Shown here in pieces: positions 1 to 39,810 of a stretch of 39,810 bases of DNA. The DNA comes from Candidatus Moraniibacteriota bacterium. Its GTDB lineage: Bacteria > Patescibacteriota > Minisyncoccia > Moranbacterales > UBA2206. The notes beneath the pieces are model-generated. The model was given only the letters and a program-made list of their open reading frames with translations, did no database searches and had not been told where the DNA came from. Location of the stretch: NCBI GenBank assembly GCA_030679985.1, contig JAUXSI010000045.1, positions 1 through 39,810 of the forward strand, written 5' to 3'. The position numbers and the translations under genes are program-made. Position 1 is the first letter of the stretch; each line of letters starts with the position of its first letter.

Positions 1-243
1 TTTCGGATGAGATTTTTGATTGGGGAAATTAAAAAAGAACCGGATAGAAATCCGCTCCTTCGGTTTGAAGAAACTGCCAATTGGGAAATTGTTTTTTTGA
101 TCGTTTTTTTCACCCGGAGTTTTGTTTTGGTTTTTTTAGATAATCGAGATTGGATTATTCCTTGGTTTTAATTATACCAGGCCGGCGGTTTATCTACAAT
201 GGGAAGTTATCCACAGCAAGAGCATAAATATTTCAGAATCACC
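1..243. other. left edge, no convincing gene
   Basis: One reading frame is open on the plus strand from the window edge to a TAA at 169-171, with a hydrophobic stretch in its second half. It could be the tail of a gene that starts outside the window, but it has no recognisable motif and the region is low in complexity, with runs of T. On the minus strand a short hairpin followed by T residues lies near 37-55. I do not call a gene here. Confidence 0.25.
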
Positions 244-275
244 AAAAAAACGAGTGTATTCACACTCGTTTTTTC
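244..275 (-). terminator. intrinsic terminator of the first transglycosylase gene
   Basis: A hairpin with CGAGTGT/ACACTCG arms and a four-base loop, flanked by A7 and T6 runs, so it can act on both strands. On the minus strand it lies just past the stop codon at 300. Confidence 0.8.
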
Positions 276-299
276 GTATCGTATACTCTCACTATTCGA

Positions 300-1112
300 T
301 TAACTCAAAAGTTTCGCATAATTGCGCGACCAATAGACCGCCTGGTTGGCATACCATTCATATGCACCGCTCGTAGTCCCGGACAAATACATTTTGGCCG
401 AATTCCTTTCCGCGTAATAGTTATGCTCAGTCACTCCGGGAGTATCCGCCAAAAGAAGCGCCATCGCCACTACGCCATCCTTAGCATTCCACGGATTAGG
501 ATTGTCATTGCCGACAATTTCCGCTACTTCATCTTTGTAGTACATCCAGATATCCGGCATAAACTGCGGTACGCCCAAGGCTCCGCCCGTCCCGGCATAG
601 TTTCCAGGATTACACGACACCCTTAGCCGATCCGTATCATATCCCAGATCTCCAGCTAACCTTTCAATGATTTTTTGTCGCTCCTGGAAAGTTCTCCAGG
701 CAGCCGCTCCCAACCTGCCACGTCTATGTGCCTCCTCAGCCTCCGTTGCTACTTCCGCATAAGTACATTTGCCAGTATTCCGGCCCAAGTCCGATTCTAC
801 CGTCAACATACCCATTAAAAAGTCTTTGCGTACGCCGGTTTTTTCACTGGCAAATTCGGCTGCTTTTTCAATTTCTTTCAGATCGGAAATCGGTTGCGGA
901 GTCCCTTTGTTATCCGCCATTTCCAGCACTTTTTCCTCAAATGAAGAATTATCCTGACGCGTTTGATCATATACCGCGGTATTTTTATTTTTAGCAAGCC
1001 TGATTAGGAAATCAGGAACCGCTGACCCTGCCGCTTGCGCCGGAGAGGCCCCATTGGCCAGAACGCCGAACAGCGCCGCTATGCTTAAAATTTTTAAAAA
1101 ATGCTTTTTAAT
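300..1112 (-). CDS. secreted MltB-like lytic murein transglycosylase, start codon unclear
   Basis: Cleaves peptidoglycan glycan strands outside the membrane. The ORF track starts at an internal GTG (929), but the same frame stays open back to a stop at 1149-1151. In that upstream part it encodes a clear signal peptide: basic start (IKKHFLK), a hydrophobic core and an A-x-A site (SPAQA). The catalytic domain shows the family pattern: a glutamate in LTVESDLG, then GGALGVPQFMPDIW and NPWNAKDGV. There is no in-frame ATG, GTG or TTG between the stop and the signal peptide. I place the start at an ATT at 1112, close to an AAGAAGAG Shine-Dalgarno-like run; an ATT at 1133 is the alternative. A one-base error in 'gtgg' near 1113-1116 would instead create a GTG start. 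It is paralogous to the next gene. The enzyme family is fairly certain, the start is not. Confidence 0.8.
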   Translation of the reverse strand: MKKHFLKILSIAALFGVLANGASPAQAAGSAVPDFLIRLAKNKNTAVYDQTRQDNSSFEEKVLEMADNKGTPQPISDLKEIEKAAEFASEKTGVRKDFLMGMLTVESDLGRNTGKCTYAEVATEAEEAHRRGRLGAAAWRTFQERQKIIERLAGDLGYDTDRLRVSCNPGNYAGTGGALGVPQFMPDIWMYYKDEVAEIVGNDNPNPWNAKDGVVAMALLLADTPGVTEHNYYAERNSAKMYLSGTTSGAYEWYANQAVYWSRNYAKLLS

Positions 1113-1304
1113 CCACTCTTCTTGTCTACAAATATTTTTTCTGATTACTTATTAATTTTGTCCTGTCTATGCTGATCCGATTTTGTCGAACCGCAATAGG
1201 ACTATTGCCATCTATTTTCTTTGCCTGGAAAACCCATAATGGATTGTAATTTTTGGTTAATAAAAAAGGCTCTTTTGAACCGATTTTTATTTATCTGAAA
1301 CGAT

Positions 1305-1333
1305 ATTATATCTGAATTGACAAAATTTGTCAA
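1305..1333 (-). promoter_or_regulatory. consensus sigma-70 promoter for the first transglycosylase
   Basis: TTGACA (1328-1333), a 17-base spacer and TATAAT (1305-1310) read on the minus strand, a perfect match to the bacterial consensus. Transcription would start near 1298, leaving an untranslated leader of about 165-185 bases. That leader holds a small hairpin (GCAATAG/CTATTGC) and no riboswitch I recognise. Confidence 0.85.
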
Positions 1334-1372
1334 GGCCGGACTTGGGATATATTCGGATATTTTGCAATCGAC

Positions 1373-1402
1373 AAAAAATGGGCTTAATACAGCCCATTTT
1401 TC
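1373..1402 (-). terminator. intrinsic terminator of the coiled-coil transglycosylase gene
   Basis: AAAATGGGCT, a six-base loop and AGCCCATTTT, with T/A runs on both sides. It lies about 45 bases past the stop codon at 1445 on the minus strand. Confidence 0.8.
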
Positions 1403-1444
1403 CCAGCCTGCCGGCTATTACCTATTTTTTGATGTCCCGAAGAT

Positions 1445-2695
1445 TTATAAGAGTTTTTTGTAATTTTTCGACCAATAGACGATGCCTTCGTAATAGTCCC
1501 TATAGAAAGCTCCTAAATAATTGATAGAAGCTTTTTTAATGGCCGATTCGCTACTGGAAGTCGCGCCAGCCTCCCGCAATTTTATCGCCATCGCCATCAC
1601 TCCATCCGTAAGGCTCCAGGGGTCAGGATTTTTGTGCCCTGTCCGGGCGGTTATCCTCGCTTCATATCCCCTCCAAACATCCGACATAAATTGCGACACA
1701 CCCATCGCTCCACCTTGCCCGATATACCCGCTCGGGGAACAGGAAACTTTTTTAGTTTTGCTGTATCCAAGCGTATCCACTATATCATAGAAAATGTCCT
1801 GCCTCTTATACAATAAGTCGATTGAAGCCTGCCATTTTTTATTTTTTTTCAAAAGGGTCTTGTACCGCGCCACAGCGACCTTTTCCACTTCTTTATAGGT
1901 GCACTGACCGGTGTTCGCCCCCAGATTGGTTTCCTTCTTGAGAAAGCCATACAGGACACCTTCCGGAACGCCGGTCTTGTCGCTCGCATATCTGACCGCA
2001 TCTTTGATATCCTTCGCGTTATAATTCGATCCCAGTAATCTATTCAAATCGCTTTGCATCTCAGCGAATTTTTTCTGCAATTCCGCCAATGTGGCCTCAG
2101 CCTCCTGGATATCTCCAGCCACCATTCCCTGTTCCGCTTTTTTCTGTTGCAACAATTCTTCATGCTCCGCCTGCTTATCCGCCAATTCCTCCTTAACCTC
2201 GCCCAATCTCGTTTGCGAAGAATCTATCTCATCTAAAACGCCTATTATTTTCTCTTTCAAATTCAAAGCCTGGTCTTCGTTGCCAAAAATATCATTCAGA
2301 TTTTCATTGGCTACCGCCAACCTTATGACCGGATCCTGGTTATTAGCATACATCTCCTGCAGATAGGCCATCAGCATTTTACGGTGCAATTCCATCCGCT
2401 CATTCAAATTGGTTATTTCCGCCTCCTTCCTGGAAATCTCCTCGGCAGTCTGTGCCAGCACATTCTTCGTCGCTCCGACTTGGACCGTGACTTTATTGTA
2501 AATGATTTTTGAAGCGTCCAGTTCCTGCTGAGTCTTGTCTATCTTTTTTTCTATCTTGCTCATATCGCTTTGGATATCCGCCGCGTCATCCGCCGCGTCC
2601 GCGACATACGGATTGAAAACGCAAAAGACCGCCAATCCGATCAGCAATACCAAGACTTTTGATTTTTTCTTATTCCATACCATTTTCATTATCAT
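1445..2695 (-). CDS. secreted coiled-coil protein with C-terminal MltB-like transglycosylase domain
   Basis: A 416-residue exported cell-wall enzyme. An N-terminal signal peptide ends near residue 35 (VADA). Residues about 36-220 are rich in E, K, Q and L in heptad spacing and form a long coiled coil, like those of PcsB/CwlO/EnvC-type division hydrolases. The C-terminal 190 residues are the same domain as the neighbouring gene: FLKKETNLG with the likely catalytic Glu, GGAMGVSQFMSDVW and NPDPWSLTDGV. The coiled coil probably controls or places the enzyme at the septum, by analogy with PcsB/EnvC; that role is inferred. Several ATGs crowd the start (MIMKM), so the true start may be a few codons in. 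It is transcribed towards the first transglycosylase but has its own terminator. Confidence 0.82.
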   Translation of the reverse strand: MIMKMVWNKKKSKVLVLLIGLAVFCVFNPYVADAADDAADIQSDMSKIEKKIDKTQQELDASKIIYNKVTVQVGATKNVLAQTAEEISRKEAEITNLNERMELHRKMLMAYLQEMYANNQDPVIRLAVANENLNDIFGNEDQALNLKEKIIGVLDEIDSSQTRLGEVKEELADKQAEHEELLQQKKAEQGMVAGDIQEAEATLAELQKKFAEMQSDLNRLLGSNYNAKDIKDAVRYASDKTGVPEGVLYGFLKKETNLGANTGQCTYKEVEKVAVARYKTLLKKNKKWQASIDLLYKRQDIFYDIVDTLGYSKTKKVSCSPSGYIGQGGAMGVSQFMSDVWRGYEARITARTGHKNPDPWSLTDGVMAMAIKLREAGATSSSESAIKKASINYLGAFYRDYYEGIVYWSKNYKKLL

Positions 2696-2715
2696 AGCAT
2701 AATTTTGCGTAATTT

Positions 2716-2745
2716 AAAAACCGCTTCACTGATGAAGCGGTTTTT
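2716..2745 (-). terminator. intrinsic terminator of the L25 gene
   Basis: AAAAACCGCTTC, short loop, GAAGCGGTTTTT. It lies 20-50 bases after the rplY stop codon on the minus strand and is symmetrical enough to work both ways. Confidence 0.8.
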
Positions 2746-2764
2746 GAGTGCAGGAAGGGGAAGA

Positions 2765-3430
2765 TTACTTCTTATCCTTCTTTTCTTCCACAGGAGCCTC
2801 CGGCTTGACTACGCCTTCAACCTTAGTAACATCCGCATCAACCTTATCTTCCAACTGGGCCAATTCCTCATCAGTTCTTGGCGGGGTCACCAAAGCCACT
2901 ACGGTCTCCGGATCGATATCCAATTCGACTTTTGCAGAAACCTTCAAATCTCCGATCGTAATATGCTTTTCAAATGAATCGATGACTGAAATATCCACAT
3001 CGATATGCGACGGCAAATCGGCTGGCAAACATTTCACCGTTACCTTGTCGATACTCTTGACCAAGATTCCGCCTGATCCTTTGACGACACCGGATTCGCC
3101 GATAAAAACCAACTCCACCTCGGTTTCGATTTTTTCATCCATCCGGACCTGGAAAAAATCGATATGGGTGAATTGTCCGCTTATACCATTCCGTTGGATT
3201 TCATGGATCAAGACATTGCGATCATCCTTGCCGTCAATCTGCAAATCGATAATCGTACTCTCTCCTGCTTTTCTCAACAGTCTTCGCAAATCCAGCGCGT
3301 TGACCCACAAGCTCTTTGATTCGACTCCGCGCCCATAGACGACGGACGGGACCGATCCCTCCCTGCGACCTTTATTGGTCTTGCGACCGCGTTCTTCCCT
3401 TGACTTTGCGTCTAGCTTTACCTTATCCAT
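2765..3430 (-). CDS. rplY: large-subunit ribosomal protein L25 (TL5/CTC type)
   Basis: Binds 5S rRNA in the 50S subunit. At 221 residues it is the long two-domain TL5/CTC form, not the roughly 94-residue E. coli form. The N-terminal 5S-binding domain carries the usual start (RGRKTNKGRREGSVPSVVYG) and SLWVNALDLRRLLRKAGE. The C-terminal beta domain contains FTHIDFFQV and LPSHIDVDIS. The tail is charged (VEEKKDKK), as is common. No Shine-Dalgarno is obvious before the ATG. It stands alone between its own terminator and the next gene 55 bases upstream. Confidence 0.95.
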   Translation of the reverse strand: MDKVKLDAKSREERGRKTNKGRREGSVPSVVYGRGVESKSLWVNALDLRRLLRKAGESTIIDLQIDGKDDRNVLIHEIQRNGISGQFTHIDFFQVRMDEKIETEVELVFIGESGVVKGSGGILVKSIDKVTVKCLPADLPSHIDVDISVIDSFEKHITIGDLKVSAKVELDIDPETVVALVTPPRTDEELAQLEDKVDADVTKVEGVVKPEAPVEEKKDKK

Positions 3431-3485
3431 AATATTTACGCCCTACCTGCCCCGCATAGCGGAACCCCTCGGACATTAAAAAAAA

Positions 3486-3815
3486 TTAACTGCCTTTGAC
3501 TAATCGCATAATATCTCCCTCTCCACTTGAAACGAATTGATACAAATCCAGCACTTCGTCCGAATTTATAGCCTCTCCGTCAAATTTACTTGCAACTTCT
3601 TCTTTATCCAAATCAGTCGCCATTCCGACACTCATCACCCCGAGCTGGTTATTCAACAAAAAAACGATCGCCGCACTCCGGCATTTCGCGCAAGTGATAT
3701 GCATAGTCGTTTTTTGTTCTTTTTCGCTCAGAATGACTATATCAGTAGGATCCAGCAAGTTTTCGCAAACTGAACATTTGGCTAATAAATCAGCTTGATT
3801 AGGCTTATTTTTCAT
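3486..3815 (-). CDS. small zinc-ribbon protein of unknown function
   Basis: A 109-residue cytoplasmic protein. Two cysteine pairs, CSVCENLL and CAKCRSAA, about 30 residues apart, look like a zinc ribbon. The rest is acidic with no membrane segment. I do not recognise a characterised family. It lies 55 bases upstream of rplY in the same direction and may share its transcript. A nucleic-acid or protein-binding role would be a guess. Confidence 0.7.
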   Translation of the reverse strand: MKNKPNQADLLAKCSVCENLLDPTDIVILSEKEQKTTMHITCAKCRSAAIVFLLNNQLGVMSVGMATDLDKEEVASKFDGEAINSDEVLDLYQFVSSGEGDIMRLVKGS

Positions 3816-3938
3816 ATTTTTGTACTCTGAGATTCTAACACATCCAGCAATCTAGTCAACCCCTGCGCCACCCTTGAAGACCCTAAGGACTTTTTAAGCG
3901 TAACCGTAAAAACATCCGGTCGGATAATGGCAATCGAC

Positions 3939-5027
3939 TCAGGAAGATTTGATGCGTCGCGCGTAGATACTCTGGATTATACCAAGCGAAGCCAGCACGG
4001 AAATCATCGAGCTTCCGCCATAACTCAAAAGAGGTAATGGCACGCCTGCCACCGGCGCCACGCCGATATTCATACCCACATTCACTAAAATCTGCAAAAA
4101 CAACATCGTACCGATGCCGACTGCCAACAGATAGCCGAAATTATCCCGGGCAAGCCTCGCGGTTTCCTTGATCCTATAGATCAAAACTCCAAACAATCCC
4201 AGAATCATAGCCGCTCCAGCAAACCCCAATTCCTCAGCAAAAACCGCAAAAATAAAATCGGTATGTTTTTCCGGCAAAAAATTCAATTGGGATTGTGAGC
4301 CATGTCCTAAGCCTTTGCCCCAGATGCCGCCCGAACCGACAGCTACGATCGATTGGATGACGTTATAACCGCTCCCGCGCGGATCCCGCTCCGGGCTCAC
4401 GAAATTCATCAGCCTTTCTTTTTGATAATCCTTCAATATGAACCAACCCGTCGAAGACATCATCACCCCGACCAAGACCAGACTGATCAAAATCCGTTTA
4501 TTCAAACCGGAAACGAACAACATCCCCGCCCAGATGCCGATGATTACGGCGGCCGAACCGAAATCTGGTTGTTTCAAAATCAGCATTACCGGCACGAACA
4601 CTAAAACTATCGAAGCGACTGTCCTGACCACGACACTCAGATGGGTTTTTTTCTTGGACAAAAAACTGGCCAAAAAAATTATCATAACCACCTTGGTCAT
4701 CTCCACCGGTTGGATATTAAAAGATCCAAAACCGATCCAGCCGGTCGTACCTCTGATGGTGGTGCCCCAAATCACCAACAAAGATAGGATTATTATCGTC
4801 AAGAAATAAAATTTGGTGCTGTATGTGATGAATACCCGGTAATCATATGCCGAAAAAAACAGCATCAAAAACAGGCCGATCGCGACCGAAGTCAGTTGTT
4901 TTTCGAAATAATTAAGTTGCGTACTGATTTCAGTCGAAGAAATGCTATACAATGTCATCAATCCCACTGCCAGCAACGAAGATACGGTGATCGTAAGTAT
5001 CCAATCAAGCTTTAAAAAATTTTTCAT
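3939..5027 (-). CDS. rodA: SEDS peptidoglycan polymerase RodA
   Basis: Polymerises lipid II into glycan strands during side-wall growth, working with a class B PBP. The 362 residues hold about ten membrane helices. Family marks include WIGFGSFNIQPVEMTK, the catalytic-loop region QPDFGSA, the extended EKHTDFIFAVFAEELGF loop and the C-terminal PLLSYGGSSM. RodA and FtsW are hard to tell apart by eye. The short N-terminus, the length and 'GVPLPLLSYGGSS' favour RodA. It lies 21 bases downstream of the membrane-anchored protein at 5048-5926 and is probably cotranscribed with it. No Shine-Dalgarno is visible before the ATG. Confidence 0.93.
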   Translation of the reverse strand: MKNFLKLDWILTITVSSLLAVGLMTLYSISSTEISTQLNYFEKQLTSVAIGLFLMLFFSAYDYRVFITYSTKFYFLTIIILSLLVIWGTTIRGTTGWIGFGSFNIQPVEMTKVVMIIFLASFLSKKKTHLSVVVRTVASIVLVFVPVMLILKQPDFGSAAVIIGIWAGMLFVSGLNKRILISLVLVGVMMSSTGWFILKDYQKERLMNFVSPERDPRGSGYNVIQSIVAVGSGGIWGKGLGHGSQSQLNFLPEKHTDFIFAVFAEELGFAGAAMILGLFGVLIYRIKETARLARDNFGYLLAVGIGTMLFLQILVNVGMNIGVAPVAGVPLPLLSYGGSSMISVLASLGIIQSIYARRIKSS

Positions 5028-5047
5028 ATGTGATATCTAGCGCGGAG

Positions 5048-5926
5048 CTAGCGGTAATCCGTTTGTTGGGAGCTTCCGGATTCGAAATTTTTCTTGATGA
5101 ATGATTCTTCATCAAAAATGTCAACCTCCGCCTGGACTTCGAAATCCATAACCTCGCCCGGAAACCTATTAAGCCACAAGGACCTGAAATCCCTGTTTTC
5201 TCCCGATTTCACCGTACGCATCTCCGTGGAATTCAGAGCGATAACTTTTTCATCGGAGTTTTTTAAGATGATTTCCAATTTGATCAAACTGAAATCATAG
5301 GGGCTTTCATTCTTCAAGAGACCGATAACCTCGCTGAACCCGACGCCTGAGTTTATCGGATTATATTGCTTATTCACGACCTTCAACTGCGGTTTTTCAA
5401 AATAACCCGTGAATTCAACCCAAGACTGGCCGGTTATGCTGAATTCAACGCTATTGGGAATTTTATCCGTTTCGATATTGCTTTCTATGATATATTTGCT
5501 TTCCCCCGGCAAAATATAACCGGCGCCTTGCTTGGTCGCTATGACATTTCCTTCCGCGTCCTTCAATCGGAATTCATACTGGAAATTATCGCTGCCGAAA
5601 ATATTGTTCGGATTGGACACCCGGCTATACAAATCATATTTATTGACCGCGCCGCTTTCCACAAAACCGCTTTCCTGGCTGACCAAGTTTTCGGCTGTGA
5701 TTTTTTCACACTTATCCGGACACACCCCGCCGCAATCGATGCCGGTTTCATTTTGGTTTTTGATGCCATCCGTGCAAGTCGGCGCCGGACGAAGCCGTAG
5801 ATACACGGAAAAAACCATCGACAAAAAAATAACCGCGAAAACGGCTATGATAATAGTCCTTTTGCGTTTATACCTATCCTGCCAAAAATCGCCTATGGCT
5901 TGTTTTAAATCATCCCACATTTCCAT
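5048..5926 (-). CDS. membrane-anchored extracellular protein with a CxDGxxN...DCGG cysteine motif
   Basis: A 292-residue protein with a short cytoplasmic basic stretch (DRYKRKR), one membrane helix at about residues 24-43 and an outside domain. Just after the membrane comes CTDGIKNQNETGIDCGG followed by CPDKC, a calcium-binding-like or disulphide-rich motif seen in many secreted bacterial proteins. The rest looks like two beta-sandwich domains (NPNNIFGSDNF..., ESPYDFSLIKLEIIL). The function is unknown. It probably forms an operon with rodA downstream, so a cell-envelope role fits, but this is inference. Confidence 0.72.
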   Translation of the reverse strand: MEMWDDLKQAIGDFWQDRYKRKRTIIIAVFAVIFLSMVFSVYLRLRPAPTCTDGIKNQNETGIDCGGVCPDKCEKITAENLVSQESGFVESGAVNKYDLYSRVSNPNNIFGSDNFQYEFRLKDAEGNVIATKQGAGYILPGESKYIIESNIETDKIPNSVEFSITGQSWVEFTGYFEKPQLKVVNKQYNPINSGVGFSEVIGLLKNESPYDFSLIKLEIILKNSDEKVIALNSTEMRTVKSGENRDFRSLWLNRFPGEVMDFEVQAEVDIFDEESFIKKNFESGSSQQTDYR

Positions 5927-5954
5927 ATTTTATATTCTAACACAAATTTTTCCA

Positions 5955-5980
5955 CAAAAAAAGAGCATCTTAAAATACTC
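5955..5980 (-). terminator. terminator of the 23S-5S transcript
   Basis: On the minus strand GAGTATTTT and AAGATGCTC form a hairpin followed by a T7 run. It lies about 50 bases after the 5S 3' end and before the next gene. Confidence 0.65.
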
Positions 5981-6031
5981 TATTTCTACGCTAAAATTGG
6001 CTGTTTTTTTTGCAAATAAAAAAGAGCATTG

Positions 6032-6147
6032 TTTTGGCGGCGTCCTACTTTTCCTAAGCTAATGCCTAGATATCATCGGTGCTGAAGTGCTTAACTGCCG
6101 AGTTCGGAATGGGATCGGGTGTGACCACTTCGCTAGAACCACCAAAA
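6032..6147 (-). rRNA. rrf: 5S ribosomal RNA
   Basis: The minus strand reads as a normal 5S rRNA of about 116 bases, with GATCCCATTCCGAACTCGG-like loop C sequence and the closing helix with 'tggcggcgt' and 'gtgaccact' visible on the plus strand. The ends are flanked by a perfect 19-bp inverted repeat (6019-6037 and 6142-6160) that extends helix I and probably guides precursor processing. The ends are estimated to a few bases. Confidence 0.95.
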
Positions 6148-6158
6148 CAATGCTCTTT

Positions 6159-6317
6159 TTAAAATGCGTTTATGACCGGAGCGAAAAACAAGAAAGTAAA
6201 TGTCGCAATCGCGATTACGGAAAAGATTATGAAGATGAACTTCAAACTTTCCCCATACTTATTCAGATACATTTTCTTATTTTCATCCATTGTAAACATA
6301 CTATATGGTCTTATCAT
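6159..6317 (-). CDS. possible 52-residue single-pass membrane micro-protein between 23S and 5S
   Basis: Too short for the ORF track. The frame opens at ATG 6317, with further in-frame ATGs at 6299 and 6290, and ends with TAA at 6159-6161. The N-terminal half is charged (DENKKMYLNKYGES). It is followed by one hydrophobic segment, FIFIIFSVIAIATFTFLFF, and a short tail. That is a well-formed membrane topology for a chance ORF, and it lies in the rRNA transcript direction. Against it, there is no Shine-Dalgarno (but most genes here lack one) and the stop codon overlaps the 5S precursor stem. It fills about half of the 335-base spacer between the rRNA genes. Treat it as a candidate only. Confidence 0.4.
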   Translation of the reverse strand: MIRPYSMFTMDENKKMYLNKYGESLKFIFIIFSVIAIATFTFLFFAPVINAF

Positions 6318-6405
6318 GTAAGTCAAATGCCTTGTCGGATGCCGTTTTGACCGGATCCGACTGGAGCCATTAGAAACTATTAACTGCTAACCGATCTAGC
6401 GACAA

Positions 6406-6453
6406 GTAACACGAGACACGAAACAAGAAAACTTGTTGCATGTTGCATGCTAC
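6406..6453. repeat. imperfect word-like inverted repeat in the 23S-5S spacer
   Basis: Two 22-base arms (6406-6427 and 6432-6453) pair with about six mismatches around a four-base loop. Each arm is built from repeated words of the type 'acacga' or 'gttgcat'. The style matches the repeats at 14667-14756 and 39119-39232. Confidence 0.55.
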
Positions 6454-6482
6454 ACGCCACTAAAAAATTTAAATTTAAGAGT

Positions 6483-9650
<3,168 letters not shown>

Positions 9651-10018
9651 TCTATCGCAATAGTTCGCTCGTATCGAAATGATACAAACGAACCGACCAG
9701 CAATTAGTAATCACTAATTGCTATATTTGAAATCTTCATTATATTCTCGCCTTCCGCAAGACTGCGAAAAATGATAATTCAGACTTCGACGTTATTCGAT
9801 TGTCAAGGTCCGTCTAGTGCGGAAATATTGATCTTTAAAGCCCAATTTATCGACCAATATTTCTGCACAAGGAACAAAAAACCGCTTCGGGAGAAGCGGA
9901 GCAAGGGCAAATAGAAACACCCAAAAGTTTATCCGCTTCTTTTTATAAGGTTTATGGAAATATTTCTCATTTAATTCGCTAAAAATTAGATTTTATTTTG
10001 TCTTTACCGCGCTTAAGC
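9651..10018 (-). other. leader of the 23S-5S transcript
   Basis: About 360 bases of untranslated leader between the promoter and the 23S 5' end, with no coding potential or tRNA. It contains the attenuator-like element at 9876-9939. Two further hairpins are present: GTGC-GAAATATTG paired with CAATATTTC-GCAC (about 9817-9867) and AGCAATTAGT paired with ACTAATTGCT (about 9700-9723). The latter two could be processing signals. Confidence 0.6.
9876..9939 (-). promoter_or_regulatory. attenuator-like pair of alternative hairpins in the rRNA leader
   Basis: On the minus strand there are three segments in order: GAAGCGGA (9939-9932), TCCGCTTC (9900-9893) and GAAGCGG (9888-9882), followed by T6 (9881-9876). 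Segments 2 and 3 form an intrinsic terminator. Segments 1 and 2 form a competing hairpin that would prevent it. This is the layout of transcription attenuation, placed about 120 bases into the rRNA transcript. The effector, if any, is unknown. Without antitermination the terminator would cut off the 23S transcript. Confidence 0.6.
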
Positions 10019-10047
10019 ATCATATTATTTTTCCAAATCCTTGTCAA
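10019..10047 (-). promoter_or_regulatory. sigma-70 promoter of the 23S-5S unit
   Basis: TTGACA (10042-10047), 17-base spacer, TATGAT (10019-10024) on the minus strand: a near-perfect promoter directly downstream of the kinase gene and upstream of the rRNA leader. Its presence means the 23S-5S unit does not need readthrough from a 16S gene. Confidence 0.85.
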
Positions 10048-10073
10048 GCGTTCGCCCAACTGGAAAATATCAA

Positions 10074-10649
10074 TTATGCCTCATTCCTTATCTGCCCCAT
10101 AATTTCACTTATTTTAAGGCGCAAATCATCTTTTGAACCGTTATTCTCAAGCCTAAAATCGGTTTTTTTTCCAATTTCCGGAATTTGGACTTCGGTTTCG
10201 GCTTTTTCGTATTCTTGAAATTTTTCAAAACTCACTGCGTCGTCTGATTTTTCGCCCCGATCGTATATTCTTTCCCATCGCGCTTTACTGTCCAGAGTGA
10301 CATAAATTACATGTGAATTTGGGAAACTTTTTACAAACTCGAAATCTTCTTTTATTCGCATGCCGTTAAGAACAATAATTCCCTCGTTTACCCTATCAAA
10401 CTTTCTTCTTAAGCTATCCGAGATTACTCCGTTTTTATACTTTCTTCGGATATTATTGGAGAGCCAGATCATGTCTTCCCGACCAACCTCTTCCTTGGGT
10501 AGAAATACTTCCAGCGCTTCACGAAGCGGATCGCTGAATCGGAAAAGATGTGCGCCGTATTTATTTTCCAGATAGTCCGCTGCCGTATCCTTCCCGGAAC
10601 CCATTTCGCCCACCAGACCGATGATTATTTTTTTTGTTCCCTTTTGCAT
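10074..10649 (-). CDS. P-loop NMP-kinase-like protein
   Basis: The 191-residue protein begins with a Walker A motif, GLVGEMGSGKDTAADYL, and has the general layout of dephospho-CoA kinase, deoxynucleotide kinase or AAA_18-type kinases: a later DSKARWERIYDRG segment supplies lid arginines. The substrate cannot be told from sequence. I chose ATG at 10649 (MQKGTKK) rather than the track's TTG at 10661, because the TTG falls inside the terminator of the rplA operon. It lies between that terminator and the 23S promoter. Confidence 0.78.
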   Translation of the reverse strand: MQKGTKKIIIGLVGEMGSGKDTAADYLENKYGAHLFRFSDPLREALEVFLPKEEVGREDMIWLSNNIRRKYKNGVISDSLRRKFDRVNEGIIVLNGMRIKEDFEFVKSFPNSHVIYVTLDSKARWERIYDRGEKSDDAVSFEKFQEYEKAETEVQIPEIGKKTDFRLENNGSKDDLRLKISEIMGQIRNEA

Positions 10650-10658
10650 ATGAGCAAA

Positions 10659-10687
10659 CAAAAATTGAGAGTTTTATCTCTCAATTT
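10659..10687 (-). terminator. terminator of the secE-nusG-rplK-rplA operon
   Basis: AAATTGAGAG/CTCTCAATTT hairpin with a T5 run on the minus strand, starting 10 bases after the rplA stop codon. The run touches the 5' side of the kinase gene. Confidence 0.8.
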
Positions 10688-10696
10688 ATTTTCATT

Positions 10697-11344
10697 TTAC
10701 ACATTGACATTATACGATTTTCCCATCGTCGAACAAATCGAAATGCTCTTGATGAACTTTCCTTTGGTTGCCTCAGTCTTGGCTTTTTTCAATGCTTCCA
10801 AAAATATTTCAAAATTCTTTTCAAGTTTCTCATTTTCAAAAGATACTTTTCCGATGATCTGATGGACGTTCCCCGAATTGTCATTCTTGAAATCAGCCCT
10901 TCCCTTTTTGAGCGATTCGATAATCTCTTTTACTTTCGGCGTGACTGTTTTATTTTTCGGATTCGGCATCATTCCTTTTGGTCCTAAAATCTTGGCAATG
11001 GTCGCGAGTTTGGGCATCATTTCCGGCGTCGCGAGAGCCATATCCGCGTCGATCTTTCCGGAAGATTTTATCTTGTCAATCAGCTCTTCTCCCCCTACAA
11101 GATCGGCTCCGGCGGCTTCGGCTTCTTTTTTTTGCGTCGTGGTAAAAACCGCCACTTTTATTGTTTTTCCGGTGCCATATGGAAGCTCGGCCACGCCACG
11201 GACCTGCTGATCGCTTTTCTTGGGATCGATTGTGAGGCGCGCGTGAACTTCGACAGATTCGTCAAACTTCGCTTTGGCATTTTTCTTTACTTCGGCAACT
11301 GCTTCTGTTATGGAAAATATTTTATTGTTTTCTGATTGATTCAT
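10697..11344 (-). CDS. rplA: large-subunit ribosomal protein L1
   Basis: Forms the L1 stalk that guides deacylated tRNA from the E site; in many bacteria it also represses its own operon by binding the mRNA leader. The 215 residues contain the family blocks VRGVAELPYGTGKTIKV, GPKGMMPNPKNKTV and KGRADFKNDNSGNVHQIIGK. The N-terminus is slightly shorter than the 230-residue norm. It starts 21 bases after rplK and is the last gene of the operon. No Shine-Dalgarno. Confidence 0.97.
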   Translation of the reverse strand: MNQSENNKIFSITEAVAEVKKNAKAKFDESVEVHARLTIDPKKSDQQVRGVAELPYGTGKTIKVAVFTTTQKKEAEAAGADLVGGEELIDKIKSSGKIDADMALATPEMMPKLATIAKILGPKGMMPNPKNKTVTPKVKEIIESLKKGRADFKNDNSGNVHQIIGKVSFENEKLEKNFEIFLEALKKAKTEATKGKFIKSISICSTMGKSYNVNV

Positions 11345-11365
11345 GAATTTATCTACGGTTTACAC

Positions 11366-11788
11366 TTATTCGACTTTGATACCCATTGATCTCGCCGTTC
11401 CCTCAACGATTTTCATCGCCGCTTCCACATCATTCGCGTTCAAATCGACCATTTTCGCCTCGGCGATTTCACGAACTTGGGCCTTGGTGACACTCCCGAC
11501 CTTCTGCTTCAGGGGATCAGCCGCTCCTTTTTCAACTTTGGCCGCTTTTTTGAGAAGCTCGGCGGCCGGAGGAGTTTTCAGCACAAAATCAAAACTGCGG
11601 TCTTCATAGATCGTTATTTCAACCGGAATGATATCTCCGCTTTTGTCTTTTGTGGCGTCATTAAACTTCAGACAAAAATCCTGGATATTGAGACCGTGCT
11701 GGCCCAGCGCCGGCCCGACTGGAGGCGCCGGATTGGCTTGGGCGGCTTTTATTTGGAGTTTGACGACTGTTTTGATCTTTTTAGCCAT
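11366..11788 (-). CDS. rplK: large-subunit ribosomal protein L11
   Basis: Part of the GTPase-associated centre, with L10/L12 and the 1070 region of 23S rRNA. At 140 residues it is full length, with the classical [20 protein letters not shown] start and the C-terminal rRNA-binding domain ending in [13 protein letters not shown]. It starts only four bases after nusG ends, so the two are likely translationally linked. Confidence 0.98.
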
Positions 11789-11792
11789 AAGT

Positions 11793-12338
11793 TTATATTT
11801 TCTTAATTTGCAAAAAATCGAGCTCTACCGGCGTTTCCCGTCCGAATATTGAAACCAGGACTTTTATTTTCCCTCTCGCTTCATCGATCGCGTCAACCTT
11901 TCCGTCAAATTCCTTGAAGGGTCCGTCAATTATTTTTACCGCTTCCCCTTTTTGAACATCAATCTTATATTTCGGTTCGGAAACTCCCATCCTTTTTTTC
12001 ATTGAATCAATCTCTTCCTGGGCGATAGGAGTCGGAGTGGTTCCGAGTCCGATGAATCCCGTCACATTCGGAGTGTTGCGAACCACATACCAGGAATCAT
12101 CGGTTACGACCATTTCCACCAGGACATAGCCCGGAAAAATTCTTTCCTCGATGACAGCCCGTTTGCCGTTTTTGATCTTGATCTTATTTTCTTTCGGCAC
12201 CATCACTTCAAAAATCCGATCCTGCATATCCAGGGATTCAATTCTTTGCTTCAAGTTTTTGGCCACATTGTCTTCATATCCGGAATAGGTATGGATGGCA
12301 TACCAAGCGCGGCCGTGATGTTGGGTTTGTTTCGCCAT
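11793..12338 (-). CDS. nusG: transcription antitermination/elongation factor NusG
   Basis: Binds RNA polymerase and couples it to the ribosome or Rho. The 181 residues hold the NGN domain ([27 protein letters not shown]) and a C-terminal KOW domain ([19 protein letters not shown]). It lies 12 bases downstream of secE and four bases upstream of rplK. It is a plausible partner for antitermination at the rRNA leader described above, though that link is only inferred. Confidence 0.98.
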
Positions 12339-12350
12339 AAAAATTGGAAA

Positions 12351-12536
12351 TTACTTTATCACATATGTCCGCAGAATATATTCAAAACCGAAATCCAGCA
12401 CTCCCAAAAAAATCGCTACTCCAATGCTGACTCCGATAACCAGGCTGGTGTATTTTATCGTCTGGCTCCTGGTCGGCCAGTTGACTTTCCGAAGCTCGAT
12501 GCGAGCTTCTTTTATGAATGTGAGAATTTTGTTCAT
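12351..12536 (-). CDS. secE: preprotein translocase subunit SecE
   Basis: A 61-residue, single-helix subunit of the SecYEG export channel. It shows the family pattern: amphipathic FIKEARIELRKVNWPTRSQ followed by one membrane helix. It is the short form typical of Gram-positive and other minimal SecE proteins. First gene of the secE-nusG-rplK-rplA operon. Confidence 0.95.
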   Translation of the reverse strand: MNKILTFIKEARIELRKVNWPTRSQTIKYTSLVIGVSIGVAIFLGVLDFGFEYILRTYVIK

Positions 12537-12544
12537 ATCAAGCC

Positions 12545-12570
12545 TTTTTTAAAAAGCCTCTGGGGCTTTT
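12545..12570 (-). promoter_or_regulatory. hairpin in the secE leader
   Basis: On the minus strand AAAAGCC, five-base loop, GGCTTTTT lies between the promoter (12579-12606) and the secE start. It looks like a weak terminator for gyrB readthrough or an attenuator for the operon. A following AAAAAAGGC could pair with GGCTTTTT as an alternative. Confidence 0.45.
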
Positions 12571-12578
12571 ATGTTCCC

Positions 12579-12606
12579 AGTATATATTAATGGATAAATA
12601 TGTCAA
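12579..12606 (-). promoter_or_regulatory. promoter of the secE operon
   Basis: TTGACA (12601-12606), 16-base spacer, TATACT (12579-12584), just past the gyrB stop codon at 12614 and reading into secE. Confidence 0.75.
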
Positions 12607-12613
12607 GAAACAA

Positions 12614-14659
<2,046 letters not shown>

Positions 14660-14666
14660 TTATTGA

Positions 14667-14756
14667 AATGAGAAATAAAAAATAAAATAGAAGAAACAAA
14701 AATAAGAAATTTAAAAGAAATTGCTTTCTTCTGTCTTATTTCTTATATCTTATTTT
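14667..14756. repeat. imperfect word-like inverted repeat upstream of gyrB
   Basis: The left part is built of near-repeats of 'agaaataaaa', and the right part is an imperfect reverse complement ('cttatttctt'). It could fold into a long, mismatched hairpin. It occupies nearly all of the gap between gyrB and the 122-residue membrane protein. Confidence 0.6.
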
Positions 14757-15118
14757 GACAAAAACCACAATTCGACAAGCAAAGCCGCGACTATCACAAG
14801 TCCCGCGTCCCACCAAATAAGAAGTTTCAGGCTCTGCAAAATAAACATGGCCGTAATCGCCAGCGCGACCAGCAAACCTTGGCGAAAGCTGATCCCGACA
14901 TTCAGATAGGCTGTTTCGTTTTTGGAAAATAGCCTTCTGATCCAAAACAAAAAAAGCGTGGCAAGGCCTGTGACGAAGAAAAATAAGCTGACATAGAAAA
15001 GCACTTGCCCCAACAAACCGTCTTTTATCGGATCAATATAGCGGATTACGAGTCCTAAGCAGATTACCGCCACGAGCGTACTTGTCCTCATCCCCCAAAG
15101 ATAGGCGCGGATTGTCAT
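14750..15118 (-). CDS. small multi-pass membrane protein, function unknown
   Basis: A 122-residue integral membrane protein with about four hydrophobic segments (around residues 12-28, 37-60, 82-97 and 102-119) and almost no outside loops. I recognise no catalytic motif. It has its own promoter with a 34-base leader and no Shine-Dalgarno. Proteins of this size and shape are common in Patescibacteria; I cannot assign a role. Confidence 0.75.
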   Translation of the reverse strand: MTIRAYLWGMRTSTLVAVICLGLVIRYIDPIKDGLLGQVLFYVSLFFFVTGLATLFLFWIRRLFSKNETAYLNVGISFRQGLLVALAITAMFILQSLKLLIWWDAGLVIVAALLVELWFLSK

Positions 15119-15152
15119 TTTTTGTTTGTATTAGGCCGATTTCACCTCTTCT

Positions 15153-15181
15153 ATTCTAGCAGATATTTTCGAATTTGCCAA
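15153..15181 (-). promoter_or_regulatory. promoter of the 122-residue membrane protein
   Basis: TTGGCA (15176-15181), 17-base spacer, TAGAAT (15153-15158), 35 bases before the ATG at 15118. Confidence 0.75.
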
Positions 15182-15208
15182 GTCCCAAAGCGCCTAAAAT
15201 CGAAAATG

Positions 15209-15256
15209 AAAAAGGAGCCATAATTAGCTTAAATAAAGCCTACGAATAGCTCCTTT
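15209..15256 (-). terminator. terminator after the 343-residue secreted protein
   Basis: AAAGGAGC/GCTCCTTT arms enclosing an inner TAGGCTT/AAGCTA-type hairpin, with a T5 run on the minus strand, just past the stop codon at 15269. Confidence 0.7.
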
Positions 15257-15268
15257 CTCGCATAAACA

Positions 15269-16300
15269 CTATTTGATTCGCACCGCGTTCGTTTTGGTCA
15301 CTTCGCCTTGGCCGGTGATCGATACTGTGAGCGGAAAAGTGCCAAGCGAGCTGAAACTATCCATTCCGTATCTGCAAATAACTTTATTGCCTTTTTTTGA
15401 AGTCCATACTCTCTCTGCCTGTTGAGATCCAAGCGTGCAACTCACGTCCTGCCCCTTCTTGTATAGATTCTTGCCTTTCACCGTCAACTTGAAAGTTTTC
15501 CCTTCTTTGTATTTGATCGATTTTTTCTTGACGCTTGAAATTTTCATCTTCTTGACTGTTGATCCTCGCTGAACCGCTTTGAAAGAGCTGAAGTGTCCCG
15601 GCGTGAAAGAAAGACTGTTTTCAGCATCGTTCCAAACAAGATCGCTATAGTCTATTCCTTCGATCGCTTTTCTCATATTCGCGCCGCTTGAAACATAGAT
15701 ATCGGGCTGCTGATCAAAGCCAAGCTGATACATTGTCAGTGTCGCGCCATAACTGATCATATCCGGAACCATAGCCGCGTTGAGACTGATATATCCGCCG
15801 TCAAACCGAACCATATTGTCAAAGTTGTTCATGAAATTGAAGAAACGGTAGCTCATAAAGTCAATCGTGTTTGAAAAACTTATGCGACCCATCGGCGCGT
15901 CATTATCTCCCAGTTTCTGAAAATAGAGACCGTCTATCGCGTGCCAATTGGTGTTGCCGGAATTGAATAAACTCGTCTCAACTCCATCGGAGGTCATGCC
16001 GGACTGCATATCTTCGGGCATATTCGCGACTTGCGTGCACATTTGCGACATTTCCGAGCGCATTTGTTCCACATCCGGCCCGCCGAATTCATCCGGATGA
16101 TTGGTTATATAATCACTGAGCGCCGCATTGCATCCGGCCGTATCATCCGGAGTTGTCATTTGAGAAAATACCTCCCAAAACATGCTGTCTGACGGCGGCA
16201 GATCACCTCGCTGATGATCATCGGCCATCACCGGCATCGTCATCGCCACCATCGCGAAGATGGCAATGCTCGCCAAAATCGCTCGTTTTGTTTTTTGCAT
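15269..16300 (-). CDS. secreted protein with C-terminal TIG-like basic domain
   Basis: 343 residues. The signal peptide is MQKTKRAILASIAIFAMVAM with cleavage near PVMADD. The middle part (about residues 30-230) is acidic and has four cysteines spaced as possible disulphides (TAGCNAA, SQMCTQ, then two near the end). The last 95 residues are strongly basic (MKISSVKKKSIKYKEGKTF) and look like an IPT/TIG beta-sandwich. I do not recognise the main domain. It is the last of three consecutive secreted-protein genes that share this basic beta-sandwich end, so they may form a surface layer or adhesion set. It has its own promoter upstream. Confidence 0.68.
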   Translation of the reverse strand: MQKTKRAILASIAIFAMVAMTMPVMADDHQRGDLPPSDSMFWEVFSQMTTPDDTAGCNAALSDYITNHPDEFGGPDVEQMRSEMSQMCTQVANMPEDMQSGMTSDGVETSLFNSGNTNWHAIDGLYFQKLGDNDAPMGRISFSNTIDFMSYRFFNFMNNFDNMVRFDGGYISLNAAMVPDMISYGATLTMYQLGFDQQPDIYVSSGANMRKAIEGIDYSDLVWNDAENSLSFTPGHFSSFKAVQRGSTVKKMKISSVKKKSIKYKEGKTFKLTVKGKNLYKKGQDVSCTLGSQQAERVWTSKKGNKVICRYGMDSFSSLGTFPLTVSITGQGEVTKTNAVRIK

Positions 16301-16328
16301 AATATTTATTTTAATTGTTAGTACTGAA

Positions 16329-16357
16329 ATTATATCACGAAAAGAAATTTCGCAAAA
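16329..16357 (-). promoter_or_regulatory. promoter of the 343-residue secreted protein
   Basis: TATAAT at 16329-16334 with a poor -35 (TTTTGC, 17-base spacer) on the minus strand, about 29 bases before the ATG. Confidence 0.5.
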
Positions 16358-16366
16358 ATTTTCTTC

Positions 16367-16389
16367 TTCCTAATCTCCGAGATTGGAAA
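16367..16389 (-). repeat. stop-abutting palindrome, copy A
   Basis: TTTCCAATCTC-GGAGATTAGGAA on the minus strand directly follows the TAA of the 505-residue gene. It is a member of the family also found at 20992-21014 and 24453-24480. Confidence 0.6.
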
Positions 16390-17907
16390 TTAGTTTACAC
16401 TCACCTTGATCGGATCGCCGGTTGAGGCGCTGATGGTTCTAGCTCTCTTGCCTTGAATCTTGATGATATATTTGATGTTTGTTCCCGCGTCAAGATTGAG
16501 CTTTTTATACCAGCCGCTCGTGCTTTTCCCCCGATAAACAACCTTTTTTTTCCATTTGTATCTCTTATTTTTCTTTTGAACTCGATATTTTTTTGTGATT
16601 GTCACTTTTTTCGCGCTGGATTTTTTGAGTGAATCAAGGCTTGCCTTTTCAACTGTTGCTCCGGAAACCTGGCCGTAAAGCGCGGTGTGCGTGTCGTCGC
16701 GCGTCAAGGCGTATATTCCGGCTGACATCGCTTCTTCACCGTGGCCCGTGAACATCCAGGCCTCCGATCCCCCGCCGATCATGAAAATGTTGGTCGCGTT
16801 GTCAAGAGCGGTTTCGCCGTTGTGGGAAGTATAATAGTCCCAGCTGGCAGTGCTCGGGTCATATATCGAAATTCCGCCCCGGTTGTTGGCATCAGTGCTT
16901 GTCTCCACCGCCAGCGACACTATCCAGATCCGACCGTCCGAATCCTCTTGAACTTTTTGCACCCGATCTGTAAAAATGTTGCTGTTGTCTTTGGTCCAAT
17001 TCGCCCACGTTCCGGCACTGATGTCATATCGAAACACGCCGTATCTCGTGCCGACCCAAACATCGCCGGATGAATCCACAAACGCGTCTGTCACGCCGTT
17101 TTTGAGCGCGACTCCGTTTCCGGTTGCATAGTCTTTGTTGAATTGCGTCCAAGTGCCGCCTTTATACCTCCAGATCCCGCTTCCCACGTCCCCGCCATCG
17201 GGATTTGAAAATTGATTTTCCGAGCTGTGATATTGATAGAACCAAAAACTGTTATCCTCTTCATTATACATCCCCCAGAAATCCGCGCCGTTGTTATTGG
17301 TATCAACCAGCGGCCCGCCCGCAAATCCACTATCGGTCCATATTCCAGAACTGTTGGTATAAATCAGCAAATATAACCGCGTGTCATTTGTAGCGACGGC
17401 ATACATAAAGTCCGCCGAATCTCGGTTTCCGAAAAGATTTTTGATTTTCAAATTTCCTCCGACCCCGACTTGGCTGCCGATCGTTGCTGATGTTATACTT
17501 GTCCAATTCCCGTCCGCTCCGTATTTCAAAAGCGCGACATTTGGATCTTTCCGGTTCGGCATCCAAACATTTCCATTTTGGTCGGCATACATATTGAGAA
17601 ACTCGATATCGCTGTATCCCGCGGCTTCAACCGTGCTGGTTTCGTCCGACCAGTTCGTTCCGTTGTATTTCACAATATGCCGCACAAAACTGGCCTCGCT
17701 ATTCATATCAACCCGGTCGTTCCCGTATAAAAATCTCACTCCGTTTGAGCTTTTGGTCATATTTTCAAGCTCAAGATGCTCCGGCAAAGCATTCCCGCTC
17801 GTTGAACGCGTATGCCGCGTCCAATAGTCCGCCTTGGCATTCCCCGACCAGAGAAATCCCACTGCCAGCGCCGCGACAATCAGCGCGATTTTGTGTTTGT
17901 TTTTCAT
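16390..17907 (-). CDS. secreted beta-propeller-like surface protein
   Basis: 505 residues with a signal peptide ending near NAKA (residue 26). Residues about 40-400 contain repeated blades of the type 'DSSGDVWVGTRYGVFRYD' and 'DSDGRIWIVSL', the pattern of regulator-propeller (Reg_prop) or LpxW-like beta-propellers. The last 75 residues are very basic (KKNKRYKWKKKVVYRG) and beta-rich. Extracellular binding is likely; the ligand is unknown. It lies 34 bases downstream of the 260-residue gene and is probably cotranscribed with it. Its stop codon touches palindrome copy A. Confidence 0.72.
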   Translation of the reverse strand: MKNKHKIALIVAALAVGFLWSGNAKADYWTRHTRSTSGNALPEHLELENMTKSSNGVRFLYGNDRVDMNSEASFVRHIVKYNGTNWSDETSTVEAAGYSDIEFLNMYADQNGNVWMPNRKDPNVALLKYGADGNWTSITSATIGSQVGVGGNLKIKNLFGNRDSADFMYAVATNDTRLYLLIYTNSSGIWTDSGFAGGPLVDTNNNGADFWGMYNEEDNSFWFYQYHSSENQFSNPDGGDVGSGIWRYKGGTWTQFNKDYATGNGVALKNGVTDAFVDSSGDVWVGTRYGVFRYDISAGTWANWTKDNSNIFTDRVQKVQEDSDGRIWIVSLAVETSTDANNRGGISIYDPSTASWDYYTSHNGETALDNATNIFMIGGGSEAWMFTGHGEEAMSAGIYALTRDDTHTALYGQVSGATVEKASLDSLKKSSAKKVTITKKYRVQKKNKRYKWKKKVVYRGKSTSGWYKKLNLDAGTNIKYIIKIQGKRARTISASTGDPIKVSVN

Positions 17908-17941
17908 GTTATTAATCTTAATTATTACCTTATATAAGCCA

Positions 17942-18724
17942 TTAATCTATCTGCTGGAGCAACACCGAAAATGCGTTGCCACTGCTCATTGTCCCACTTT
18001 CCCAAATGGTCTTGTATTTTGTTTTGCCTTTTCTTGTGACGGCTTTTTTCAGCCCATTTTTATAAGTCAGGCTAATATCATAATTCCCCGCCGCCATTTT
18101 TCCGTATTTGAACTTCACCCGGACGATCGAGTTGCCGCCCGTACGAGTTATTCCCGTTATCACGCCCTTCTTGTTTCCCACCCGAACTTTGATCCATCTT
18201 TTGTTCTTGTATGACTGCCCTGCAACAGTAAGGCTGAAAACGGTTTTCGCGTTTTTCGATCTTGTTTGATAAACTTCAACAATTCCGTCGCTATCTCCGT
18301 CCTGATCATTCACTTCAAAAGATGGATGGACCGTCAACGCGCTATCAAGAGTAGAATATATATTCGGCGTCACGCCGCTGTCATAGACTGTGACGTCTTT
18401 GATATCCCCCGCTTTAGCTCCAACCGGAACCGTGGCGGTAATGGTCGTATTGTCCACAACCGTCACATTGGCCAGGGCTATCGCATCATCGGTGTCATCT
18501 TTTTTGTTGTCTATCCATTCTCCCAATCGCGCTCCGACTTGCACGATTGAGCTGAAACCCGTGCCGGTGATTGTGATGTCGTTCGCCTGATAGTTTTCAA
18601 CCGTTGACGGCGAAACTGAGGTCACGGAAAAGGTCGTGCTTTCAACGCCATTATTATTTGCCCGCGTGAGAACAGGCGCAGCGATCGCCAGCGCCAATGC
18701 GAGCGCCAGAATTTTTTGTTTCAT
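17942..18724 (-). CDS. secreted IPT/TIG-domain protein
   Basis: 260 residues. Signal peptide MKQKILALALALAIAAPVL with cleavage near TRANN. Residues about 33-130 match an IPT/TIG immunoglobulin-like fold (SVSPSTVENYQANDITITGTGF, with ATVPVGAKAGDIKDVTVYD). The C-terminal half is basic beta structure (NKRWIKVRVGNKKGVI). It is probably a cell-surface or adhesion protein. First gene of the pair with the propeller protein. Confidence 0.75.
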   Translation of the reverse strand: MKQKILALALALAIAAPVLTRANNNGVESTTFSVTSVSPSTVENYQANDITITGTGFSSIVQVGARLGEWIDNKKDDTDDAIALANVTVVDNTTITATVPVGAKAGDIKDVTVYDSGVTPNIYSTLDSALTVHPSFEVNDQDGDSDGIVEVYQTRSKNAKTVFSLTVAGQSYKNKRWIKVRVGNKKGVITGITRTGGNSIVRVKFKYGKMAAGNYDISLTYKNGLKKAVTRKGKTKYKTIWESGTMSSGNAFSVLLQQID

Positions 18725-18756
18725 GGTTTTTTTATTTAAATAATTACTTTTTATAA

Positions 18757-18784
18757 ATTATCTTTATGCTATCGTCTTTGTCAT
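18757..18784 (-). promoter_or_regulatory. promoter of the secreted TIG/propeller pair
   Basis: ATGACA (18779-18784), 16-base spacer, GATAAT (18757-18762): one mismatch in each box. It lies 33 bases before the ATG. Confidence 0.55.
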
Positions 18785-18815
18785 ATTAGTGTCTATCAAT
18801 CAGTCCCGCGCCTAA

Positions 18816-18858
18816 AATAAAAAACAAGACAAAAAGAAAAAATTTCTTGCCTTGTTTT
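18816..18858 (-). terminator. terminator after the 221-residue anchored protein
   Basis: AAAACAAGGCAAG paired with TTGTCTTGTTTT and followed by T-rich sequence on the minus strand. It lies about 130 bases after the stop at 18989. Confidence 0.5.
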
Positions 18859-18988
18859 GCAATTCTTCTCGTCATAGTTTTTGTCTTAATTTTTATTTTT
18901 ACTCCTTTTTTCACCCTTTTGCCGTATTATAGAACATTCTCTTTGCCGCGGCAAACCGGCTGTGGATAACTTTTCTTCCAAATGAAAT

Positions 18989-19654
18989 CTAATTCTCCGA
19001 ACCCGTGATGGAAACTCCCGTTGTTCCGGTTTTGTCGCCTTGACTGTCCGAAACGGTCAATAAAATATCCTTGTTCCCTTTTTTGAAATTCACCATCATC
19101 GCCCCATAATTTGCTTCCGTTTCCACCGTCCAGCCGTTTTTTGCCATTTCAGCTTTGTATTTTGCGACCACATCCGTGATGCTTTGGTTCACGGTATACG
19201 CGATCATATAGCTCGCCTTGGTCCCGTCCGCCGCGTTGGCCGGAGTTAAAGTGGAAAAAGTTATCTTGGCGTCGGGATACACAAACACATCCGAAGGAAA
19301 ATCCGATGGCAGCTTGATGGTTCCTTCTTCAGAGGCTGCCATTGTCCCTTCGTCCGTCTTGATATTCACCGTTTTTCCGTCGGCGCTCACATCCGCTTTT
19401 TGGCCGGTGCCCTGTTCAATCGCTTTTTCCAACATATTTTCCCCAATCTTTTGGCCGATTGTTTGCGAGACCTTCGCCTTGAGGCTTCTCATCACGAAAT
19501 AACCGCCCACTAGCGCGACAATTCCGAAAACAACAACCACCGCGATGATGATGAGCACGGTTTTATTGCTGCTCTTCTGCGGCGCGGGCTGTTGTTGCAC
19601 TGGCTGTTGCGCGGGCTGTTGCTGTCCTCCTTGTTCTGTTGGATTTTGTTCCAT
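18989..19654 (-). CDS. single-pass membrane protein with Gln/Pro-rich cytoplasmic tail
   Basis: 221 residues. Residues 1-30 are rich in Q, P and N (QQQPAQQPVQQQPAPQKSS) and would lie in the cytoplasm. One membrane helix covers residues about 33-54, followed by an outside domain of about 165 residues. That domain ends in a compact part (MIAYTVNQSITDVVAKYKAE, NGWTVETEANYG, LLTVSDSQGDKTGTTGVSI), a pattern I associate with small exported lipid-facing or DUF4367-like proteins. No enzyme motif. It has its own promoter and a hairpin just before the start. Confidence 0.68.
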   Translation of the reverse strand: MEQNPTEQGGQQQPAQQPVQQQPAPQKSSNKTVLIIIAVVVVFGIVALVGGYFVMRSLKAKVSQTIGQKIGENMLEKAIEQGTGQKADVSADGKTVNIKTDEGTMAASEEGTIKLPSDFPSDVFVYPDAKITFSTLTPANAADGTKASYMIAYTVNQSITDVVAKYKAEMAKNGWTVETEANYGAMMVNFKKGNKDILLTVSDSQGDKTGTTGVSITGSEN

Positions 19655-19665
19655 TGTTTTTCTTG

Positions 19666-19703
19666 CCCTGTTAAATGCCGCTTAGCGGGATTATTTAACA
19701 GGG
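19666..19703 (-). promoter_or_regulatory. strong hairpin in the 5' leader of the anchored protein
   Basis: Eleven-base perfect arms CCCTGTTAAAT/ATTTAACAGGG with an inner CCGC/GCGG pair. It ends 11 bases before the start codon and lies inside the transcript that starts near 19730. It is not followed by a T run, so it is a leader element, not a terminator. Confidence 0.6.
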
Positions 19704-19736
19704 TGAATTTAATTGTTAGCTGATTTCCTTGGCAAT

Positions 19737-19765
19737 ATTCTATCACAAATCGGCCGTTTTCTCAA
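19737..19765 (-). promoter_or_regulatory. promoter of the anchored protein
   Basis: TTGAGA (19760-19765), 17-base spacer, TAGAAT (19737-19742) on the minus strand. Confidence 0.7.
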
Positions 19766-19841
19766 TTTTTGAAAACAAATCCGCGCCGCGTTCGTATTCA
19801 AAAGTGAAAGGTCGGCAAAAATAATTTTAAGAAGCAAACAT

Positions 19842-20063
19842 ATGTGCAACGAATACGAAAAAGGTTTCGAGGAAATGGATGAGGCGATGAAGATGTGCTG
19901 CGCGGGATGGCCGAAAAAATTCAAAAAGGAATTCATGATGGCCAAAATGAAGAAAAAGGAAAAAATTCTCGAGGCCAAGCTCGAATTCCTCCGCGAAATG
20001 CGGCGCCTAGCGGAAAAATCTGAAATGGAGGGCGAAAAAGAAGTTGAGGAAGAAAAAGATTGA
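19842..20063 (+). CDS. small charged helical protein
   Basis: 73 residues, almost entirely K, E, M and R with a few aromatics; it should form one long helix or coiled coil. Three cysteines lie in the first 20 residues (MCNEY and MCCAGW). I do not recognise a characterised family. Its reality is supported by an AAGAAG run before the ATG and by an intrinsic terminator immediately after the stop. It is one of the few plus-strand genes here and converges on the dehydrogenase gene. Confidence 0.65.
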   Translation: MCNEYEKGFEEMDEAMKMCCAGWPKKFKKEFMMAKMKKKEKILEAKLEFLREMRRLAEKSEMEGEKEVEEEKD

Positions 20064-20067
20064 AGGC

Positions 20068-20104
20068 AAAAATAGATCACTCCAGGGGGGAGTGATCTAT
20101 TTTT
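20068..20104 (+). terminator. bidirectional terminator
   Basis: AATAGATCACT, seven-base loop with G6, AGTGATCTATT, with A and T runs on both sides. It serves the 73-residue gene on the plus strand and probably the dehydrogenase on the minus strand. Confidence 0.85.
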
Positions 20105-20182
20105 ATATCGAAAAATTTCCGGCGGGATTTTGGAGGGTTGGGATATTCCAGCGATCGAACCTCAGGAATACCTATGATTTTC

Positions 20183-20923
20183 TTATCTCAAAGTCCAGCC
20201 TCCATCCACGATGATCGTTTGTCCGGTGATATAGCCGGCCTTTCCCGAGGCCAGAAATACGACGGCATTCGCGATATCTTCGGGCTGGCCCATTCGTGAA
20301 AGCGGAATCATGGCAATTGTCTGTTTTTTTGATTCCTCTGTCGAAGTTTCGCCCGCACCCGGCGTGTCGATGGCGCCGGGAGCAACAGCGTTGACCGTAA
20401 TTTTTTTTGGAGCAAGTTCAAGGGCCAGCGCTCTGATCATTGAGTTTATGGCTCCTTTGGTCGCGCAATAATGCACCAATCCTTCAAACCCGACAAATGC
20501 GGCAATGGAGGAGATATTCACAATCCGTCCCCCTTCCGGCAATATTTTCGCCGCTTCCTTGGAACACAGAAATATGCTCTTTAAATTCACGTCCATTACT
20601 TTGTCCCAATCTTCTTCTTTCATCTCCGCAAACGGAACGAACGGAAAAATTCCCGCGTTGTTCACGAGAATATCCAGTTGGCCGAATTCTTCCACTGCTT
20701 TCGCAAAAAGTTTTTCCACATCCTCTTTTTTTGAGACATCGCACCGGACCGCGAGCGCCTTCGGCCCCAGTTTTCGCGCTTCCTCGGCAACTGCTTCGCA
20801 ATCTTTCTCGTCAATGTCGGAAACGACGACATTGCAGCCCTCTTTTGCGAGGGCAAGAGCAATGCCCTTCCCGATACCGCGCCGCGCGCCGGTCACTATG
20901 GCTGTTTTGTTTTCTAGCGGCAT
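20183..20923 (-). CDS. short-chain dehydrogenase/reductase, FabG-like
   Basis: NAD(P)-dependent oxidoreductase of 246 residues. Rossmann start GARRGIGKGIALALA (TGxxxGIG type), NNAG motif (ILVNNAGIFPF), and the catalytic Ser-Tyr-Lys set in NISSIAAFVG and YCATKGAINS. The C-terminal SRMGQPEDIANAVVFLASGKAGYITGQ is typical. It resembles 3-oxoacyl-ACP reductase, but without other fatty-acid genes nearby the substrate is open; sugar or alcohol dehydrogenases have the same layout. Within the catalytic site nothing is missing. Confidence 0.9.
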   Translation of the reverse strand: MPLENKTAIVTGARRGIGKGIALALAKEGCNVVVSDIDEKDCEAVAEEARKLGPKALAVRCDVSKKEDVEKLFAKAVEEFGQLDILVNNAGIFPFVPFAEMKEEDWDKVMDVNLKSIFLCSKEAAKILPEGGRIVNISSIAAFVGFEGLVHYCATKGAINSMIRALALELAPKKITVNAVAPGAIDTPGAGETSTEESKKQTIAMIPLSRMGQPEDIANAVVFLASGKAGYITGQTIIVDGGWTLR

Positions 20924-20991
20924 ATTTTTTGTTTAATTATAAATGTTTTTATTTTTAATATATTCTAGCGTGATTTTGGAGGATTTATTTT

Positions 20992-21014
20992 TCCTAATCA
21001 ACGAGATTAGGAAA
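20992..21014 (-). repeat. stop-abutting palindrome, copy B
   Basis: ATTTCCTAATCTCG-TTGATTAGGAAA on the minus strand. The palindrome itself encodes the last two codons and the TAA stop of the creatininase gene, so it appears to have replaced the original C-terminus. Family with 16367-16389 and 24453-24480. Confidence 0.6.
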
Positions 21015-21669
21015 TAACTTTTAAGCAATTCCCAATCATTTCTTTCAAAATTTTCCGGCCGATTGCGAGTGAAGCCTTTTTCCGCGGATCGCAGCCGTAA
21101 TATCGGAAGCAATCGTCCGAAGCCGGGATTTTCATTTTCCGGCTTATTATTTTTTCTTCTGGATAACATGCCCAAAGAATTGATGTTTCGTATTCATCGG
21201 CATGCCTGACATGAATTGATAGATCCTGATAGGGATTCATGAAAATGATATTCCCTTGTTTCTTGGCAACTTTGAAAAGCGTTTCGACATGTTTTGCTCC
21301 GCCGTGACCCGTCACGATAATAATTTTTTTGAAGCCTTGTTTTCCCAAGGTTATCACCAGGCTGGTAATGACTTTTTCAAGAAGCGCAGGCTCAAGATAA
21401 TACATGCTGCCCGGAAGTTTTTTGCCCAAATGACGATCCATGCCAAATAACTTTTTACCCCGCACGATTCCGGATTTATCCGTCCCCAGATACATCGGCG
21501 GGAGAATATAGCCGGGTTTTTTCTTAGCGAGCATTTCGCATAATTTCACCGCTACCATATAATCCGTCTCTATCGGCAAATGGTTCCCGTGCCACTCCAA
21601 AGTGCCAATCGGCAGATACGCGATTCCCCTCTTCGCCATTTTTTCAAAATCTTTCAGATACGTTTTCAT
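21007..21669 (-). CDS. creatininase-family amidohydrolase, copy 1
   Basis: 220 residues, against about 240-260 for the family. Binuclear metal hydrolase fold: EWHGNHLPIETD supplies the Glu/His/Asp ligands, VTGHGGAKHVE stands where family members have NGHGGN, and HADEYETSILW supplies His and Glu. Known members act on creatinine, on an FAPy nucleotide in archaeal-type riboflavin synthesis, or in mycofactocin maturation; I cannot choose. The first 65 residues and the segment from HADEYETS to KIPASDDCFR are almost identical, including in DNA, to copy 2 at 25957-26628, while the middle has diverged. The C-terminus ends inside palindrome copy B. Confidence 0.83.
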   Translation of the reverse strand: MKTYLKDFEKMAKRGIAYLPIGTLEWHGNHLPIETDYMVAVKLCEMLAKKKPGYILPPMYLGTDKSGIVRGKKLFGMDRHLGKKLPGSMYYLEPALLEKVITSLVITLGKQGFKKIIIVTGHGGAKHVETLFKVAKKQGNIIFMNPYQDLSIHVRHADEYETSILWACYPEEKIISRKMKIPASDDCFRYYGCDPRKKASLAIGRKILKEMIGNCLKVIS

Positions 21670-21697
21670 AATGTTAGTAAAATTTATATCTAAAAGT

Positions 21698-21722
21698 TAC
21701 CATTTTCAAGCAGAAAAATCAA
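21698..21722 (-). promoter_or_regulatory. shared upstream motif, copy C (weakest full-length match)
   Basis: Plus-strand 'accattttcaagcagaaaaa' and following 'tcaa' match the motif before the first Nudix gene and creatininase copy 2 with a few changes. It lies 28 bases upstream of the creatininase copy 1 start. Confidence 0.5.
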
Positions 21723-21729
21723 TTTTAAA

Positions 21730-21751
21730 GGGCCAGTCGCGAAGCTGGCCC
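21730..21751 (-). terminator. terminator after the patatin gene
   Basis: GGGCCAG/CTGGCCC hairpin followed by TTTAAAATT on the minus strand, 16 bases after the stop at 21767. Confidence 0.65.
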
Positions 21752-21766
21752 CTCTGTTAATCAATA

Positions 21767-22582
21767 TCAGCGCGGGAGTTTCTCGAGCGCTACCCTAGCA
21801 TCTTTTATGCCTAGATCGATAGTAGCGTTGAGACGCCCTGCATCGGTATCAACCGAACTCCTCAATGGCAGCCGTTCTGAAGGTCGAATTACGATCACGC
21901 GTCGGTTTTGCAGCGCTTCCTCCGATTTACGCACGCGGATTTCGTAGTCGTTCACGAGTTGAGAAACAGACCTCGAAAAAAATTTACACAACATGCCCAA
22001 GATATAGAAAGATCTCGGGATTTCGAAGTCCGCACGCTTATTGTTGACTGCAACGACAAATTGAGCTCCATCTTCAAGAGCTTTCGCAACCGGAAGTGGA
22101 TCGCTAAACGCTCCATCGATGAAATACTCATCACCTAAATGGACAGCGTTGTGAAGAATCGGCGTTGCCGCTGAAGCACGCATGCTACGAAAGATGTTCA
22201 AAGGAGTCGGCGTCTGATAGACTGCTTTTCCGTCCCGCAATCTTGTCAAAACATATATGAGACGAGTCCGTGATCGAAATACTTCCTCAATATCCAGAAG
22301 GGAATGCCCCTCTCGAAAAATGTTCTCGAGATAGCGAAGATTTAACGAGTTCCGGATGCGAAAATAATTAATGAGCTTGCGTCCATCAATATGGCGGCGC
22401 CATATTTCCTCCATGATGCGCGACTGATCTGCCGAAAAGTATGTTCCTGCAAACACTCCGACTGATGAAGCATAAATCGAGTCGAAGTATTTTGACCCCA
22501 ACTGCCTGCCCAACTCAGCAGTAACTCCGGCGCCGTAGGCGCCGTACATCGCGCCAGATCCGACCACCAGAGATTTATTCAC
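21767..22582 (-). CDS. patatin-like phospholipase
   Basis: Serine acyl hydrolase of 271 residues. An oxyanion glycine stretch, GSGAMYGAYGAG, is at the start. The nucleophile elbow is YASSVGVFAG: the serine and the following glycine are kept, but the first glycine of GxSxG is alanine. The second catalytic residue is in YFIDGAFSDPLPV (DGA/DGG motif). No membrane segment. It starts at GTG, selected because AGGAGG lies seven bases before it. The strong Shine-Dalgarno is unusual for this window. It is divergent from the UbiA-like gene, so the two could share a control region. Confidence 0.88.
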   Translation of the reverse strand: MNKSLVVGSGAMYGAYGAGVTAELGRQLGSKYFDSIYASSVGVFAGTYFSADQSRIMEEIWRRHIDGRKLINYFRIRNSLNLRYLENIFREGHSLLDIEEVFRSRTRLIYVLTRLRDGKAVYQTPTPLNIFRSMRASAATPILHNAVHLGDEYFIDGAFSDPLPVAKALEDGAQFVVAVNNKRADFEIPRSFYILGMLCKFFSRSVSQLVNDYEIRVRKSEEALQNRRVIVIRPSERLPLRSSVDTDAGRLNATIDLGIKDARVALEKLPR

Positions 22583-22652
22583 CGGATATCCTCCTATCGA
22601 GATTTGTTTTTTTCTAACATTTTATGCTAGAAATTTACTCCTTGTTTAAAGC

Positions 22653-22678
22653 CTATCATTTTTAAATCAAGAAATCAA
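22653..22678 (-). promoter_or_regulatory. shared upstream motif, degenerate copy D
   Basis: 'ctatcatttttaaatcaaga' followed by 'aatcaa' on the plus strand keeps both ends of the motif but has lost the middle. It lies 70 bases before the patatin start, in the divergent patatin/UbiA region. Confidence 0.35.
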
Positions 22679-22749
22679 AATTATTGACTTGTTCTCAGAA
22701 TTTTGCTAGAAAAAAGAAAAATACACTAAGAGATTAGGAGGGTAACTCA

Positions 22750-23583
22750 ATGAGTACCTTTTGGTACTGGATAAAAATATCCAGACTGACGCAATGTTTG
22801 ATGGGGAGCCTCGCGACTTATACCGTAGCGTTGCTCTCGAATGGGCCGTACTGGCTGACAACGACAAAGACCTGGGCAGGAGGAGCAATGTTTTTCTCCA
22901 TATGGGGAGCGAGCGTATGGCATTATGGCCGTTGTCGCGAAATTTACGCCAAGAAGCATTGGGATCCGGTAAACATCGAAAATCCGCGACAAGTGCTCTG
23001 CGCCGGAGCAAGTGGATTTATGATCTCGATACTCATTTCATGGGCCTTTCTTCCGACACTGTGTGTCCTGATCACGGTCTTAAACGCCGTCACTATCATG
23101 TTCCTTTATGCCAAATTTCTCGATCAATACTGGCCTTGGAAAAACCTTTCCATAGCACTGGTGTGCATAACACCATTGCTCTTTGGATGGTTTTCTGGCC
23201 ACCGTCTGCATCCAATTATCCCGTCTTTAATATCAGCCACGTTCTTTTTCTACTTTGCCAGGGAGATATTAAAGGATTGCGCTGACCTCATGGCGAATCA
23301 AGGTCATCGTTTCACGATGGTTATGTCTATCGGCATACCAGCTGCCGCGAGAGTAGCAGGAGTCATGCTTTTGGTGTCGATATGCCTAATTATTTACTCC
23401 ATGAAGTACGCGCCACCCAACGTATGGATACGCGGATTATTTGGGACTGCGATACTGTGGCTGATCTGGTTCGCTCTTACATCTATCCGAGGTTGTAACA
23501 TTTCTTCGAAATTTGCCTGGATGGATATCGGCGTGGCGGTTATTCTTGTTGGGATGCTCTGCATACGTCTCTGTATGTATTGA
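22750..23583 (+). CDS. UbiA-like membrane prenyltransferase, first Asp motif altered
   Basis: 277 residues with about eight membrane helices. The second half keeps a UbiA-family signature, REILKDCADLMANQG, the second aspartate-rich region, placed as in digeranylgeranylglyceryl-phosphate synthase and homogentisate or heme O synthases. The first aspartate-rich motif (NDxxDxxxD) should lie near residues 60-80, but that segment reads WHYGRCREIYAKKHWDP, with a single late aspartate. So the protein is either a divergent enzyme or a non-catalytic relative. Start chosen because AGGAGG lies eight bases before the ATG. Terminator follows directly. An alternative is some other polytopic protein, but REILKD supports the family. 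Confidence 0.72.
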   Translation: MSTFWYWIKISRLTQCLMGSLATYTVALLSNGPYWLTTTKTWAGGAMFFSIWGASVWHYGRCREIYAKKHWDPVNIENPRQVLCAGASGFMISILISWAFLPTLCVLITVLNAVTIMFLYAKFLDQYWPWKNLSIALVCITPLLFGWFSGHRLHPIIPSLISATFFFYFAREILKDCADLMANQGHRFTMVMSIGIPAAARVAGVMLLVSICLIIYSMKYAPPNVWIRGLFGTAILWLIWFALTSIRGCNISSKFAWMDIGVAVILVGMLCIRLCMY

Positions 23584-23609
23584 GCATGTTTATCAGACTG
23601 ATAATTTAA

Positions 23610-23642
23610 AAGGGGTAGCCCTGCGGCTGCCCCTTAATTTTT
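23610..23642 (+). terminator. terminator after the UbiA-like gene
   Basis: AAGGGG-AGCC/GGCT-CCCCTT hairpin followed by AATTTTT. It lies between converging genes and may serve both. Confidence 0.75.
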
Positions 23643-23660
23643 GTAATTAGATTCAAAAGA

Positions 23661-24170
23661 TTACTCCGTTAAAATTTTATCAACAATAAACATTTCTGAA
23701 TATTTCCTTATCCCCGGCGTGAAGTTTTCGGGATGCGAATCAAGCTCGCTCAGTAATTCCTCTTTGGAAAACCATTTGATTTCTTCCACCTCGTCTTCCT
23801 GGATCTTGAATTCACCAATTATCTTGTCCGTCGTCAAAGTAAACCATTGGACAAAATAATTATATTCATCTTCAATTTTTATTTTAGGCCCGATTTTGGG
23901 TAAAATCTTTTCGAGTTCCAGCTCCTCTTTGGCTTCTTTTTTGATATTTTGTTCGTAACTCTCTCCTTCTTCAACTGTCCCCGAAACCGCCGGACCCCAT
24001 TTCAGCGGATCGTGTATTTTATTCCGATGACGAAGAGCCAGCAAAATTTCCCCGTGCGAATTCGTTATCCAAAGCGCCGCAACGCGATAAATGCGTTCTT
24101 TTTTGGCTTTTTCGAACTCCTCGGACCCGATAATCTGGTCATTTTCATCAACAATACTGATTTTCGACAT
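23661..24170 (-). CDS. Nudix hydrolase, copy 1
   Basis: 169 residues. Nudix box GTVEEGESYEQNIKKEAKEE (Gx5Ex7REUxEE pattern, with Lys at the Arg position). The start MSKISIVDENDQIIG and length are those of the isopentenyl-diphosphate-isomerase-like Nudix group, whose members often act on nucleoside diphosphate derivatives. The same start recurs in copy 2 (25382-25930), so the pair arose by duplication. The active-site metal ligands are intact. Substrate unknown. The motif at 24198-24223 lies 28 bases upstream. Confidence 0.87.
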   Translation of the reverse strand: MSKISIVDENDQIIGSEEFEKAKKERIYRVAALWITNSHGEILLALRHRNKIHDPLKWGPAVSGTVEEGESYEQNIKKEAKEELELEKILPKIGPKIKIEDEYNYFVQWFTLTTDKIIGEFKIQEDEVEEIKWFSKEELLSELDSHPENFTPGIRKYSEMFIVDKILTE

Positions 24171-24197
24171 TTTTTTTGCTTATATTATACCCAAAAC

Positions 24198-24223
24198 CTA
24201 TCATTTCCAAACGGAAAAATCAA
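24198..24223 (-). promoter_or_regulatory. shared upstream motif, copy B
   Basis: 'ctatcatttccaaacggaaa' followed by 'aatcaa' on the plus strand; nearly the same sequence lies before creatininase copy 2. On the minus strand it reads TTGATTTTTCCGTTTGGAAA, so it could contain a -35 box, but the following spacing to a -10 is not standard. Confidence 0.55.
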
Positions 24224-24291
24224 AGATATGAAAGAGAAATGTTTATTCTGTGCTATAATATTATTATAAGCATTAATATAAAAAACCATGA

Positions 24292-24372
24292 ATCCCGTTA
24301 GACATTCCAATATTTAGGGGCTGTCACGGAGTTCATTCTAATAATTAAAGTTAATAATATGTCTAACGGGAT
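24292..24372. repeat. 81-bp inverted-repeat element with ATCCCGTTAGACAT ends
   Basis: Perfect 14-base inverted repeats ATCCCGTTAGACAT (24292-24305) and ATGTCTAACGGGAT (24359-24372) enclose 53 unrelated bases. The right arm overlaps the start of the cupin fragment (its two ATGs). From memory, such NPVR...SNGV-encoding ends recur in small ORFs of Patescibacteria; I cannot verify this here. It could be a mobile palindromic element or a leader stem that hides the start codon. Confidence 0.65.
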
Positions 24373-24470
24373 GAAAGGTTATGTTGGAAACATAGAAGAC
24401 GCGGCCAAAGAGAACGACAATTTTCGAAAAGTTCTCTATACGGCCAAATTCCATTTCCTAATCTCGTAGA
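24371..24470 (+). pseudogene. truncated cupin gene, N-terminal fragment
   Basis: The frame reads MKGYVGNIEDAAKEND, then NFRKVLYTAK, and stops after FHFLIS. This is how a widespread family of small mannose-6-phosphate-isomerase-like cupins begins (recognised from memory). The metal-binding cupin barrel that should follow is absent. The break falls at the palindrome 24453-24480, beyond which the converging deaminase gene ends. A longer in-frame start at ATG 24359 exists. Probably a remnant left by recombination at the palindrome. Confidence 0.6.
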
Positions 24471-24480
24471 TTAGGAAATG
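24453..24480. repeat. stop-abutting palindrome, copy C
   Basis: ATTTCCTAATCTCG and TAGATTAGGAAAT on the plus strand, a near-perfect palindrome. It lies four bases past the stop codon of the deaminase gene (minus) and supplies the stop of the cupin fragment (plus). Family with 16367-16389 and 20992-21014. Confidence 0.65.
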
Positions 24481-24483
24481 AGT

Positions 24484-25335
24484 TTATTCCTCCGGATCGT
24501 CTTTATATAAATCCAGTAATTCCTTGACGCTCATTTCTTGAATCACGGAAGGCATGCCTTCCTCGTCAAGTTCAGAATCATTGGCGCTGCAAATAATGCT
24601 ATCTTCGCGCAATATTCCCTTTTTCAGCAAGTCCCGATACATCCTCCGGCATTCAAGGCAAGGATGCAAAGCACCGCAAGATTTGCTTGGATCGCCGGTT
24701 GTGGATTCTTTCGAGACGATAGTAATCGCAATAATCAATTTCGTGTTATAAAGAATAGCTCCTTCGACGGCGTGTTTTTCAGCACATCTTGTTTTAGATT
24801 CTTTCGTCGGCTTGTAATTAGCTCCTGGATGGATGGCGGGTTGATCGTCCGGCAAATCCGCATCAAGCGTCAGGGCCGTGCAGCCGACTTTGAACTGTTC
24901 GGGACGCCAAGAGACCGCATGGTCTCTGTTCATTGCCGCTCCGACAATCATGCTTTTTCTGCATTCCCGGTAATATTCCAAATATCTCGGCATATTTTGT
25001 TCAATCGCTTCGGGACTGAAATCGACATTCGAAGACGGACGATAATTAACACGAAGGATTTCGAGCCGATAAAATGTCATTTCTGCCTCCTTTTCGCCCA
25101 AGCCGAACGTTTTTGATGCGTTTGAATATATGCGCCGCAAAAAAGCTTGGTCGTCCATCTGCCTTTTGTCAGCGTCCCCTTTTAAAAAGGGAATTACTTT
25201 CGTATGCTCGCTGAAAATATAATTGTACACTTCAAGTTCCTGCTCGGTAATTTTTTCGGCCTTGAGCTCCGCTTCAGCCCACGGCTCAGGAACATTGATT
25301 TTATTTTCTATTTTCGGCGGTTTAATTTCTTCCAT
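24484..25335 (-). CDS. cytidine-deaminase-like zinc protein with long N-terminal region
   Basis: 283 residues. The C-terminal 130 residues hold a deaminase zinc site: TRCAEKHAVEGAI (Cys-Ala-Glu, the tetrameric CDA form) and ALHPCLECRRMYRDLL (PCxxC). So a CDA or blasticidin-S-deaminase-type activity on a cytosine or related base is likely. The first 150 residues are mostly helical and charged and unlike classical CDA; I do not recognise them. The neighbours (two Nudix and two creatininase-family genes) suggest a role in modifying or clearing a nucleotide, but this is inference. The gene ends four bases before palindrome copy C. Confidence 0.78.
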   Translation of the reverse strand: MEEIKPPKIENKINVPEPWAEAELKAEKITEQELEVYNYIFSEHTKVIPFLKGDADKRQMDDQAFLRRIYSNASKTFGLGEKEAEMTFYRLEILRVNYRPSSNVDFSPEAIEQNMPRYLEYYRECRKSMIVGAAMNRDHAVSWRPEQFKVGCTALTLDADLPDDQPAIHPGANYKPTKESKTRCAEKHAVEGAILYNTKLIIAITIVSKESTTGDPSKSCGALHPCLECRRMYRDLLKKGILREDSIICSANDSELDEEGMPSVIQEMSVKELLDLYKDDPEE

Positions 25336-25381
25336 TTTTTTAACAATTTATAGTGAAAATCTTCAATCGTTGCCATAAAAT

Positions 25382-25930
25382 TCACCCAATAAGGCTTTTT
25401 ATTTTTCTATACATATCCAAATATTTTTCATCATTTACGAGAGATGGTACAAATTCTCTTTTCTCCTCATCTGCGAGGCTAAGAATTTTATCAATCGGCC
25501 AAAATTTAAGACTGGTCGATTCACCCTCATCAAGTCTGAGGTCGGATAATTTTCCATTGAAACGATATGCATAAACTGCCTTGAAATGGCTGTTACCGGG
25601 CTGGAACTTCACGCTAAAATCGCCTTTTTTCAATTTTTCCAAAAAAATTAAATCTTCTTTCGCAGCTTTGATTCCCGTTTCTTCCTCAAGTTCTCGTAAA
25701 GCGGCTCCTTCGTAACTGTCGCTGATCTCCACGTTCCCCGCACAGGAGGCGGACCAAAGTCCCGGATGCCTTTCTTTTCTCATGGATCTTTTTTGTAAGA
25801 GTATCTCATGGTTATCGTTAAAAACCCAAACAGCGATTTCTCGATGGATTAGATTGTTTTCGTGAATATTCCTTCTGGTTTCTTCTCCAATTATATTGTC
25901 ATTTTCATCGACAATGTTGAGTTCTGACAT
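25382..25930 (-). CDS. Nudix hydrolase, copy 2
   Basis: 182 residues. Nudix box GNVEISDSYEGAALRELEEE, then TGI (the first Glu position is Asp/Ser-shifted, but REL-EE is intact). The start MSELNIVDENDNIIGEETRR and the IHRE/LLQKRS segment place it in the isopentenyl-diphosphate-isomerase-like group, like copy 1. Residues ERHPGLWSASCAG match this group closely. Without IPP pathway genes nearby, a nucleotide-type substrate is as likely as IPP. It lies 26 bases downstream of creatininase copy 2 and is probably cotranscribed with it. Confidence 0.87.
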   Translation of the reverse strand: MSELNIVDENDNIIGEETRRNIHENNLIHREIAVWVFNDNHEILLQKRSMRKERHPGLWSASCAGNVEISDSYEGAALRELEEETGIKAAKEDLIFLEKLKKGDFSVKFQPGNSHFKAVYAYRFNGKLSDLRLDEGESTSLKFWPIDKILSLADEEKREFVPSLVNDEKYLDMYRKIKSLIG

Positions 25931-25956
25931 TTTTTTTCGTTCTTATTTTTTATAAT

Positions 25957-26628
25957 TTATAAATATTTTTTTATTTCCCTCAAACAATTCTCAACCATCT
26001 CTTTTAATATCTTCCTCCCCAACCCAACTGACGCTTTTTTGCGCGGATCGTAGCCATAAAACCGAAAACAATCGTCCGAAGCCGGGATTTTCATTTTCCG
26101 GCTTATTATTTTTTCTTCTGGATAACATGCCCAAAGAATTGATGTTTCGTATTCATCAGCGTGCTTTGCGTCAATATTCAAATTCTCCCAAGGATTAACC
26201 AAAACCAATCCCGATTGTTTTTTCACGGCTTTGGCTAAAGTGTTCAGGTGTCCGGATCCCGCATGGCCTGCAATCAAAAATATTTTCTTGAATCCTTGCG
26301 ATTTCAGATTTTTTCCCAGGGATACTATCATTTTTTCAAAGAGCGCGGGATCGAGATAATACAAATTTCCCGCCAATTTTTTTCCGAGATAGCGGTCCAT
26401 TCCAACCAGCTTTTTGTTATTTACGATTTTATGCTTATCCGTCCCCAGATACATCGGCGGGAGAATATAGCCGGGTTTTTTCTTAGCGAGCATTTCGCAT
26501 AATTTCACCGCTACCAGATAATCCGTCTCTATCGGCAAATGGTTCCCGTGCCACTCCAAAGTGCCAATCGGCAGATACGCGATTCCCCTCTTCGCCATTT
26601 TTGAGAAATCTTTTAGGTATGTTTTCAT
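25957..26628 (-). CDS. creatininase-family amidohydrolase, copy 2
   Basis: 223 residues. Same layout as copy 1: EWHGNHLPIETD, IAGHAGSGHLN and HADEYETSILW. The glycine-rich GHGG of copy 1 is GHAG here. The DNA of the first 200 bases and of a block of about 90 bases in the last third is nearly identical to copy 1, while the middle differs at many positions. That pattern suggests gene conversion between the copies or domain-limited selection. The C-terminus is a few residues longer (CLREIKKYL) than copy 1, which has been cut by a palindrome. First gene of a pair with Nudix copy 2. Confidence 0.83.
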   Translation of the reverse strand: MKTYLKDFSKMAKRGIAYLPIGTLEWHGNHLPIETDYLVAVKLCEMLAKKKPGYILPPMYLGTDKHKIVNNKKLVGMDRYLGKKLAGNLYYLDPALFEKMIVSLGKNLKSQGFKKIFLIAGHAGSGHLNTLAKAVKKQSGLVLVNPWENLNIDAKHADEYETSILWACYPEEKIISRKMKIPASDDCFRFYGYDPRKKASVGLGRKILKEMVENCLREIKKYL

Positions 26629-26643
26629 ATTGTTGATTAAAAT

Positions 26644-26669
26644 CTATCATTTTCGAACGGAAAAATCAA
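26644..26669 (-). promoter_or_regulatory. shared upstream motif, copy A
   Basis: 'ctatcattttcgaacggaaa' followed by 'aatcaa' on the plus strand, 15 bases before the creatininase copy 2 start. Matches the copy at 24198-24223 at all but about three positions. Confidence 0.55.
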
Positions 26670-26685
26670 TGGAAATATAGTAATA

Positions 26686-27690
26686 TTACCGGCGAATATC
26701 TTTCCCCGCCAACTGCCCGCAGGCGGCTTCGATGTCGGTTCCGAAGCGGTATCTTTGGGTGGTGAATATGCCCGCATTTTCCAAAATATCCTTGAATTTC
26801 TTGATTTTTTCCGCGGGCGTTGGCTCGAATCCCCCGTTTGGATTATAGGCGATCAGATTTATCATATACAAAGGATATTTCAGCAGTCTCGCTAATTCTC
26901 TCGCCTGTTTTTCGGAATCGTTCACGCCTTTCAACATCACATATTCAAACATCACTTTGCGATTGGTCTTTTCGATATAATCATCGACTGCCTGAAACAC
27001 TTTTGGGAGCGGATATTTTTTGTTTACCGGCATCAGCTCGCCGCGCAACTTGTCATCCGGCGCGTGAAGCGATATCGCCAGATTGATCTGCGGAAATTCA
27101 TCCGCCAATTTTTCAATTCCTTCCGTGATTCCCGCGGTCGAAACAGAGATTTTTCGCGCCCCGATGCCAAAACAGTTATCATCGTTAATAAGTTTGATCG
27201 CCTCTTTCACATTTTCCCAGTTGAGAAACGGCTCCCCCATCCCCATAAAGACAATGTTTGAAATTTTTTCGTTTTGTTTTCCGAGATGTCTCGCGAAAAA
27301 CAAAACCTGTTCCGCAATTTCTGACGCGTTGAGATCTCTCTTGAACCCCATTTCTCCCGTAACGCAAAACAAACATCTCAAGGGACACCCGACTTGCGAA
27401 GAAACGCAGACCGTATTGCGCCGGTCCGTATGCTTCATCAGCACCGTTTCAATCGCAAGGCCGTCTTCGAGAACAAGGCGGACTTTTATTGTCCGGCCGT
27501 CTTTTGAAGAAAAAATTTCGGCATCAATATCAAGCGGCGCTTCCTTTTGCAATTTTTCGCGTATATTTTTCGGAAGAGTTGTCGCTTCGCTCCAGTCCGT
27601 TATCAAATCATGAAAAACCGCCTTTCGCGCTTGCTTCAGGCGAAAGTCCGGTTCATTTTTGAGGATTGTTTCGATTTTTTCGAGATTCAT
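26686..27690 (-). CDS. rlmN: 23S rRNA / tRNA adenine-2 methyltransferase RlmN
   Basis: Radical-SAM enzyme that methylates C2 of A2503 in 23S rRNA and A37 in some tRNAs. 334 residues, slightly short for the family. Radical-SAM motif CPLRCLFC within SSQVGCPLRCLFCVTGEMGF, then VFMGMGEPFLN and AISLHAPDD. The methyl-carrying Cys pair member lies near the end in AACGQLAG. The catalytic set is complete. No Shine-Dalgarno. The gene stands alone between a terminator at 27739-27762 and the accessory block. Confidence 0.95.
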   Translation of the reverse strand: MNLEKIETILKNEPDFRLKQARKAVFHDLITDWSEATTLPKNIREKLQKEAPLDIDAEIFSSKDGRTIKVRLVLEDGLAIETVLMKHTDRRNTVCVSSQVGCPLRCLFCVTGEMGFKRDLNASEIAEQVLFFARHLGKQNEKISNIVFMGMGEPFLNWENVKEAIKLINDDNCFGIGARKISVSTAGITEGIEKLADEFPQINLAISLHAPDDKLRGELMPVNKKYPLPKVFQAVDDYIEKTNRKVMFEYVMLKGVNDSEKQARELARLLKYPLYMINLIAYNPNGGFEPTPAEKIKKFKDILENAGIFTTQRYRFGTDIEAACGQLAGKDIRR

Positions 27691-27738
27691 AATTTATTGA
27701 ATGCTATCACTAACGCCGCGATTTCTCAAAAAAAACAA

Positions 27739-27762
27739 AAATATACTCGCGAGGAGTATATT
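27739..27762. terminator. bidirectional terminator
   Basis: AATATACTC, five-base loop, GAGTATATT with A/T runs on both sides. It separates rlmN from the degenerate region upstream. Confidence 0.65.
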
Positions 27763-27970
27763 TTTTCTGGGCGGGAAGGACGCGCCTCGAACCAGTCCGG
27801 TCACCCGATAAAAAATGCCATTCGCTCGCTTGACAAGACATCTTTCAAACATTCAACTGGATGAAGAATTCGGTTAATCCAGTCACTCTTAATCATTTCA
27901 GCATATGCTATTCTCCAAAGATCCTTTTCTGGAATCAGCAGAAGAAAACCCGTGCTGACTGGAGCGAAAA
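27763..27970. other. degenerate intergenic stretch
   Basis: No intact gene. On the minus strand one frame is open for about 57 codons (it contains PEKDLWRIAYAEMIKSDW) and may be a remnant of a lost gene, but I do not recognise it. Near 27775-27800 the sequence resembles the T-arm and 3' end of a tRNA (GGTTCGAGGC...) without the rest of a tRNA. Together with the fossil at 27971-28072 it looks like a decayed region. Confidence 0.4.
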
Positions 27971-28072
27971 TCAAACAGCTAAGCGGGCAAGAAAGTATGA
28001 CACCGTTGATTCGGCGCCCTGATTGAGATTTATATGCTCTTCACCGAATCCATCATAGCTGCTGTCAGTGCT
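27971..28072 (-). pseudogene. fossil C-terminus of a second (alpha/alpha)6 glycan protein
   Basis: 33 codons read NLNQGAESTVSYFLARL near the end and YDGFGEEHI before it, against NLNQGAESLLSYLSSRL and YDGLEEKGV in the intact gene at 29571-30632. The frame is closed upstream by a TAA and nothing upstream matches. This is the 3' end of a paralogous gene whose body is gone, replaced by the phosphotransferase gene at 28107. Too short for the ORF track. Confidence 0.75.
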
Positions 28073-28106
28073 TTAATAACGGAGGGAGCGAAAAATATTC
28101 GTAATA

Positions 28107-29228
28107 CTATCTGTTGCTTGTTGTTGACTCGTATTCTGAGATCGCATTTTCAATATTCGATCGAAAAGTTGCCACTTCATTCTGTATTTTTGGATCTAAA
28201 AGATCGGCATTTTCCGCTCTCCAAACTAAGTGAACTAAGTTTTCAACAACTATCCCAGAAAAAAGACCACGAACTCGATCTATATCTAAAGTACCCGATT
28301 CGTCATAGAAGTATGATTTCTGAAATATCTCACGATTTTCTGGATTCGTTCGAATATCCTTGTAAAACTTTCCAGCATCTTGCCCCAAAAAACCAACTCC
28401 TGCAAGTTCCCAATCGACAAGAGAAACTGTCCCGTCATTTTTGTTCATAACATTTTTTAGAGTGAGGTCTCCATGGGCAAACACAATCGGTAATTCCGGT
28501 CCTCCGAGAAATAAAGATGCAACTTTTTCTTTCACATCTTGATGAATAATATTTCCAGATCTATTGGCAAGATCACGAATTTCTTCATTTACTCTTCTTG
28601 CTTTTGAGAGATTTTTAATTTCTGGGTGCTGTGTTACGCGAGCTGACACATCAATGGATTCCATATACCGTATTTTTTTTGCCATATCGGCAACATGGTC
28701 TGGTGTCATGTTTTTTAATGTAGCGACCTGCCCCTCATTCATTGAAATGGATTCTATGATAATTGCTGCAGGTGTATCTTCTGTCGGATCGATAAGCTGT
28801 AACATCCGCGGACTGCCAAGTTCACGTAATTCGTTATCAAAAGTACCCATAATTTTTGACTCTAAGCGTAAAGAATCGAGCGTAGCGCCTCCACGAAAAT
28901 CAACTTTCATAAAACGCGTATCTCCTGTTTCATCCTTAACGAAACATGGATAAAATTTTGTTCCTCTATTATATTTCATTCGATGTTTAAGCCACTCACA
29001 GGCTGTTGGATAACGAATTTCTGGTGTTTGTGGGCTTACTTCGCTTACAAGAGCTAGTTTATTGTCTGAAAATAATCTGCTGATTCTTTCTTGAATATTT
29101 TCCGGAATTCCTTCCTTCTCTAACCATTCTTTCTCAACATCATTAAAAGACGCCCCTTTCCCCTCCCTATCTGGAAATATATCTGGCGCATTTTCATGTG
29201 ATGAACCAATGATTCTTTCAAAGTTCAT
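28107..29228 (-). CDS. APH-like phosphotransferase
   Basis: 373 residues with a protein-kinase-like fold of the aminoglycoside/choline kinase group. The catalytic loop is FAHGDLTLKNVMN (HGDxxxxN) and the metal-binding Asp is in SLVDWELAGVG. A lysine in RFMKVDFRGG is the likely ATP contact. The first 80 residues are poorly conserved. Many members phosphorylate small molecules such as sugars, choline or aminoglycosides; resistance is only one option. It overlaps the 50-residue gene by the ATGA arrangement and is translated with it. It lies between the intact glycan cassette and the fossil at 27971-28072, so it may have been inserted during the cassette's rearrangement. Confidence 0.85.
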   Translation of the reverse strand: MNFERIIGSSHENAPDIFPDREGKGASFNDVEKEWLEKEGIPENIQERISRLFSDNKLALVSEVSPQTPEIRYPTACEWLKHRMKYNRGTKFYPCFVKDETGDTRFMKVDFRGGATLDSLRLESKIMGTFDNELRELGSPRMLQLIDPTEDTPAAIIIESISMNEGQVATLKNMTPDHVADMAKKIRYMESIDVSARVTQHPEIKNLSKARRVNEEIRDLANRSGNIIHQDVKEKVASLFLGGPELPIVFAHGDLTLKNVMNKNDGTVSLVDWELAGVGFLGQDAGKFYKDIRTNPENREIFQKSYFYDESGTLDIDRVRGLFSGIVVENLVHLVWRAENADLLDPKIQNEVATFRSNIENAISEYESTTSNR

Positions 29229-29377
29229 TTTTTATTCCCCTTTTCTTCGTCTTTTACAATCAGCTTAGGATCAATCATTATCCCTTTTTCGAGCATAGCT
29301 TCTTGTTCCTCAGGTGATAGTATACGTATTTCTCCCGTCTTTGGATCTTGAATTTTTATTGATTTAAATAATGACAT
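29225..29377 (-). CDS. 50-residue protein coupled to the phosphotransferase
   Basis: Below the ORF-track size limit. It starts at ATG 29377, and its TGA overlaps the ATG of the phosphotransferase (ATGA), a strong sign of translational coupling. It is soluble and charged, with IQDPKTGEIRILSPEEQEAM. No known family. The promoter at 29404-29432 lies directly upstream and there is no Shine-Dalgarno. It is probably a small accessory or regulatory protein, or only a coupling leader. Confidence 0.7.
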   Translation of the reverse strand: MSLFKSIKIQDPKTGEIRILSPEEQEAMLEKGIMIDPKLIVKDEEKGNKK

Positions 29378-29403
29378 ATTTAATAAGTTATAAATTTATT
29401 CGT

Positions 29404-29432
29404 ATTATATACTTTTTATATCCCGGCGTAAA
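29404..29432 (-). promoter_or_regulatory. promoter of the small protein and phosphotransferase pair
   Basis: TATAAT (29404-29409), 17-base spacer and a weak TTTACG (29427-29432) on the minus strand. The predicted start is about 20 bases before the ATG. Confidence 0.55.
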
Positions 29433-29570
29433 TGCGTTTATATGTTTCTTGAAGATATTATATATGAACTCTCCTTCTGTTTAATCTGGTCACTTTTACT
29501 GAACGAAGCTTGAATCTATTTTGAGCGAATGTCTGCGCTCTGACGGGAACAAAAGCAATGGATGCCGGAT

Positions 29571-30632
29571 CTAATCTTTGAAAGAAAGGCGGGATGAAAG
29601 GTAAGATAATAATGATTCAGCTCCTTGATTTAGGTTGACTCCTTTTTCCTCTAATCCGTCATATACTCCACCTGTATTTTGATCAACCATTTTAGCCCCC
29701 AAAATATTTCTCCCGTAATACCAATCGAGAGCTTTTTTCGCCCAATCTAGGTATTTTTTTTCTTTTGTAACCGAAAATGCTTCTATGCAAGCTTCCACTA
29801 CTGAACCCGCTTCAATCGGTTGTTGCCCGAAAACAGATCTATAGCCGCTTTTTTCAAACCACCCTCGATAACCTGGGAACGAAAAACAGTCTAATTTTTT
29901 GTCATAAATCTGTTCCAGCAGAAAATCTAATGATTCCTTGGCGACATTTAAATATTTTATATCGCCAAAAACCGAGTAAGCCCAAAACAAAGCCCACGGC
30001 AATCTTCCGTTATCGTAGGCAATTTTATCTTCAAACCATCTCCATGAAATATCAGAGTTCTTTTCGTAGCTTGTTATTAATTCATCAGACAATATTTTTG
30101 CCATTTTTTTAAAGTCATATTCTCCTATTTTTTCAATTTTATTCTGGGAGATTTTAACCTTTGTGTAATTTTCTAGCACCGATTTCAGTTTAGGGCTACA
30201 CTGATCTCTCATCAAAAGGCCATAAATCAACCATGACTTACTCCTAAGAGATTCTACTTTTTCAATACATTTTATGTATTGATCAAATAAAAACATGCTT
30301 GTCAGCTTCTGGTCCTCCCGTGGTCCCAGTTTTGCGGTATCCGCCAATCCTGCCATTGCCCGGCCAAAATTTTCTCCAATGGACTCATTTTCCCAAACCA
30401 AATTCTGATTCATGTCGTTCTTGAAACCATATTCCCCTGCAGCCGAGACTAAAAATCTCAAGTAAATATCAACCAATTTTTCCTCTTTTAGTCTAAGCGC
30501 CACCTGTAAAGCTCGAGCATTATCATCCACGCAGTATCCCTCCCGCAAATCTGGTGTAGCTATCAAACAATGCTCTGCTATCCCAACCATGTCGGTCATC
30601 CGATAAAGGTGATCAAGTTTTGGTTTATTCAT
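29571..30632 (-). CDS. (alpha/alpha)6-type glycan protein of the GH130 cassette
   Basis: 353 residues, all helical in pattern, with a start HLYRMTDMVGIAEHCLIATPD and repeated aromatic-rich helix pairs (PWALFWAYSVFGDIKYL, KKYLDWAKKALDWYYG), as in (alpha/alpha)6 glycosidases or epimerases. The usual catalytic residues cannot be picked with confidence. Proteins of this type sit beside GH130 phosphorylases and two GT4 transferases in several bacterial genomes (from general knowledge). It overlaps the upstream GT by eight bases, so the genes are cotranscribed. A fossil of a second copy lies at 27971-28072. Confidence 0.7.
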   Translation of the reverse strand: MNKPKLDHLYRMTDMVGIAEHCLIATPDLREGYCVDDNARALQVALRLKEEKLVDIYLRFLVSAAGEYGFKNDMNQNLVWENESIGENFGRAMAGLADTAKLGPREDQKLTSMFLFDQYIKCIEKVESLRSKSWLIYGLLMRDQCSPKLKSVLENYTKVKISQNKIEKIGEYDFKKMAKILSDELITSYEKNSDISWRWFEDKIAYDNGRLPWALFWAYSVFGDIKYLNVAKESLDFLLEQIYDKKLDCFSFPGYRGWFEKSGYRSVFGQQPIEAGSVVEACIEAFSVTKEKKYLDWAKKALDWYYGRNILGAKMVDQNTGGVYDGLEEKGVNLNQGAESLLSYLSSRLSFKD

Positions 30633-31656
30633 GTTTTTCCTTTACCTTCAAAATTTTTTGATATACTTTTTCATAATTATCCACCATTTGTTCCACTGTA
30701 AAGTTTTTCTCTACTCTTTCCCTGCAATTTTCCCTGGAAATTGAGCCAATATTTTTCATGGCGCTTTCCGCTTCTTTGAGGTTTTTAACCACAAAGCCTG
30801 TTTTTCGATCGTCAATTACTTCAGAAATAGACCCCAATTCCATTCCGATAACAGGCGTCCCGCAAGCCATCGCCTCAATTAGAGTTAAGCCAAAACCTTC
30901 AGGGTAAGTGTTCAAATGAAGAAAGCCATAAGCGTTTTTCAACAGAGTTTTCTTTTCTTTCTCTTCGACTAATCCTAAATATTGGATTTTATAATTTAGA
31001 TGAGGTTTGATTTCTTTTTCAAAGTATTCTTTATTTTCTGGAGCGGTAAGGCCGGCAATTTTTAGGTTAACGTTTAATTTCTTTGCCAGCTTGATTGCAT
31101 TGTGGACACCTTTATCCGGAGATATTCGACCGATAAAACAAAAATAGTTATCTGGTTTACCATTGTACGGGTAATCGTTTACCGGAATACCGTGGTAAAT
31201 ATTGGCTATATAATTTAAATTTGGTGCGTGTTTTCGATCGGCATAGCTTATTGAAACATAATAAGTATTTGAATATTTTTCATAAATTTGGTTAACCTGC
31301 GGAGAGGAAAAACCGTGGATGGTGGTAACAACTGGAGTTTTAACCAGTTTTGAGAAAACAAGAGGGTAAGCATCATAGTGATTATGGATAATGTCATATT
31401 GATCCGCGTCTTCAAAAACAGAAGCTGTGTGAAGGTATTGATAAACTTTTGGTTCTAAATCAGAGTCTTCCATTATCGGTTTAGGACAGACCCATTTCAA
31501 CCGTGCAGTCGTTTCTGAATCTCCTGTTGCGTAAAGAGTTACTGAATGGCCGAGTTTGACCATCCCTTCTGCGATATTGCTGGCAATTAGTTCCCATGGA
31601 CCGTATTTAGTCGGAGGGGTTCTCCAATGAATCGGTGAAAGAATAGCGATTTTCAT
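30625..31656 (-). CDS. GT4-type glycosyltransferase
   Basis: 343 residues, GT-B fold. N-terminal domain PIHWRTPPTKYGPWELIA with the substrate-side glycine region, DIIHNHYDAYP, then FIGRISPDKGVHNAIKLA and the nucleotide-sugar E-x7-E motif YPEGFGLTLIEAMACGTPVIG. Retaining transferase; donor probably GDP-mannose or UDP-sugar but not determinable here. Five bases after the previous transferase gene, eight-base overlap with the next. Likely role: synthesis of a cell-envelope or storage glycan together with the second GT4 and the GH130. Confidence 0.9.
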   Translation of the reverse strand: MKIAILSPIHWRTPPTKYGPWELIASNIAEGMVKLGHSVTLYATGDSETTARLKWVCPKPIMEDSDLEPKVYQYLHTASVFEDADQYDIIHNHYDAYPLVFSKLVKTPVVTTIHGFSSPQVNQIYEKYSNTYYVSISYADRKHAPNLNYIANIYHGIPVNDYPYNGKPDNYFCFIGRISPDKGVHNAIKLAKKLNVNLKIAGLTAPENKEYFEKEIKPHLNYKIQYLGLVEEKEKKTLLKNAYGFLHLNTYPEGFGLTLIEAMACGTPVIGMELGSISEVIDDRKTGFVVKNLKEAESAMKNIGSISRENCRERVEKNFTVEQMVDNYEKVYQKILKVKEKHE

Positions 31657-31661
31657 TAAAT

Positions 31662-32849
31662 TTATTTTTTTGAAAAAGCAATCGTTCTAAAAAGATTGAG
31701 GTATTGAAGTCCTATATTTGACCAAGTCATTAGTCTTCCATAATCGTAAGCTTTTTGGCTAATTCTTTCTTTTTTATCCTGATTTACCCACAATTCTATT
31801 ACCGCAGAAGCAATCGAATCAGCGTCCCGAAAAGGAACAAGAATACCTCTGTTATTGTCTAAAACCTCCTTCGCATATAAATATGGTGTGGAAATACAAC
31901 ATTTTCCTGCGCCTATGGCATAAGCAAGCGCTCCGGAGGCAGCTTGTTGGGGATCAAGATAGGGGGTGACATAAAAATCAATGATTTTTAACCAACCGAT
32001 TAATTCGTCAAGCGAAAGATATTTATTAACAAATCTGACATTCTTTTCTATTTTTAGTCTTTTTATTTCCTTTTTAAGAAAATTGCGGTATTCTTCGCCG
32101 TTAGTTTGTAAAAATACCGGGTGTGTTTGTCCGATTACTAGATATAAAACATTTGGATATTTTTTAGCGATAATAGCCACGGCACCTAAAGCATACTCAA
32201 TTCCTCTAGTTGGAGTTAACAGATTAATATTACCAAGGATTATCCTTCCGCTAAGTTGTTTTTTCTTCTTATGTGTATCTGTCGGAGCAAATGGAAGATC
32301 GGGTGTTCCGTGCGGAATGACTATAATTTTTTCTCTAGAAGCGCTATATCCATTGACCAATTTATCTTTGATTTTTTCCATCATAACAACTACGGCATCC
32401 GATTTTTTAATCACCCTTTTGAGAATCGTTCCTTCCCGACTGCTCGAATCATCAGGTACTGTGTGGAGGGTAGTTACTAGCGGTTTTTTTAGCGATTCTA
32501 CAAAAGGAATAATATATTCCCCACACTCACCACCAAACAAACCGTATTCGTGCTGAAGGGAAACAATATCGGTACCCGATTGGTTAATGTAATTAGCTGC
32601 TTCAAGATAAGTATGTAGCTCCTCTTGTTTAATTTTGTATTTTACTTCCCACGGGTAATTTATACACTCTTTTGGCCTTGTGGCGGCCATAATTTCCGCC
32701 AAATCATGAGGATTGAGTAAGTTGATCGCGTTGGTTAAATCTTTTGTATAAGTGGCAATACCACACTTACGCGGTATGTATGAAGAAAGGTAAATAGCCC
32801 TAATTTCTTTAGACTTTGAGGTTAAAAGTTTTTCTAAGTTTTTTGTCAT
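31662..32849 (-). CDS. GT4-type glycosyltransferase
   Basis: 395 residues, GT-B fold. N-terminal SSYIPRKCGIATYTKDL (the glycine loop), DIVSLQHEYGLFGGECGEY, TTLHTVPDD. C-terminal domain VIPHGTPDLPF, GNINLLTPTRGIEYALGAV. The end of the donor site is less canonical than in the next gene: YLDPQQAASGALAYAIGAGK stands where the E-x7-E motif should be. This suggests a different donor or a mainly acceptor-binding role. AAAGGA lies about 13 bases before the start. The fossil GH130 end lies directly upstream. Confidence 0.88.
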   Translation of the reverse strand: MTKNLEKLLTSKSKEIRAIYLSSYIPRKCGIATYTKDLTNAINLLNPHDLAEIMAATRPKECINYPWEVKYKIKQEELHTYLEAANYINQSGTDIVSLQHEYGLFGGECGEYIIPFVESLKKPLVTTLHTVPDDSSSREGTILKRVIKKSDAVVVMMEKIKDKLVNGYSASREKIIVIPHGTPDLPFAPTDTHKKKKQLSGRIILGNINLLTPTRGIEYALGAVAIIAKKYPNVLYLVIGQTHPVFLQTNGEEYRNFLKKEIKRLKIEKNVRFVNKYLSLDELIGWLKIIDFYVTPYLDPQQAASGALAYAIGAGKCCISTPYLYAKEVLDNNRGILVPFRDADSIASAVIELWVNQDKKERISQKAYDYGRLMTWSNIGLQYLNLFRTIAFSKK

Positions 32850-32885
32850 ACTTGAGAGCTTTCCTTTATTTGCGTTTCATCTCGT

Positions 32886-32966
32886 TTAGAAATCAGCTCC
32901 ATAATATACCACTAATCTTCCATCTTGTACAATTGTGCCGGTTGGAAAAACTGCATTGTTTGTTTG
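32886..32966 (-). pseudogene. fossil C-terminus of a second GH130
   Basis: 26 codons read TNNAVFPTGTIVQDG and then RLVVYYGADF before TAA. The intact gene has TNNVVFPTGAVVKDG and RIYIYYGAGD. The match is in a different frame from the intact gene and starts at once after its stop codon, so it cannot be a readthrough. It is the 3' remnant of a paralogue joined to the end of the intact GH130. Too short for the ORF track. Confidence 0.75.
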
Positions 32967-32968
32967 TT

Positions 32969-33988
32969 CTATCTTTTCTTGAGTTCAATCAGTAGCTCCA
33001 TGAGGTCAACAGATTTCGCGGCGATTAACTTGTCGCCCGCTCCATAATAAATATAAATTCGTCCGTCTTTTACTACTGCTCCGGTAGGAAAGACAACATT
33101 ATTTGTAACACCACTTTTTTCCCAAGAAGCCTTTGGGGAAAACAGGGGTTCTTTTAATCGCCCCAAAACTTTTAGGGGATTTTTGAGATCAAGTAGCGCG
33201 GCACTGGCATGATAAATTTTTCCGTATTTTGAATCCTCTGCTGCGTGATAAATCAAGAGCCAGCCATCCTCCGTCTCAATAGGAACCGCTCCGCCACCAA
33301 TTTTGTAACTCTCAAACTCATACTTTGGATCAAGAATGATATATTTAGCAAGTTCAACAAAATATTTTCGCCAGTAATCATCATTGAGTTCGGAAAATGA
33401 ATTAAAATAAGCAATCTGGATTCCAGGGAGTATTCGATGAATAAGGGCAAATTTTCCGTTAAATTTTTTCGGAAAAATAAACGCGTCTTTTTCCCACAGA
33501 AAAACATCTTTCCCTGCTCGGTCTTTCAGCACTGATTCAAACATTTGATATCTTTCCCGCACTTTCGACTGTCTAAACAAATCTTCCGCTTCATCGTAAG
33601 TAAATTGCGCCGAAATAATTCCACGTTTTCCAAAATGCGCAAGATCTTCGCTGGTAGCATAGGCAATCATGGCATTTTTTCCGTCATAGACAGTATAAAA
33701 AAGATAATATATTCCATCCAAAAAAACGATGCGAGGATCTTCTATGCCTTTTTTTTCAAAGTCATGTTCGGGAACCAAAATCGGATGATCAAACCGATTA
33801 ACTGCTTTCCCATTTTCATCGATTTGACAATATCCAATTGAAGAAACAAGATCGCCCTTTCGCACTGCTCGATAGAACATGTGCGTAATGCCGTTCGCTT
33901 CAATACACGTCGGATTGAACACCGCTTCGTTTTCAAATGGTAAATCGGTGGCCTGAAGGATAATTCCTTCATCTTTAACTTGAACCAT
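32969..33988 (-). CDS. GH130 beta-mannoside phosphorylase or hydrolase
   Basis: Acts on beta-mannosidic linkages, in most known members by phosphorolysis to give mannose-1-phosphate. 339 residues from the chosen start MVQVKDEG (33988); the track's ATG at 34066 adds 26 residues without family resemblance. Five-bladed propeller marks: FNPTCIEANGITHMFYRAV, KKGIEDPRIVFLDG with the catalytic Asp, HAAEDSKYGKIYHASAALLD, and FPTGAVVKDGRIYIYYGAGD at the end. It is the first gene of the GH130-GT4-GT4-(alpha/alpha)6 cassette. A partial duplicate of its end lies at 32886-32966. Confidence 0.9.
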   Translation of the reverse strand: MVQVKDEGIILQATDLPFENEAVFNPTCIEANGITHMFYRAVRKGDLVSSIGYCQIDENGKAVNRFDHPILVPEHDFEKKGIEDPRIVFLDGIYYLFYTVYDGKNAMIAYATSEDLAHFGKRGIISAQFTYDEAEDLFRQSKVRERYQMFESVLKDRAGKDVFLWEKDAFIFPKKFNGKFALIHRILPGIQIAYFNSFSELNDDYWRKYFVELAKYIILDPKYEFESYKIGGGAVPIETEDGWLLIYHAAEDSKYGKIYHASAALLDLKNPLKVLGRLKEPLFSPKASWEKSGVTNNVVFPTGAVVKDGRIYIYYGAGDKLIAAKSVDLMELLIELKKR

Positions 33989-34094
33989 AATGAATATCTT
34001 GAAATAATAATCTATACACGAATCCTGCGAGGTCTTCGAAAAATAGCTTGAATAAACAAGCCTCATTGGTCTTGCTTTATACTTTTCATTCTAG

Positions 34095-34168
34095 GCGGAC
34101 CCGACCGGATTCGAACCGGCGATCTTCTCCGTGACAGGGAGACGTGATAACCGCTACACTACGGGTCC
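34095..34168 (-). tRNA. tRNA-Asp (GTC)
   Basis: 74 bases folding as a full cloverleaf. Acceptor GGACCCG/CGGGTCC, anticodon loop CTGTCAC (anticodon GTC), T loop TTCGAAT, discriminator G as expected for Asp. CCA is not encoded. Confidence 0.95.
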
Positions 34169-34183
34169 AATATTCAATTTTCG

Positions 34184-34257
34184 TACCGGGGGAGAGACTC
34201 GAACTCTCGACCTCGGGCTTATGAGTCCCGCGCTCTAACCAGCTGAGCTACCCCGGC
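34184..34257 (-). tRNA. tRNA-Met (CAT), elongator
   Basis: Acceptor GCCGGGG/CCCCGGT, with a G-T first pair; anticodon loop CTCATAA (anticodon CAT); T loop TTCGAGT; discriminator A. The neighbouring gene is the initiator, so this is the elongator Met or a lysidine-modified Ile-CAT tRNA; sequence alone does not separate them. CCA not encoded. Confidence 0.88.
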
Positions 34258-34346
34258 GTATGCTTATATTTTAAATCAAGTGTGGATCTTAATCAATAAA
34301 AAGCCAGCATGCCATTTCTGGGCCGGTTTATTTTTGCGGACGTTTG

Positions 34347-34420
34347 TTGCGGGGGTGGGATTTGAACCCACGACCTGGTGGTTATGAGCCACCCGAGCTA
34401 CCGGACTGCTCTACCCCGCT
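34347..34420 (-). tRNA. initiator tRNA-fMet (CAT) with A1:A72
   Basis: Close to E. coli tRNA-fMet in layout: D arm GAGC...GCTC, variable loop AGGTC, T loop TTCAAAT. The first acceptor position is unpaired as in initiators, but it reads A1 against A72 instead of C1-A72. The anticodon stem is GGTGG/CCACC, so of the three G-C pairs typical of initiators only two remain (pair 29-41 is T-A). Discriminator A; CCA is not encoded. Confidence 0.9.
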
Positions 34421-34477
34421 GTGATTACTACGTAACACTATACTGTTTTTTTGATTTTGTCAATAAAGGGGCAAAAA

Positions 34478-34506
34478 TTGACATCTTTTTGCTGTCGTAT
34501 TATTAT
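34478..34506 (+). promoter_or_regulatory. promoter of the EamA-like gene
   Basis: TTGACA (34478-34483), 17-base spacer, TATTAT (34501-34506). The predicted start is about 40 bases before the ATG. Confidence 0.8.
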
Positions 34507-34553
34507 GGTTGGCTGTACCTTGAGTAAAATTACCTCAATCGGGGGTTCAAGCG

Positions 34554-34982
34554 ATGAGACAAATACTGCCTCTTGCATCGGCAATTATCGGAACCGCCGG
34601 CTTTGATATATGCCATAAGCTGGCCGGCGAACGAATCAATAACTTTTTAGGACCTGCTTTTGTGGGAGGAGTTGAGATTCTCCTGTCTGGAATATATTTT
34701 CTGATTTTTTATAGAACATATTCCAATGGAAATCTGCTCTTCACCATGGAAGGCGCACTTGCGGCAGCAGGAGTTGGACTTTTTGCGTGGATGATAGATA
34801 TCGGCCTGTTAGAACTTTACTATTCAGGAAAATCACTTTCGACCGTTGCACCTTTTGTCATCACTGCGGCGCTCGCTCTTTCGGTAACGTTTGGAATGAC
34901 GGCGCTTGGCGAGGCTATTACTCCAAAAAAGATCATCGGCATTATCCTCTCTCTGATGTCTTGTTATCTTCTGTTGGAGTGA
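34554..34982 (+). CDS. EamA-like half transporter
   Basis: 142 residues, with about five hydrophobic segments, the size of one EamA/DMT repeat. The C-terminal half shows the family pattern of a TM pair with MTALGEAITPKKIIGIILSL (compare LGExlt...iGxxli). It could work as a dimer like small multidrug exporters; the substrate is unknown. Upstream is a strong -35/-10 pair and a 'gggggtt' Shine-Dalgarno. A hairpin GGGGGCC/GGTCCCC follows the stop and a full terminator lies at 35057-35088. Confidence 0.78.
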   Translation: MRQILPLASAIIGTAGFDICHKLAGERINNFLGPAFVGGVEILLSGIYFLIFYRTYSNGNLLFTMEGALAAAGVGLFAWMIDIGLLELYYSGKSLSTVAPFVITAALALSVTFGMTALGEAITPKKIIGIILSLMSCYLLLE

Positions 34983-35056
34983 AGAACGCATAATTTGTCG
35001 CGAAAAAAGGAGGGGGCCTTGAAACAGCTTGGTCCCCTCACCCACTAAATTGATAA

Positions 35057-35088
35057 GCAAGCTTTCATAATTGAAAGCTTTTTTATTT
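35057..35088. terminator. bidirectional terminator between EamA-like gene and glnA
   Basis: AAGCTTTC, six-base loop, GAAAGCTT followed by T5. It ends four bases before the glnA stop codon, so it serves both converging genes. Confidence 0.8.
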
Positions 35089-35091
35089 ACC

Positions 35092-36528
35092 CTAGAACCG
35101 GTTCCAGAGCATCTGATTCGTCACTTCGTGATGGAAGATAATTTCGGATGTTTTGACGGTTGTTCCCAGCTCTTTCGGGCTGCGGTCGGCGACGGATTGT
35201 TTCGGCCCGACGTATTTCGCTTTGTCATCCTCGGAGAGGATATCCGTGATATAGTCGCTCGCTTTGAAAATTTTTATCGCGTCATTGATATTGTCCGGCA
35301 AAAATCGCAATCGATCCCTTTTGTCTTTGTCTTTTTTGAGCTTTTTCCCCTCCATCGCCGTCTTCAAAATTGAATAGACAACCAAATATGGATTCGAGTC
35401 CGGCGCGACAGAGCGGATTTCAAGCCTCGTGCTCTTTTCGTCTCCGATTGGAATTCTGATCATTGATCCCCGATCGATTGAAGACACTTTGATTTGGTTC
35501 GGCGCTTCGAATTTCGGATCCAGCCGGCGGTAAGCGTTGACGCTGGAATTGAGAATGAGGCAAAGTTCCGGCGCGTGGTTGAGAACCCTCGAAATGGCGT
35601 CCCATCCCGCTTGAGATAATCCGTCTTTCCCGTCTTTTTCATAAAAAATATTTTTGTTGTCCCGGAAAAGAGAGAAATTGAGATGCATGCCGCTGCCGTT
35701 GATTTGCGTCGTCGGCTTGGGAAGAAACGTCGCGGTCATATCCATATTGTTCGCCACTTGCCGGCAAACGAGCTTATACAGCTGGATCATATCGCAGGCT
35801 TTAAGCGCGTCTTCATAAGTGAAATTGAGTTCAAACTGCGAAGGCGCCACTTCCGGATGGTCTTTTTCATTCCGAAATCCCATCGCTCTTTGCGCTTCCG
35901 CCGCCCGGTCAATGAAATTTCGCAACCGCCCCAGGGGAAGCGAATGATAATATCCTCCGCTGGAAATGAGCTTGAATTTATTGGTATCGCTGTAGTTTTG
36001 CTCCGCCTGTTTCCCATCCACTAAAAAACCTTCAACTTCGGCGGAAATGTATCCGGTTATGCCATTTTCTTTTTTTATTTTGTCGCAATATTCTTTGAGG
36101 CGGCCCCTGAAATCGGAAGAATACAGCGAACGATCGCGATTTTGAACAAAAGCGAACAAGACCACTTTCCCGGGGCCGAAAACATCCGACGGCAGCCAGC
36201 GAAAACTCGGCCAATCAAGCTCGAGACGCAAATCCGATTCATGAAGCGCGCTGAAACCTCGAATGGAAGATCCGTCAAAAGTCAGGTTTCCCGCCGAGCG
36301 CAAGAGAAAATTTTTATCGTAATCGAGCATATGAAGCCTGCCCTCAATGTCCGAAAAGCAAATTGTCACCGCTTTCACTCTTTTTTCTTTTCGGAGATAA
36401 TCCTGATATTCCTTTTCCAGTTGTTCCGGTTTCAATTTCTTCGCTTTTTCCCCCGCTTCCAGATTCATCGCTTCCAGCTCGTCATAGGGAATTTCAAGAA
36501 AATTCTTGAGTGGATTCGAATTTTCCAT
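35092..36528 (-). CDS. glnA: glutamine synthetase, type I
   Basis: Makes glutamine from glutamate, ammonia and ATP. 478 residues, full length for a GSI. Beta-grasp part: DGSSIRGF and ESDLRLELDW. Catalytic part: ISAEVEGFLVDG, PEVAPSQFELNF, NGSGMHLNFSLF (where typical enzymes have SGMHxHxS), NAYRRLDPKFEAP, and the end of the active site RSVAPDSNPYL. I see no adenylylation tyrosine motif (NLYDLP), so GlnE-type control is unlikely. The gene stands alone, transcribed towards the terminator 35057-35088. No Shine-Dalgarno. Confidence 0.95.
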   Translation of the reverse strand: MENSNPLKNFLEIPYDELEAMNLEAGEKAKKLKPEQLEKEYQDYLRKEKRVKAVTICFSDIEGRLHMLDYDKNFLLRSAGNLTFDGSSIRGFSALHESDLRLELDWPSFRWLPSDVFGPGKVVLFAFVQNRDRSLYSSDFRGRLKEYCDKIKKENGITGYISAEVEGFLVDGKQAEQNYSDTNKFKLISSGGYYHSLPLGRLRNFIDRAAEAQRAMGFRNEKDHPEVAPSQFELNFTYEDALKACDMIQLYKLVCRQVANNMDMTATFLPKPTTQINGSGMHLNFSLFRDNKNIFYEKDGKDGLSQAGWDAISRVLNHAPELCLILNSSVNAYRRLDPKFEAPNQIKVSSIDRGSMIRIPIGDEKSTRLEIRSVAPDSNPYLVVYSILKTAMEGKKLKKDKDKRDRLRFLPDNINDAIKIFKASDYITDILSEDDKAKYVGPKQSVADRSPKELGTTVKTSEIIFHHEVTNQMLWNRF

Positions 36529-36620
36529 AATATTTTATATTATTTATTTACTTAATTAATATAAAATTATATTAATTTAAATTTAAAGTCAATATTATTA
36601 TTTATACTAAAAATATTTCA

Positions 36621-36650
36621 TTGGACAAACCGCTGAATTTCTTTTAATAT
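36621..36650 (+). promoter_or_regulatory. weak promoter of the transglutaminase-like gene
   Basis: TTGGAC (36621-36626), 18-base spacer, TAATAT (36645-36650), about 50 bases before the ATG. Confidence 0.45.
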
Positions 36651-36700
36651 GACTAGCTGCTCTTTGACAGCAAAATATATCAAATCTCAAGGAGAAACCG

Positions 36701-37240
36701 ATGGATCCTGTGGCTCTTCATTATGTCCCAAGGGAAGTCCAGGATCTTTTCTGGACGATTAAGAGGGTTGTAACCCATATTCCGCAGGAGAAAGTTGTTC
36801 TGCGAAAAAACAGAAGTGGTAGTGATGTGATAATATCCTGCCACATTCTCTGTCGAGCACTGGAATATTTTTTTCCGGTTTCCTGCCAGGACGGCTATTT
36901 TGGCAAAATCCACTCTCATTCATGGTTGCTGTCAAAGTCGCGTTGGCCTGTCCTCTCGTATTTCTACGATAAGTATATCATTGATCCTTACCCTTGCGCT
37001 GTAGCAAGCGGACCGATGCTTGTTGTGAAAGAACGACATACTGCTTGGCACAGTCTTTACAAGGAAGATGATCTGTCCTTCTTAAGAATGGACAAGGACT
37101 ATATTTGTCCCAACGACGTCTTCTTAGTCGCACAAATGATTCAGGAAATAATCACGCAACTGAAAATCAAAACGCCGTCTGATCTCCAACTTCGAACCTA
37201 CATGTCTGTCAGACAAATCAAATGGCTTTATGACAAGTGA
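36701..37240 (+). CDS. possible transglutaminase/papain-like protein
   Basis: 179 residues, soluble. In order it holds SCHILCRALEYFFP (Cys), GKIHSHSWLL (His-x-His-Trp) and YDKYIIDPYP (Asp), which is the Cys...His...Asp order and flanking pattern of transglutaminase-like cysteine enzymes. This assignment rests on that pattern only; I recognise no closer family. A strong Shine-Dalgarno (AAGGAG) precedes the ATG, unlike most genes here. A terminator follows at 37301-37341. It could also be a phage-type or toxin-related protein. Confidence 0.6.
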   Translation: MDPVALHYVPREVQDLFWTIKRVVTHIPQEKVVLRKNRSGSDVIISCHILCRALEYFFPVSCQDGYFGKIHSHSWLLSKSRWPVLSYFYDKYIIDPYPCAVASGPMLVVKERHTAWHSLYKEDDLSFLRMDKDYICPNDVFLVAQMIQEIITQLKIKTPSDLQLRTYMSVRQIKWLYDK

Positions 37241-37300
37241 TCTGCTTGAAGGAGGCCGAAAAAGTCCTCCGCGAATTTTATCTCAACGAACCCATTGAAT

Positions 37301-37341
37301 AAGAGCAGCCCGTGCCATGCGCGGCCAACTGCTCTTTTTTT
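37301..37341 (+). terminator. terminator after the transglutaminase-like gene
   Basis: AAGAGCAG, GC-rich loop, CTGCTCTT followed by T6. It lies between converging genes. Confidence 0.75.
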
Positions 37342-37359
37342 TAAACTTATAACTAAGAT

Positions 37360-39114
37360 TTATTTTTTTCGATTAGTATATTTCGTATGCAGCATTTCCT
37401 CCGCTTTTTCGCCGCCCGGTTTTCCCAGGAATTCTCTATATATATTTTTCACCACCGGATTTTCGTGCGATTTTCGAATCGGCATATCTTTGTCGCGCGC
37501 TATTATGCCTTTGATCCTGGCGCTTCTTATTTTCGGATTTGCCGGAATAGGCTGTCCCCCGCCCCCGATGCAGCCGTTGGGACAGGCCATAACTTCGATA
37601 AAATCGTAATGCGCTTTTCCGGATTTGAGATCTTCCAGCAACTTTTTGGCGTTTCGAATTTCGTGTACCACCGCCACCCGCAATTTCAGGCCATTGATTT
37701 CAATTTCGGCGCAGCGGATTCCCTCTTCTCCTCTGACAACCTCAAAATCGAGCCTGCCTAATTCTTCGCCGGTGATTTTTTCCACCGCCGTGCGAAGGGC
37801 CGCTTCCATTGCGCCACCGCTTGAGCCGAAAAGCACGCCTGCCCCGGTTGATATTCCCAAAGCCGGATCAAATTTTTTGTCTTTCAGTTTTGAGGGATCG
37901 ATTTTCTTTTTTCGGAGCAGTCTCGCCAGTTCCCGGATCGTGAGGACGATATCAACATCCCGATGTCCACTCGCGTTTATTTCCGGGCGGGCGGCTTCGT
38001 ATTTTTTCGAAGTGCAGGGCATAATGGAAACGGAAATAATGCTTTTTGGATCAAATTTTTCTTTTTGGGCGTAATAAGTTTTTATGAGAGGAGAGAGCAT
38101 CTGCTGGGGAGACTTGCAGCTTGAAAGATTGGGAATAAACTCCGGATAGTATTTTTCAATATACAATACCCATGAGGGGCAGCAGCTGGTGAACATCGGA
38201 AGAACATCTTTATTTTTGACGCGCCGGATAAGTTCCGTCGCTTCTTCAACGATCGTGAGATCCGCCCCGAGGATAGTATCAAAAACTTTATCGACTCCCA
38301 GAGCTTTGAGAGCCGCAACCAATTTTCCCTCCCAAAAAGTGCCCGGCGGCATCCCGAATTCTTCGGAAAAAGTGAAGCGGACCGAAGGCGCCGTTTGGAC
38401 AATCACCATTTTATTTGAATCCGCCAAAGCTTTTTCAAATTTCCCGATATCATCTTTTTCAGTGATGGCCGCCGTAGGGCAAACGACCGAGCACTGCCCG
38501 CAAAAAATGCAATCAAGCGGAATTTCATAAGGCGTTCCGACATTCGTTTTGGAACTGCGATAATTGAATCCGTATGCTTCAACTTTTTGCATATCCCGGC
38601 AAATCCGCACGCACCGGCGGCATTCAATGCAATACTGGCTGTCCCGGGCAATACTGGCGTTTTTTTCGTCCACTGCCACATGCGACCAGTTGTCTTTGAG
38701 GAGATCAAGTTCATCTTCGGATTTTAATTCTTTTCGGCGCGGGATAAATTTAAATTCATCAATATTATATTCTCGCGCCAGATCCTGAAGTTCGCAGCGT
38801 CCGTTTTTCCGGCACTGCGCGCATTTTCCCGCGTGATCCGCCCAGAGAAGTTCGAGATTTATTTTTCGAGCCTTATTCACGTTTTCCGTTTCCGTCAAAA
38901 CCTCGAGGCCCTCCGCAACTTTTTGCGCGCAAGAAGGAACCAAGCCCTTGTTTTGATTGGTTTCTACCAGGCACAGCCGGCAAACGCCCTCGCTCGGCAG
39001 AAGATCCGGATGCGCGCAAAGAACAGGAAGGCGGATGCCGTTTCGCTTGCAAACAGAGAGAATAGTATCGTCGTCTTCGCAGCTATAAAGTTTGTTATTT
39101 ATTTTAATCTTCAT
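37360..39114 (-). CDS. hydA: NAD-linked [FeFe] hydrogenase large subunit
   Basis: Produces or oxidises H2. 584 residues from ATG 39114 (MKIKINN); the track adds seven residues. Domains in order: N-terminal [2Fe-2S] ferredoxin (LPVLCAHPDLLPSEGVCRLC), a His-Cys [4Fe-4S] site (HAGKCAQCRKNGRC), two [4Fe-4S] ferredoxin repeats (CIECRRCVRICR, CIFCGQCSVVCP), then the H-cluster with TSCCPSW, MPCTSKKYEAARPE and EVMACPNGCIGGGGQP. All H-cluster cysteines are present. The layout is the NuoG-like group A type that works with a NuoF-like flavoprotein, here the gene next to it at 39234. So it probably re-oxidises NADH with H2 release, possibly by electron bifurcation; ferredoxin coupling cannot be seen. Confidence 0.95.
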   Translation of the reverse strand: MKIKINNKLYSCEDDDTILSVCKRNGIRLPVLCAHPDLLPSEGVCRLCLVETNQNKGLVPSCAQKVAEGLEVLTETENVNKARKINLELLWADHAGKCAQCRKNGRCELQDLAREYNIDEFKFIPRRKELKSEDELDLLKDNWSHVAVDEKNASIARDSQYCIECRRCVRICRDMQKVEAYGFNYRSSKTNVGTPYEIPLDCIFCGQCSVVCPTAAITEKDDIGKFEKALADSNKMVIVQTAPSVRFTFSEEFGMPPGTFWEGKLVAALKALGVDKVFDTILGADLTIVEEATELIRRVKNKDVLPMFTSCCPSWVLYIEKYYPEFIPNLSSCKSPQQMLSPLIKTYYAQKEKFDPKSIISVSIMPCTSKKYEAARPEINASGHRDVDIVLTIRELARLLRKKKIDPSKLKDKKFDPALGISTGAGVLFGSSGGAMEAALRTAVEKITGEELGRLDFEVVRGEEGIRCAEIEINGLKLRVAVVHEIRNAKKLLEDLKSGKAHYDFIEVMACPNGCIGGGGQPIPANPKIRSARIKGIIARDKDMPIRKSHENPVVKNIYREFLGKPGGEKAEEMLHTKYTNRKK

Positions 39115-39118
39115 AAAT

Positions 39119-39232
39119 TTTAACTCAAAGCGCAAAGTTCAAAGCTCAAAACCACAACTTAAAGCTCAAAGCTTATCTGGTTTTTAGTTTTGCGTTGTGG
39201 CTTTGCGTTTTGAGTTTTGAGTTTTGCGCTTA
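39119..39232. repeat. imperfect word-like inverted repeat between hydA and the NuoF-like gene
   Basis: The first half is made of near-repeats of 'aactcaaagc' and 'caaagctcaaa'; the second half is an imperfect reverse complement ('ttttgagttttgagttttgc'). It can fold into a long hairpin. It fills the intergenic space of a predicted operon. Same style as 6406-6453 and 14667-14756. Confidence 0.65.
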
Positions 39233-39233
39233 T

Positions 39234-39810
39234 TTAACGGAAAATTTCTTTTTCAAACATCTTTATAGCATCCGTCCAGGCGACAGCGGCAAATGACCCC
39301 AACGGGCAAAATGTCGTGTTTGAAAGCGTCCATAAAATATCTTCGATATTATTCCGGTCGCGCTCTTCCAGATCATTATTTTTGAGACGCTTGGCTATTT
39401 CCCGCATCCGATACGTCCCTTCCCGGCAGGGTATGCATTTTCCGCAGGATTCGCGATGAAAAAAATCCGCCCAGGAGAAAAGAAGGTTTTTGATATCGGT
39501 CATTTTATCGACCACAAGAATCGACCCGGCGCCAATCGGGTATTCAGAATTGCCATAAACGAAAGGCTGGTCCAGTTTTCCCCGCGGCATCAGGCGTCCG
39601 GACGCTCCTCCGATTTGCGCGAACCAGAATTCTTTTCCGTCTTCCAAACCCGCGCCATACAAAGAGTTAAAAATCAGTTCTTCGGCCGAAGTTCCCAGCG
39701 GAGCTTCGAAAATTCCTTTATTTTTCACCGCCCCCTCGAGCAAAAACAATTTTGTTCCCGGCGAAATGCTTGATCCGATTTTGGAATACACGCCGGCGCC
39801 GCGCCTTATG
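39234..39810 (-). CDS. NuoF/HydB-like NADH-binding subunit, 3' part
   Basis: Flavoprotein that passes electrons from NADH to the hydrogenase. The frame stays open past the track's GTG (39791) to the edge of the window, so the gene starts outside and the part seen here is the C-terminal half. It contains the SLBB-type beta region (GTSAEELIFNSLYG), GGASGRLMPRGKLDQ and the [4Fe-4S] binding SCGKCIPCREGTYRM with the last Cys in TTFCPLGSFAA. The C-terminal ferredoxin domain of some HydB proteins is absent. It lies 120 bases upstream of hydA with the word repeat between. FMN- and NADH-binding parts should be beyond the edge. Confidence 0.93.
   Translation of the reverse strand, partial: IRRGAGVYSKIGSSISPGTKLFLLEGAVKNKGIFEAPLGTSAEELIFNSLYGAGLEDGKEFWFAQIGGASGRLMPRGKLDQPFVYGNSEYPIGAGSILVVDKMTDIKNLLFSWADFFHRESCGKCIPCREGTYRMREIAKRLKNNDLEERDRNNIEDILWTLSNTTFCPLGSFAAVAWTDAIKMFEKEIFR

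Follow-up and report, generated by a model that had tools for sequence, protein, structure and literature searches.

The glycan cassette of the window, by which we mean the whole 39,810-nt stretch of metagenomic contig that was analysed, appears to have arisen through a series of recombination events that replaced glycosyltransferase/partner modules behind a GH130 gene, across family and class borders, a reading to which we assign a probability of roughly 0.85. It draws on a hybrid GH130 gene, on the end of another GH130 that lies at a junction shared with Microgenomates, and on the end of a fused gene left at the far side of the cassette. Read on the minus strand from tRNA-Asp towards rlmN, the genes are the intact GH130, two GT4 glycosyltransferases (GT_A and GT_B), an (alpha/alpha)6 partner and an APH-like phosphotransferase, and the locus contains the following features:

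33191 to 34020, minus strand: 5' part of GH130 with about 30 nt of leader, G040 type; about 90-96% DNA identity to locus L034 in the coding part
32969 to 33190, minus strand: 3' part of GH130, Microgenomates type; 98-100% to locus L078 in 33190-33071, 60-63% to L034
32889 to 32978, minus strand: GH130 remnant, the last ~30 codons of another GH130, without start codon; identified by profile and own-genome match
31662 to 32849, minus strand: GT_A, a GT4 glycosyltransferase (Pfam Glycos_transf_1); 89% to L078, 88% to L079
30625 to 31656, minus strand: GT_B, a second GT4 glycosyltransferase; 90% to L078, 92% to L079
29571 to 30632, minus strand: (alpha/alpha)6 partner with an AGE/GH76-like fold; 88% to L078, 71% (mosaic) to L079
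29487 to 29570, minus strand: downstream flank, where recognisable donor-type DNA ends; blastn match at 29487-29529, 81% to L078
29225 to 29377, minus strand: 50-aa open frame overlapping the phosphotransferase start
28107 to 29228, minus strand: APH/choline-kinase-like phosphotransferase (Pfam APH, 3.8e-11)
27974 to 28072, minus strand: partner remnant, the 3' end (~28-33 codons) of a fused GT4::(alpha/alpha)6 gene; matches to fused-gene C-termini

The intact GH130 spans 32969-33988 when counted from its likely start at 33988. The phosphotransferase occupies the displaced end of the cassette; no close relative of it was found in 380 genomes of the phylum (the best reached 40%), and no relative of the 50-aa frame was found among the fetched loci.

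Both remnants are real gene ends and not chance resemblances. The preliminary description of this DNA had recognised a GH130 end directly behind the intact GH130 and a partner end downstream of the phosphotransferase, and had taken both for 3' ends of diverged paralogues, all of which was borne out. Searched against its own genome, the intact GH130 protein matched 32892-32987 (E 2.0e-6, 56% identity), and a GH130 family profile matched the remnant at 32892-32978 with E 3e-8 over profile positions 289-316 of 335; the intact partner protein found the other remnant at E 4.8e-4 (53%), and the partner family profile matched it over positions 300-330 of 331 (E 8e-12). The profiles drew on 49 GH130 and 75 partner sequences, out of 87 loci plus the window, and the E-values of the remnants come from family-specific searches; a Pfam search of the 30-aa remnant pieces alone gave no match. 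Similarity no better than that of random sequence would have spoken against the remnants, and both matches to the families lie well below chance.

The GH130 remnant, which translates as EKIEQTNNAVFPTGTIVQDGRLVVYYGADF followed by a stop, runs from 32978 down to about 32889, directly past the stop of the intact GH130, whose last codons it overlaps. The repeat is also visible in the DNA (32896-32963 vs 33039-33106, 72%), and the upstream region of GT_A, with its ribosome-binding site, forms part of the remnant. When species genomes were scanned with the partner protein, close three-gene forms turned up in two Microgenomates loci, L078 (RBG_16_45_19) and L079 (Roizmanbacteria), the genome of the latter (G509) belonging to a different class from the window genome. 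Over ~4.36 kb of DNA the window cassette genes are 86.7% identical to L078 and 82.9% to L079, with protein identities of 71-92% for GT_A, GT_B and the partner. The comparison with related loci, which had been proposed as a check, thus recovered the same module with the same scar junction. In L078 a GH130 remnant of 27 aa (89%) sits at the identical junction and lacks one base near its end; in L079 the junction is as in the window and L078, and the remnant is shortened by a 28-nt deletion. The scar junction, AAGAAAAGATAG joined to GACAAACAAACAAT, is common to the window and L078, one base differing in the window. Since it lies at this shared junction, the GH130 remnant would have come with the module and be older than the module's arrival in the window, and we read it as an old scar within the incoming block. 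The GH130 of L078 is itself 91% identical in its 5' part to that of another genome (G205, locus L209) and 87% to that of a further one (G514, locus L172), in both of which fused genes follow; DNA similarity between L078 and L209 begins ahead of GH130, continues to the final codons of that gene and ends at the scar.

The fused arrangement, in which GH130 is followed by one GT4::partner gene of ~740 aa, was found in G002, G005, G009 and G040, the last from another family. It is to a locus of the G040 type, L034, that the 5' part of the window GH130 is closest: the leader block (34030-33971) is 80% and the first coding block 88% identical to L034, and the third-position difference to L034 across the 5' part is 0.11, as against a DNA identity of 58-75% between this part and L078. 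The switch falls inside six shared nucleotides, CTACTT (33196-33191), with the best breakpoint between 33197 and 33190. At the breakpoint the maximum chi-square is 181 over 336 informative sites, a value reached in 0 of 2000 permutations; L034-like sites make up 234 of the 256 before the switch and 12 of the 80 after it, and taking L079 as the second parent instead of L078 left the result unchanged. By these alignments the intact GH130 is a recombinant of a G040-type part (other family, same order) and a Microgenomates-type part. At about 33035-33065 the Microgenomates-type 3' part contains a short L034-like patch, which points to another minor exchange or to a donor outside the sample and shows that the history was more complex than one crossover.

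At the opposite end of the cassette, the partner remnant begins ~35 nt past the phosphotransferase stop and forms a 33-codon open frame without start codon (28072-27974; translation SSYDGFGEEHINLNQGAESTVSYFLARLAV, then a stop). It is most similar to the C-terminal ends of fused genes of 739-772 aa (fused vs split genes, Mann-Whitney p = 3e-5, from 28 codons and few sites), and thus it would be the end of a displaced gene and not a copy of the present partner. The preliminary description had asked whether the remnants belong to another subfamily; the partner remnant groups with the fused genes of other cassettes and not with the three-gene form of the window. Compared with L034 over 28 codons, it differs at 9, 0 and 13 sites in codon positions 1, 2 and 3, so that most of these differences probably arose while the sequence was still coding; that no second position changed speaks against simple neutral decay as their cause. 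A third-position difference of 13/28 in the remnant, set against 0.11 in the GH130 5' part, probably indicates different sources, small as the sample is, and at least three sources would then meet at this locus, again with the small remnant sample in mind. The same contrast (13/28 vs 0.11 per site, a small test) led us to reject the derivation of both remnants from one G040-type cassette. A related gene end was seen in a genome of family f11 (L244, G043:C41), where the contig opens at 1-106 with the final 27 codons of a partner gene of the window type, at 90.7% DNA identity, the remainder of the gene falling outside the contig.

A comparable pattern appears within one of the Microgenomates loci. 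The partner gene of L079 (7151-8209) is 91-97% identical in DNA to that of the window over the first ~270 nt, 48-66% across most of the middle and 97% again along ~90 nt close to the 3' end, which we interpret as an intragenic body swap with the ends kept. The idea that bodies are replaced while ends stay is therefore seen twice, here (97% / 48-66% / 97%) and in the window GH130 (33197-33190). Other relatives offer further variants of these cassettes. Tandem GH130-like genes, up to several in a row, occur in fourteen of the genomes compared, often as two GH130 domains within one frame of ~640 aa, and one locus (L158, G865:C130) carries GH130, GT_A and partner as an inverted duplication that is likely an assembly artefact.

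Several other histories could leave a locus of this kind. One would be a tandem duplication within the genome, after which one cassette was deleted except for two 3' ends. It would account for a region flanked by two paralogous 3' ends and for a GH130 remnant that adjoins the intact GH130, and the preliminary description had allowed for it in naming a tandem or exchanged cassette as the simplest reading. We consider it highly improbable: the two remnants are of different cassette types, L078 and L079 carry the GH130 remnant at the identical junction, the intact GH130 combines two sources from outside, and both remnants diverge from the local genes far beyond what a recent copy would show. The shared GH130 scar and the other type of the partner remnant led us to reject duplication; of the earlier wording, exchange stands, through the hybrid GH130 and the shared scar, and the tandem part falls with the scar in the two Microgenomates loci. 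Nor did the two remnants originate in one second cassette, as had been supposed, the GH130 scar having come with the module and the partner remnant being of the fused-gene type. Another possibility is that the remnants are kept functional sequences, serving translational coupling or as recombination handles, and not decaying leftovers. The native upstream region of GT_A lies within the GH130 remnant, and 3'-end remnants recur in L034, L035, L078 and L079; those of L034 (12271-12414) and L035 (15019-15129) are ends of a GT_B-like gene directly behind a fused GT4::partner gene. However, the 28 nt deleted in L079 and the base lost in L078 mean that the coding frame is not conserved, and the predominance of 3' ends (all clear internal remnants in the 87 loci plus the window) comes from few cases and may mislead because conserved motifs there make detection easier. 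A retained function is in our view unlikely.

An assembly chimera, in which two populations fused in a metagenomic contig give an apparent mosaic, deserves attention because the contig comes from a metagenome bin in which it is probably misplaced. Its gyrB (G000:C21, 12614-14656) is 90% identical to that of G072 and 83-86% to those of G061, G055 and G043 (family f11), as against 65-70% to genomes of family f1, and another gyrB lies on C8 of the same bin; the contig was thus probably mis-binned and would derive from an organism resembling f11, within the same order. A false join within the cassette is another matter, and quite improbable. The parents share only 6 nt at the switch point, and the k-mers that assemblers usually employ are longer than that; the hybrid GH130 is distinct from both known parents; and the flanks, with rlmN at one end and tRNA-Asp, two tRNA-Met and glutamine synthetase at the opposite end, belong to one lineage with the gene order of G072, so that two compensating false joins would be needed. 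G072 has rlmN, 8 kb of unrelated genes, tRNA-Asp, two tRNA-Met and glutamine synthetase in the order of the window; in G061 rlmN and the tRNA group, inverted there, are separated by ~0.7 kb. The cassette interval thus sits between conserved flanks, with other or no content in these relatives, and it is because both flanks are syntenic with relatives lacking the cassette that a chimeric assembly is unlikely. Elsewhere in the window, two close creatininase-family paralogues (21007-21669 and 25957-26628) each lie near a NUDIX-like gene or its trace; G072 and G061 have one creatininase-family gene each in the fetched stretch. The variable interval, together with a cassette start ~100 nt from the 3' end of tRNA-Asp, also recalls a mobile element integrated at that tRNA. 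Yet the far boundary has no direct repeat of at least 14 nt of the tRNA 3' end and the interval holds no integrase gene; with att repeat and integrase both absent we rejected an integrative element, which now seems extremely unlikely. Two scans of viral contigs found no relative, and plasmid carriage was set aside as well, the plasmid scan having returned only distant fused genes with 34% identity or less. Those fused GT4::partner genes sit on plasmids, conjugative ones among them, from Sphingomonas, Sphingobium, Rhizobium and others, with at most 34% identity in the partner domain.

Serial replacement by recombination could have proceeded as follows. A GT_A-GT_B-partner module that still bore the final codons of its former GH130 would have been placed behind a GH130 of the kind that accompanies fused genes; we infer this joining step, because none of the examined loci showed a donor or ancestor in which the module follows a complete GH130 of its own. 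Incoming DNA, most simply acquired by natural transformation, may then have recombined in homologous cassette genes or through short identities, replacing the resident fused gene except for its 3' end, which stayed behind as the partner remnant. GH130 would have received its present 5' part in a later or simultaneous exchange. Microgenomates could have been the recipient of the cassette and not its donor. A far broader generalisation, in which one small glycan cassette is repeatedly re-shuffled across Patescibacteria families and classes through recombination in its own genes, with the conserved 3' ends of GH130 and partner as joining points and GH130 as the constant anchor for swapped modules, amounting to phylum-wide glycan switching, is conceivable but doubtful.

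The functional meaning of such an exchange can be approached through the protein families involved. The window GH130 scores 159.3 bits against Pfam PF04041 (gathering score 26) and 210.4 bits against NF052550, the beta-1,2-mannobiose phosphorylase model, below the equivalog cut-off of 450; its closest solved relatives are 9fj8 and 7fip (1,2-beta-oligomannan and beta-1,2-mannobiose phosphorylases), and it is thus predicted to be related to beta-1,2-mannobiose phosphorylases, not a proven member of them. The partner stays below the gathering score of the GH76 family (PF03663; 21.9 vs 25.9 bits); its AlphaFold model (pLDDT 95.2) matches 7tem in Foldseek at E 7e-11 and N-acylglucosamine and cellobiose 2-epimerases at E about 1e-7, so that the predicted fold is an (alpha/alpha)6 barrel resembling the N-acylglucosamine 2-epimerase superfamily. 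As to the product, one may reasonably guess at a beta-mannoside polymer, either in the cytoplasm or at the surface. The selected effect, if any, would be an altered set of glycosyltransferases and partner working with GH130 and, probably, an altered glycan of the beta-mannoside type. A swap of glycan type, as the preliminary description proposed, may have occurred.

If this reading is right, reduced and uncultivated bacteria recombine within the genes of carbohydrate cassettes across family and class borders and leave readable scars. Should this be general, such scars would allow glycan-locus switches to be counted and ordered, in organisms whose attachment to hosts and sensitivity to phages probably depend on surface sugars. 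It is also a reason for caution, as single-gene trees of such cassettes blend histories.

Some components of the cassette have counterparts in known systems. Teth514_1788 and Teth514_1789 (PMC4264767) are GH130 beta-1,2-mannoside phosphorylases of the same family as the window GH130, but the latter adjoins GT4 genes. Closer in gene content is the Ilyobacter plasmid pILYOP02, where the order GT4 - GH130 - GH130 - GT4::(alpha/alpha)6 brings together the kinds of genes found here, the fused gene included; it differs in its phylum, in its two GH130 genes and in an identity of 34% in the partner domain. For the exchange itself, the best parallel is the cps island of Neisseria meningitidis, which holds an intact galE1 and a truncated galE2 that lost its first 402 nt and kept the last 615; illegitimate recombination has been proposed as the origin of this remnant, and serogroup switching proceeds by block exchange with boundaries reported inside galE1 (PMC5349592). 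The window has features of the same kind: an intact gene and the (short) 3' remnant of a displaced allele flank a glycan-synthesis block, a truncated paralogue accompanies the intact gene, the crossover lies in the boundary gene, and the outer flanks are conserved. In contrast to cps, donors and recipients come from different Patescibacteria families and classes, the boundary gene is GH130 and the remnants measure ~30 codons; cps is a capsule locus, whereas a capsule or surface location is putative for the window cassette. Within the Patescibacteria, a study of horizontal gene transfer (PMC12455944) describes transfer as frequent, places most individual transfers between members of the group and cites competence and homologous recombination genes as widespread; it appears to cover whole genes, islands and prophages, and the window resolves intragenic crossovers and remnant ends at the level of single bases, a resolution that is rare for such switching in this group. 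On this comparison, the kind of glycan-locus switching we describe would be one already known, and what would make the present case special is an intragenic crossover between classes.
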